Shown here piece by piece: positions 1-64,000 of a DNA stretch of 64,000 nucleotides. The translations under genes were made by a program, and so were the position numbers. Location: positions 34,847,213 through 34,911,212 of the forward strand of contig OX467084.1 in the NCBI GenBank assembly GCA_950106755.1. The letters are read 5' to 3'. The notes under the pieces are model-generated. The model was not told the DNA's origin. It saw only the letters and a program-made list of their open reading frames with translations, and did not search any database. Within the stretch, counting starts at the first letter, position 1. Every line of letters starts with the position of its first letter. This DNA is from Climacium dendroides. Its lineage: Eukaryota; Streptophyta; Bryopsida; Hypnales; Climaciaceae.

Positions 1-1919
1 GTACTAGTATTGATGAAAGAAGAGAAAATACAAATATACATATATACTATTTTATTTTATTTTATTAGTTTTTTTCACTACTATGGTTGCTACTGACCAA
101 ATTTTCATAGTTTGATTTAGATAATTCCTATAATTATTTTATTTTTATTTTTTTGAACCTATGGTTGGCTTCTACAACCAAGCTATATTAAGAGTGTTTT
201 TTGATTGGGTCAACATTGATTTGATTTGGGATGAAAGTTTATGTAGCTTCTTCTTCATCTTTCACATAAATTAATAAAAAGGTTTATTAAAATTTTGTAT
301 TCAAGTAATAAGTTTTTAGTTTGATTTAACCTTTCAACATTAAATGAAGCCCCAAACTAGATTTTTGTAGAATCATAGAGCTTGCAAATAAGTGAATAAA
401 CCTTTCTTGAAGTCATTGGCTTCAAATGCTATTGTTTTTCTTCTCCTCCTTGAGCAATGTTTTATTATTTCAAGAGGCCCTCTTGTTGGAGTATAAAAAT
501 ACAAAATGCAACACATTACAAAATTTAAATAGTCAAATTGTAATTTAAATTGATAGTTGACAAATTTCAAATAAGTTCAAGAGTTTAAATGTTGTACTGA
601 GCTACATTACTATCAATCAAACATTATGTAATGTTTGTTTCATTATATGATGCAAAAGATACAAATTGTTTTTCAAATTTTCAAATTTTTATATTTATTA
701 TTGATTTATAAATTCAATTCCTTGTTGCCCAAAGTATCATAATTTAGTCTTGAGAGAACCTTGAAGTTATATACAATCTTACTAAACTATTAGTTTAAGT
801 ACAATGTTTGGATACACTTGAAGGTTTAATTTTAGCATCAAAATTTGATTTTTATGTATTACAAAATTTAAAGATGAGTCACAAATACATTGATCTTAGA
901 AAGAAATTACAATGGATATTCATTTAAAATTTAAGTAATAAAGTAGATTTTAAGAAGTTATGAGTTGACTATGGTTATATATGTTATGTCCTTTAACTTT
1001 ATATTTTTTTTTTGTAATTGCAAGTGTAAATTTAATAGGTAACAAGAGGATTGAAGAACTTCAATTCATTTTCAAATTATTACCCCCTTATGAGTAATCT
1101 TTAAATCCATGTATATTATTGTTGTTCGTAAGTGATTTATATACCTCTGGTTTAAAATTATAAGGTTTCTATCAATTTTTTTATTATAAAATTCATTAAA
1201 ACTATGGCAAGTATGTTGATACAAACTTAGAAATTTACTCTCATATTCTATATAGGGAGCATTGACATTAAAAAAGCTTAGAGAATGACTTTTGTAAAAA
1301 TTAAATTAAATTTAAAAAAAAAAAGTTAGGTGGAAATTGAATTAATAAAATGAAATGTAAAAAATATTAGGTTGCATACTTCTTAAAAAAACTTCATTAT
1401 ATATATATATATATATATAAAATTGAAATACCTATACATAATTTTTTTCAATCCATACAAGAATTTCCCTCTAACTAAAATCAAAACTCTTATCCAATGT
1501 TTTATTTATAATTTATAATAAAAATTCTTAAATATTTATTAAAAAATCCAAAAAATTAGATAGTTTGGTTTATACTATACGTATTAAAAAAATCATTTAA
1601 TTAAGATTTCAATTCTATCATTGTTTTCAAAGAATATTCATTTCATATATATAATTGCATTTTTTAAAATTCTTTTTTGAAAGGTCTACAAGAATGTAAA
1701 ACAAATTACATCTTTTGAAATTAGACCAAAATGCATTATAAGTGATTATAATCAAAGCCATATAACACATGGGTTTTGTACCTGGGATACAAGTAGTCCA
1801 AAATGTATAGATTACACACATGAATATAGAAAATGATTTTAGGTGCACATGGAGTTGAACTTCAATAGTTTATAAATTTATTACAAGTTGTCATACATCT
1901 TGCTCCTTTACCGTGTCCA
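1..1919. other. AT-rich intergenic DNA, no gene seen
   Basis: Very AT-rich sequence. Open frames are short, lack homology I recognise and have no plausible splice pattern. It contains a TA dinucleotide run (about 1397-1420) and homopolymer tracts. Composition changes abruptly near 1915, where the GC-rich leader of the next gene starts. Confidence 0.7.
1397..1420. repeat. (TA)n microsatellite
   Basis: About 12 uninterrupted TA dinucleotides in AT-rich intergenic DNA. Confidence 0.9.
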
Positions 1920-2602
1920 TTGTAGCGTGGGCCGGTGAACTCGCCCTCTACACTGAACGTGCGTCAGTCGTCGCCACCGCCCACTTGCCCCGTCAACTGA
2001 GGAAAGAGCGGAACGGGAGCAGCAAGTCCGCCCGGTAAGTTAGCCCGTGGGACCTGCCGTCCACGGCACCCGGCCCTGTCCCTGCCCACCTTTCTCTTTC
2101 CCTTTCCCTTTGCCAGAACATCAACGACGTGGCCGCCTGTGCGGCCTTTCTCGTTCATTGCAACGCTGACACTCAACTCGTCCGCCATCGCCATAGCTCA
2201 GTCTCCTACGGTACTCTCCGCCTGTGCCACAAACACTTCAACTTACACTTAGTAAGCTTTTCGCCGCTCACATTCTCCCTGCCCGCCCGCTCGCCATTTT
2301 TATTTTCACAGCCGCAGCTGCTGCCGCATTATTGTCTCAATTCCGCTTCGGGAATGCTAGGGATGCAGGGGATGCCAGGGATTTTAGTTCCGTGAGGAAG
2401 TGGTGGAGCAGTGTAGTGTAGTGTTGTTTTTGTTTTTGTTGTTGTTGTTACGGCTCGGAAGGAGTGGCCGCGAGAAGAAGAGCCCGGGGTAGTGGCGGAT
2501 TGGTACGCTGGACCACCGAGGGTTTGGCCGGTTCCAAGGGTTTGAAGGTTTGGGCGAGTTTGGAGGTTTGGAGAGGTTAGCAGTGTTGGAAGGAGGGAAC
2601 TA
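1915..2602 (+). promoter_or_regulatory. GC/CpG-rich promoter and leader region upstream of HY5
   Basis: The sequence switches from AT-rich to markedly GC- and CpG-rich at about 1915 and stays so until about 2780. Elsewhere in the window CpG is scarce except at the DUF7086 promoter and inside transposons. This suggests an unmethylated promoter/5' leader island. Open frames here exist on both strands but resemble nothing known, and are best read as by-products of GC richness. I saw no clear TATA box, and the transcription start cannot be fixed from sequence. Confidence 0.5.
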
Positions 2603-2777
2603 ATGACAGACTTTGATGAGGTTAACCACGGGGACTCCTCCAAGGTGCAGTGTGACGCGGATTCCGACGCGGATCATCCTTCTGATTGTTACTCGTCGGG
2701 CGACTCCGGCGACGAGACCGATGCCGAAGTGCCGGACGTGACGGATCCCGCGGCGTGTACTTCCAACCACTTGCAAG
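2603..2777 (+). other. Candidate upstream exon or leader ORF with acidic product
   Basis: An ATG at 2603 opens a 58-codon frame, very rich in Asp, Ser and Glu, that runs to a good donor (CAAG|GTTAGT) at 2777/2778. Without splicing it stops after one more codon. It lies in the GC-rich island 1.6 kb upstream of the HY5 ATG. It could be the first exon of a longer HY5 transcript (as 5' UTR/uORF or an alternative N-terminus) or a separate short ORF. A possible acceptor with a coding-like continuation lies at 3348/3349. I found no splice that joins this frame cleanly to the HY5 exon at 4380, which has an in-frame stop at 4368. I do not recognise the peptide. Confidence 0.35.
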
Positions 2778-4379
2778 GTTAGTCTTTGCTCCGTTGAGTC
2801 GTCTCTGGCTTCTTCTTGGCTTCTTGGCTTCTTTTTTTTCTTTTTCTTTTAATAATAATAAATTTTTTGGGTGTGTCTCTGGTTCCTAACCTGATTTTTT
2901 GGATGGTGTAATTTTTTGTTTTTTGTTGAGGATGTTTGAGCAGTTTGAGGCTTTCTTGTTATATAAGTCATTTTTTTAATTTTAATTTTGATTTTTGATT
3001 TTCTGGAAGGGTGAGTGTTTAGGACGTTTATTATTATGAGTGTGAAGTTCTGGGAGTAGAGTGTTGGTTTTGTTGTGACTTGTTCGGGGAAGGTGAGTGT
3101 AATTGCATTATTTCGCCGGAAGCTGGAAGTCGGGAGTTGTTGTTTACGGTGAATTAGGCGCTCCATTTGGCATGAGCGGTGAATTGTTTGGTATGCTTGG
3201 ATGATTGTCATGTTGCTTGGTTCGCATTCGTGTCGATGGGGTTGCCACAGATGGTTGGTGAAGCTTCTGATTTATGGATAGTGAAAAGGTTGTGCGAATT
3301 TGTGTCGAATGTAGTAGGAGTATTTCAGTGTTATTCTTCTTTTTGCAGCTGGAACACTGCAGCTCAATGTAGAGGAAAACTCTTGGAACCGAACATTCTT
3401 GAGACATCTGGGACACTGCCGTTTCACGTGTAGTTTGTCGTATGAATCGTTACAGGAGAGAATGCTGGGAACATTCAACTGGTTGATCGAAATCAAGGAA
3501 GGCATCTAGGGGAGGCAGAATGGCATCTAGGGGTATCGTTAGGGTCGATCGTAGAGTTTCTAGAATGTTACTAAGCTTTGAGTTCAACAATCTGTAACCG
3601 AGATAACATAGTCCGCTGAGCCTGTCACATGATTATGTGCATTTCAGCCCCATTGCCAAGGTCCTAATTTTGATCTTTTGCAATCGCGTTATCGAGAATT
3701 CTTCACAAATGTTTTTAGATTGATGGGAACGGAGGATCACATTTTTGAGGCGTTTTCAATTTTGTCATTGAGAAGATCACCGGAGCACTTCTAGGAGTTA
3801 AGTCTTTCGTCATTCTCTGTTTTGAGTATACTGGTGCCGTAGAAAATGAGATGGAATCTCAAAGATCTGAATTATGATCTTTCAATGTATAATCTGCAGG
3901 ACACAGTTACATTATTGGAATGGTTGTAGTGATGTAAATTGTACCAGTGGTTAATTTTGATCCGACTTGGATCCGAACTAAAATTCATGTTGAGGTAATT
4001 TGATATTTATTATCAAAAGGATTTAGTTACCGTTTTGGAATCAAGGGTTCAGGGATGTATTCAAGTTCCGAAAGCATAATGTAATTGTGCAAGAAGCCTT
4101 GGAAATAATATATATGAAGTGCGAATCAGCGAGTGTATCATCTCTTAGTGTATGTATTATAGGTTCGTGGGTTTCTGTTGCTATTCTTTAATCGTCCACG
4201 ACTTACAGTATTCTTTGGCACTGGAGTGAACAGATTTGGGCAGTCATTCATTGGTTTGAGGGTGTTCAGTTGAAAGGCTTGCACTAGCATTTGGCGAGGT
4301 TCGCTGGGTCCCTTTTTCATTGCAGCAGGAATTGAAGAATGTTGGAAGGAACGGTAGTGCAACTAAATGAGCAAATGGA

Positions 4380-6014
4380 ATGGCACGCGCAGGAAACGGG
4401 AAGAGATTCCTAAGCTCAGTTATTGGGACCAACAATAGTGTTGCAAATAGTAGCAGGAGGGGTTTCAGAGAAGAGATTGATAGTGGCCGGAGTTGGAAAC
4501 CTGTCATGTTTGGTGAGCACCAAGAATTGGAGGAAATCTTGCCTATGCAGGTTTCCACTGCGGGGCCCGCTTCTTCTCCAGCCTCATCAAAGCAGCAGAC
4601 AGGCACTGACATGTCAGTATCACCGCCTTTGGCTAATGCAACTGGTGACAAACTCATAAAAGATGGTAATCCTCACTATTATATCTATTGCCAAGTTTCT
4701 CCACTTCGCTGTTTGGAAGTCGTGGAGACGGATTGCAAGGCTTTAAATCGTTGCTCAGTACGATGGGTTTGGTGTGGCAGGTAATGAAAGCGACTGTGAT
4801 GTTAGGAGGGTTCCAGAGTTGTCTGCGAAGACCGGTGGAGGGGTTCCAGGTCTGTCACATACGCAAGATAAAGGTCCGACTGGATCCTCTCATCGAAAAC
4901 GAGGCGGGGCTTCTGCCGATAAGGAACACAAGCGTCTGAAAAGGTCCTCTCTCACATATTTAACGCCTATTTTATAGCGCTGTTTGTTTGATTTTTTCCT
5001 TTTGTTGTGCGGAGGTACAGCTCTTAATTTGCGAGAGTTGGGAAGTCTTTTTAGAGCTAATTTATTTACTATTGTCCCAGTCAAATAGATATGGTCCCTG
5101 TCAAAGGAGTGACTCTTATTATGACAATTTTGCTTAAATTCTATGTTTTTGTTTTTTGTTTTGTTTTTCGAATGGTCTGGAAACTGGATTTGATTTAATT
5201 TAGGCATTTGAGACTTAAAATCCACTGTCAGGATTTATTTAATTAAAGATCAGTAAATGTTTTGATGGTTGCGTTTTAAAGGTAATGAATCCTCTTACTC
5301 GGTTATAAGGACTGTAAAGTAGAGGATCAAAAAATGGAAAATGTGTGCCCATAGTATTCTAAGAACTGTCCAAAAAGTTAAAAAAGATGTGGTTGTTCTT
5401 GTTTGTAAATGTGAAAATCTCCACATTAGAAGAGTTTGTTTTTATTTAAAGACAATTCTAGCTTCTTTCCTTCTTTTGTCGTTCTACGAGGTACACATCT
5501 TCTTGACCACACGTTGAAATCTTACTGCAAAGAGTTTTGGAAAATATTGTTACGTCTCAGTAGGTTTGTGTGCCCTTGGTTTTTAATTAACCGGTTGTTT
5601 TTGTGTAAATAGGCTGCTTAGGAATCGTGTGTCAGCTCAGCAAGCGAGAGAACGAAAAAAAGCATACTTGAGCGACTTGGAGGTTAGATCCAAGGAATTG
5701 GAGCATCGAAATGCAGAGCTGGAAGAGAGGGTATCCACCCTTCAAAGAGAGAATCAGATGCTGCGACAGGTATTGACTTCTGTTAGCAAGAAGGACCTTG
5801 GAACGAATATGCAATTCGGTATTTTATACTACGTATTAGTTATGGATCTTTTGTCATCTCTTGAAGATTGTCTTAAACTGATTCTGAGGTCAGGTCTGTT
5901 TCAAGGTCCTCACGGTGAGCGCATGTTTCAAAACGTCTCTGTCTATCCTCATGGGTTGTTCGTTTTGTGTCTCGCTTGCAGATTGTGAAAAACACTGCGA
6001 TTAAAAAGCCTTAG
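4380..6014 (+). CDS. HY5: HY5-type bZIP transcription factor (ELONGATED HYPOCOTYL 5)
   Basis: Four coding exons: 4380-4665, 4781-4943, 5613-5769 and 5982-6014. All introns are GT-AG and the phases agree, giving 212 residues. The ATG at 4380 follows an in-frame TGA at 4368; a second in-frame ATG at 4545 would give a 157-residue protein, nearer the roughly 168 of Arabidopsis HY5. Exon 2 encodes the acidic COP1-binding motif ([12 protein letters not shown]) and the start of the basic region (RKRGG...KEHKRLKR). Exon 3 continues [19 protein letters not shown] and a leucine zipper with heptad leucines. A tiny last exon encodes ten residues ([10 protein letters not shown]), as in other HY5 genes. 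Family knowledge: HY5 is a nuclear activator of light-responsive genes that binds G-box/ACE elements and is degraded through COP1 in darkness. Nothing looks broken. Identity is very secure; the exact N-terminus is less so. Confidence 0.95.
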
Positions 6015-9000
6015 GATGGCGGCAAATGTGAGGGAGGTGCTCAATGATGGATTGCTCAATGATGTCACGAGACTGACCGGTTACTGTTAATCAAAATCAA
6101 CCGTTTAGTATACAATACAGAAGTTTCTATTACAAGTCTGATTCGCTTCACCTTAAGTTCGAGGTGCTTTTGGTTGGTAGCCGTCAGAAAATCCTGTTTG
6201 AGTTATCTTTCAGTCCATAGACTTCTGTTGTTTCATGGAATGAGCGTTCCTCAGGCACCTTTTGTTGTTACCAAATACTCCCAAGTCTTTATTTTAATTT
6301 GGTCACAATGTTCCACCACATTAGTGCGTCCGTGTTGATAACCCACTCTTTCCAGGCACTGTCCTGCTATTGTTAGCTTGTAACAGTGTAATGTTTACAT
6401 GTTTATTTCTGTTCAGTACGCTTATGCTTGGATGTTTCAAATCTGGCGACGTTATTGACATGGGTCTTAGAGCACTGACCTTGTCATTGGTTATGAGTTT
6501 TATGTCTTTTAGTTCCTGGGTGCAAAGTATTATCTTAAATTTTTATAATCCCCACCTTGATAAGGCCTTGACTGAGTTTGATTAAGTGCGGTTCATAACA
6601 TCCTTGAAAGGAGCTACTTCAAAGGAACTTTCTCGGACATCTTCATTCTTGGCACAAATCCTCCCTCCTTTTCAGTAATGAAAGTGTTTGTATTGCTGAC
6701 CACCCTTCGCGATACCCAAGAGATTGTTGGTTACAATGCTTTAGAATGTTTTGTTAGAAGCTTACATTTGTCCTCTTCACAATTGTATGAATGTGGAATT
6801 CTGAACTTGTCAAACTTGACATGAAGTTGTTATTTTATTTTTAAGATTCCATTTTGTCAATGATTTTACTTTTCTAATTTGTCAACGTTTCTAATTTGTT
6901 CGGAAAATAGAACATGTGACTTGACCCCTAAAATATTGCAGTTTTTTTGAGGCTCACAATTGCTTCATAGCAAAGATAAATTTTTGTACATCTATATATT
7001 AAATTAGATTGGTTGTTTTATTTGTTAAGGTGAGATCTTTGGAACCCGGTGTCCCATTTTGTTTTGTGTTAGTTATGGATTTTTGAGGATCTTTTGGATC
7101 TTAAATTATCTTGAATTATGAATCAATTAGAGTGTGCATCACTCAATTGCATTCTTGGTATCCTTACAAAGTCTTGGTATCTTTAGAAAGTTTTCTATGA
7201 AAAGGGGTGCATGGATTTTGTTCCATGGCATCGAATAAAATGAAAATTGGGCCAAGGGCATAGGGCTACTCTAAAGTTGGTGAAGTTAGTTGTTTAACCC
7301 TTAAACATCAACAAGGACATTTAGTATCTAATGGATGACAAAGAATCTTTCTTATAGGACAAAAGAATAACTATTCATCCTCAAAATTTTGTTGTAAAAA
7401 GGGAAAGTCTTCTACAATAGTTTGACTTCTAGTGAGTGCTTTTGGAAGTCAAACTATTGTAAGTGAATGATTCACACGAAACCAAAGGGATGATTTCAAT
7501 GGTCACTAGTCCATCTTTCAAGGGTTAATAGTAGAAGGACAAAGCCCCATGACTAAGGTAGTTACTAAAAGATTCTAATTATTGGAGCAATGGATTCATT
7601 CTCAGCTTCTACAATTAATAATAAAGTCATCCATTGGACCTTTTAGCTTTGCACTTCCTTACAAGGTCAGCTTTGGAAGGACAATGGCCTATGATTAAGA
7701 TAGTCATTAAAAAGTTATTTGATTTTTGAACCAATAGGTGCATTCTTTATGTCTACAATGATCAAAAAAGTCATCTATTAACTACTTTTCAACTACATCA
7801 TCTTCATAAGGTTGTTATTTTAGGTGATTTATAATTAACTAAACAATTTGAAAATTAGAGAGTGATCATAATTGAAGGTTAGTACCTTCACCCAAACCAA
7901 CAATGTACCAAAAAGTAACACAATGCAGTGGCAATGTACATTTGATATATTTACATACAGGCCACTACTATAGAGTGTCATTTATCTTAGTGTATTGGTT
8001 TGGGTGTACTTACCTAAAACCCTTGAAAGGACTAGGGGGAGGATTGAATATATTTTTTGTCTTTTTGATTAGCTCTTGTAACAAGCATAATTTGTTATTT
8101 GTATAGAATAATTTAATGATTACCATTGTTGAAATGAAAGAAGACTTATATAGCTTTCCTATGAAAAAAAGATCACCTAAATCACACAATTTTTGAGAAC
8201 ATGCTACCATTGACAAGATTGATGAAAGATGTTTGATTAGGCAGTACTTTGTATGTATGCTGAAATCAAGATGTTCAAAAGTGCTCCAAAAACTTTAATT
8301 CTTTTCCCATAGGTATAAAAAAAAATTGATTTTTTTTTAGTTCATTTTGAGGTGTAGAAAATGATATGACAATCAAAAGTGGTGGCCTAGAGTACCTTTT
8401 CCATTCTCCAAAAATTCACCAAAAATTGCATAGTCAATCATTTTTTTATTAGATTACACTAATGGATTCAACAAAAGAAATTGTCTACGGATTCTTTGTT
8501 GTTTATGAACTGTTAATGAGGTTCACATTAAATTTTGAATTTTTTACAAATGTAGTTGTAGAAGCCATCTAGTAGCCTTGTGGTCCTTTAAGGGCTAATT
8601 GATTTTCAATTATGATTTTGAGATGGTTTCCTAACTTGTAAGAAATTTCATTTTTTTTATAATGACACCTAACACAAACATTCCAAGCTTTGATATATTT
8701 TAAACATGCAAGACTTGTAATTTCTTGCATTTTTGTACCCAATGGAAGATAACAAGATTTTGTAAGAGGTTGGTTGGGTTGATTTCAAAACAAAGTCTCT
8801 CAATTCCATCAATGAACCAAGCAATGAGATCACTTGACTTTTCTTGATGGCTTGAATGCTTGACTTTTTATCCTCAAACCCACGTTGTGTATTTTGATGG
8901 GATTATAATGATGGGCTAAATTCTTGGACTGTCTGAATGAAATCGTGAAACATTGTTCTTAATTGTCTAACACAAGATGATTCCTACATTTGAGCCTATA

Positions 9001-11728
9001 CTCTTTGAACCTTCAAAAGCTTTTGGGGAATACTACATGCTTTATTAACAATGTAATAAATTTTTATGTTGATATTATGTCAATAATATGTTAAAAAAAG
9101 TTATAAATTTATTAAAATAATAATAATAATGATAAAAAAAATTCATACTTACTTTGGGAAAAAATAATTAAGTGTATTTAACTAGGTACATATTAGAGTT
9201 ATCCTACATACATATTAGTAGCCATGAAATGTGGTCATCATTTAGCCCTTTTTCCAATTCCAATTCTACATTGCATTTGATTGCAATCGAATATTTCTTT
9301 TTTGGAATGATGACAAGACATGAATAAATGAATGATGACAAGTCACATTGAGTTGTCTCTTTTCTAAAGTGGTTCAATCCTTGTTAAATTTTTAGAAGAC
9401 AAAGAAATGTGAAAGTGTAACTTGCCACCTCATCACGAAAGAAGGATACAAAAAGATATGTCATCTCAAGCATATCTTCCATTGCACCCACCAAGCTATT
9501 TAATCTATAAAGGACCAAGTGCCCATTCAACATGCAAGAGATCTTAGATAGTTACACACAAAGTCAATTTTGGTCAAATGTTTGCAAAATTTTAATACAA
9601 GATATGAACATGTATCCTTTAGTTGGAGTAATTTTTTTCAATCAAGTGATCAAATTAAAGTTATGTTGCCCTAAACTTTTTTGTCAACCCAAGTAGCTTT
9701 GAGTAACATATGCAAAATTCCTCTAATTCTAAAATTTGGCATGTATGTAATTTACATGATATAAGATACAAATGTCAAAAAAATAACCATGTGTAATGTA
9801 AAGATCTTCTTCTAGGAGGAATAAAAGTTGTTGGCCTTGTTAGGCAAGGTTAGAATTTTTTTTACTTTAAACACTCTAATCTTTCAATCTTTGCAATCAA
9901 AGTTTCTGAAAAAAATTCCACGCATTCCCATAGTAGTATAGTACAAATTTTTTTGGTTAAATTTTGAAAAAAACTTTTTTTTCATTTTTTTCTCATTGCC
10001 CTAAGAAATGGCAATTTTTCACAATTTTTGACCAAAATGTGCTTTAATTTGGAAGGGAACAAACTTTAAAGTATGGAGAGTATTTTCTAAGTGAAATAGT
10101 GAAAGATTTCTAGTTTTTGGTGTACTGAAAATTAAAACTATTTTTTGAATCCCAACCATACAATAATGTAGTAGAATAATGGATCAATAAGTACCAAAAG
10201 AAATTCAAACTATTTGACATTGCGGATGGTAAGATTATAACTTTCAAAGTGGGTGAAAAAAGTATTAGTCAACTGTACCAAATAAGGACAATAGACTTAG
10301 ATTCTTTTTAAAGTGATATTTTTACTCTACTCTCAATTAAGCCTCTTTACCTTTGATTACTACAACTTGTTTGGTACCACTCATGAAAAATTTAGAAAAC
10401 AAATAAGAGGTCTACCTTATTCTAAATCACTTTACAATATAAAGAGGTCAAGTAATTTAGTAATACACTAGTATTTTTTATGGTTTCTTGTGCATTGGAG
10501 AATTTTTAAAAATACAAACAATAAAAATATAGTTTCAAACACTTCGAACCTATAAAAAAATTGAAAATCTTTCATGACATAGATTGCATTCAAAGTTAGA
10601 AGAAAATGTTCTTTTCAAAATTGTCTGATATAGCAAACTTATACTCCTCTTGGAGTGTGGTTTTAGAACTAAAATTAAATTTTTTGACAAACCTATGCCA
10701 TATCATCTAAGTTATATATACATGCCAAATTTCAAAAGTAGATGAAATGTTTATCAAAGGATGCCCATAAGATTTTGAAACTACCAAAAGTGACCAAATT
10801 ATTTTGGTTAGTATAACTTTCATTTTAAGAACCCGATCACTATTATTTTTTTATTATCACAAATGAGGTACTTGTCTACTCCTTATGTCAAACTTCAAAA
10901 CAATCCATTCAAAATAGATGCGTACAAATTTTCAAATGTATGTTCAACAAACATTTGTCCTTAAGTTTAAGGGTTAATATACTATGTAGATATCTTTCCT
11001 TAAACCATAACAAATCTACGTTGAATAAACCTTTGTTTGAAATGATTTTGTGTTAAATTAGCTTTGAAATTAAAATAGATTGTGCTAGAATCATCACAAA
11101 TTTAACCTCCAAAATCCCAAGGTCTTTTTTCCATCGAAATCACTCAAGACTACCATTTCTAATGCAAAAAAACAACAAACTTTAAAAATTGTTTTTCTTT
11201 GTCATGAGAGACGTGTGGACTTGGATTCCGCATTGAATGGCGTTTGCGGAGCTGTGGAGGTGTCAAAGGAGGTTTGGAGAACCCAAGACGCCAACGGGAT
11301 TCCGGCATCTCATTTGGGGACCTCAAAACCCTTGACCTCCATGTGGAGGTTTTGGAGACTCATCTTTCTCAAGTTGAGTCTCCCACATGATGGAGTGAGG
11401 TTTTGCCTCGTGGACTTCATTTACACATGCTATCATTCTTTAAGAATGGCATTGGCTCGACTTTGTAATTCTTTTGTGAGTTTTTTCCAGTTTCTTTAGA
11501 AGTTTTTCCTCATGCTTATTACTTGAGAAAGATCAAACTATGTTTATAGGTATATGCATAGTGAAAATTGACACCTAAAATAGTGGTAAACGGAGTTTTT
11601 GAGTGTTTTTGAGTGTTTTTTTGTGTGCTGGAATTGCAAGCAAAGTTGGAGCTTCGGCACCATAACCATGGGTTTGGGGGGGGGATAGCCTTGGAAATGG
11701 GTCCTAAATCCATATTTGGAAGTTATAT
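6015..11728. other. HY5 3' flank and long AT-rich intergenic DNA
   Basis: The first kilobase probably includes the HY5 3' UTR, though no polyadenylation site stands out. The rest is AT-rich without a recognisable gene. Around 7520-7790 two imperfect copies of a roughly 120-bp segment lie in tandem. 11,200-11,500 is somewhat richer in GC and may be retrotransposon or LTR debris next to the element that follows. Confidence 0.6.
7413..7461. repeat. Short perfect hairpin (17-bp arms)
   Basis: Arms 7413-7429 and 7445-7461 are perfect reverse complements around a 15-nt loop. It is probably a small foldback remnant. It is shorter than a typical plant miRNA precursor. Confidence 0.6.
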
Positions 11729-11828
11729 AACTTCAAAAAAAAGGGTGTCCACAATGACTGCAAAATGACTGCAAAATCACTATAGAAGTCATTTTGCAGT
11801 CATTGTGGACACCCATTTTTTTGTAGTG
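11729..11828. mobile_element. CACTA-type MITE with TAT target duplication
   Basis: A 100-bp element. Perfect 28-bp inverted arms lie at 11743-11770 and 11787-11814. The right terminus reads TTTTTTTGTAGTG, the complement of CACTACAAAAAAA, and the left terminus is a diverged version of it. It is flanked by TAT on both sides (11726-11728 and 11829-11831), matching the 3-bp target duplication of the CACTA superfamily. It has no coding capacity. Confidence 0.75.
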
Positions 11829-11863
11829 TATGTGCATTATTGGCTTTGCTTTGGAGATTAGGA

Positions 11864-11870
11864 TATAAAA
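11864..11870 (+). promoter_or_regulatory. TATA box, likely LTR promoter
   Basis: TATAAAA lies about 750 bp upstream of the gag ATG, followed by a CT-rich, less AT-rich leader (about 11,920-12,300). It fits a retrotransposon LTR promoter with R/U5 downstream. At 12608-12615 TGGTATCA matches the start of an initiator-Met-tRNA primer-binding site, but it sits only 2 nt before the gag ATG, so the LTR end is uncertain. Confidence 0.45.
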
Positions 11871-12617
11871 AGGTGGGTTAGGAAGAAGCCACTTAAGAGG
11901 GTCCCAAAACTTAAGGGGGAAAAGTGTTTCTCTCTCCTAAAATCTCTCTAAACTAGAGCTTGGAGTTGGAGGGCTTGCAAGAGTCTGTTTCCGTAGAGAA
12001 AAAGTTTCCGAGTGTGGTGGATAGTTTCCATGCTTTTCCATTGTTCCTTTAGCTTGGCCGGAGTGGGGTTTGTGAGTGGAGTGCTAGAGAGTTAGCAGTG
12101 CAAGTGATAGTACTTGCCTGCTTGCATTGACTTCGGGGAGGCTCCAACATGGGCAGTTGGAAGAACAACCGTCAAAGCTAAATATTGAGGAAGCCGCTGA
12201 AGGAGGTTCCTAGGAAGTGGGAGCTTGGAAACGGTACGGGGTCTAGAGAAGGTTGTCCTGGTGGTGTTCTTGGTGAAGGTTCAAATTCTCTAGTAACGGC
12301 AAGAGTTTGGGTAAATAGCGTGCCGGAAGTCCTCAGAGGTTGATTGGGGGGGGTAACTATATCAACCCATCTCATTTATTGAAGGATTGAGTTCTTAGGC
12401 TCAAGGCATTAGAAGTAGAGATAGGTGAATTTTTTTAAAAACTAGCAATATAATTGGTTAGTTCTACTTTTGGAGTGTAGTTGGTGATATGTACCAATTA
12501 CTAAACATTTCTTTTATTTCTGAGTGAGAGTTCATTTTCCTACACATAGCATGCCATTAGCATTCTGTGGTTTTTACCTTGGGTTTGCAATGGTGGGTTG
12601 GTCCATGTGGTATCATC

Positions 12618-14673
12618 ATGGACAAGGGTAAGGGTGTATCCAAGTCTTTTGGATTGATACCAATTAGAAAAACTGAAGAAGAAAGAGTTCAGATTGCCCT
12701 CGCTGAGGAAGAGCTCCAAGGTGTCTTCCAATCATTTCAAACTCTACATGTAGGGTCATCCAGTGAATCTTCTCTAAGACACCAACCTCAAGAAGCAACT
12801 CCGCCATTTGTGTTATCACCGTCGGCCAATGACTGACTTGAAGTTCAACCATTCAAACAACTAGGCACCAAGGCCATTAAGTTTTGGACTCAACAGTGAG
12901 GGGTGTGCATCATCCGGGATTTAAGAGCAAAATTGCCTATAATTGGAGCCCCGTTGAGTCGAGCAAGGGGGCGCTTGGAGGCAACTGATTTGGTTATACC
13001 ACGAATGGTGGTGGTGTTGAAGAACAAGGGTCAACGTTGAGAAGTGGTAAGACACATCTTTGAGGGGGCAATTCAATTGCCAACATTCTCATTGATCTTT
13101 ACGGAGTTGCAGGCCGGGGACTATTTGTTCCACACCACATGGCAGTGGAAACAAGATTGGTGGTTAGAGAGGGCATCCAACATTTGGGACTCTCTAACAC
13201 TTAGTTGCCTTGACATAGAGGTGTCACCAACTATTTATTGTGAGGCTGTAGAGGGGACGCATGAAGCTTGGCAGCTTTACATGTGAAATTTGATTTGCAT
13301 ATAAAAAATTGGATCTATTTGGAAGGCTGGGTTACACTAGGAGTGGGACACCATTTGTTAAAGACACCACTTTTGAGTCATCAGACACTAGCAGTGTTGT
13401 ACCAATACGTCCTCAAAGCCAAAAGCCCTTCTTGGGTAGGAGGATCCCAAATGATTTATTTTCAGATTCTGACAAAAAAGGAGCAGATTGGGTGGAAGAT
13501 AGTGAGCGTAACAAAGGAGAAAATTTATCTGTCATTGCAGTCGACCACGGGGTGAGACTTGCTTATAACGAATCAATATTCATATGGCTACACCATATGG
13601 AGGCGTTGATTGCAGAGTTCAGCGTTTTTTCGGTGCCAATGGCACCATGGAAGTGGACGACTTCTACAGGGAGTTCACCATGTGGTGTGAATTCCAAAGG
13701 TCATGAAACACCAACTTCAATCCATATATGGTGTGGAGGGCGCTATTCGGGTGTCTTGAAGGGGTACCATTGGCAAACTATGGGGATTGGGGAATTTGAG
13801 CTTGCTCATTCTACAAAGATCTTGGCCTAGCGGAATTACTACACCCCAAATTATGCTGATGTTTGGGGAGGAGGATCCACTGCCATAGTGACTATAAGCA
13901 GGGGAAAGAAGGAAGAAGGGGGTGTAAGCACGGAAGGCCAAGAGGCCACTGTGACCACGAGTCTGGTACCAACATTAGATCTACCTCCCTTCAATCCCAC
14001 GGCTCAATTCTTTTTGTAGCTACAGCGGGACTATTATGGGCAGAGGGCCGACAAAATGAAGTCACTTCATACGTTTGTATGTGGAAGTGATAAGTCGTTG
14101 CGAGAGGCGCATTCAAAACTGAGGTGGTTGATTTCCGCCATCCATGGAATAACTAAGCAACAAACTGTTCAACATTAGTATAATATCTTGAATAAAGAGT
14201 TAAAAACTCTTGTTTGAGGTGAAGCCTTGAGGTTGGGTGTTCCACCTACCTTAAGGTATGTTTTTGAGACTTCCGAGAGGATTGAGATTAATCTCTTGGA
14301 GGAAAAGGCAGCCATGGAGTTCTTGTGCAAGGAGGAGAAACTGCAAGAGAAGACCAAGATGGCAAGGGCGAGCATTCCAGATCATACTAGAGATGCCAAC
14401 ATCACGTGTTTCAATTGTGGAGGTGTTGGTCATAGGCGGCGAGATTGCAAGAAGACATCTCGCAAATATGCAGTCAAAACTAGTACGTTTTGCTTTGGTT
14501 GCAAGATCAAGGACCATGTGGAGGCCAATTGTTGGAAGGTTCATCCTGAAATCAAGCCCAAGAACACAAAGCAGGTGAAGAACAATGATTCCAAGGAGGC
14601 CAAGTCCACAGGAAAAGACAAGAAGTCATGGAAGTCGCGTTCAAAGAATTGGAGGCTAAAATGGCAGTCATAA
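12618..14673 (+). pseudogene. Retrotransposon gag with two CCHC zinc knuckles, broken
   Basis: The frame opens at ATG 12618 and is interrupted by TGA stops at about 12834, 12897, 13038 and 13284, all explicable as former CGA codons. It then shifts frame near 13.3 kb and is stopped again near 13,830. The C-terminal part (14227-14673) contains two zinc knuckles, CFNCGGVGHRRRDC and CFGCKIKDHVEANC, followed by a Lys-rich tail. This is typical of a Gag nucleocapsid that binds RNA during particle assembly. The upstream capsid part has the acidic and aromatic composition of plant Gag but no motif I can name. The next coding block follows closely in another frame. Confidence 0.8.
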
Positions 14674-14825
14674 GTGCCACTACCACTACGGGGGCGACTT
14701 CATTTTATGTAGAAGGGAGTTACCATATGTTGTGTAGCATGGCTGATGCTCAGACCACACCATTGGATGCTTATGCAGTGACTAGGAGCAAGACCGTGGT
14801 GTACGAGGTACCATGAGGTGCAAGT

Positions 14826-15700
14826 TTGGGGTTGGATCCACAAAGAGGTGAAGCCAACCGCCAAGCTAGGCTGCCAGAGTCATTCACACATTGCCCACCT
14901 CTTCCATGGTACCACCACATTACAATGCAAGCAGTCAATGGGTTGCTCGGTCTCTACATGGTAATGGACAAGGTAGAAGTTTCCTTTTTGATGCAGCAAC
15001 CGTTGTTTGTCAAGCTCCTTTGTTCATAGCATCCATAATTTCCCAAGCACAATTTAGTGCTGCTACAGTGTTTCAGTTGGCGGCTACTATGTGTGAGAAC
15101 GGCAGCTCGGCATCGGTGAGCTTTATGGAAGCTGTGCTTGAGCCACAAGTAGTGATTGGTAGTGAGTGGACTGAAGCAGAAGGGCTTTTATCAGCCGCTG
15201 CTTGGATCAAAACTATGCCGGCATGCTCGGTCATAAAGCGGTCCTCCATTACCTTAGGGGTAGTGGTATTGGACAACTCTCAAAGTATTTTCCAATTAGT
15301 TGGGCCCAAAAGGAGAGTATTTACGCCTCAACGGGTACTATTGGATTCCGATGCACAACCCTTGCTATTGGGAGCGTCAACAATTGAAGGCTTGGGTTTG
15401 ACCGAGGATGTGTTGGAAACATATCTGTGGATGATTAGTACTTCAATGGGAGGGAGAGAGCAAGCGAAGGGCATCACGAGGGGTGAGTTGGTATTGTAGT
15501 TGCGCCAAGATGATGTCGAGGACACTAGCTTCATGAAGGTGAAAGCCATAGTCACATAGGCTAAATCATATGATGTTTTGGTAGGGGCTATGATATTGTA
15601 TCCTATGGTATTTACCTTGGACTTTTAGGAAGAGACAGCATACTATAGACCGGGATGGCAAATGAGAGATGGGTGCAAAGTTCAATTGTCAGCTTGATTT
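14826..15700 (+). pseudogene. Retropepsin-type aspartic protease region, inactivated
   Basis: Between the zinc knuckles and the methyltransferase, the frame encodes a retropepsin-like core. RVLLDSDAQP (active-site DSD at 15344-15352) stands where gypsy proteases have D-S/T-G-A, followed by ILG-like GASTIEGLGL and, after stops, a segment around YDVLVGAMILYP typical of the second half of the fold. The catalytic Gly is replaced by Asp (GGT/GGC to GAT) and stops lie at about 15497, 15557, 15626 and 15696. The enzyme would normally cut the Gag-Pol polyprotein. Placement and motif make the assignment likely, not certain. Confidence 0.65.
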
Positions 15701-15811
15701 ATACAAGTTTTTACCGGTAATTTAGTTGATATCTATTATTTTGCTAGACTTATAAGCGAGGGTCAACTATGGTTCAAGGAGGATCTCGGAGATCCTCCTA
15801 TTGTCGCTTCG

Positions 15812-17005
15812 TTGAATGTCATTGAGCACCATAATCATCATGATGGTGAGGACACTGGAGGCGACATGTTGTACCAACCCGATGTGGAAGCGATATGGGA
15901 TAGTACCGCGAGACTACAAAAGGCAGCCAACAAAGTTACCCAGGAGGTGTGGCAACAATCATTGTTACCACAAGAGAATGAAGTGGTTGAAGGTGAAGAC
16001 AACGACGGTCCTCGCTTGGACACTTCAACAATCCGGTGGAAACCACCAAAAGAAGGTATAATTCTTTTGGAGTTGTTTGGTAGCATTGGCACAGGGTTGG
16101 CGGTTGTATTGCAGGCGGGTATGAAAGTGAAGCGTTATATTTATGTTGATAACGATGATATGGCACGGTAGGTGGCCAAGCGCCATGCTCGACGTTTATG
16201 TCGAACATTTCCAAACTCATTACACACCTATGTTATCACAACCGCATTTTCTGCATTGCCAAACGATATATCACTCATCTCACTCCAAGACATTGTTCAG
16301 TTGAGGGCGGTAGACTTGATTATCGTGGGATGGCTATGCCAAGGTATGTCTATGGCTGGCAAACAAAACGGATTGAAGGACAAACGTTCTTCAAAATTCC
16401 ATAACATGGTGAAAATACTTCGGTATATTCAGACTTCTCAACGGCAACCTCCAAAGTACATCATTGAGAATGTACCAATGGTTGGTACATCACGAACCTG
16501 CACGCTTAACAATCTTCATCATGTACACAAAGTTCTTGGTATTCCAGTATTATTGGATGCCGTGGCAATGGGTTCTAGAGCTCATAGGCCACGATTTTGG
16601 TGGACTAATTTAGCTCCACCGAAATTCTTGCATGCAACAATACGACGCATTCATTAGCTTGACATATATGTGAAGGACATCTTAGACCTTCATCAATCAC
16701 CACGACGGGTTTACCACGATGATCAAGCACCACTTGCAGTAGTGAACCGCAAGGGTGAGCCCTGGAGAGCTTTATCAATATTGGTGAGTTTTTCTAAGTC
16801 CTATGCATTCAACTACAATGGTCTTGGGTTGGTGTGGGATGCCCGTACCGAGGAGATGGTTGAGTCCAACGTTGATGAGTAGGAACGGGCCATGGGGTTT
16901 CAAACGGGAATCACCCAAGCACCTGGCATTACTGAGTTTCAAAGGCGATATCTCATTGGCCAAGCCATGGATTTAATTTTCTTTCATGGATTGTGTCACT
17001 TGTAA
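15812..17005 (+). pseudogene. Cytosine-5 DNA methyltransferase domain (DNMT3/DRM-like) inside the retrotransposon polyprotein
   Basis: One continuous frame, broken only by TAG codons at 16169, 16655 and 16880, carries the ordered C5-methyltransferase motifs. Motif I (AdoMet binding): LLELFGSIGTG at 16064-16096, then an acidic YVDNDD. Motif IV: GWLCQGMSMAG at 16328-16360 with the catalytic Cys at 16337 (the usual Pro before it is Leu, CCA to CTA). Motif VI: ENV at 16466. Motif VIII: RAHRPRFWWTNLAPP from 16577, close to the DNMT3 form. Motif IX/X: ERAMGF...RRYLIGQAMDL at 16883-16970. The unpermuted I-to-X order resembles DNMT3 more than plant DRM, in which the motifs are rearranged. It lies between protease and reverse transcriptase in the strand and direction of the element, so it is element-borne and not a host exon. 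In a live element it would methylate cytosine in DNA; this copy cannot be translated through. Confidence 0.88.
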
Positions 17006-17505
17006 CGGCCGAATAGAAGCATTTAGCTTCAACAATAGATGGCCACTTGGGGTTCTATGAACTGCAAGCAGCTATGAAAGCATCAAGTTCTGGGACATCA
17101 CACTTGATGGTTGGGGGCAAAGACGCCTTTACAACTCATCCATGGGACATGTGGAAGAATAATGCATTTTTCACAACTCCAAAGACAAGCTTAACTACTT
17201 GGGATCAATTGACCAAGCCGAAGATGGAGTTGGAGGAAGATGTGGACAAGTTGTTTACTGAGGAGTATATATCGGATCAAACAGAAGAACTATGGTGCTT
17301 GAGCCAAGTTGAAAAATGATATGGTATGGCAGGTGTAGAACAAGATGAAGCTGCTCCAACTGGTGTGCAATAACAACCAAAAGTGGAGAAATTTGTTTCA
17401 AAGGAAGAATGGAAGGAAACGGTGACCAAGGAAACTTAAAAACCGTTAGTAGACATGGAAGATGAAACATAGGAGAAACAGGAATAAGAGTTCCTTAAGA
17501 GTCAC
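17006..17505 (+). pseudogene. Linker between methyltransferase and reverse transcriptase, decayed
   Basis: The frame moves to that of the RT. The encoded stretch is rich in Glu, Lys, Thr and Gln, with no domain I recognise. It has several stops between 17.31 and 17.49 kb (TGA, TAA, TAA, TAG, TAA), most readable as former CGA, CAA or CAG codons. It may be the N-terminal extension of the RT. Confidence 0.55.
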
Positions 17506-18673
17506 GTGGATTACTTTGTTTTTAGTTTGAAAGATTTGGGAATTTTTAAGGGACAAGAAGTATATATTAACTTGACGGATGACACACCGATTTACCGCAA
17601 GCTGTACAAGTATAGTGAAGTAGAATGCAAAATGATTCAAGACCGAACGAAAGAGTTGTTGGAGGCCGGATTGGTGGAATTAGCACCTTCAGATTGTGAG
17701 TATGCATCAGCGACAGTGAAGCCATCTAAGAAGGATATTTTTGATAATTGGACCGAAAAGAGGATGTGTGGGGATTATCGGAGAATTAATAAATTCACAA
17801 AGTCCGACCGTTATGCAATGTCGACACCGGAGGAGAACTTTGACGCCATTGGTCATGCTAAAGTATTTAGTACTTTGGATCTCCAGTCGGGTTATCACCA
17901 ACTTGGTATTCGAGAAGATGATAAGGGAAAGATGGTGTTCTGGAGAATCAATGAGGATGAGAAGGACCGACTTTATCAATGGAGGTTTTTACCTTTTGGC
18001 TTGAAAAATGCCCTTGCTGAATTTTAAAGGATTATAGATTGTATATTTTCGGGCTTGGGTTTTGTGAAATGCTACATTGATGACATTATTGTCTATAGCA
18101 CAAATCAAAATCAACATAGAGCTCACTTGAAGGAGGTTTTTGCTAGACTGAGACTTCATGGCTTGAAACTGCATCAAAACAAATGCAAGTTTTATTATGA
18201 CCGTGTGGAGTACTTGGGCCACATGATATACCCAAGTGAATTGGATGTGGTAGCTAGTAAAGTGGAAGTGATGATTTCTATATGAAGACCGAAGGATGTG
18301 AGTAGATTGCGGGCATTTTTGGGATTGTGCAATTACTATTGGAAGTTTGTGAAGACGTTTAGTGCCATTGCAAAGCTATTGACTATACTAACAAGGAATG
18401 ATCAACCTTGGATGTGGGGAGATGAGCAAGAGGCTACCTTTACACAATTGAAGGAACGTTTATCATCGGCACACATTTTGAGGAGGCTAATTTTTAGTAG
18501 AACATATCAATTGCACACGGATTGGAGCTCACTGGAGATTAGTGCGGTGTTGATTCAAATGGACGACAATGGCAAGGAGTTTGTGGTAGCTTATGCTAGT
18601 TGCTCCAACAACAATGCGGAGGCATAGTACAGCTCATATGAGGGAGAATGTTTGGCAACAATTTGGGCCATTG
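17506..18673 (+). pseudogene. Ty3/gypsy reverse transcriptase and 5' half of RNase H
   Basis: The frame contains the RT fingers and palm: YRKLYKYSEVE, CGDYRRINKFT, STLDLQSGYHQLGI, FLPFGLKNA, then the catalytic YIDD box at 18073-18084 and the thumb segment RLRAFLGLCNYYWKFVK. RNase H begins at TDWSSLEISAVLIQ and runs into EGECLATIWAI, where it is cut by the CACTA insertion. Stops at 18026 (TAA, where FQR is expected), 18283 (TGA) and 18625 (TAG, where EAQYSS is expected) again fit Gln/Arg codons changed by C to T. The catalytic YIDD is intact. The enzyme copies the element's RNA into DNA; this copy cannot make it. Confidence 0.93.
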
Positions 18674-19831
18674 CCACTATAAGAAAACTGTGTCTACTTG
18701 GACATTCAGCCAAAAACGACGTATGTCCGCGACAACACGATACGTCGCAGAAGACATTGGGGTGTCAGGCGGAAAAAGTGAAGATTTTGCTTTAATGTCT
18801 TCGACAGCATTGTTAGATTTTAGTCACAGCATACTGATGCTACGAAAAACACTAATGCAATGTAAGACATCCAGATGGACACCAAATGTTTACAAGGATG
18901 TCCACAATAACATGTTCAGCCACGTCACCATCTTTGGTCAAACTTAGCTCAGAAGTTGATTTAGAATTTTGGTGCGGTCAGAGGTAAAGTGACTGCCCAA
19001 GGTTAAAAAGAGGACAACGGGCAGGTGGTGACTCCTAAAAGCTTATGTGGCATCTGACGTGACGTGATGAGGTGGAAATTGGGTGATGTGGACATGGGTG
19101 ATGACGTGGCATGCCACGTCAGCATACTTGGCCTATCCATGTTCCGATCTTGGATGTCTCCGTGGACGTCACAAGTGACGTACTGACGTCCACATTGACG
19201 TCACTTCTGGCGTCAACATTTTGTACTTACTGCGAATGTAACTTCAAACCACATGCTATCCACTATGCGTTTCATTACGTCTGACTGGACGTGTGGATGT
19301 TGTGAAAGCAATTGTAGGCGTCTTCTTTGATGTCAAAATGACTATAGATGCATGACATGACTTTATGTCCAAGGTTGAATTTGCACATGATGCACGTCCT
19401 TCCTATGTAGTACAAAATGACTTATGTGTTTACTTGGTTAAGGTTCATTTTTAGGCTATTGAAGTCTTACGTTTTGCGCACGTTCAACAAACTTCATTAG
19501 GATAAAATTCCACCCTATTCATATGATGTCACTTGCAGCATCAAGCAAGACAGACTCTGCCACAAAATGTACATTCAAGATGCAATGGGTCTACTTGGAA
19601 AACATGAATATGCTGATGGCTTTGTATTTCTCAGACGTCTTACGTGACGTCAAAATGTTGGCACAGCAAACACATGTCAGTGATGTGAACATCCTATGTT
19701 TCCTCCTCAGATGCAATGTCATTGCTAACTACGGCAACATACTTTCCACCATTGTCTACTGGTTGGCGCATCAGGTGCACGACTTGTTGTAGTGGTTGTA
19801 GGCCATTGAAGTCCCTATCATTCACCAACTG

Positions 19832-20085
19832 CACCATATAAAAAAACTGTGTTTTTTTCTGATGTCAGGCCAAAAACGTTGTACGGCCAGGATAACATCA
19901 TACGTCTAAGAAAACATTGGATGTCACGTCGACGGACGCTGGAAAAGCAAAGATTTTGGTTTGATGTTGTAGAAAGCATTGCTAAATTTCAGTCACAGCA
20001 TACTAGTGCTATGAAAAACAATGATGCAATCTAAGACATTGTTGTGGACATCAGATGTTTTCAAAAATGTCCAGAAAATTTTTCA
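19832..20085. repeat. Second copy of the CACTA left-end block
   Basis: The 250 bp from 19832 follow, with substitutions, the first 245 bp of the element (18675-18921): the same CACYATA..AAAACTGTG start, GGCCAAAAACG, AAACATTGG, CAGTCACAGCATACT and so on. The transposon thus carries its left terminus twice, 1157 bp apart, from an internal duplication or one related element inserted in another. Confidence 0.75.
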
Positions 20086-20321
20086 AAATGTTATAAGCTA
20101 TATAGATTTAATTTATATAACAAATTTATATAAATTAGATGAATGGATTTGTTATGAAAAAAGGTTTACAAAATCATATCAATATTATATTATATAAAAA
20201 TATTTATTTTTAACTTAAGATTTAAATTCTAAATTTTATTAGTTTAAAATCATAAATTTTGCATCAATATCTAATGTGGGGTGATTTTCTAGTGTTCTTG
20301 GACTTTGAGATATTTGACATC

Positions 20322-21000
20322 TTAACCTTTAAAGGACCAAGGCCTTTTTTTTGCCAGAAAACATTGAAAATTGCCATTTCTATAGCAAAGAGTAAAAGAA
20401 ATTTTAATTTTTTTCCACATCTAACTATAGGATCTTACACCTAACAAGTAGAAAAAATTGTAGAAAAAATTTCAGAATTTTTGACCGCATTGATTTAAAG
20501 TGGAAAAAACAAGTTTTTTAGCGCATTGAAGGACTAGATTTTTTGACTTTGTAAAATTTTTGCACTACAGAGTTTTGAGATTTAAATATTTATAGTAGAG
20601 AATTGAGTTGAGAGTTCAGGCAAATAAATAAAAAATAAAAAAACTTAAATTTCATTCTTAAAAAAATTGTTAAGTAGAAGTAGGTATGAGATAGAAGGAA
20701 AATCTAAATTATTAATAAATTTTAGATGGAATTAAAATGCACTAATCCCAATGGTGAGATTGTTCTAGCAAGTAAACTAAACCACGTGAAATTTTTATTT
20801 TGAAAAAATTATAAAAATTGCATTCAGAAATGCATCCAACAAGTTATTTTTTTCAAGAAGATGCTCTAATTGCCTAAAAAACAAAAATGTCCATAACTTT
20901 CTCATAACAAATCCAAATGAAATGAATTAGAGCTTTCTAGATAGACAAAAATATAATCTACAATTGGAATTCCATGTTGGATGTATTGTTGTGTCATACT
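20322..21000. repeat. Diverged copy of the dispersed CCCCTAAAGG element
   Basis: It starts with TTAACCTTTAAAGG and shares a chain of words with the copies at 24.7, 30.1, 33.3, 41.5, 43.6 and 62 kb: ATTGCCATTTCTATAGCAAAG, then ACATCTAACTATAGGATCTT, and CATAACTTTC near the far end. It lies inside the CACTA element. The far boundary is uncertain. Confidence 0.5.
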
Positions 21001-21572
21001 ATATTGAAGTTGATGTTGCAAACAACCTAGATTTAATAAATATGACTTTATCAATTAAATGTTCAAGGAGACATCCCCATATATGTTGAAAATGACATGC
21101 AAATGTTCATCATAGCATCATAAACAACAAAGAAGATTTGTAGAAAATTTAGAAATTGTTGAAGCAAATGTTTAAAACAACATTGATGTGAATGTCTAAT
21201 TTCATACTATAGATGTTCTTTTGAATGTTTACAATGATGTCGAAAAAAACATAACTAAGACATGTAAATGTTTTTTAAGACATTATTTCAGACATCATTT
21301 CTGACATCATTGTATTTATGTTGCTACTCATATTTTAGATTTGTATATCCCATATTGTTTGTCATGCCTCCTACACCCCACTAGTATAAAAGGCTTGTCT
21401 TTTCATCAATTAATAAGTAGATTTTTGAGCCATTCAATATACTTGATAAATATAGTGTATGGTGTATTTTGTATGGCATATTTTATATGTTGTATTGCAT
21501 ATGATATACCATATATTGCATATTTTATATTGTGTACAACATATTATTACATTGACAACATTAGAACGTCCA

Positions 21573-21792
21573 ATACAATGCATACATGCGTTTTAGGAGA
21601 TGTCCCAAAAAATAAGTGGACGTTGTCGCTGACATCCTACAATGCAAGAAGCCATCTGCTATCCCAGCATGTACTTGTGCTGATACAATGCATACATACG
21701 TTCTAGGAGATGTCCCAAAAAATAAGTGGACGTCGCCGTTGACATCCTACAATACAAGAAGCCATCTGCTACCCCAGCATGTACTTGTGCTG
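21573..21792. repeat. Tandem duplication, 2 x 110 bp
   Basis: Units 21573-21682 and 21683-21792 differ at only a few positions. They lie in the right part of the CACTA element and include the ATGTCC and GACATCC words typical of its subterminal region. Confidence 0.9.
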
Positions 21793-22388
21793 GCTTATGC
21801 AAACAAACATCTCCTATAACATGGTATGCTTTGAGAAGCATGCATGTGCAAATTCCACACGCTCAGATGGACATTTCAATCAGCATACAACTGTTTCACC
21901 TGACGTCATTTAAGACACCTGGATGTCCACAGCAATGTCTTAGAAGACATCCTAAAATGCTAGGCAGACCAAGCAAGTGGCCCCAAAAAACGCCATGTCA
22001 GCATCTGTGGATGCCACGTCAACCAATCCCGTCAGCACCGACGTGGCATGCCACGTCAGCCAATTCCATGAGCACCGATGTAGCATGCCACGTCAATTAC
22101 ATGTCAGATGCCACATCATAGATGGGCAATGGATGAAAAAAATGACACTCTGGCTTTCCCGCGCCTAGGTGGCAGCCACATGTCAACTCTTGAAGTTACC
22201 CGTTGACCGATGTCTTTTTGGACATTACGATGCTGGGCTTGCAAATCTTATGCAACGTACCATGTTTTTGGCATGTCCATGGCAGCACGAAGTGATTGGA
22301 CATCAGTGCAGACATGAAACGCGTCACGCGCGATGTCCGAGTGTCCAAATTGCGATGTCGCGGCAGACACAATTTTCTTATAGTGTTG

Positions 22389-24237
22389 TCTACTTTCGTT
22401 GTTATTTATATGGCAACGAATTTCTATTGGTTACAGACCACCAACTGTTGAAGTGGCTCATGGAGTCCAATAAGCTCACTGGCAAGCTTGCACGATGGGC
22501 CTTGATGCTAATGGAGTATGATTTTAAAGTTGTACACCGTGCCGATTTGGTAAACATGGATGTTGACGGCTTGAGCCGCAATCCAAGTCTTAGCCAAGTG
22601 GACTCTACGGGGACTCGTTGGCACGTGGAGGAGGGAGAAGATTCGTTAACAGGTTGGTATGCTGTCGCCTATTTGAGTTTATTGGCGATGACTGGAGACG
22701 TTACCGAGGAAGCCATCGTAGCTACGATGGATGCAGATGGTGGTGAAGAATCTAGGGGTGCCAAAGACATTTTTGAGGATGGAGAGGTGATGAAGAATTT
22801 GAAGCATGGCGAATTGGCAACCACATTGTCAATCAAAGAGAAGGATTGGAACCTTCAACAAGCAAAAAGGTTTAGGTGGGAGGGGGATCATTTACTTTGA
22901 GTTTGGCCAGACAACAACAGAAAGGTGGTATCGGCGCCTCTTGAGAGAGTGAAGTTGATCATGCATGCACATGAGGACTTGGAACACTTTGGAGTGCGAC
23001 AAACTCACAGCTTGTTGCAAATTCACTATTGGTGGCAAGGCATGCAAACGCAAGTCCAACAGTTAGTAGCTAAATGCACAATTTGTGATAGAGTGCGGGC
23101 ATCATTCAATGCCCCAATGCCTCAATTACAACTGTTGCCAATCATGGGATTGGGTTATAGGTGGAGTTTGGATTTTGCAGGACCATTGCCGGTAACATCA
23201 CGACACAACAAATATGTGTTGGTGATGATTGAACATTTTTCCAAATGGATCGAGTTGGTGGCATTATCTAACAAGTTCAGTGAAGGGGCAACTTATTCAT
23301 TCTTGGATTGGGTGCTAAGTTGTTTTGGAGTTCCAGCTAAGGATTTGACTAACTAAGGGTATGAGTTCCTTGGAAAATTTCAAGCCTTGTGTGAATAAGC
23401 CATGATTGATCATTACACTACTTCACGAGATCATCCTGAAGCAAATGAATTGGCGGAGTGCATGGTGCAAACCGTCAAGAGGGGACTTCGGAAATATAGC
23501 TTGAAGAAGGGTCATCATGGAGATTGGGACTTACAACTACTGTGGATAGCAATGGGCTATCGGTTTAGTAAGCAAGCATCTCTAGCTTCTTTTTCACCCT
23601 ATTATTTGTTGTTTGAGTGCCATCTATTTTTACCCATGGCTATCAAACAAGATGCAAACAAGATATTGGATCGCTTGGATGATTTAGACACGTGGGCACG
23701 CGTTTGCAAGCAACGGGCAGATCTGTATAAGAAGGTGATGCCCATGGCTTTGGAAAACCTTTCAATTGCGTAGCATAGAGACACCTTGCGTTATGCCACG
23801 ATACAAGGAGGTGGTTATCGACCTTAGGTTCGACATTTCTTATCAGGTGACTACATTTATTTACAGCATACGGCGCCAACCACCCTCAACGTGACTGCGG
23901 GACGTATTATTGTACGGGTGCGTAAAGTACTCAAGTCTAGCATGTTACTCTTAGAGGACCGTGATGGCAAAGTCTGGAAAGATCACATGTACGATTGTGC
24001 ACCGTATCATTTGCCACACATAGATGGACAGATTGATTTGAGTAGTTCACAGATATTAGCTGGGCTAAAATGTGTATTGTGTGGCAACATCAAGTGTGCT
24101 GCTACCATGGTTTTATATGATGTTTGTTCCACAGGGTGGCACACGGATTGTTTGAATCCATCTTTGGAAGAAATCCCAGCAGGTTGTTGGATTTGTCCCA
24201 AGTGTATATCGGGGCGTGGACAAGCATCGACATCTTA
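22389..24237 (+). pseudogene. RNase H 3' half, integrase and C-terminal PHD finger of the retrotransposon
   Basis: The frame resumes with VTDHQLLKWLMES...VVHRADLVNMD (end of RNase H). The integrase has an HHCC zinc-binding region (H-x4-H at MHAHEDLEHFG, CTICD), then the catalytic core with Asp in WSLDFAGPLPV (23171). The second catalytic Asp is changed to Asn (AAC at 23351) and followed by a stop. The Glu survives in ANELAE (23456). The GPY/F-like module (GDYIYLQ...GRIIVRVRKVLKS) ends in APYHLP, followed by a PHD finger to the natural-looking stop at 24235-24237. Other stops lie near 22898, 23396, 23771 and 23825. Integrase inserts the cDNA in the host chromosome; the D-to-N change and stops make this copy inactive. 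Confidence 0.92.
24071..24205 (+). other. PHD zinc finger at the integrase C-terminus
   Basis: Ligand order is CVLC ... C ... GWHTDC ... WICPKC, with the usual Trp two residues before the last Cys pair: the C4-H-C3 layout of PHD fingers. One ligand is lost: the third position is Tyr (TAT at 24116, from TGT by G to A). PHD fingers read histone H3 tails, so the domain could steer integration, a role chromodomains play in many plant gypsy elements. That role is inference. Confidence 0.82.
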
Positions 24238-24340
24238 GTATGGGTTTTCTACTGGATTCTTGTTAGTGCTTTGGAGAAGCCTACTGAATTCACTAGTGTG
24301 AAAGGGGCTTCAACCTAGCGAAGGGGGCGAGTAAAGAAGT

Positions 24341-25750
24341 GGTTGTGAAACCACTTGCTACACCTGGTGTACTGAGTACTATGAGTTTTTTTATTTCTTT
24401 ACTATGCTATGAATGTTTTCAGTGTTAGTGCTGATAGTGATAGGATGTTTTTAACATTGCTATCATTATTTACAAGCTTTTATCGTGATTGTGACTCACA
24501 TCACAAGTCACGATGTGTTTTTCCTATAACCACGGTGTCCACTGTTGGTCAAGAGCTATTGGATCTTGGTGTGGTTAGGTTACTAACCAATTACAAGGTT
24601 TATTGTTTACTTATTGCACGCTTTCTCTCATGTTGGCTTGATATGATCTTGGCACGATGTATTTGTGCACGACATCTTGCATATCTAACCAAAGGATCTT
24701 GCACTAGACTAATGTAAATATGTATTGAAGAAATTTCAAAACTCTAAGTGTGTAGATTGCAAGATATTTGCATTTAAAGTGAAGAAAACAAGTTTTGTGC
24801 ACCTTATGCAATTAGATTCTTTGACTTGAATCTTTATAGCTTAAAATTTTTGTACTACTTATTTTGACTTTCTATTTTTTATGTTGAGTAATTGAGTTGG
24901 AAATAATGGAATTATTTTTAAAAAGTACACACTCAAGTTTTATTCATTAAAAAATTGTTAAGTAGAAATTGGTTCAATATTGAAGGAAAAACTAAACCAT
25001 TAATAGATCTAAGATGGTATTGAAATACACCAATCTCAACAATGAGATTGTTACGTTTTAGCAATAGATCTTAACCTTGTGTAACTATTTCTTTTTAAAT
25101 TGTGAAAATTGAATTCAGAAATGAAGTCAATAAGTTATCTTGTCTAAAAGATGCTTTGATTGCTTGAAAGACAAGAGTGTCCATAACTTTCACATTACTA
25201 ATCCAAATGTAATGGATCAAAGCCTCAGGTATAGATAAAATACAATATATGAAAAATACATTTAAATTTTTTTAAGCTAATGAAGTTTTTATTTCCCCAA
25301 ACTAAATTTTGGGCTTATTGTGTCATAATTTTTGCTTCCAAGCACCAATTATACAACATTTATCCAGTTGTTGACTTTTAAAAGCCTAGAATTAATAATG
25401 GTCATTAGAAGAGAAAAAAAATGGTCATTAGGAGATAATGCAAAACAATAAAAGATTTATACAAAACATTGGGAGATAACTACAAAACATCCAAAGATCT
25501 ATATAAACATCCACAGATTTCTCAATAATCATGGCCAAGCGAGTGATTGATCCCATGTATTCACTTGCACCCACTACATTGTTGAACATGCTTTGGAGGT
25601 TGATGGCACGCCCAGGCAGAGCTACTACTGAATATGGTGCCCGAATTTTGAATTCCCTTGTCATTTGTAGAGGCAACATGTACGTCTTGTTTTGATGTGG
25701 TTCCTAAATGCACTTATAGCCTCCAATTTGAGATGACCCATCCCGCCTTG
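24341..25750. repeat. Retrotransposon 3' flank and a dispersed repeat copy
   Basis: 24,340-24,680 may be the start of a 3' LTR but matches nothing at the 5' side. From about 24,680 to 25,270 the sequence follows the dispersed element seen at 20.3, 30.1 and 62 kb (GGATCTTGCACTAGACTA, AGATTGCAAGATATTTGCATTT, CATAACTTTCACATTA). 25,270-25,750 is AT-rich with no gene. Confidence 0.5.
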
Positions 25751-25962
25751 CACAGGGAGCTCATATGAGTCTTCCGTGATGATTCTTCTGTGAGTGCCAT
25801 TTTCCCCGTATGTGTTCGTTGCGACATGTGTCCCAAATTCCTGTAAATAGTAAAAACTTTACTATTTACAGGAATTTGGGACACATGTCGCAACGAACAC
25901 ACACGGGGGAAAATGGCACTCACAGAAGAATCATCACGGAAGACTCATATGAGCCCCCTGTG
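25751..25962. repeat. Long near-perfect foldback (arms ~105 bp, 3-nt loop)
   Basis: The left arm 25751-25854 and right arm 25858-25962 are reverse complements with only a few mismatches and one 1-bp gap, around the loop AAC. An RNA copy of either strand would form a ~100-bp hairpin. There are no MITE-like termini and no target duplication that I can see. It could be a fresh inverted duplication, a small-RNA precursor or an assembly artefact. Confidence 0.88.
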
Positions 25963-26289
25963 TTGCACGTTACCACCGGTGACTACATCCTCCACCTAGT
26001 GATTGTAAAGATGAGAGCGAGTAATACTTCTCCCAAAGGATACATGCGTTGTCCTTGTCGGATGCATTGTGAATCAAACCACAGGCAAGGCAATTGCATG
26101 GTGACAAACACTCCACCACTAACGATCTCAAGATTGTAGGTGATCCAAGGACAAGTACTATTTCAGGTGGTACCTACCCTCTTGGCTTGCGTCAAGGATT
26201 CGAATTATCCTACCTTGGGCGGCCTCACCCCCTTACCGACATGTTGCCTTCTCCTATTTTGATAGCCGACAACCCCAAATCCAAATTCT

Positions 26290-26411
26290 CACTACAAGAA
26301 AACAATGTCCAAATTGACATGTCCGAATTGACAGAATTTTGTCAAAAAAATGTCCAAATTGACAAAAAATTGACAAAAAAATGTCCAAATTGACACTGCT
26401 CCCTTGTAGTG
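26290..26411. mobile_element. CACTA-type MITE with TCT target duplication
   Basis: A 122-bp element starting CACTACAAGAAAACAATGTCC and ending TTGTAGTG. TCT flanks both ends (26287-26289 and 26412-26414). The interior is several direct copies of TGTCCAAATTGACA, giving a high density of transposase-binding-like repeats. Confidence 0.85.
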
Positions 26412-26414
26412 TCT

Positions 26415-27640
26415 CCAAATTCAAATCTCCACAATCAAAGACCAATCCCCCAAATTGAACAAATCCAATTCAGTCCTCCCTTGCAAGTTCCCAATATTGC
26501 AATCCCTAATGCCAAGCACCAAATTTTGTATACCTTGATTTATTCCAATGAGATTCCCCTCACCTCCCCTACAATTCCCACTCAACCTCCCATATCCAAC
26601 ACAAGTATTGCCAGTTGACTACAACCTTCGCCCTTATTTGCCTCTTCACAATCTTCCAAATCTTGGCCATTGTTTAGTGCATAGAAATATATTCAAGAAC
26701 ACAAAAATTCCCTACTCATCTCCTTCAACGTATTGCTTAGTCTACTCGAACAACCTTCCAATGTAGCGACAACACAAGTATCGCCAGTTGTATATCCTAG
26801 GCTTGCTACCCCAGTGATGCTTATATGTTGGTTGCGGCAACATCTAGAGAAAATCCTCCTATAAGCAATTCACAACTTTTTGAGCAATATCCTTGCTTGC
26901 ATCCCTCTCAATCAACTAGTTCCACAATTTATCTTGCACCTACCAAACCTCTTCCTTTGTAGCCCGACCAACCTACAAGGCAATCATCATTTTCTAGAAG
27001 CAAATGGAGCACAAAAGAAATCTTTTGGTTATTTGGCATTGTGAGTGAAAGTAGTGCATTGTTGTGTCCTCCACTCGCAAGTCCTCATAGGTTGCCTTTT
27101 CCTTAACGCAACTCCACAAATGATGAACTTCATTCCACTTACCACTCTTCTTCTTCATATTGCTTCCTCATTGCACAAAAACTATCTTCAAACCCTATCC
27201 AAATGTCATATACAAAAAGGGACAATCTTCACATTTCATATCATTATTGGCACAATAATACTAAATTGGCATCTTCTACTCTGATGCTACCACAAGTGAT
27301 TTCTACGGAACTCTAAATGCTTTCTACCCATTTTGTCTCCACCTTCAGAAGTAGATCCGAGACCAATGGTCTCCTACTAACAAGTCCCGATCACATTTGG
27401 GACATCCCAAGCAAACTGCCATGTCCCATGTTTCATTTGTAATCAATCTGCCAACTACCAATCACGTTGCAACACCATGATGATCCAAGCAACGTCATCA
27501 TCACCCTTTCAATTCTGCCTTCGTCCAAATTCACATCTGCCCCAATCGATTCTGATTCACCTTCGTTATGTGTGGGCCTTTTTTCAATCTTGAATGGCCA
27601 GAATCTATCCCCTTGGGTGGTTTAGGCCTTTAGGGTTAAC
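26415..27640. other. C-rich segment, possible decayed coding DNA
   Basis: Richer in C (CCAA, CTCC, TCCC words) than its surroundings. Short open frames on the + strand at 26.4-26.8 and 27.05-27.28 kb use Pro, Asn and Leu but show no motif I know. It may be remains of a gene or transposon. No function can be supported. Confidence 0.4.
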
Positions 27641-30600
27641 ACAAAATCATTTCAAATTATGGTTTTTTCACTATGCATTTGTTCTAATGCATAAAATACA
27701 TATGAAAAGATTCACTAGATGTATCATGCACATAATATTGGTGTAGCCAATCTAGTCCTATGGTGATTTAGCTTTCAATGTCCAATGATGCTCTATCTAC
27801 CTCAAAGTTCATTAACTTTAAGTTAATTAAATTACATATAGTAATTAAATTCTAGCATTCTTGCTTAAATGAACATTAGCAATATATACCACATAGTGTG
27901 CACCAAATCAATAACTCCTACTTGTTCCAAATATAGTTTCTTGAAGATAGAAACATCATTCCTCACTAATTTTTCTACAATGAAAGTTACATATTGGATG
28001 TACACCTAATTTGGCTTTACAAAAACCAGATTTTGCTTTTAGAAGACAATGTGTGAAAGTATCAACTACCATTTATTTATACTTAAATAAAAAAATTCTA
28101 CTTCTTTCAATTTTAGCAAAAATCTATTTATTTGAGGACAGTTAAAATGATTTGATGTATGTACATGCATTTGATATGTTTTGTTTGTAAATTCTATAGA
28201 ATGTAGGAATTTTAATCATAACAATGTAACTTTCATGATACTATTGTTGGAAGTCTTTGAAGGAGTTTCATTTCTTCAAGAACACATCTTATTCAAAGTG
28301 CTTGTGTTGCAACTCCTTGTGTGCATAATATTGTGCTTTTGCATTAGATTGTGCAATAGCCTTCTATTGAACATTGTTCTATGAAATAGGCCCAAATCTA
28401 AGATAAAAACATATCCATCCTTTGTTCCCACTTCTTTAAAGAAATACAAAATCAACTTGTAAAAATGTTGCTTGACAAGGTTTTGACAAAGTTTTAACAA
28501 AATTTGACAAATTTCAAAGAAAACATGCCCACATTGCTAATCACTTTGTACCATAGTAGAATGTTACAAAATGTGATAGTTGTATCACCTACACACATTA
28601 AGAATAAATAGGTAAATAGGTAAAAAAATAGGTCATAGAGTCATTGATACTCCAATAGGGTTTTCAATTTTTTGCTATGAGCCTCAATTTTTGTTACACT
28701 TACCTTGCTTTACAAAGTGGTTGGAACTTAAAAGGACAAATCCTTAGGCACAACAAAAAAAACATTCTCTCTTACCCCTAATGACCCAAGTGACCATTTT
28801 TTGATCTTTGCCCCTCATTTTTGAGCTGCCTCTTTTTGAATTTAGAATTTTTTTAATAAAATTTAATTTTTAAAAATAGATTATGTAATAAATCTAATAG
28901 TGGTAGTTTCATGGCTCATGTTTTGTGGTTCAATTTGGACATGGACTAAAAAGTCAGCCAACCAATGAAATTGTTGTTGACCTCAAATAGGGAAGATCCA
29001 AGGAGCACAAGGAAATGACAAGTGTATCCATTCTTGTTTTTCTTACAACACTACTTTCATTTTAGTGACCACAATGCATGCAAGTTCCACCAAAAAATGC
29101 AAAATGACCAGAATGTTTGTGAAATTTTGAATGAGCATTTTCAACTCTATTATTTTTCACTGAGCACAAAAGGTCATCATTTTAAAATATCCTCACTAAT
29201 ATATACTCCAAATTGTAATGCTTTGTTTTTCCATTGACCTAAATAAACTTCAAATTAAATATCTACTAAACTATGTGGTCAAATAATTTGAATTTTTTTG
29301 AGGTTCTTACTCTCAATGTGAACTACAAGATCCTATGGTTATATTCTATCTTGTTTCTAGAAAAAATGAGTGAACCTCCCTTGGATCATTAGGAGATAAA
29401 GCATGCCTAAATTTCTTGAGATTCTTATTTTAACTAATGAAATATTGATCATTTTTATTCTTGATACTCTACCTTTTGTATTGAATTAAATGCCATGTTA
29501 AGTTCCATTAAATTGAAATGTTGCATGTCTTATGTTTTTTTGTATTTTCAAGTCATCAATGCAAATGTTTTACATGTATTAGATGATTCTATTATTATTA
29601 ATATATGTAGGTATAATTCTTGATTCATTCTATATTTAAAAGATGGAGAGAAGACAAATATTTTATATAAGTGACAATGTAGGAGGCCTAACAATTGATA
29701 TGGGATATGTCAAAATACTGTAATTGCAAACTTAGCTGAGTTTTAAATTGCACTGAAGCATAGCAATTGAGTTATTTCAAAAACAATTCAAGAAAATTTC
29801 AACTAAAAAATATAAAAAATGTAGTTGAATTTTAGCTCCAAAAATTCACTTATAATTTGAAGACCCTACTCAAAAGTTATGGAGTAGGGTAGTACTATTT
29901 GAGTTGAAAAACTTCTATTACTGTGACAATACTATATTTTATTAATAATAAATAATAGCATTCTATTACTCAATAAGGTTTAGTTGTTAAAATGACATTC
30001 AAATGAAGATGTCACTTGTTGAATATCAATCCAATGGTGTATATTATGCCATATTTTATTACATAATTCATATTCAAAGGGTCAAATACAATACCTTATA
30101 TATAGTTCCTACAAATCTTGAATACCTAGTCCCAAGGCCTTTTCTTCATCAAATTCCACTCAAAATTGCTATTTCAATTGCAAAGTAGGAAAAAACTTTA
30201 GAATTTTTTTTTGCATATCTAATTGTGGGATCTCAGACTAGACTAGTAATAAAATGTATTTAAGAAATTTTAGAAACTTTGACCATGGGGATTGCAAGAT
30301 ATCTACATTTGAAGTGAAGAAATCAAGGTTTTTGCACTTTGCCTACTCATTTGCCTACCTAGATATTAAGGCTTTGAATCTTCTTAGCATAAAACTTTTG
30401 CATTTCAAATATTGAATTTAAAAAATTTTGTATTGACAAATTGAATTGAAAGTCTAGTAAAAAAATTTCAAAAACAAAAAAATTTGAATTTCATTCTTTA
30501 AAAACTTGTAAAGTACAAATACGTCCAAGATTGAACAAAAAATCAATTAAATTGTTCATAGCTTTCAAATGGAATCAAAACACAATAATTCCAATGGTAA

Positions 30601-33100
30601 GATTATTTTAGTAAGCAAACTTAACCTTGTCAAACATTTTTAATTTTAAAAAAAAAAATTTGCATTCAAAAATGAATTCTACAAGTTATTATTTCAAGAA
30701 AAAGCTTACACGCCCCCAAAACAAGATTGTTCATAATTTTCTCATCAATAGTCCAAATAGAACAAATCAAACCTTTCCATATAGATAAGAGTATTTTCTA
30801 TGAAAAATAAATTTTTGAAGATTATATTTTGATGTTTTGTGATATTTTTGGTGTTGCTTAATGAACCCTATTTTGGAATTAGGGTAGCAAAAGTTTACAC
30901 TTTGAATGATTGAAATAAAAATTATATTCTTAAAATAATGATGTATTTTCCTAACTTCAAAAATAGTATCAAAAATCATGATGAAAATTGAGACCGTGTG
31001 AGCTAAATGAAATTCTTTTTCTCTCTAGAGGGGACAATGAGACTTTAGTGGTTAAGAGTTATAATCCTTAAGAACAGTGCTAATAAGGCAACTAAACCTA
31101 ATAGAATAATTTCTTTCTAAAATTGACTTCTATAAATTCTTGTTTAAAATATTACCTCTATTCAAGATAGTCCAAGGTTGTTTTTGGGTACACTTCTTTT
31201 CAAAACCTTTGAAATTTCTTAGTCTATTCATATGGTGTTAAAAAAATTCATAAAAAAAATTTAGAATATTATTTTGACTTTCAACAAGATTCAACAAAAG
31301 CTAAAGCAATTTAATAACTAAAGCATTACTCAATTTCTTTATTGGATGCAATCTAAGGCTTTTGAAAAAGTGAATATATTGACATAAGACCATGAAAAAT
31401 TTAACCCCTAAAGTTCTTCATTTTTAGAGGCCCAAAACTACCTCAAAATAGATTTTTCTAATACAAGGCTAAATTCTTCATCTTTATTTATTTTTTAATA
31501 AATCCAATTGTAGGATCCTTTGGTTAATTTTTTGAGTACATTGTCCCCAAATTTAAGAGTGATTATCCCCATTAGTTTCAAGTTCTATATGCCTAAACTT
31601 CAAAATGTAGGCTTTTCTAACCAATCCAAGAAATGAAGTTTTGTCTATTAATATTTTTAGAAAATTTAACCAAAAAAACTTCATAATTCATCTTTGAAAA
31701 TTGTTAATCCCAATGGTGAATTTTTTTTAAGAAACAATCAATATTCTTTGTTTTTTATACTTCCAATTTTCAAAATTGAATACAAGAGATGACTTTTTAT
31801 GTTTTTTCTACCTTCAATCCTTCATTGCTCACAAAATAAACTCCTCATAACTTTCACTTCATTATTTGCAATTGAATGGTTCAAATATTATTGAGTAGGT
31901 GTCAATCTATGCAATCCAAAAAGTTAATTAATTAATTTATTAGAATATTTTTTTCTGCCTAGTTTGACTTTGAAAAAAAAAAAATCCTTATAATTTTTTT
32001 AACGTTTATTGGAATGAAGTGAAACAAAGCTTCATACATGGATTATGATGATTAGCATCCATCCAAATAAATCTATGGAAAAATTCTAAATTATGAGGTC
32101 AACCGAGTCTCTACTCAAGTTTTCAAAAATCCCTAAGTGAGTTCCTTAGTCCTTTAGGGATTAAGGTAAAACAACCCATTGTGGTTAGATGACCCATAGT
32201 AGACATCTAGGGAATGACCCCATCATGGATTTTTTCAGTATGTGAAATTTTGACCACAATGCATGTCTTATATGCATGTAATGGAGTGATTAGTGACTTC
32301 ATTAGCGACTTCCAACTTTTCATTGTAAATTCATTGTAAGAATTGACATTTTAGGCCTTCTATGTTAGAAAATACTATAAGTGCTTTAGGTGAACAAAAT
32401 GAGCATGATGGATTCAAATTTTGTTGGTTCTAAGGTAGTCTACATACTCTTTTGGGCCATGATGCATTGAACACTTCAAAAATTCATAGCAAATTTATAC
32501 TTTGTCTAAAAAACTTAATTTCAATTGCTCTCATTGTTTCTCACACTTGTATTAATGTGGGAAAAAAATTGAAAAATTTCAGCAACAACAAGAGGTCAAA
32601 CTCCTAATTCTGGGCTAAGTTGTGTACTTTGATTGATTATATTGTAGAAAGTATAACTTAAATGAAATTTTTTATTATATTGTTAGCTTGAATGAAGAAC
32701 ATTGCATGCATTGATTTAAATAAATATCTATTAAAATAATTTTTTTTAAATCCATGTTAACTCTTCAAATTTGCTAAAAATTGTGAGGCCCAATTTAGGC
32801 TTCTTAGTCAAGAAAGGGTTTAAGATAGATGGTTTAGAGTTTGAAGTTGAATCTTTAATACCATTTACATATTTAGCTAGCACTTGGTGTAAATGTCTTA
32901 CCTCATTAGGTTCTCCCTACTAATCACCAACAACAAATTTCTCTTGACAAATAATCGCCAAAATTCCACTTTCAAGCTAGCTCCCTTTACACTTTGAAAA
33001 AAGAGAAAAAAAGATATGAAATAACCTCAAAGCATCTCTATAAAATATGAAATTCACCAATTTTTAGATTGAATTTATACTAGTTTTAGATACTCATAGT
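27641..33100. other. AT-rich intergenic DNA with repeat remnants
   Basis: No convincing gene. A copy of the dispersed element lies at about 30,119-30,960 (annotated separately). Remaining frames are short and AT-driven. Confidence 0.6.
30119..30960 (+). repeat. Copy of the dispersed CCCCTAAAGG-family element
   Basis: It shares with other copies AAATTGCTATTTCAATTGC, CATATCTAATTGTGGGATCT, GACTAGACTAGT, GATTGCAAGATATCTACATT and a far-end CATAATTTTCTCAT block. The termini are degraded. Confidence 0.55.
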
Positions 33101-33296
33101 ATGCCTTGTGCCATTTCTAAAAACGTTGAAATTCAATATCTTTTCTGTCATGAATTGGAATGCCAGGAAATAAAGTCCATTCTCCCTTCTAGTGGAGAGC
33201 TTTTCAATGGCACAAAGAATGCAATTGAGAAATGCACGGGTTTGAGGATCTTACCATTACAAACAAAAACAAAACAAAACAACAAACAACCTCATG
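33101..33296. repeat. Copy 1 of a ~240-bp dispersed repeat
   Basis: It shares the AAATTCAATATCTTTT motif, a stretch around CATGAA...AAGTCCAT, and an end rich in AACAAACAA with the copies at 34381-34620 and 38690-38940. Family not identified; the A-rich CAAACAA end suggests a retroposon tail. Confidence 0.55.
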
Positions 33297-34219
33297 TAAC
33301 CCCTAAAGTACCAAACAACATTTTTTGGCAACATAGCGATTTTGGGTAGCTCACTACGAATGAAATTTTTTTTTCATTGAAATTTTCACACAACATGTGC
33401 CCAAGGAGTAGCTTTAAGGCCCAACAATTTTCATAACTTTTGACTTCATGGTTAAAAAGTTATTGTATGATATGTAATTTTCAACATTTGGCACGTAGTC
33501 CAAGCAAAAGAAAAACTTCTTTAAAAATCGCTTTTAAAAAAAATAAAAATTTGAGATTGATTCTTTATATATATATACATGAAAAATATATTCCATTTTG
33601 ATTAATGAGATGAAAGTTATGAGGATTTTTAGTTGTGGGTAGTTATAGAATCTATACTCTAAAATAAACTTTGAAGTCCTTTATTTAACTCAATTTTCAA
33701 TATTTTTAGAAAAAAATAAAAACATTAGGCACAAATGGTTTATTACAACATTACAACCATTGGGATTGGCAATTTTCAATTCCATAACTAAATTATTAAC
33801 AACTTAGTATTTTGAATCATTCTTTATTTCTTTCTACTTTCTATTTTTTTCCTATATGTTGTACAATTCCAAATGATCTGAAAATTTTCAAGCATGTTGC
33901 CAACTTGCCTTGAAGAATGAATCCAAAGAGTAACCACCATTTTGGACATTTTTTCATAATGATCTGATCTTATGAAGTGTAGCTAACCGGTTTTTTGCAG
34001 TGACAAAAAAAGATTTTTGTTACTTCAAATGCTAATATCTTGCAATCTACACGGTGAAAATTTCTGAATTTTGTTCACATCTTATTCCAAATTAATATAA
34101 GATCCTATAGTTAGATATGTCAAAAATGTGTTTTTTTTCAAAAATTTGGTACTTATATTAGAGATTGCAATTTTGGAGCATTTTTGGTGAAAACATAGTC
34201 AAAATCCTTTAGAGGTTAA
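33297..34219 (-). mobile_element. ~0.92-kb non-autonomous terminal-inverted-repeat element (reverse orientation)
   Basis: It begins TAACCCCTAAAG and ends CCTTTAGAGGTTAA, an inverted pair. Internally it is the reverse complement of the element at 43577-44532, including GGAGCATTTTTGGTGAAAAC next to the right end. It has no coding capacity. Confidence 0.75.
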
Positions 34220-34380
34220 GGTATAAGAAGATTGTGGACAATCAAAATTGGATGATTTACGTGACCTACTTGTCAATTCTAAGGTGCATGCACCAAGGTT
34301 TGCTAGTATGAGAGCATAGAACTCTATGAGCCTATGAGCTTAGGAATCTACATTACCAACATATCATGTGCCACTGCCAC

Positions 34381-34620
34381 AGTCAAAATAAAAGTAAAAG
34401 TGATTTTCTAATTTTCTAATCCACGAAAACTTCAAAATTCAATATCTTTTCAATCGTGAGTTCAAACATCATGAAACAAAGCCCATGCACCCTTCTTCAC
34501 CAAATGCTTTCCGACAGTACCAAACACACAAACAAGGGACACCGGTCCAAGAGATCTCAACATCACAAACAAAGCAAACTGAGTAAACAAACAACCTAGC
34601 TTAAGGTACGGATGGATAGA
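34381..34620. repeat. Copy 2 of a ~240-bp dispersed repeat
   Basis: It shares CTTCAAAATTCAATATCTTT, TCAAACA.CATGAAACAA, CCATGCACCC and an AACAAACAACCTA...GGATGGATAG end with the copy at 38690-38940. Confidence 0.7.
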
Positions 34621-34662
34621 CACCTCATATGACTATAAATGCCTGTGTTACAGGTACTGCAA

Positions 34663-34776
34663 CATAGACTTTTCTACATTCTAGTGTACCTATGTTACAG
34701 GTACATATGCTATAAACACCATAGACTTTTCTACATTCTAGTGTACCTATGTTATAGGTACATATGTTATAAACAC
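34663..34776. repeat. Tandem duplication, 2 x 57 bp
   Basis: The unit beginning CATAGACTTTTCTACATTC at 34663 recurs at 34720 almost unchanged. It contains inverted words around TACCTATGTTA.AGGTACATA. Confidence 0.85.
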
Positions 34777-34979
34777 CTGCAAATGATTATAGCATATACC
34801 TACAACTAAGGTTCAAGACTCGTAGGCTCATATCCCGACGGCTCATGCACTAGTATCGTTAGCGTGTCGCCCTCGCCCCGAGAAAACAAAACAAAAAACA
34901 AAACAAAATTCATTGACTCTTACGGCCAAATGAGATCCAATCTAAGACACATAACCCCAAAAAAAAAACTAGAATTTTT

Positions 34980-36113
34980 CTTGCCATTTCAAGCATGCAG
35001 CCATTCTAGGGTTATGTCGGTTGATTCCCTGCAGATGCGGGCCTGGTCCACGGGCCGGCCGGTACAGTACCCCAGTCAGGGCAAGCTCACATCAAGAGCC
35101 CCGCGACTGCAAATCAGACACTCGAAATCATCATCACCATCACCAGATGCTCGTCCCAAATCCGCCACTCGCACTTGTTTTTCGCCAATTTTTTTCTTGC
35201 AATTTTTCTTGCAATTTTTCCGCGTTTTTTTTTTTCCTATGTGTTTCCGTTTTTGTTTTTTTTTCTTTTCCAGGGACCAGTTCCGAGAAGAGAAGAGAGA
35301 GAGAGGAGAAGAGAAGAGAAGAGAAGAGAGGAGAGAATCATCGTACCGTCCGCCGCTATCCAGTCATTCCACTGTCGTTCTGACCGTGCGCCGGGCCGCA
35401 TCTTTTTGTCACATCGCTTGTCCCTCCCTCGGACTTTGGTCGTTGATTTCGTCCTCTGCTGCTGCTTCTGCTGCTTCTGCTCCTGCTCCTGCTGCTGCTG
35501 CTGCTGCTTTTAAAAAAGAATTTTAGTTAGGTTTTGAAGACTTCCCAGAGATTTGGTCTGGTAAGTTAGTCTGGTCCGGCCGTCGTACAGTACAGTCCGG
35601 CGCTGGTCCCGATCTCCCAATTTTTTCAACAGGGCCGTTTCCGTTCCCGTTCCCGGCAAGGGTTACTTCTTCCTCGCGGGTCGTACTTTGGTAATAGGAT
35701 TTGGTATTTGGATTTGGAGTTTTCCTCTCTCTCTCGTCCTCTTTCGTCCTCTTTCGTTTCTTTCTTATGTAGGTGAAGGCTACTGTTGGTGTGTAGCGTT
35801 TGGTGTGGAATTGAAACGAAACGAAAACGGAAACGGAACGAAAGTCGCGGTGCATGTGTTTTTCCGCCTACAATGCGGCGTGTGCGACATTGGGAAAGAT
35901 TTGGTGGCGTTGCGAAGCGGTTCTTATGAAAAGTTAGGGCAACGGAAGGGAGGACGACGACGCGACGTGTACGTAGATGTAGAGTGACGATACGTGAAGC
36001 GGAGGCGCGTTTTCCGTGGTTTCTCGTGGTTGGCGAAGGGGCGTGTGTGGGAGGAGGTCACGGTGGCTGGGTCCAGTAAGCGGGCAAGGCTGGACTTTCG
36101 ACGGCAGTCCTTC
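34980..36113 (+). promoter_or_regulatory. GC-rich promoter and 5' leader of the DUF7086 gene
   Basis: Composition becomes CpG-rich at about 35,020 and stays so to the first exon. It contains a T/C-rich tract (35,180-35,270), a GA-rich tract of GAGAA/GAGAGA words (35,285-35,335), a short CTG/TGC run (35,458-35,508) and CT-rich leader sequence (about 35,720-35,765). GA/CT repeats are common in plant core promoters and leaders. Long frames across it have no homology and use non-ATG starts, so I do not call them genes. Confidence 0.5.
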
Positions 36114-37926
36114 ATGAGTGATCCTGAGGACGAAGAAGACAGCTTGAGACTGACTCTGGGGCCGCCGGGCTCATCGTCTCGGCTGTCGTCTTCGCAAGAT
36201 CTGTTCCTCCGTTCGCAACAACAACAGCAGCAGCAGCAGCAGCCGGGCTCGGCCGGGTCGGCGCACTCGACGGAAGAAGATGAACACTACCGACCGAGAC
36301 GCACTCCCGTGCGCACGTTGGCCCCCGGAACTCTATGTTCAAGTCAGTACCACGTTTTTTTACATGAATCGTGTATTGTGTGCACTCGACTAATTAGTGC
36401 TTGACTTCCCTATTTCTGGAAATCTTCGATGCAATCGTTTCTGGTTCTGGTTATGCAATCTGCATGTATTCGTAAGCGTTAGAATCGTTGGCCTAGCATG
36501 TTTCTGACTTTCTTCCTCTGAAGTTTTGTCTTTCGGAACTATCGAACCTATGGATTCAGAAATATTCGAGATGTAGTGGCATAATGACTTTTGGTTTGAG
36601 GTTTAAGATCTGAGTAGTCGAGTGGTGAGGGTTAAAGGTGCGGACTGCGGATTGAAACGATCACGAAGTGGAAGCTTTGTGTCGCAATGGGATTCCAACC
36701 ATTTGATAGAATTTCGCTGTTCAGTCTGTCTTGACGCACTCGAGTGTCTGTAAATAGTATGTATTCGCGTGAATGGTTAATTTGAGGATATCGATGATGA
36801 GTTGCTGGTTTTGTTCGTGAGAAAGTTCCGCAACTCTAGATGATACGAACTGAATTTTCCTCACGATGTTCTCCGCCCCCCTCTTCCTTCTCCGGTGTAG
36901 AGTTTGTTTGTGGTCGCGTGTTGTAGTTGTGTGTGTACTTGTGAAGAAGCCCTGATTTAGGTCTCGACACAGGAACAGTATGACGCTTTTAACTCTTGAA
37001 TTTCGATTGATACAGTGTCGCTGTACAGTTATTTTCTTTTGATTAAATGCGCTTGGTTTTGATATGTGGAAGCTACCCAAAGTTTCATGTGCATTATGTC
37101 ATGTTGTCTTTACTGGTGCCTGTTTGACATTTTAAGTTCTTTAGAAGTCTCATCTACTTGCCGTGACGTTCAGAGAAAAGGTGAATGCTGAATGCCGCTT
37201 TTTATCTTTTTTGGATTGCGGCAGGTGAGCGGTTGTCAGCGACTAGTGGCAACTCAGCGAAGAAAGGTCCTCACGTGCCGGCTCCTTTTCCTTGGTCTAC
37301 GGAGTACCGTGCGAAGAACCATAGCCTCGAGTGGATATTGAGGCGCGGAATGAGCACTATTGGAGGGGAGGTGCAGTGTAAAAGGTGTGACGGAATGACA
37401 ACCGTCGACGTCAATCTTCAGGTTTGTATTCTTCGTTCTTTATGCCTGGTTTTGGACGGAGACTAACCACGATATTTGTAATGCAAGTCCTCCTATCAAT
37501 GAATCCGGTGTTTTTTTAAATTTGTTGTGGGACACTTGAGTGTCACAACTCTTGCTGATTGTATGAGGTGTTTTTTTATGAAATCAGGCAGCTTTTGTTC
37601 AGCTTGAAAGATACTTTATTGAGAACAAGCACTCAATGCACGACCGCGCACCCAAGCATTGGATGGTCCCACGGCTCCTTGATTGCACATTGTGCCATCA
37701 AAATGATTGCGTGAAGCCAATTATAGCGGAGAAAAAAAGAGAAATAAATTGGTTATTTCTCTTGCTTACTCAGACACTTGGTCTTTGCACTCTCGACCAG
37801 CTCAAGTTCTTCTGCAAACATAACGACAAACACCGAACAGGGGCAAAAGATCGCGTCCTTTACTCCACCTATGGGGGCCTGTTGAAACAACTCAATCCGG
37901 CCGGTAAATATTTGCCAAATGACTAA
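36114..37926 (+). CDS. DUF7086 domain protein (plant, function unknown)
   Basis: Three exons, 36114-36342, 37225-37421 and 37588-37926, with GT-AG introns and matching phases give 254 residues. ATG 36114 is the only ATG of the upstream open frame. The N-terminus (MSDPEDEEDSLRLTLGPPGSS) is acidic and Ser-rich, with a polyglutamine run encoded at about 36218-36241. The DUF7086 core spans about residues 85-250: PFPWSTEYRAKNHSLEWIL, a first CxxC (QCKRC), then MHDRAPKHWMVP, a second CxxC (CTLC), KPIIAEKKREINWLFLLLTQ, LDQLKFFCKH and the closing HRTGAKDRVLY. The two CxxC pairs suggest a structural zinc site. Recognition rests on my memory of this plant-specific family, whose biochemical role I do not know. 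It appears intact. Confidence 0.9.
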
Positions 37927-38152
37927 TCTAATCAATTCTCTTTCTTTGCCTACCTTTGTTTGCAAAGTAGCACTCTGGTGACTCTGGCGATAGCAATCTG
38001 AGAGCACATCAGGCTGGGGCTTTTCTTTTGGTGGCGTTTTACGAGATCGTGGAGGAGAGGTCAAGATTGTTGGTAGGTCAAGTAGTAAGTCTTTTCTGCA
38101 TGAGATCATGCCTGTCTTCAGGTTGTGTTCTTGTTATGCTGAATGTGAATGT

Positions 38153-38158
38153 AATAAA
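38153..38158 (+). terminator. Possible polyadenylation signal of the DUF7086 gene
   Basis: AATAAA about 230 bp after the stop codon, followed by T-rich sequence: a reasonable plant near-upstream element. The actual cleavage site cannot be seen. Confidence 0.35.
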
Positions 38159-38689
38159 AGGATTTTCTAGAATAAGGTGCTAGTCGATTCAGCTCTTAGA
38201 TCAGGCAAGCTTGCTAGTTTGCGCATGTCCAAGAACTCGTCTTGTGCTGCAACGCTATTTTTCAGCTTCTCAAAACTAGGGAGATCGAAAGCGAAGTGAT
38301 TGCAGGTAGATTGCGCTGTCATCTTTTGGCTTTGTGTGTCAGCTTCCGTTATTTTTAAACTGATTCACCGTTGATTTGGTTTGGGAATATCCAATTATAA
38401 TAAATTTCGTGAGTGAAATTGAATTACGGTTTCCTGCGCATCTCAGCCGAATTTGACCTTCACGTATGGTAATAGAAGATATTATTGTAACTTTCTAAAT
38501 ATATTTGTATTGTTAAAAATGTAAAGTACACATTTTTTGTTGTATTTGTACATTCTTGTTACTTTTCTTGAAGCTTAATAAATGATTTTCTCATAGATTT
38601 GGAAGATGCTATTTAAAGGTTGATGAAGTAATGTTTTTACTTTCACATAAATGCCTAAATAATGGACTCTTCAAACTAACTAGTGTGCC

Positions 38690-38940
38690 CTATGTTTTTG
38701 GCAGTAAGAAAAAAGTAAAAGTATTTTTTTAATTTTTTAACTTTTAAAAACTTCAAAATTCAATATCTTTTACATCGTAGGTTCAAACACCATGAAACAA
38801 TGTCCATGCACCCCTCCTTGATTGAGGCCTTCCCAACGGTACCTAGCATGTGACTAGGAAACATATGGTTAAAGGGATTTTAACGTAACAAACAAACAAA
38901 TAAACAAAAAGCCTATCTTAATGGATGGATAGTTTATGCT
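38690..38940. repeat. Copy 3 of a ~240-bp dispersed repeat
   Basis: The best match is to 34381-34620: the same order of AAGTAAAAGT, CTTCAAAATTCAATATCTTT, CACCATGAAACAA, CCATGCACCC and the AACAAACAAA...GGATGGATAG end. Confidence 0.7.
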
Positions 38941-40715
38941 CAAAACAAGTCCATCTAATTTTGACCTTCTAAACTATATCCCTAGAAAATTTGTCTAATA
39001 CATGTTACTAGAATACATAAAATACTTGCTACTAGAATTGAAACGAGATCCAACAATACTTAAAAGATGTAAAGAATTTAAACTATATTCAATTGTCAAT
39101 TTGGATGACTTTAGGATTAGTGTTGCCTCACAATAATCAATTTTTTTTTTTATCATATTCACACTTCAAACTTCTTAAAATGCATATTTTGGACAACTTA
39201 TGAAGAAACTATAAATTTTCAAGTGCTAAATATAGGTGTATTTAAAACCAACCCTAAACTCTCATCTTCGAAGGGCTATATTTTAGGGAAGAATCTAGAT
39301 GAGATGGTTTTACAAATTACAATACATGAAGGCCTAATTTAGCATGTGATTATTAAAACTGAATTTCCACGTTAGATTTTCAAGGGTCCATATCACTTCT
39401 AACCATTTACAAGATGACATGTGGCATTTTTTTACAAAATTGCCTTAATTTATGGTGAATTTGACCTTGACATAGAGTAATTACAATGAGGTACAATTAC
39501 CTTAATCCTTATAGGACATAGTAAGCCCAAGGGACATTTTCAAAGTCAAACCTAAATTTTCACATAGGTCTTGATATTAAATTTTTTAAAGCTTAAACAA
39601 GAAAATGTAGCTTCAATAATCTATTTTTTCTCCATTTCAATTTTTTCAAAATTTTTAAAATTGTATCTTTTGTGAACTTTTGAAGATAGCATAAGAAAGC
39701 TCAAAATACACCACTTTTAAACTTTCCTATTGGAATTCTCTTGGTGTGAGTTCAAGGAATGCACCAATTACACCATGATGTTTCTTATTATTACCTCTAT
39801 TTTTCATTAAAAATTTTATACTATTTTAAGTATTTTTATAATCACTATGATTTTCACAAATAAATTATTCTAAATTTCTTCATTTTTATGTTTCTAATTA
39901 TAAATAAAATTTAAAATATATTTTATTAGATATGAAAAATATCATAAAATTTAAATGTTTGTTTTAATATAGAAAATAATGAACTTTGATCAAGTGTAAA
40001 CATGAAGTGTCATTTTAAGGGATAATTAGTTGGAAAAAAATGTTTTGGGAATTCACATGTAAAAATCTCACTCAACTAACAAATTATCTAGCCTCTAATT
40101 GGGAAATGTGAGTTGTAATCTCAAAATCATCCTATTGAGAAAGGCCATGTTTAAATGCTAATGTGCAATCAAGCATTGTCACAATTGTCATTCCACTCAT
40201 AACATTGTTAAGCAACCTAAACCATTCCCATTTGGAAATTAAGATAATTGATCCTTCTTTAGGATTTTAGGAGTAAATTTAGTTTAATGTGCAGAGAGAA
40301 TCATCGGTTGGTTGGGAAGTTACAACACTTGAGGTTCCCACTTTTGAGGAAAGCAAAAGGTCCCCCTATTGTTGGATAATAATGTCATATATTGCCATTT
40401 TAGACAAAACCATGCAAAATCTTCTTTTTTCTTGGTTTCATGTCTATTTCAATGAAATATACATTTGTGTTGTATTTACAATAAAAATGAATTATTATAG
40501 AGAATACTTGTGAAAAATGTTGCACCAATTTATATTTGTCTATGTATTGGATATAACAAAAAGGGTGAGTAAAAATATCCATACCATATTTCATATTTTC
40601 CTTCTTGAGAAATATGTTAAATATGATCACAACATGCACTTGTGGCAAGAAGATCTATGTCCACTGCCCCAAGTATGAATGCTAGAATGGAGTGATAGGC
40701 AAGATAATGGGTGTG
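38941..40715. other. AT-rich intergenic DNA, nothing recognised
   Basis: Short AT-driven frames only, with no homology or splice support. Confidence 0.6.
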
Positions 40716-40968
40716 CATCACAAAGATTAGACCCTACGGTTTGTCAACAGTTATCATATGATTATCATTGTTTCATAGGTTCACACGTTAATTACAAGTT
40801 ATCGCATCATTACAATGCATTACTTTGCATTGTTACGATGCAGTTGCAAATAATGCATTGTAATGATGCGATAATGATGCAATAAATTGTAATTAACGTG
40901 CGAACCCATAAAACAATGATAACCACATAAAAATTGTTGACAAACTGTAGGATTTAAACTTTGTGATG
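40716..40968. mobile_element. Foldback MITE, copy 1 (253 bp)
   Basis: The ends are CATCACAAAG and CTTTGTGATG. The arms continue inward as long imperfect inverted repeats (ACCCTACGGTTTGTCAACAG, GGTTCACACGTTAATTAC and others) meeting near 40845. The same element lies at 55603-55869. It has no coding capacity, and the target duplication is unclear. Confidence 0.85.
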
Positions 40969-41076
40969 TGATCAATTCGAAACAAGAGTCGAAGGGAGAA
41001 ACAAACAATACAAGTGCATTATAAATGGTTATAGTCTATTGAATATGAATGGATTAATCAAGCATATTTTAAGCAT

Positions 41077-41277
41077 GTGCAATACATGATTAAGGCACTA
41101 GACATTAGAAAGGCAAAAAAGGCTAAGGCAGAGGCCAAGAAGGCTAATGCCAAAGGCAAAAGAGAGCTCACAATCCTCTCATTGAAGATCACAACGTTCA
41201 AGTGTCGAATGATGAAGAAGTTCAAACTTGAAGAAAGTATCCACAAACATTTTCACAAACTAATAGAAAAGCATTAG
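41077..41277 (+). other. Short Lys/Ala-rich open frame, doubtful
   Basis: A 66-codon frame rich in Lys and Ala (KAKKAKAEAKKANAKGKREL). Its base composition is less AT-rich than its surroundings. No family recognised; possibly a gene fragment or chance. Confidence 0.2.
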
Positions 41278-41500
41278 AAGAGAAATGAAGCCATTGGAAG
41301 ACCGTTTCATGGTTGTTCCCCAAGCTATGAACTATAGCACCATTGGTGAGAATATTAAAAAATTAAAAATTAAAAATCATTTTAAAGATAATTAAATAAT
41401 ATTATTTGATGTGGAAATCTCCCAATCCCATCATATTTTTGATGTGGCAAAGTTCCCAATCATTTGAAAACTAAGTTGTTTGCAATTTTTTTTCATATCA

Positions 41501-41850
41501 TTAACCCCTAAGGGTTTTTGACTATGTTTTCACCAAAAATGCTCCAAAATTGCAATTTCTAGTGCAAGTACCAAATTTTGGAAAAAAAAACAAAACATTT
41601 TTGGACACATGTAATTGTAAGATCTTGTAGTATGCTAGTTTGAGAAGATGTGGAAAAAAATTCAAAAATTTCTACCATGTAGATTGCAAGATATTAGCGT
41701 TTGAATTGACAAAAATCTTTTTTGGGGCCCTGCAAAAAAACCAAGCAGGTGCACTTCACAAGGTCACCATTAGAAGTGGAATGGACCCGAAAGAGGGCTT
41801 CAAATTTTTTCACAAATTTTCACCTGCCAAATCCGCTATGATTATTCTCT
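41501..41850 (+). mobile_element. Truncated copy of the ~0.95-kb TIR element
   Basis: The left end TTAACCCCTAAGGG is followed by GACTATGTTTTCACCAAAAA, as at 43577. Similarity ends near 41,850, without the right half or right terminus. Confidence 0.7.
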
Positions 41851-41958
41851 AGCTTGGCATTGAGGCCACCATGTAGGACTGATAGCAAAAAACTAGAGAG
41901 GGGTCTTGCTAATGAGAATCATCCTGTGCGTGTGTTTGAGAAGGACATCGGGAAAAAG

Positions 41959-42165
41959 CCCCCAATTGCAATAGTATTGTTGCAATACTGTTTCAATGTT
42001 TGAACAGTAGAGTACTAAAAACATATTGTTTTCAGTACTACAAACAATACAATTTCAATGGAGGATGTACTCTATCCATTGAAAATACACTATTGCAATA
42101 TTGCAACAATATGTTTTTAGTACTCTACTGTTCAAGCATTGAAACAATGCTGTTGCAATCGGGGG
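41959..42165. mobile_element. Second type of foldback MITE (207 bp)
   Basis: It begins CCCCCAATTGCAATAG and ends GCTGTTGCAATCGGGGG. The arms share AACAGTAGAGTACTAAAAAC and its inverse. The loop region repeats the ATTGTATTG/CAATACAAT words. No relation to the CATCACAAAG family. Confidence 0.75.
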
Positions 42166-42239
42166 ATACTTTCCTAATGGATGCATCATTACAACCCACA
42201 AGGACACTATCATTACAGGATGATGATAGTTATGCTTCC

Positions 42240-42440
42240 CGGAAGAGCATCTGCATAGCAACTCAACAAGTGGCGCAAACCTAGTGATTGTCTGGGCCCG
42301 GCCACTGTGGGTTTCCACAGTGTGAGGGCCACAGCCAAATGTGCTAAGCAAACAACCAAATGGGGGGCCTTGCCAGGGCTCAATACAAGAGTTGACTCTC
42401 CCTCTTGATCCCAAGTCCAATGTACGGACCCCAAGCTGAC
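42240..42440. other. Short GC-rich segment of unknown origin
   Basis: Distinctly richer in G and C than its surroundings, with an internal CACTGTGGGTTTCCACAGTG palindrome and TTGCCAGGGCTC. It resembles a SINE or retroelement fragment, but I cannot place it in a family. Confidence 0.3.
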
Positions 42441-42581
42441 GTTTAGAAAAGCTCAAACACAAATCAAATTTTATTTTTGGATCAATTGAAACCCTCAATG
42501 GCCATATCATCTAAGGCAGAGGAAACTTTTCTCGATTCCAAATTCTAATTCAACTTTTCCTCTACTTCAACACTTATTAGA

Positions 42582-42745
42582 GAAGTTCAGTATATACACA
42601 TAGGGTGGTAGGAGGTACAACAATCCATGTGGGACATGTTACCTTAGAATTAATAAGAGTTTGAGTGCTCATAGTGAAGTCAAGTTAACATATCCCACAT
42701 GGATTGTTCGACCTCCTACCACCCCATGTGTATATAAGGAACTTC
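42582..42745. repeat. Inverted repeat with ~58-bp arms and a 45-nt spacer
   Basis: The left arm (from GAAGTTC at 42582) and right arm (to GAACTTC at 42745) match at about nine positions in ten, including GGTGGTAGGAGGT and ACAATCCATGTGGGA with their inverses. It may be a MITE or a hairpin-RNA locus. Confidence 0.8.
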
Positions 42746-43017
42746 ACTATCAACTCTAAACCTCAATTGTTAAGTTGATGAACCCATAAGTGGATGTTTC
42801 TGATAGATTAGAAGTTAGTGTTTCTAGAAAAAAATTCCAGTTTTACTTCCTAGCAAGATAACTTCTTCAGATTGTGAACTTCAGTTGACGCCCCCTCTTG
42901 GTGCATCATCCTTGCGCCACAGGATGAGTGGACCGGCTGCGGTCAAAACCACACTACAAGTGCCCACTCACTGTCCCAATCTGGTGAGTTTGCCGTAAGA
43001 ATGCTCAAGCACTTGCA

Positions 43018-43200
43018 ATGGCTTGTCGTTGTAACAGCAGTAGGGAAAACTTTCAACTTCCTGCTGAAGCTCGACGGAAGGTCTGTGCGATTTGTGGAAG
43101 CTTGTACAGTCTTTGCACAGAATTGCAAGATTTGCATCTCTTAGCGCCGTATCTTCATGATCGATCGAGCAAAGCTACAATGATTCTCGATCGGAGATGA
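43018..43200 (+). other. Cys-containing short open frame next to the tandem repeat
   Basis: ATG 43018 opens 60 codons with CRC and CAIC pairs (MACRCNSSRENF..., KVCAICGSLY). Base composition is coding-like and less AT-rich than the flanks. It stops just as the 45-bp repeats begin in another frame. No family recognised; it could be an exon of an unrecognised or dead gene. Confidence 0.3.
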
Positions 43201-43421
43201 TTCTCGATTTTAGCTCAGCTATGCCTCATTCTAGATCGGAGATGATTCTCGATTTGAGCTCAGCTATGCCTCATTCTCGATCGGAGATGATTCTCGATTT
43301 GAGCTCAGCTATGCCTCATTCTCGATCGGAGATGATTCTCGATTTGAGCTCAGCTATGCCTCATTCTCGATCGGAGATGATTCTCGATTTGAGCTCAGCT
43401 ATGCCTCATTCTAGATCGGAG
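43197..43421 (+). repeat. 45-bp minisatellite, five units, in an open frame
   Basis: Five nearly identical 45-bp units start at 43197, 43242, 43287, 43332 and 43377, and a partial sixth degenerates after 43422. Since 45 is a multiple of three, the frame stays open through all units and encodes MILDLSSAMPHSRSE repeats. It then continues with FGAVLESLSIDTDPNQ to a stop at 43533. The units differ by single bases (CTCGATC/CTAGATC), so expansion is recent. Confidence 0.92.
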
Positions 43422-43576
43422 ATGATATTTGATTTCTTTGGTGCAGTTTTGGAGAGTCTATCAATCGATACTGATCCGAATCAGATAACTGAGTTCACTT
43501 GGTCTGAGTTGATCGATTTGAAATCTGAAATCTAAGTAATCTATGATTATGAGTTTGAATACTCAGCTTGTGAATA

Positions 43577-44532
43577 TTAACCCCTAAAGGATTTCATGAC
43601 TATGTTTTCACCAAAAATGCTCCAAAACTGCCATCTCTAGTACCAAACTTTTGAAAAAAAAAATCATTTTTGATACATCTAAGTGTAGGGTCTTATATTA
43701 ATTTGGTTTGAGAATATGTAGAAAAATTTTCAGAAATTTTCACCGTGTAGATTGCAAGATAGTAGCATTTGAAGTAACAAAAGTTCTTTTTTTGTCCCTG
43801 CAAAAAATCAGGCAGCTGCACTTTTTAAGGTTGGGTCATTATGGGAAAATGTCCAAAATGGTGGTTACACTTTGGATTCATTCTTCAAGGCAAGGTGGCT
43901 ACATGCTTGAAAAATTTCAAATCATTTGGAATTGTACAACATATAGGGAAAAAAAATAGAAAGTAGAAAGAAGTAGAGAATGATTCAAAATACAAAATTG
44001 TTAACGATTTATTTATGAAATTAAAAATAACTAATTCCAATGGTTGTAATGTTTTAATAAACAGTCTACACCCAATTATTTTATTTTATTTCCAAAAATA
44101 TTAAAAATTGAGTTAAATAAAGGACTTCGAAGTTTATTTTAGAGTAGAGATTCCATAACCACCTTCTAACCTTCAAACTACCCACAACTAATTAAAACTC
44201 CTCATAACTTTCATCTCATTAATCAAATCAAAGATGTTCATGTATAAATAAATCTAGAAAATCAATTTCAAGTTTTTATTTTTTTTAAAAGTGATTTTTA
44301 AAGAAGTTTTTTTATTGCCCGAATTGTCTGCAGAACAAAGAAAACTACATATCATACAATAACTTTTTAACCATGTAGTCAAAAGTTATGAAAATTGTTG
44401 AGCCTTAAAGCTACTCCTTGAACAAATGCTATGTGAAAATTTTAGTGAAAAAAAAATGAAAATTCCATTCATAGTAAGCTGCCCAAAATCACTATGTTGC
44501 CAAAAAAACACTATTTGGTCCTTTAGGGATAA
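43577..44532 (+). mobile_element. ~0.95-kb non-autonomous TIR element (best copy)
   Basis: It starts TTAACCCCTAAAGG and ends CCTTTAGGGATAA. It shares its whole length with the reversed copy at 33297-34219 and parts with 41501-41850 and 45073-45733. It has no transposase. Superfamily unknown; the target duplication may be AT-rich and hidden. Confidence 0.75.
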
Positions 44533-45072
44533 AGTTTGAATACTTTGAACATACTAGAAAATTTTGTTTTTCTAATTATTTGGTTGTATTCATTGTTTTG
44601 GTTCACTTTTCTATTGATTTGGACAATAATCTATTCATTTGAACAAAAATCAACAAAAAAAGTGTACCAAATCCACAAAAGAAAATTGGTATTTGGAATT
44701 TTTTAGTGGTGGAAGTAATCTAATGTATTATAATTCTCTATTTCTATAGGTGGATTAAGAAATAATGTGGTTTTGTAGCGATTGACCCAACAAGTAATTT
44801 GCGGCAATTAGATAGAGACAAAGAAGTATAATTAGCTTAACTTAGAATCATTGATTGCTTTGGGTCCATTAATTGTTTAGAGCCATGGTAGGAAGTTTAT
44901 GCAACGTGGAAGAGCAACCATTCCAACTTGGAGAACATGTCACCATATGTGGGAGCAAATCCATGCCAACACAACTTGGCAATGATAAATCAATAGCTCT
45001 ATCATTCAATGTATTAAATCTACATTGTGAGGCAACCTTTTTGTGGGTTTATTTCACTCCTAATGATTTGTA

Positions 45073-45733
45073 TGGAAAAATGTCAAAAATGGTGGTGCTC
45101 CTTTGGATTTAATTCTTTAAGTCAAGTTGGCTACATGCTTGAAAAATTTCAGATCATTTGGAATTGTACAACATATAGGAAAAAAATAGTAAATAGAAAG
45201 TAGTAGAGAATGATTCAATACACTAAATCGTTAAGAATTAATTTATGAAATTGAAAAATGATAACTATAGTGGTTGTATTGTTGTAATAAACAATTTACA
45301 CCTAATTAAATTTTTTTTTCCAAAATATTCAAAATTGAGTTAAATAGAGGACTTCAAAGTTTATCTTAGAATAGAGATTCCGTAACTACTAACCCGCAAA
45401 CTACCTACAAACTAAAACTCCTCATAACTTTCATTTCATTAATTAAAATGGAACGATTCAAAGCTTTCTATGTATATATAAATCTAGAGAACAACTTTAA
45501 AGTTTTTTCTTTTACTGAAGTTGTCCGCCAAGCAATGAAAACTACATATCAAACAATAATGATTTAACTATGTAATCAAAAGTTATGAAAATTGTTGGGT
45601 CTTAAAGCCACTCCTTGGGTACATGTTGTGTGAAAATTTTAAAGAAAAGAATGAAAATTCCATTCATAGTGACTTGCCCCAATATTGCTATGTTGTTAAA
45701 AAAGTGTAGTTTAGGGCTTTGGGGGATAAATTG
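45073..45733 (+). mobile_element. 5'-truncated copy of the ~0.95-kb TIR element
   Basis: It follows the right two thirds of the 43577-44532 copy (AAAATGTCAAAAATGGTGG, GCTTGAAAAATTTCAGATCA, CTCCTCATAACTTTCATTTC) and ends near TTAGGGCTTTGGGGGATAA. Confidence 0.7.
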
Positions 45734-47948
45734 TTGCATTCAATTCAAGCATTACAATTTGTTGAATTTTTTTATTTTATTTTGGAGTTTCTTTTAGCCA
45801 CTATTCCCTATTGTTCAAGAACTCGCAATCTTGTTTAGGACTAAAATCTCATCTTATATGACATCCATCATAGGAAGTGGTAGATAAGTGATGTTGACAT
45901 CATTCTTTTGAGTGGAAGAGGGTGTATCCTAAATCCCGACCAAGTGTTTTAAAATAAAATTGTGATGGAAAAATATAGTATGAAAGAAATTCATACTAAG
46001 TGAAAATCCTAAGTGAGGGAATGGTGAAATTTAAACCCAGTTTCCAAATGAAGGTAGAAAGTCATAATATATCGAAGGGATTGTAATGTGTATTTTGAAA
46101 GATGGATGCCATTGAGGGGACTTGTCAATGCAGTCCATGATGTGTTTATGGTGAGCTTGGTGTAATCAACTCAAAATGCGGGTGTAGGGTGTAATACCTA
46201 TCAATGTAGAAGAATGTCATGAGGATTGGGTTTGTGGTGGAGGTAGCTAGTGTGACTCTAGGATGTAAAAGGACCATAGGACATAGTGCTAATTAATATT
46301 TGGATTTCATACTTTTTATAATTTTCATGAGTTCTTGTCTCTTTTTAATGAATTATGTTGATAGAGGGATTTTGTAATATTTCTATGAAAAATGCATTAA
46401 AATTGTATAATTATTAATAATATGTGACAAAAAAGCTACACCAACTAATGTTTTAATTTCATGATTTTTAAAATCAATTTCATATGTTTTTCATGAAGTA
46501 TTCTTTTTTTATGGTTCCTTTTCTTTTTCTTTGGCTATCAAATAGTAGGAACTAAATTTCTTGTAAATGGCACAACAACCCTAAACTATTTGAATAAGAT
46601 TAAGCCACAAGACATATGACCCTTGAGTCCTTATTTTGTGTTAAGAACAATACATCTATTCTAATTAATACATCTTTCCTATTGTATGCTTATATCTTTA
46701 AAGATCCTCTTTATAGGCATATCTCTATACAAAAAAATTTAGATTCTATATGTGTTGTTTGATGTCAGTTCCAAATTATATAGATGACAAAGGCTTTTTA
46801 TAGTTATGGAATTTTATTTGTTTCCTTTTTTGACACACTAGAAATTTATAATTTTATAAATTTATTATATGCATATTTTTTAATCTCTAAAATTTAGAAT
46901 ACTTAAAATAAATATGCATTTGGATTAATTTTGCAAAATAAGTACAAGTCCTAGATCAAAAATCAAATAAGTTGAACCACCCAAATCATGTGGGATTTTA
47001 AAATTAAATAGCATGCCATGTATATTGTCCTACACTCCCACCCATCCAATATAGATGAATATTTAATTTGGAAGGGCTCTCACTACCCAAGGCTTTGTAC
47101 TTAAACGTAATTACTACTTAATTGCCTTACCTTCTTCTAAGAGTTTCTCTTCTAATATAGTGAACTTAAAGTGGCTTCTCTTTGCTACTTTTTACTTGTC
47201 TTTCTATAACACAATTCATCTTTCTTGGAGCAATGTTTTAAGAAAACTCAAGCAATTGTAAACTTCAAACACAAATCTTGAGAATGACAAAGGTCTCTTT
47301 GGTTTGTAATATTAATAGAGACTTGCATTACTTCTTTCCTATAGATTTGTTTTGTGGATTGCCGAATTGGCATCAAGTGCAAACACCTTGTACATCCTCA
47401 CTGATTTTACATTAATTTGTATTGTGTTGGGATGGGCACAAGTGAGGAAAAAAAATTAGGTCTTGATATCTTAAATTGAATTTCTTGGAACAAGTTCTAT
47501 TACAAAAAATATGACCCTTTCTTGTCCTATAATTCTAATTTGCCATCAATGTCTTTTATATATTTGCTTTTGCAATAGGTTTTTTTTCATTTTTTTGGCA
47601 CATTTGGGCCAAAAATTTCAAAGAATGTTTTAGATAGCTTAATTTGGTTTATGTAAAGATGCATGACTTTGTATTAAAGGGATGTTTGAATCTTGCTAAA
47701 GTAGCTAGATGGGTCCACTATAGGCAAAATGGGAGCAAGCCTTTTGTGAACAAAATTATAATGGTGGTATACATTCAAGTTCTAAAATATACACCACTAA
47801 TAGGTTTTTGCCTACAATATGCTCGCTTCTCCTTCCTTCTTTTTTGCCTTACTTGCTTGCTTCTCCCATGAAGCTTGTGTTTGATGTCTCCCATTTTGCC
47901 AAAAGCTTTGTTGCATACTGATTTCTTGGCAACCTAATTGAGACATTC
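45734..47948. other. Upstream region of the LRRCC1-like gene, no gene seen
   Basis: AT-rich and without a convincing coding region. The promoter and leader of the next gene should lie in its last part, but unlike the other two genes there is no GC-rich island. An in-frame TGA at 47919 closes the frame upstream of the start codon. Confidence 0.55.
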
Positions 47949-50900
47949 ATGACAATGGCACTTCCACCATCAACCTCATTGCCTGCTGCATGGCCAATTT
48001 TGGATGTGCGTCGTTCTTCTCGCCACACAGGCACTCACAAATCTAACTTTGGTACTCATTTCCTTTCTTGCATTCCATTTGATTTTTTACGTTTTCATCA
48101 ACTATACTTGATCTCTTGTATGAACTCTCATCTTCATAATTTTATTGTTTCATGTGGTTTTCTTTGCAACTTTGAGAATTTAGAGCTCCCGCAAATCAAA
48201 TTATTCACTACGTAACTTTTCTTTCCATTGCAAATTTTGCAGTTACAATTATTTTTTTTCAATTCTACAATATTCAATCTCTCCTATTAGTTCCAAGCTT
48301 CTAGTCTTTGTAATATTGTTGATTTTTAGGGTTGCATGTGACTTTCTTGGCAACTTTGAAAATATTAGGGTTCCACATAGCTCAAGTTACTTGCTCTTAA
48401 ACTTTTTTTTTCAATTGTGAACTATGTAGTCACAAATTTCTTTCTTGATTCTTGAATGGGCGATTGCTTGTATTAGTTCTAGTCTTTGTAATCTTTATAG
48501 TGTTCCTGATTTTGTGGATTGTATGTGACTTTCTTGGTGACTTTGAGAATATAAAAGCTCCCATAATTCAAATAGCTCCCTTTAACATTGTAAGTTTAGT
48601 CACAATTATTTTCATAATTCTATATTGTTCAATCTCTCACATTTGTAGTTTTATTCATTTTTAGGGTTGCACAAGATCATTTTAGAGGCTCTAGGAGTCT
48701 TAGAGCTCTTACAATTCATAATGCGTGCTCTATAACTTTTCTTCCAATTGTAAATTTTGCAATTACAAATTTTCTTCCTCAAATAATATAAGAGATCAAT
48801 TTCTCAAGTACTACTAGAGAACAAACAATGTAAAATTGAAAGAAAATTAATCTATAGTATAAGTTTTAGTCTTCGTAATGTTGCTAATTTTTAGGGTGCA
48901 TGCGTCTTTCTTTGTAACTTTGAGAATTTTAGCACTCCCACAATTGAAGTTGCTTGTTCTATAATTTTTTTACAATTGCCAATATTACAGCTACAATTTT
49001 TTTGTCAATTCTACCTTGGAAAGGATTTTCTATTATTATCTTAGAAGGCAATTTTTGATGAAAATAGAAACATTTAGTGGAATTGCACTAACCCTAAACC
49101 ATGTACTAGTAGTAGTTAGTTAACAAAGAAAATTGTTTATGCATCTCATTTTTGGCAATTGAAAAATTATCAATAAAGTTGAAATAGCCTTTTGTTATGT
49201 GGTTGTAGTGTAGACAAGAACTTATAGATTTTAGGATTTCTTCTTCCATGCATAATGATTTGAAAGTCTAAGTAGTTATAGAGTGCTCTTTAGAGATCCT
49301 CTTATATCACCAAGCTGGCTTCAATTAAATTGACAATTTTTAGTTTGCCTTAAATGAGATGCATAAGCAAATTTTTTTCTTTGATAAAAATGATAATTGT
49401 AGATTAAAGGAAAATATTATGATACAAAATCATGGTCATTTTTTTCCCTAAAAATGATAATGAAGCTTTTTTTGAAGGCAATTCAATCAAAAAAGTAAAG
49501 ATTGTGATAAGGTTGGGACAAATATGACAATGTACGCATGCTCTCTTAGAATGTAATAAAAAAATCCAAATTAGGGATCTATAGGAACTAATCTTATTGA
49601 AATTTTATTTTAATAAGCACTTTGGTTAGGACTTCATGACCTTTAGTTTTATACCCTATACAACATTGGTTTTGCAAAGAAGGTCTTCAATCTCCACTAC
49701 TTTTGTCTAGCTCAATGTTCTTAGTGCTATTTTTTGGTTGATGCATAATGACTTATTTTTTGTTTTTCAGATGACGAGGTAAAAGACATCTATGCCTATG
49801 GAGCAGGTCTACACTCCATGAATGGGATTGTGGGGTTGTCTGATTTTACTCATTTACAGACTTTAAGCTTACATGGAAATCAAATTGAGAAAATTGATGG
49901 GCTTGAGGTGTTGCACCATCTTGTCACTCTCAATTTGTCGTCCAATAGGATCATATGGATGGAAGGCTTGTCCCAATTGACAAACCTCAAGGTTCTTAAT
50001 TTGTCCAACAATCACATCCAAGAGATCAATGGTTTGCAAGGGCTAGTGGCTCTCAAGACTCTCATTCTCTCTCACAATGAAATCAAACTCCTTGGTGGAT
50101 TATCTGCTTTGCAAGGACCATCGTAAGTTTCTTCTTTTTCTTATATTTAAAACAATGTTTCAATTAATATTAAATTAGTCCTAATCTAATTTAACAAATA
50201 GATTATATGTTATGTGTTGAGCCGTTTTGAGCACCTAGAGATGGAGAGGCCCCAAGTCTCCTTTTCTTAAGCAACAACCTAAATAGCTTGAGGAAATCTC
50301 CACTTCTTTCAGTGATCAAGTTAAAAAGACTTCCCCAAATTTCTAATATTGTGGAGATGTATCGTAAAACGCAACTTAGAGTTATAAAATATGATCCATG
50401 GTTAGATCAATTGCTACATTGACTAACATTTTTTAATAAAATTTGAAGCCAAAAATCGATTAATCTTTATAAAATTAAAATTTAACAATAAATATAATAT
50501 TTGTAATTTTTGCAATTTCTTTTTTTTAAGTTCAAAACTTTAAATTATAATTCTGATTTTTTTTAAAGATTTTTATTTTACTTATCTCTTGAATTTGTTT
50601 TTGAAAGATCATTATTTGGATTAAAATGTTGGTATTTGAAGTCAAATGTACTTATTTCCCTTGAAGTTTAGAATATTTTCATAAAGAAGTTGTAAAAATT
50701 TACACCATGTATATGTAATAGAACTAACACAAGAATCTACAAATATTTAGATGGACAAAATAACAAAGATTTTGTGTGCTCAAGGCATTTTTGCATTTAG
50801 TCATTGTTTGAAATTTGAAGTGCTCCAATCTTTTAGGGATTAAAAAAAACAAAGGTCCATGAGATTAATTCTTAGGGACCTCATTTTCATTCTAACCTTT

Positions 50901-53900
50901 GTTGGAGATTTGTTAATTTTTTTATTAGACCCTAAGTAGAAACGACCAACCTTATTGTAGATCCTAATTGTCTTGCTTTAAGCAGTTTGTAAGTTTTTAA
51001 AGGTCTCTCAAAGTACCCTAAACCCAATTTTTGAGAGTGTTCTCTAGCTCTTTGTAGTCACTAAAGCATAATAGGTCATTCTAACATTATGGTCATGAAT
51101 GTAGATATGCATTACAACATTTAGATTTACGTGACAACTTCGTCGAGTACTTGTGTGAACTATGGATATTGGGAGGTTGCTCTCACTTACAAGAGATTGT
51201 TTTTCAATGTGGTGGTTATTCTAACCCTATATGCAAAGCAAGTGCATACCGCTCAACTTTGCTCTCTCTTATTCCACACCTACAAAGTTTGGATGGTAGT
51301 CCTTATGTGGGTGAGGTCCCTATAGACATGCTCTTCGGTACAGTTCCTTCTTTATGGGCAATTCATCATTCTTACCCTGCACTCCAATACCCCATAGAAA
51401 ATCATTGTATGTCTTGCAATCCGTATACAAAATCAATTGACTATGAATCCCAAGATCAACTTCAAAAATCAAATAAGTATAGTGCTTCAAATCACAAATC
51501 TTCTCACCGAATATATAATGGTCGGCATTGTTTGCAAAAGATTCATGAATCAAGTAACTATAATCTCAATGAGGCCACTCAAGAAGATGAATTCTTTGAT
51601 CACAATTGTTCTAAGACGAACCATATCAAGTACTTCGAAGAAGGGTCAAAAGGCTCTACACATTCTAATGTTGAAAATCTAATTATCAACAATGGTGCAA
51701 TCAAAGGGGACTCTAATTTATCAGTTTGGAAGGAGAACAATGAATACAAGTCTGATTTTTATAGTAAAGATGTGGCTTGCAATGTTCATCCTAAGAATAA
51801 GGCAATTGACAATGAAGACCTCAACAATAGAGAAGCTTGTATTGACAACAATCGATATGTCCGATTTGTTGGAAAAAGTAATAAATCCACGATGGAATTG
51901 TCACAACTCCATTTGCTTGGAGACACCGTAAGTTTCAAAATTTTCATATTCAATTATTTAAAGAATTGATCTTCAATTTATATATGACAAATTTTCCATT
52001 TTGAAGTTCCTATAATGTGGTGGGAGCTCAAGTGCAAACCTTCTATTTTGAAATATCAAATTATGTTTTAATTAAATGTTGTTTCCATAAGAGGTTATTA
52101 CCAATGCAAACACCTTTTGGGGGAAGGACACAAGATCCATTTCATTGTTCATATTTCACAACAAAAAAATTTAATGCCAAATTTTGCATTTTAGACTAAT
52201 AGTCATATATATTACAAAGCCACAATAGTGACTTTCAATTGACTAGAGCTTTGTAAACTAGGAAAAGTATGGATCTAAGTTTTCAATCAAACAATTGAAT
52301 TTGTATCAATTTCATTAAATCTGCCATTTTAACAAATATGAAGTTTCAATCTCTAATTCCGATTAGTTATCAATATGAGCTTTTTTTTAATTATATAACC
52401 ATGTTTTGATATGCAAAACCAATACTATTTTTATGAATATAGTGACTATTTCAAATCTCATTGTGAATGCTTTGAAGAGCCTGTGGTGTTTGTATTATTT
52501 ATTTTCAAATTGTACCGGAACACCAGGACCAAAAAGCACAAACAACCACGGAATTGGCAACCCAAACAGATTCAACTTTCCAAGAGGTCTACTTTCCATT
52601 TCCATTTTACACCTCATTATATCATTTTTGATTACATAGAGCACGTTGTTTATTGTGGTGAGGTGTTACAATTATATACTATGTTATTGCTTATGCTCCA
52701 ACTATTGTATCCTTTTCAGGTTAACCCCATGCAACCCAACTTGAGTACAATTACTATTGTGATTGATGGAAACACTTCTTATACAGGAATTGAGAAGCAA
52801 AACGTCCTAGCAAATTTGGAACTTTCCAAGAAAGATAATGAACTGCTACACCTCACCAAAGAAAAGAAACTTTTAGAGGATGAATTTGTAGCATTCAAGA
52901 AATTGGTTGGTCATGAGAAGATACATAATGGGCATGTGGATGATGACCACAAGTCCATGGTCTTCAGAAGATTATTGATGAACCTTAAGGTGCCCACTCT
53001 AACTTTAATTTTTTTCAAATCTTCCAACTATGTGTCATTACTTTCTAATAGAGCAAAATCCTATGTGTGATTAGCTTGTTGAACTTCCCTAGATTTTTGG
53101 TAGCATTGTACTTTTTAGTAAGGACTTCCAACTCTTTGGCTTCTCGTAATTAATAAGAAGGCCTTCCAACAATCACAATGACCATGTGGTGGTCTCATTG
53201 TATCATGAGGAGATCTATATCTTATCACTAACCTTAGAATTACCTCCCCATGAATCATGGAAATTTTCTTTATATAATATCTAAAAGTTCTTGAAATGTT
53301 TTAATTAATTAAAACTACTATTACTCCATGTGCTATTTAAGATTATGATTAACATCAATTTCCTTAAACAAACTAAAATTCAAGACATTGGCACCTTAAA
53401 AATAGGTGATTAGAAACTTAAATTAGTATTGGTCCAATTTTTTAGAACTCTGAACAATTCAATGTCGCAATTTTTGCATTCCAAATCATACCAACATAAT
53501 GTAATGTGCTTTGATTGTATCTAGATTTAATTGGTTTCATATAGTAGTGTATTCTAATTGAATGATTGTTTTGAGCGAAAGTAAATGCATATGATGTGAT
53601 TGATGTAGGCTTGATTGTTTGAATTGTTGACAGCTTTTTTGTAGATTTAATGAATTGTAGTGGCATTGTAGGGGTGCAGATTGGAATTGCATAGTTTGAG
53701 AAAAATAGTAATGCAAAATGAAAAAGAGTTGATGACAGAAGCAAAACATATTGAATCCAATATCATAAAGAATATTGTATTAGATGATGCAATGAAGTTG
53801 TCTACTCTAAGCACTGAAATTTTGGCTTTGAAGGAGGCCTTGAATTCTGCATTGAATACTTGTCAGGTTTTAAATATTATCCCTATTACATGCTTCCTTG

Positions 53901-56900
53901 GCTTGGTTGTATTCTAGGTGGTTGGATATAGCAATGTATAGATTTTGGTGTAGAAAAAATGTTTGAGTAGCAAAACAATGCAATAACATAGAGGATACAA
54001 TTTATATCACAATAAGCATTCTAATATAAACAAGAGTGAACTTTGCAAGGTGTATGGAGATTTGGTCTTGGCACTTGTATCCAAAAATCTCTTTTTATCT
54101 CCATAATTATAAATTTTCTAGTGTAGTTTTCAAAGTGGGAGATTGTAGTCCACCATTAATGACAATAGACAATGCCATTTTTGTTCAGAGTTTAGTGGAC
54201 ATAATCTTTAAGTCAAGCCATACTTATGTCACTTGTTTTAGTATCATGTACATTAGAACATTTATTTTAAAGACTATTTTAAGACATCTTTATGTCACCA
54301 CTCTTGACTTACAGACTGTAAGTACATCATTGAATGATGCAAATCATCAAAAAGACAAAGCAAAGCGAATGCTAGTGTCATTAACAACAGCTTTGGATGA
54401 GCAACGCAATAAAGTCAAGATTGTTACAGAAATGATGGTATTATTTTGAATCTACAAAAAAAATGTGTGTATTTAGGGATTGACTACCAAGTCCATGCCA
54501 CCATCCATTGTTCCAAAATATGAAAGAGATGAGAATTTACTTGTAGATTTGTTTACATGAGGTTAAATACTTTTGAAGATCTACAAAAGATTGTCTTATA
54601 TTGTTCATGTGATTTTCAGGAGAACTGTACCCATGAAGAAAGAAGGAGTAGGAAAGAATGCACTCGCCTTCAATTGGAGTTGGATTTGGTGTATCAAGTG
54701 TTGAGAAAGTGCGAATCCTTCTAGTAGTCCAATTCCCTTCATATTCATACAATTTGTTGTCTACAATATTTTGAACTTGTTTTGAGGTTACTACTCTTTT
54801 TATCCTCTATTACCTATATTTTTAGTATATTATTTTCTATCAATCATTTTTGTTGGCAAGCTTTACATTGAATGCTCTCACTGTCATTGTGACGGATATT
54901 ACTAGAATTCCTTGGAAAGTAACCAAATTTCTACCTCATACACAACTATAGAAGGCGCCTTATATTTCTTAAAAAATAGTAGATTTTAGTGAAATTGATG
55001 CAACTTCAATGAGAACTTCAATAGCTTGTCTTAAACATTAGATTTAGATTGTTACAATTTGTTTTAAAATCTTGATTGATTTTTTATTGACAATTGGTTG
55101 TTGTAATTTTGGCATTGTAATATGATCATCTTATTGAATTTTACCAAAAAAAAGGAAAATAAGGATTGTGAGTCTAATTCTTTTACTCTTTCTAGCTTTT
55201 AATAATTTTTTTTATCTAAACATGTAACCAAGATTTTAGATTGAGTTGTAAATTAAAAAATTTGCATTCTCTTGTAAAGGTTGGATTTGCAAACTCCCAA
55301 GTGAATTTTAGTGAAACATGACTTTAGGAACAAGGACCATGAAACTAAAGACCTACTTGGGGTGCAATCAACCCATTGGCATGCTCAAGGTTGGGAAGAG
55401 GCTGAGAAATTATGGCGGCAATGGGTAGATGAGTTTCATCGACGACTTGTGGTTACCCAAACCTTGATTTTTCAAGTCCTTCAAGGTGTGCCAACCTATT
55501 ATAAATTAGAGGTGGACTATGGGTTTTTTTTACAAATTATTGAAGAATAAAAAAAAATTAGAATGATGTTTTCTTGATTAGGCTACATGGTCTCTATAAA
55601 CCCATCACAAAGTTTAAGCCCTACAGTTTGGCAACAGTTATCGTGCGGTTATTGTTGTTTCATGGGTTCACACGTTAATTGCATTGTCATTGCATCATTA
55701 TGGTGCATTGCTTTGTATTGTTACAATGCATTACTTGTAACAGCATCGTAACAATGCAAAGCAATGCACCATAATGATGTGATAACAATGCGATTAACGT
55801 GTGAACCCATGAAACAACGATAACTGCATGATAATTGTTGCCAAACCATAGGGTCTAAACTTTGTGATGCCCATATGTCATTTTAAGGTCAAATGAGCTA
55901 CACCCATGATTGCAAAAAATCTCACTTGTAGCTATGATTGTATGTTACGTTTTTTTGGTCACAACTCACAAATAGGCATATTGAGCTTGAACAAAAGAGA
56001 AGTTCAAGCATGATAATTGAATCACTATATTCATAGAAGTTGAAAGTTTAATTGGCAAATAGTATACATCTATGCTCTAATTTTGATGTTTTAGAATTGT
56101 TCATTTTGTTCAATCTATAGTAAGCATCTATTTGTTATCTAGATTTATTGCAACAAGCATTTGGGCAAGCATTTGATTTCAACTAACCCAATTGTATTAA
56201 AAACATCATTATTGTTAAAATTGGCGGAATTTCATGACTTTGTCACTTTTCATCATGGTTGTCATACTGGACAAGTTACTATTCATTTCTTGTCTTGTAG
56301 GACGAGTTACTATTCATCAAATGTACCTCTCAAGTACATTTGATGAATAGTAACTCGTTCTACAAGACAAGAAATGAATAGTAACTTGTCCAGTATGACA
56401 ACCATGCTTTTCATTACACATAGCATAAAATCTATATGAATTCTAGTTTTAGAGCTTTGTGTAAATGACATTGACAATTTAAAAGAACATTTCAAATAGT
56501 CAAATTGTCCAAATGTAGAAGGCTCTAAAAACTATAATTAGTCAAGATCTAAGGTTTCCAATGGGGGATTGAAACAAAGCTAATGACGTTGAAATTCATC
56601 ATTGAATAAAATGTGGTTATTTTTTATGAACTCATAGAGAATACAAAGGCTTTATTTGGTGTTGGCGAGTTACGGGATATGATGATTGAGAAAATGTTAG
56701 AAGTGAAAAATGTATTGAAAGTTGTCATTGAAAAGGTCACATCTTCCACTCAACTCATTTGATTTTGAATTGACCTTATAGTGAATATTAGTTTTTATCT
56801 AAGGAATCCATTCTAGATGTTTAAGACATTGATTGTATAAGATTTTATTGTTTATATTAAACTAAAATCAATATTTATGTTATTCTATGTATAAGACCTT

Positions 56901-59900
56901 AGTTATTCAATTGATTCTTCTAAAAAATAGTCATGGCCTCACTCATATTATATTTGATTATCTTCATGCAGGAGAGGGGAGCTAATGAAATTATTTCAGA
57001 ATTGTCTTTCATAGTTTCTGCTCAGGTGGTCACTTTCCCATGTATTTGGACTTCATTGTATTCTATTTTTGTTTTCATATCTTATATAGGTAATGATGTT
57101 ACTGACTAGAATATACCTCAATTGCCACATTTTAATTTTTGTGCATGCAATTTCAGAAAAAGAGGTCAGAATGGATGCAAATTGAACTCAACAATCTTGT
57201 TGCTAGCAAAAAAGTAAGATGTTTGTCCAAGATTCTACAACTACTAGTGCATTATTGAGTTTTTAAAATTGAAAAAATTCACTTTGAGAATTCATAAATA
57301 GTAAGTCAAATTTTTTGTTGCATGTATAAAGCATTATTTAACTAACATAGTCTTATCATTAGTGTAGTGTCATTTTCATCCAAAAGAGTTGCCAAAAGAC
57401 ATAATTATGTACTATTAACATATATCTTTACATGAATCCAATTGCAGGTGTAATTCCTAATTATTCAATAGATATAAACACTTTGTTCCAAGATTGTCAT
57501 CAAGGAAACATGGCATTTTTTTAGCTAAAGAGATATGCTTCAATAGATCTTCAAGAATCCAAAGTGGTAGCTAAATTTTAAATTGGATCTTCAAATGGCT
57601 TTATGAATTGTGTTTCTTAATTTGTAGAATTTTAGATTTCCTCTTGTATTTAATAGTTATACTTTCAATCTCTCTACTCATCTTGCATATGTCAACATTT
57701 TTTTATAGGTTGTTCATGAAGAAGTTGGACACCTTCAAGTGGAAATAGTTCAGTTGCAGGAGAAGAACAAAGCAATAGAAGAAAAAGCAATGGAAGTTGA
57801 GGCCCTAAGACAAGAACTTGCAAATGTGACAAATTCCAGAGAGAGAGAACGTCAAGTTGTAGAAGCACAAGCTAGTGCCCGGTTTTCATCTCTTCTACTT
57901 GAAAATGAGAAATTGGCTACAAGAGCTTGTTCTTTGACTCACAAGATCCAAGAGACTGAAGACATTATTATGGTACTATCCTTGAACTGAAACTCTGAAA
58001 GTGATACAACAAAAGAATGGAAAGTACATCTATGATCACATGGCTTGACTAGAAAAAGTTGAATAATTTGGTAGAATTGTATGTTGATAGCAGTATTCCA
58101 TAAATTCTTAGGGGTGAACAAATATCTAAATCATAGTGGGAAGTAGAGAAACTATTGGAGTATTGTTTTCGTTCCTATTGTCTATCGATGCTTCTATTTA
58201 TTGAAAGGGTGAATTGGATACATTTGCAAAGGAATTTTTATTTCAATTTTGTACAAGACAAATGTAGGATAACATGTGGTCTTGAGTAGGGTGACAAAGC
58301 TATTTACATTCATTAATATATGTGACAATATCAACTTGCATTGAAATCTTAGGAGGTGAATTTTGGCAATTTCATCCATTCAAAATGGGGATTATTTTGC
58401 CAAAAAAGTTGATATCTTTTTGCAATATTGTATTAAAATATTGCCAACAAATAAATCTATATATTTGGATGTAGGCAAAGACTAAAGTTTGTAAGAGTCA
58501 GGAGGACATTATTGAACAATTGAAAGAAGAGCTAATGGAGGCTCAAAACACAAATCATGTATCGAATGCGAATATTAAAGCCCTCGAAGCTGATTTGCTT
58601 CAACGTTTGCAGTATGAAGTGGAACAGGTTAGTGACCCCAAACCAAGGAATTTTATTTTCAACTTCTTAAGGGAGTGTAACTTGCAATCTTGGTTGGAGT
58701 AATGAAACTATTTATGATATGCAAATGATGGACAAGATTGTCTTGTCAACACCGCAACACCTCATGTATTATACAAACTATAAGCCCGTGTTCATTTAAT
58801 AAATAGATTCCTAAAAATCCTACAATACAGACATGAACCAAAACGTGTCCAATAAGACAACTTTAATTATTTACAGATGAAATAATTTTTTTAAATCTAA
58901 ATTTATGCACATTCATCCAAAATGTGGAAATATCATCCTATTTCTAAATTTAGTGATTCTTGGTGATGCTATCCATCCAAATTTACGAAAATATTTCAAT
59001 TGTTTATGCAAAATTCCCACTCCGCAAAAACTTGCCACACTTAAACCTTACGAAAACCTTTAGTGTACCTATTTCATTACATTGTCTTAATGAAAATATA
59101 TTCATGTCCATTAAATTTTTTGCAGAAATACGAATTACGTAATGAGCTGACTCTGCAAGAAACCATTATTTCAAAGATGGATGAAGAACTCAAGGTCTGC
59201 AAAGCTGCAAAATATGGAGCCGAGCAAGCTTGCAAATCTCTTCAAGAAAAAATTCACAATGTGGATTTGATGCTAAGGTGAGTTGCAATCGTCGGTACTT
59301 ACATAACTTATGTAAATAAAAAATTGAGACATCTTAGCATTGTATACAAAATTCACTTCACAACCTTTAAGATGGATAAGGTACCTACACTTAATTTCAA
59401 CCACTTTCTAAAATGGCCCATTCTCAATTCTTGCCAAAAATATACTCACACTATTCATGAGAGTGTATGGTTGGTTTTGAAAACATCTATTTTCAGCACT
59501 TCGGAAATTTTTTAGATTATTCATATGGTATCAAAAGAAATGCATTTTAAGAGAATCCAGAATCCCCTTTTGACTACTAGCAAGGCCCTACAAAAAGCTT
59601 TTCAATATAATAATGGAAATCATATTGAATTGCTTATTTTGTGTGATTTTAGGTGTAGTTATGTACCTTACTCTCCAAATTGCTACATTTTGCTACTTTT
59701 ATTTATTTACTATTATTAGATTGTTTAAGTTTTCATATTTTCTTATTGGAAAACAAAATGAGGTTCCAACGTACCAAGGAATGTGACATTTGGATATTGT
59801 ATGTAAAAGTTATGAAGGGTCAAAAGTTTCTTTTTGTAGATGTTATAAAATCAGTTTTTCAACATACACACATATTGAATTTGGAGATGTATAAAGAGTG

Positions 59901-61932
59901 ATGATGGTGGTTTTAGGCAAGGTGTGGATTTGGGTGTACCCACCTTACTTCAAGTCATTGTTGTATTGGTATTACCTTAAAGTTTTGGTAACAAAGATTT
60001 GAAAGGGACCTAAGTACATCTCATATAATACCAATTCATCACTACTTCAAATATTGACAAAAATCATTCATGTATTATTTATAATTATTTTCATAAATCT
60101 ATTAATTTTAGTTTAATTTTTCTAAAGTAGGATAAGCAATGCTGAATGCAATTTTGTGATAAGGTCCAAATTCTACACTAAAAGACTTTACTTTCTTTCC
60201 AAAAAATAAATTATATATAATTAATGCATTTATATATAATTCAAAAAATCCTCTACAATTAAAGATTGGTGATGTTATATCTAGTTTATTCAAGGTTTAT
60301 TTAGAAAAATAATCTGGCATGATTCAATTATAATACTACTTGAATTTAGATTCAATTAGTCAAGGTTATAAATATGGAATAATACATAAATGACAGGCAT
60401 GTGGATGAAGAAATCAATGGTGTTAAGACTTTATATGAAGGCAGAGAAAAGACCATTTTAAATGAAAGAGATGATGCTTTGGCTAAACTTATAGCCATGC
60501 AAAAGGTTAAGTTCTTTTGTTTTCAATAAGTTGACCTATATAAACTTATTTATTATATACATTTTTGTATGTCGAGTTTGAAGATTTAATTGAAAATAGA
60601 AATATCATATGAGTCAAGAAATGCCTCCCTTCATTTCCTTCTCCTTTCAATTCTAATCTTAGAAATTACATTGTAATTAAAAATAATTCATTTGTCCTTC
60701 TCAAAGTTGTTATATAATTATAATTTTTAAAATTTATTTTTATACTTTTGGCAGAAATTAGAAAATGCAGAAGCGTCTGCTACCATTGCAATGCAAGCTC
60801 ATTTTGAATCAACTAAATTGATGGAGGTATTTTTATTTTTGACTCAAGGTTACCATCCTTTAAGAAAAATGAAGGAAAAATCACTTACCATAGTTATTGA
60901 ATATCATACAAGTTAATAGCATACAAGTTTTACATATGTATGCAGTTAACATGTTATTATATACATATGAATCATTTCTATAACAAATCTAATGTAGTTT
61001 TTAATATGTAATTGTTATGGTGACTATATTTAAATCATTACATTATATTTATTAAGGCCCAATACCTTTGATATTTTAATATTTAAGGATGACTTAAATG
61101 AAAATATATTTATTTATATTTTTCATGCAAAATGCTTACAATTTCAAATTTTTGAAACCCAAGTCTTCAAATTCCATTACCTTTTTTTACTTCTTTGCCA
61201 AATAATTTTACATAACACTAAAGAATGTAGTTTGAAGTTTGAAAATTTCATAGCTATTTTATAGATAGAAAATCAAAATTATTAAAAACCTTTTAAAGTT
61301 CAAAAATCAACACATCATATATGTTTAAAAATTATATTTGAACTTGGTTTATTTGGCTTATATGGTAGGCAAAAGAACAAAAGATAAACATGACTTTGAT
61401 TCAAAAAGATATTCTTATTGAAGATTTGAAAAGGAAGGTTTTAGAAGTAGAAGCAAAATTGCACTCTAAGGATTTGGCAGTGGAAGCTCAAAAAGCAATC
61501 TCTATTGCAAAGGTTCACATTCATATTTTCAATTTTAAATCATTCATTTAATACTTATACCTAGTCATGAAATATTTGTTTTACTTGTGATATGATAATC
61601 ATATCAAAATATATCTAAAAAAGAATCTAATTATCCTTTGAATAATAGTATGGGATGTATGAAGTGTTTTGAGTGAAGATTGAATAATTTATAATACTAT
61701 AATGTATAAGTTAAATATAAAATCATTACTAGTGCTAAAAGAATTTAATATTAAATAGTTGTTTGGATTGAAAAGTATGAATTTAATTTTAAAAAATGAA
61801 CTTTTTGTTCACATCCGCCTTCAAAAAGAATTGGAGTTCTTCTATTCTTTATTAATCCAATTTTGAATGTGTTGTTTATATTAGGTGGAACAATTGGGAA
61901 AAGTATTGGAAGAACTACGTGAAGTGGCATAG
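47949..61932 (+). CDS. LRRCC1: LRRCC1-like leucine-rich-repeat and coiled-coil centrosomal protein
   Basis: Seventeen exons: 47949-48051, 49771-50122, 51105-51927, 52720-52989, 53672-53866, 54315-54437, 54620-54708, 55328-55475, 56972-57025, 57157-57213, 57709-57972, 58475-58627, 59126-59277, 60397-60505, 60755-60826, 61369-61512, 61885-61932. All junctions are GT-AG and in phase, giving 1051 residues; from memory the human protein is about 1030. Residues 35-220 form SDS22-like leucine-rich repeats (LQTLSLHGNQIEKIDGL, LVTLNLSSNRI, LKVLNLSNNHI) ending in a cap with NPIC, YR and LQSLDG, as in LRRCC1. Then comes an Asn/Ser-rich region and, from about residue 440, almost continuous coiled coil. 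Known LRRCC1 is a centriole-lumen and basal-body protein; here a role in blepharoplast or flagellar basal bodies of sperm is inferred. Exons 7-8 and the 55475 donor are the least certain. Confidence 0.85.
52411..52719 (+). other. Unusually long open stretch in intron 3 of the LRRCC1-like gene
   Basis: This 309-bp part of intron 3 stays open in the same frame and runs straight into exon 4. It encodes aromatic and basic residues unlike the rest of the protein. An acceptor at 52719 and the absence of LRRCC1-like character argue that it is intron. Retention would add a segment without breaking the frame only if an upstream acceptor existed. Confidence 0.3.
55603..55869. mobile_element. Foldback MITE, copy 2 (267 bp), in intron 8
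   Basis: The same CATCACAAAG...CTTTGTGATG ends and the same inner words as copy 1 (CAACAGTTATC, GGGTTCACACGTTAATT). It lies in intron 8 (55476-56971) of the LRRCC1-like gene, so the family inserts in or near genes. Confidence 0.85.
56254..56406. repeat. Near-perfect hairpin with 73-bp arms in intron 8
   Basis: Arms 56254-56326 and 56334-56406 are almost exact reverse complements around a 7-nt loop. Each arm contains two related copies of AGTTACTATTCAT. The intron RNA would fold into a long hairpin. It could be a MITE without clear flanks, or a source of small RNA. Confidence 0.85.
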
Positions 61933-61956
61933 ACATATTTTCTAGTAATTGACACC

Positions 61957-62690
61957 ATGTATCTTGGCCCTTGAAGTCGTGATGTCATTTTTTTCCATTA
62001 AAAAAATATTCAAAGCTACCATTTCTATTGCAATGAGAGTTTTTTTTATTTTTAATTATTATTTTTTCAAATCTAACTATAGGACTTTGCACTAGACTAG
62101 TATAAACATGTGCAGATGAAATTTCATAAACTTTGACAATATAGATAGCATGGTTTTTGTTATCCATGATTTTTTTCCTTGCGTGATAAGATTATACTTT
62201 TTTGCACTACAAATTTTGAATTTAAATTTTTTATGGCGATTAATTGATTTGAAAGTCTAGTGATTTTTTTAAAAATCCTTTAGTTTTCATTCTTTAAAAA
62301 ATTGCTAAATAGAAGTTGGCTTAAAATAACTAAAAATGTTATGATTGCCTACAAAATAAGAAGTTCTATAACTTTCACATCAATAATCAAAATGGAATGA
62401 ATCAAAACTTTCTTTGTAGACAAAAATATAATTTATGAGAAAAAAAATTTTAAATTTGCATTTCAAGTTTTTGAGTTTCCTTTTTGTTGCCTAAGCTCAA
62501 ACAATTTATACTTAGAAAGCATAATTTTGCTCTAACTTGTGCATATATTGAAATAAAATTATATTCTCTGAAAGTGTATTTTTCTATCTTAATAAAACGT
62601 TCCAAAAAATTGTGCCAAAAATTGAAATCATATCCCTTTAAAATTATGTTGGTAAGGAAATATTGCTTTGCTATTTAATTTGAATAATAT
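61957..62690 (+). repeat. Copy of the dispersed CCCCTAAAGG-family element downstream of the LRRCC1-like gene
   Basis: It shares ACCATTTCTATTGCAATGAG, CAAATCTAACTATAGGACTT, GCACTAGACTAGTATAAAC and a far-end ATAACTTTCACATCAATAAT with copies at 20.3, 24.7 and 30.1 kb. The ends are degraded. It begins about 25 bp after the stop codon, so it may supply the 3' UTR. Confidence 0.6.
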
Positions 62691-64000
62691 TATTTTAAAA
62701 ATTAATTAAATAAATTTTTTGGAGCAAATGAAACCAATTCATCCCACAAGTGTCAATGCAAGCTCCACCACATTGAGAAGTATCCACTAGTGCCATTAGT
62801 GAAAAGGGTAGAAGGCACTTATTAAAAAAGGATTAGAATTTTTTTGGTAGAGGATTAAAACTTGTTTCTTCAATATATTTTAATTTCATTGTATTTTGAT
62901 TACCATTTGTGACTATTAAAAAGAAGTCCCATTTAAAAAATTATTTTTATTTTAGTTTTAGTTCTTATTTTAGTTTTAAAATTCTTAATTTTCTATTTTT
63001 CTACTTTTTCATTTCTACATACAATGCATACATACTCGTCTTTTGGGATACTCTAGATAAAATTTAGAAAATAATGGGACTAAAATAAACTATCCCATTG
63101 CAGGTAGAATGACTAGTGCAATATGATATTGCTATCCAAAATATGTAGGAATAAACTTCAATGTTAGACAAGCAACAAGAATCAATTGGAAAATTAAATT
63201 TTGGACTTCATATGATTTTTTTTAGAATTAACAAAAAGATATTCTATTTTAAATTGTAAAAACACTTATCAATTTAAAAAAATAGCTATTATAGAACTTC
63301 TACCAACCCATGCCCAACTTAATATATGCCCAATCTAGTCTATGATGAACTCTATACCAATACCAATTTCTATTACTAGAATAAATTGATTTGATACAAT
63401 TTGAGCTTAAAGTGAATTGATGAGTATATAATTAAGGCATAGATTCTACCCATTCCAAACATATATTCTCTTCATTTCATACAATCAACTTCCTAAAGTA
63501 AGCAATTAATGCCTGTATTTGTATTTTCTTTTTTCCAATGCAAACCTAGAATGAAATTTTTTTTCCTATGTTTGGAATGAGAATTTGGACTAAAATGGTC
63601 TATTTTTATCGATATTTTGAGAAGAAAGAATTTTTTATTACAATTATCATAAAACATAATATTCTTGATTGGAAATGAGTGTCCTACAACAGCAATGCAA
63701 CAAGAATATAATTGTGTTACAATGGCCCACAATACATGGGCAAGATTGCATACAAGATGTTCAATAGATAAAGGAGCCTTGATTCAAGGAAAACAAAAGG
63801 GCTCATGCCATGAAGGTCAAGAAACAGTGGAACTACGGTTTTCAACGACCAGGAATATACTGTATGACACTCACACAAGATCCATATGACCAAAATAGAG
63901 CAGCTAGTGGGTTTACACAACCCATGTATCCATCGGTATGAGCTTTCACAAATGAAACGCAAGATTCTTACCATTGTGTAATACTCGTGAAATTAAGTGA
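62691..64000. other. AT-rich DNA to the window edge, no gene recognised
   Basis: Mostly AT-rich. The last 350 bp are somewhat less so and have open frames on both strands (63,665-63,889 and 63,717-63,974) with no motif I recognise. They could be the edge of another gene or transposon that continues outside the window. Confidence 0.5.

Follow-up and report, generated by a model that had tools for sequence, protein, structure and literature searches.

A DNMT3-type cytosine methyltransferase in a Gypsy-type retrotransposon family of the moss Climacium dendroides

Cytosine methylation is the classic means by which hosts silence retrotransposons. A retrotransposon that keeps a de novo type cytosine methyltransferase (MTase) of its own is therefore a paradox. 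One such case is raised by a 64,000-nucleotide stretch of the Climacium dendroides genome (the window), in which a first-pass annotation placed a C5 MTase domain inside a Ty3/gypsy element. The question is whether this domain is a regular part of the element or a stray gene fragment, and what the element might do with it. The precedent named in that annotation is real, since retrotransposon capture of cytosine MTases is described for dinoflagellates and for Klebsormidium nitens in the main text of PMC5890265.

The window copy and its copies in the host genome

The features of the window copy are listed in Table 1. All Pfam domains around the MTase (zinc knuckle, RVT_1, RNase H, H2C2 and rve) lie on the + strand, and the order protease (PR)-RT-RNase H-integrase (INT), with an rve integrase and an H2C2 domain, is that of Ty3/Gypsy elements. 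The MTase frame (15812-17005, + strand) contains internal TAGs at 16169, 16655 and 16880 and ends with a TAA at 17003; the model PF00145 matches its unbroken piece 16172-16654 (E=8.8e-12). Frame reading and this match confirmed the claim that C5 MTase motifs follow one another in normal order in a single frame with three TAGs. The Pfam neighbours likewise agreed with a position between PR and RT on the same strand, PR being recognized via relatives. The frame itself is present as annotated, but its TAA is local, because the linker behind the MTase continues in frame 1, which indicates a frameshift near 16985. The PR frame carries three TAGs and one TGA, and its unbroken piece 14870-15496 gave no Pfam match, so the window protease was identified through related copies: the same region of the sister copy L023 has weak aspartyl-protease model matches (0.0077 and 0.011), and the protease of environmental relatives lies above the Pfam cut-off (1.3e-5). 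No Pfam match at 0.01 was obtained for four further ORFs, of which one lies at 13294-13827 and three in other parts of the window. With its TAGs, the frameshift, LCQ in place of PCQ and the nested CACTA insert, the window copy is dead. The insertion site of the CACTA transposon is uninterrupted in L021, L023, L025 and L026. Sequence related to the insert also occurs in the stretch L022.

Table 1. Features of the window copy (positions in the window)
Feature	Position	Strand	Basis or remark
Candidate target-site duplication TCTT, left	11196..11199	.	
Whole element copy, TGTC...GACA ends	11200..24674	+	about 9.8 kb without the nested insert
Terminal segment A (A1)	11199..11521	+	78.7% over 328 columns to L026 7020-7344
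gag zinc knuckle	14401..14454	+	PF00098, 3.6e-7
Protease region of ORF1	14870..15694	+	3 TAGs inside; tblastn with L023 piece, 78%
DNMT3-type C5 methyltransferase domain, decayed	16058..16972	+	PF00145; profile of relatives best matches DNMT3A
Catalytic motif, WLCQ in this copy	16331..16342	+	frame reading
Linker after MTase, frame 1	17017..17319	+	side-by-side reading; also in environmental protein P0011
ORF1/ORF2 boundary stop and CARYYA, TAA CAA CCA here	17371..17379	+	
Reverse transcriptase and first part of RNase H	17488..18624	+	RVT_1 3.4e-8; RT_RNaseH_2 1.1e-15
Nested CACTA-type DNA transposon, 3.7 kb, splitting RNase H	18675..22385	.	inverted ends CACTATAAGAAAA[C/T]TGTGTCT
Rest of RNase H	22386..22520	+	PF17917 1.3e-11, profile 60-105
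Integrase H2C2 and start of rve core	22901..23353	+	PF17921 1.5e-14; rve 1.2e-4, below cut-off
PHD finger, after integrase	24071..24205	+	PF00628 3.0e-6; 4.2e-12 in L031
Terminal segment B	24330..24674	+	24463-24674 twice in L026; S1 homology ends here
Candidate target-site duplication TCTT, right	24675..24678	.	

A 161-residue piece of the MTase was searched against the window's own assembly (412,615,100 bp in 123 contigs). The search gave 92 matches (E<=1e-3) among 101 scored candidates, some of them pieces of one copy; merging neighbouring matches by eye leaves at least roughly 70 places. Two subfamilies were distinguished: S1 (L002-L020, 58-78% protein identity), and S2, which belongs with others to a more distant set at about 34-44%. 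Among the 20 best loci (L001-L020, L001 being the window copy), 19 have PR upstream of the MTase, 15 have RT downstream and 14 have both, in same-strand orientation; the annotation had proposed looking for copies with this order, and they are common. It had also proposed looking for an intact PCQ, which was found as WPCQG in nine of these 20 loci, whereas three have WLCQG, one has WSCQG and seven are unreadable at this place. Most copies are broken, because the MTase is stop-free in just 4 of the 30 places that cover at least 150 of the 161 residues, one of the four being the window piece, which had been picked as stop-free.

Fourteen stretches of the assembly were fetched: six of S1 (L021-L026), seven of S2 (L027-L032 and L034) and a filler without MTase (L033). 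Pfam results on pieces of L021, L023, L027, L028, L029, L031 and L034 fit the order gag-PR-MTase-RT-RNase H-INT-PHD. PR and MTase share one unbroken frame in L031 and L034 (Pfam), and a single unbroken frame of L028 holds PR by Pfam and MTase by reading. The PHD finger lies downstream of the integrase in L021, L028 and L031 and is weakly matched in L029. In chromoviruses a chromodomain occupies this place, C-terminal to the Gypsy integrase. An arrangement shared by so many copies argues against a stray gene fragment and for an MTase that belonged regularly to the element, and comparison of the copies supports an unpermuted DNMT3-type MTase as a fixed component of this Gypsy-type element.

Type, relatives and constraint of the methyltransferase

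A profile built from nine element MTases scored best against DNMT3A (6.8e-16, motifs I to VIII), followed by DRM (2.2e-8, motifs I-IV only), HhaI (3.9e-6) and DNMT2 (0.0085); DNMT1 and CMT were absent from the matches at E<=1. The alignment to DNMT3A extends to a C-terminal stretch, which is not significant by itself. A DRM-type or bacterial identity was ruled out by this ranking. In the fold search, every one of the 50 matches shown was DNMT3A, 3B or 3C; the query was a low-confidence model (pLDDT 49.5) and serves as support only. By profile and fold matches together, the element MTase is nearer to DNMT3 than to DRM, DNMT1/CMT, DNMT2 or bacterial enzymes. Its C5 MTase motifs are in unpermuted order in the window frame, the alignment and the profile. 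WPCQ is invariant in an alignment of 14 proteins, and the NV of ENV and WTN are kept in at least 90% of them.

In a tree of 21 rows, with DRM as the sole outgroup and with long-branch warnings, 15 element MTases form one clade (100/99) separate from host DNMT3, host DRM and human DNMT3A. Such a tree had been named in the annotation as a way of recognizing a host gene fragment, and it gave no sign of one. Within the clade, S1 and S2 are each well supported. A Marchantia protein (P0032) joins S2 in one tree (97/97) and S1 in another (83/91), and the grouping of S1 with S2 to the exclusion of Marchantia had an AU p of 0.119. The host has three DNMT3-type loci (L053, L062 and L063), intron-split by reading, and one exon of L062 matched DNMT3 entries only when searched. 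The element MTases have unbroken frames and no introns. Host DRM loci show the rearranged order (L035, checked; L054, by reading), and the annotated difference between a DNMT3-like order and that of DRM was borne out by these loci and the profile. The host DNMT3-type loci carry PCQ, not PCN, at the catalytic motif.

Relatives have also been found outside the host genome. An S1 piece retrieved 12 environmental proteins that are 53-63% identical, and an unbroken S2 ORF had 29 matches among the 7,994 best word-sharing candidates scored. P0032, the Marchantia polymorpha protein MARPO_0008s0049, is 39% identical over 82% of the S2 query and forms a gag-PR-MTase chain, with MTase assigned by Pfam and gag and PR by reading and alignment. 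PR and MTase share one unbroken frame in P0022, P0023 and P0025 (Pfam); two 715-aa proteins among the S2-query matches hold both in a single chain. P0018, likewise retrieved with the S2 ORF, is named a DNA cytosine methyltransferase and filed under a Candidatus Obscuribacterales MAG; because it falls among S2-type retrotransposon proteins, it is probably a contaminant. The environmental protein P0041 has a different order, the MTase being followed by integrase H2C2 and rve without RT between them, and a very long branch. One scan of viral contigs found no relatives, and another gave six distant matches (L065-L070; 32-58% over short stretches). One of these, L066, has the length and range of the Streptomyces contig L072. 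One scan of bacterial genomes was likewise without relatives; another, which covered bacteria and archaea, retrieved L071 as well as four distant matches in Streptomyces.

L071 (CADCWO010000201.1) is a contig of 9,285 bp from a MAG assigned to an uncultured cyanobacterium. Its MTase is 73-74% identical to that of S2, and its RT and integrase are 90-91% identical in protein. ORF1 is a 1162-aa frame, open at the contig start, with PR-MTase by Pfam; downstream of a single TAG lies an in-frame 1047-aa ORF (RT-RNase H-INT-PHD). L071 is interpreted as a eukaryotic element that was misbinned. The first and last 127 bases of the contig are identical, and terminal segments B and A are joined in it as GACA-GC-TGTC, which would point to a circular DNA form or to collapsed repeats.

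Constraint was assessed between L071 and S2 and among host copies. Between L071 and the S2 MTase, amino acid identity is 74%, pN is 0.165 and pS is 0.81, with synonymous sites saturated. The corresponding pS/pN values are 0.70/0.145 for PR, 0.71/0.063 for RT and 0.75/0.046 for INT, so that the MTase changes faster than RT and INT. Judged from these substitutions, the MTase is under purifying constraint between genomes. Among close copies, dN/dS mostly reflects decay. The window copy compared with L026 (S1) gave 0.23 for the MTase and 0.15 for RT; with L025, 0.50 and 0.33; and with L021, L023 and L024, 0.61, 0.60 and 0.86 for the MTase against 0.20, 0.24 and 0.24 for RT. By the contrast with the last three copies, the MTase was less constrained than RT in the younger history of S1. 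S2 pairs ranged from 0.88 to 2.1 for the MTase, from 0.66 to 3.8 for RT and from 0.43 to 0.87 for INT. Between copies, whose pairs are not independent, transitions outnumber transversions in both S2 (4143 vs 454) and S1 (3504 vs 591). CG and CHG account for 20% and 27% of the S2 transitions (C/G positions of L028, 12% and 11%) and for 20% and 15% of those in S1. Such a spectrum is what methylation-driven decay would give.

The ORF1/ORF2 boundary and the element ends

Several properties of the family go beyond the first-pass annotation, namely an ORF1 MTase ahead of a readthrough-type stop, the PHD finger, split terminal repeats and the relatives in other organisms. The MTase belongs to ORF1 (gag-PR-MTase), and ORF2 encodes RT-RNase H-integrase-PHD. 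The ORF1 stop of S2 lies at one shared place, with ORF2 directly after it in the same frame in L027, L028, L030, L031 and L032, that is, in five of the seven stretches (L029 changes frame, and the L034 boundary was not displayed). The stop and next codons read TAG CAA TCA in six of the seven S2 stretches and in L071, TAG CAA TTA in L029, and TAG CAA CCA in most S1 copies; the window copy has TAA CAA CCA. With each genomic copy counted once, duplicate loci removed by hand and loci without a readable alignment omitted there (e.g., L003, L004, L014, L016, L018 and L047), the complete TAG-CARYYA is present in 12 of 15 S1 copies (exceptions L001, the window copy with its TAA, L012 and L019) and in 11 of 13 S2 copies (exceptions L036 and L061). 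The boundary stop is TAG in 26 of the 27 copies read besides the window. CARYYA follows only 9 of the window's 7855 stops, counted over all six frames, and 29 of 12,568 stops in L021-L032 with the conserved sites included. The boundary stop alone precedes CARYYA among the 13 in-frame stops at 14870-18030 of the window, where linker and RT share one frame with more stops in between; in the S1 copy L023 the RT piece is in a different frame.

The retroelement SIRE1 has a stop of the UAG-CARYYA type, and its readthrough gives an envelope-like protein. In L071 and the five S2 stretches, UAG is followed by CARYYA and by the next ORF in frame, which is the sequence pattern of type I readthrough. This motif is known from tobamoviruses, benyviruses and pomoviruses according to the available text of PMC5382211. 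In tobamovirus type I cassettes the same UAG-CARYYA between in-frame ORFs yields the replicase (PMC5382211), whereas in the Climacium element it separates MTase from RT. From the stop context, the MTase is predicted to be produced with Gag, in excess over RT and integrase.

The left end of the window copy (11200) was placed by two features of L026, its B-A junction and its similarity to window 11199-11521, and the right end (24674) is where homology stops in five of the six S1 stretches (L021 and L023-L026). TGTC and GACA at these ends are flanked on both sides by TCTT, a repeat seen in one copy only and expected by chance in about 1 in 256 cases. No LTR pair was found within 9000-27500 of the window, where three other repeat families occur; in place of two full direct LTRs, the window copy has segment A at the left and segment B at the right. 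In L026, segment A sits between two B pieces. The 3' ends of L026, L028, L030, L031 and L032 are of this B-A-B type; among the S2 copies, L028, L030 and L032 end B-A-B and L031 ends B-A-(inverted B)-B, while L027 finishes after a single B. The junction of B with A is GACA-NN-TGTC or a one-base variant. In S2, B measures 107-108 bp, and A is 343 bp in L028. A1 was seen in the window copy only, and A2-B2 in other copies only. The two B segments within a copy are 96-98% identical in S2 and 86% in L026, and S2 therefore looks like a younger wave. The element is not of DIRS type, as it has an rve integrase and, in one copy, the TCTT repeat. L029 has an inverted B at the left and an inverted A at the right. 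The palindrome at the end of L031 is 97% over 214 bp.

Published elements and a proposed role

The closest published element is KnitGypsy-Dnmt3 of Klebsormidium, compared here by its published description and not by sequence. As given in the main text of PMC5890265, it has Gypsy domains, an intronless unpermuted Dnmt3-type MTase in the polyprotein, repeats arranged as in DIRS elements and copies under purifying selection in K. nitens. The Climacium element shares the domains, the MTase type and purifying constraint, and probably the arrangement of repeats, the parts of which were seen in different copies. It differs in its host and in the place of the MTase, which is described as part of the Pol ORF in KnitGypsy-Dnmt3 but is upstream of the UAG-CARYYA stop in Climacium; the main text of PMC5890265 contains neither the word PHD nor the word protease. 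The likeness in split repeats suggests common descent. The dinoflagellate elements SymbioDIRS-Dnmt3 and SymbioLINE-Dnmt are likewise retrotransposons with cytosine MTases, but the former is a DIRS element with a tyrosine recombinase and the latter a LINE (PMC5890265), whereas the Climacium element has a DDE-type integrase with H2C2. The SymbioDIRS enzymes methylate CG in yeast (PMC5890265). Marchantia MARPO_0008s0049 has the same chain as the Climacium ORF1, but is annotated just as a hypothetical protein and is known from its gag-PR-MTase part. Plant DNMT3 genes show the same normal motif order, but are host genes in the available text of PMC6453930, which reports no DNMT3 in angiosperms; the Climacium loci of this type are not members of the element clade. 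DNMT3-type genes beside rearranged DRM mark the host as a streptophyte and, given the report on angiosperms, as a non-flowering one; its genome size suggests a bryophyte.

The accessible part of PMC12344493, citing PMC5890265, mentions that DNMT3 occurs in "LTR Copia and DIRS" elements, both in streptophytes and in dinoflagellates. The available parts of PMC6338049, PMC9516144 and PMC10952607 contain nothing on a Gypsy-MTase family. In the literature outside subscription papers and most preprints, no land-plant report of an MTase-bearing Gypsy family and no report of a PHD finger on a Gypsy integrase were found; searches on split repeats of Gypsy elements and on CARYYA readthrough in retrotransposons also gave no land-plant report of such a family. 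To the captures described from dinoflagellates and charophytes (PMC5890265, main text), the Climacium family adds land plants, including the model Marchantia.

The reading preferred here, with a probability of roughly 0.6, is that an old Gypsy-type family took up a DNMT3-type MTase and kept it as an enzyme that is made at Gag dose and methylates the element's own cDNA. ORF1 would be translated as Gag-protease-MTase, and at the leaky UAG-CARYYA stop a minority of ribosomes would continue into ORF2 (RT-RNase H-integrase-PHD finger). The leaky stop would leave the MTase in Gag-like excess; the enzyme could then be packaged into the particle and methylate the cDNA ahead of integration. A methylated new copy might resemble host DNA, and the PHD finger may help to steer integration toward a chromatin state. 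This mechanism is specific and checkable, in that a readthrough-type stop would fix how much enzyme is made, tying it to Gag and not to RT and integrase. Domain order, copy number, DNMT3 type, between-genome constraint, stop context and, for some copies, the ends are observations, whereas readthrough, packaging, cDNA methylation and targeting are predicted. CG methylation in yeast by some retrotransposon DNMTs (PMC5890265) speaks for the reading. The lack of activity of the KnitGypsy MTase in yeast, the breakage of most copies, the weaker constraint on the MTase than on RT among close S1 copies, the high MTase ratios of close S2 pairs, the faster change of the MTase than of RT and INT between L071 and S2, and the poor structure model speak against it. 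A wider version joins Gag-level MTase, PHD-guided integration and pre-methylated cDNA to a single ancient DNMT3 capture by a split-repeat Gypsy element, whose lineage would span Klebsormidium, liverworts and the host; it is put forward tentatively and is itself rather doubtful.

The annotation's own suggestion, that the element copied or steered host methylation so as to hide itself or mark its sites, is a conjecture. The MTase might act on host chromatin or other DNA in place of the element's cDNA, countering silencing or marking target sites. Retention of the domain in relatives, the possible entry of an ORF1 MTase into the nucleus with Gag, and a PHD finger that ties the element to chromatin would all suit such a target, but the spectrum of decay is that expected if silent copies undergo ordinary CG/CHG methylation by the host, and this alternative is considered unlikely. 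A non-catalytic MTase that binds RNA or DNA in the particle, or one that methylates RNA, is judged improbable as well. Its place in a Gag-like ORF and a constraint weaker than that of RT are consistent with such a role, yet the invariant WPCQ and the well-kept ENV and WTN residues argue for catalysis. Also in keeping with a non-catalytic role, the relative from Klebsormidium showed no activity in yeast, a result judged inconclusive in the main text of PMC5890265; human DNMT3B failed there too. Under the preferred reading of a Gag-dose enzyme acting on its own cDNA, the MTase is an old part of the element; a chance match, or a host DNMT3 fragment that fell into one copy, was rejected as extremely improbable, because in spite of the three intron-bearing host loci that could have supplied a fragment, there are 92 genome matches and a PR-MTase-RT order shared by 14 of the 20 best loci, the position of the MTase is common to many copies and extends to other organisms, its frames are unbroken and intronless, and the tree sets it apart from the host genes.
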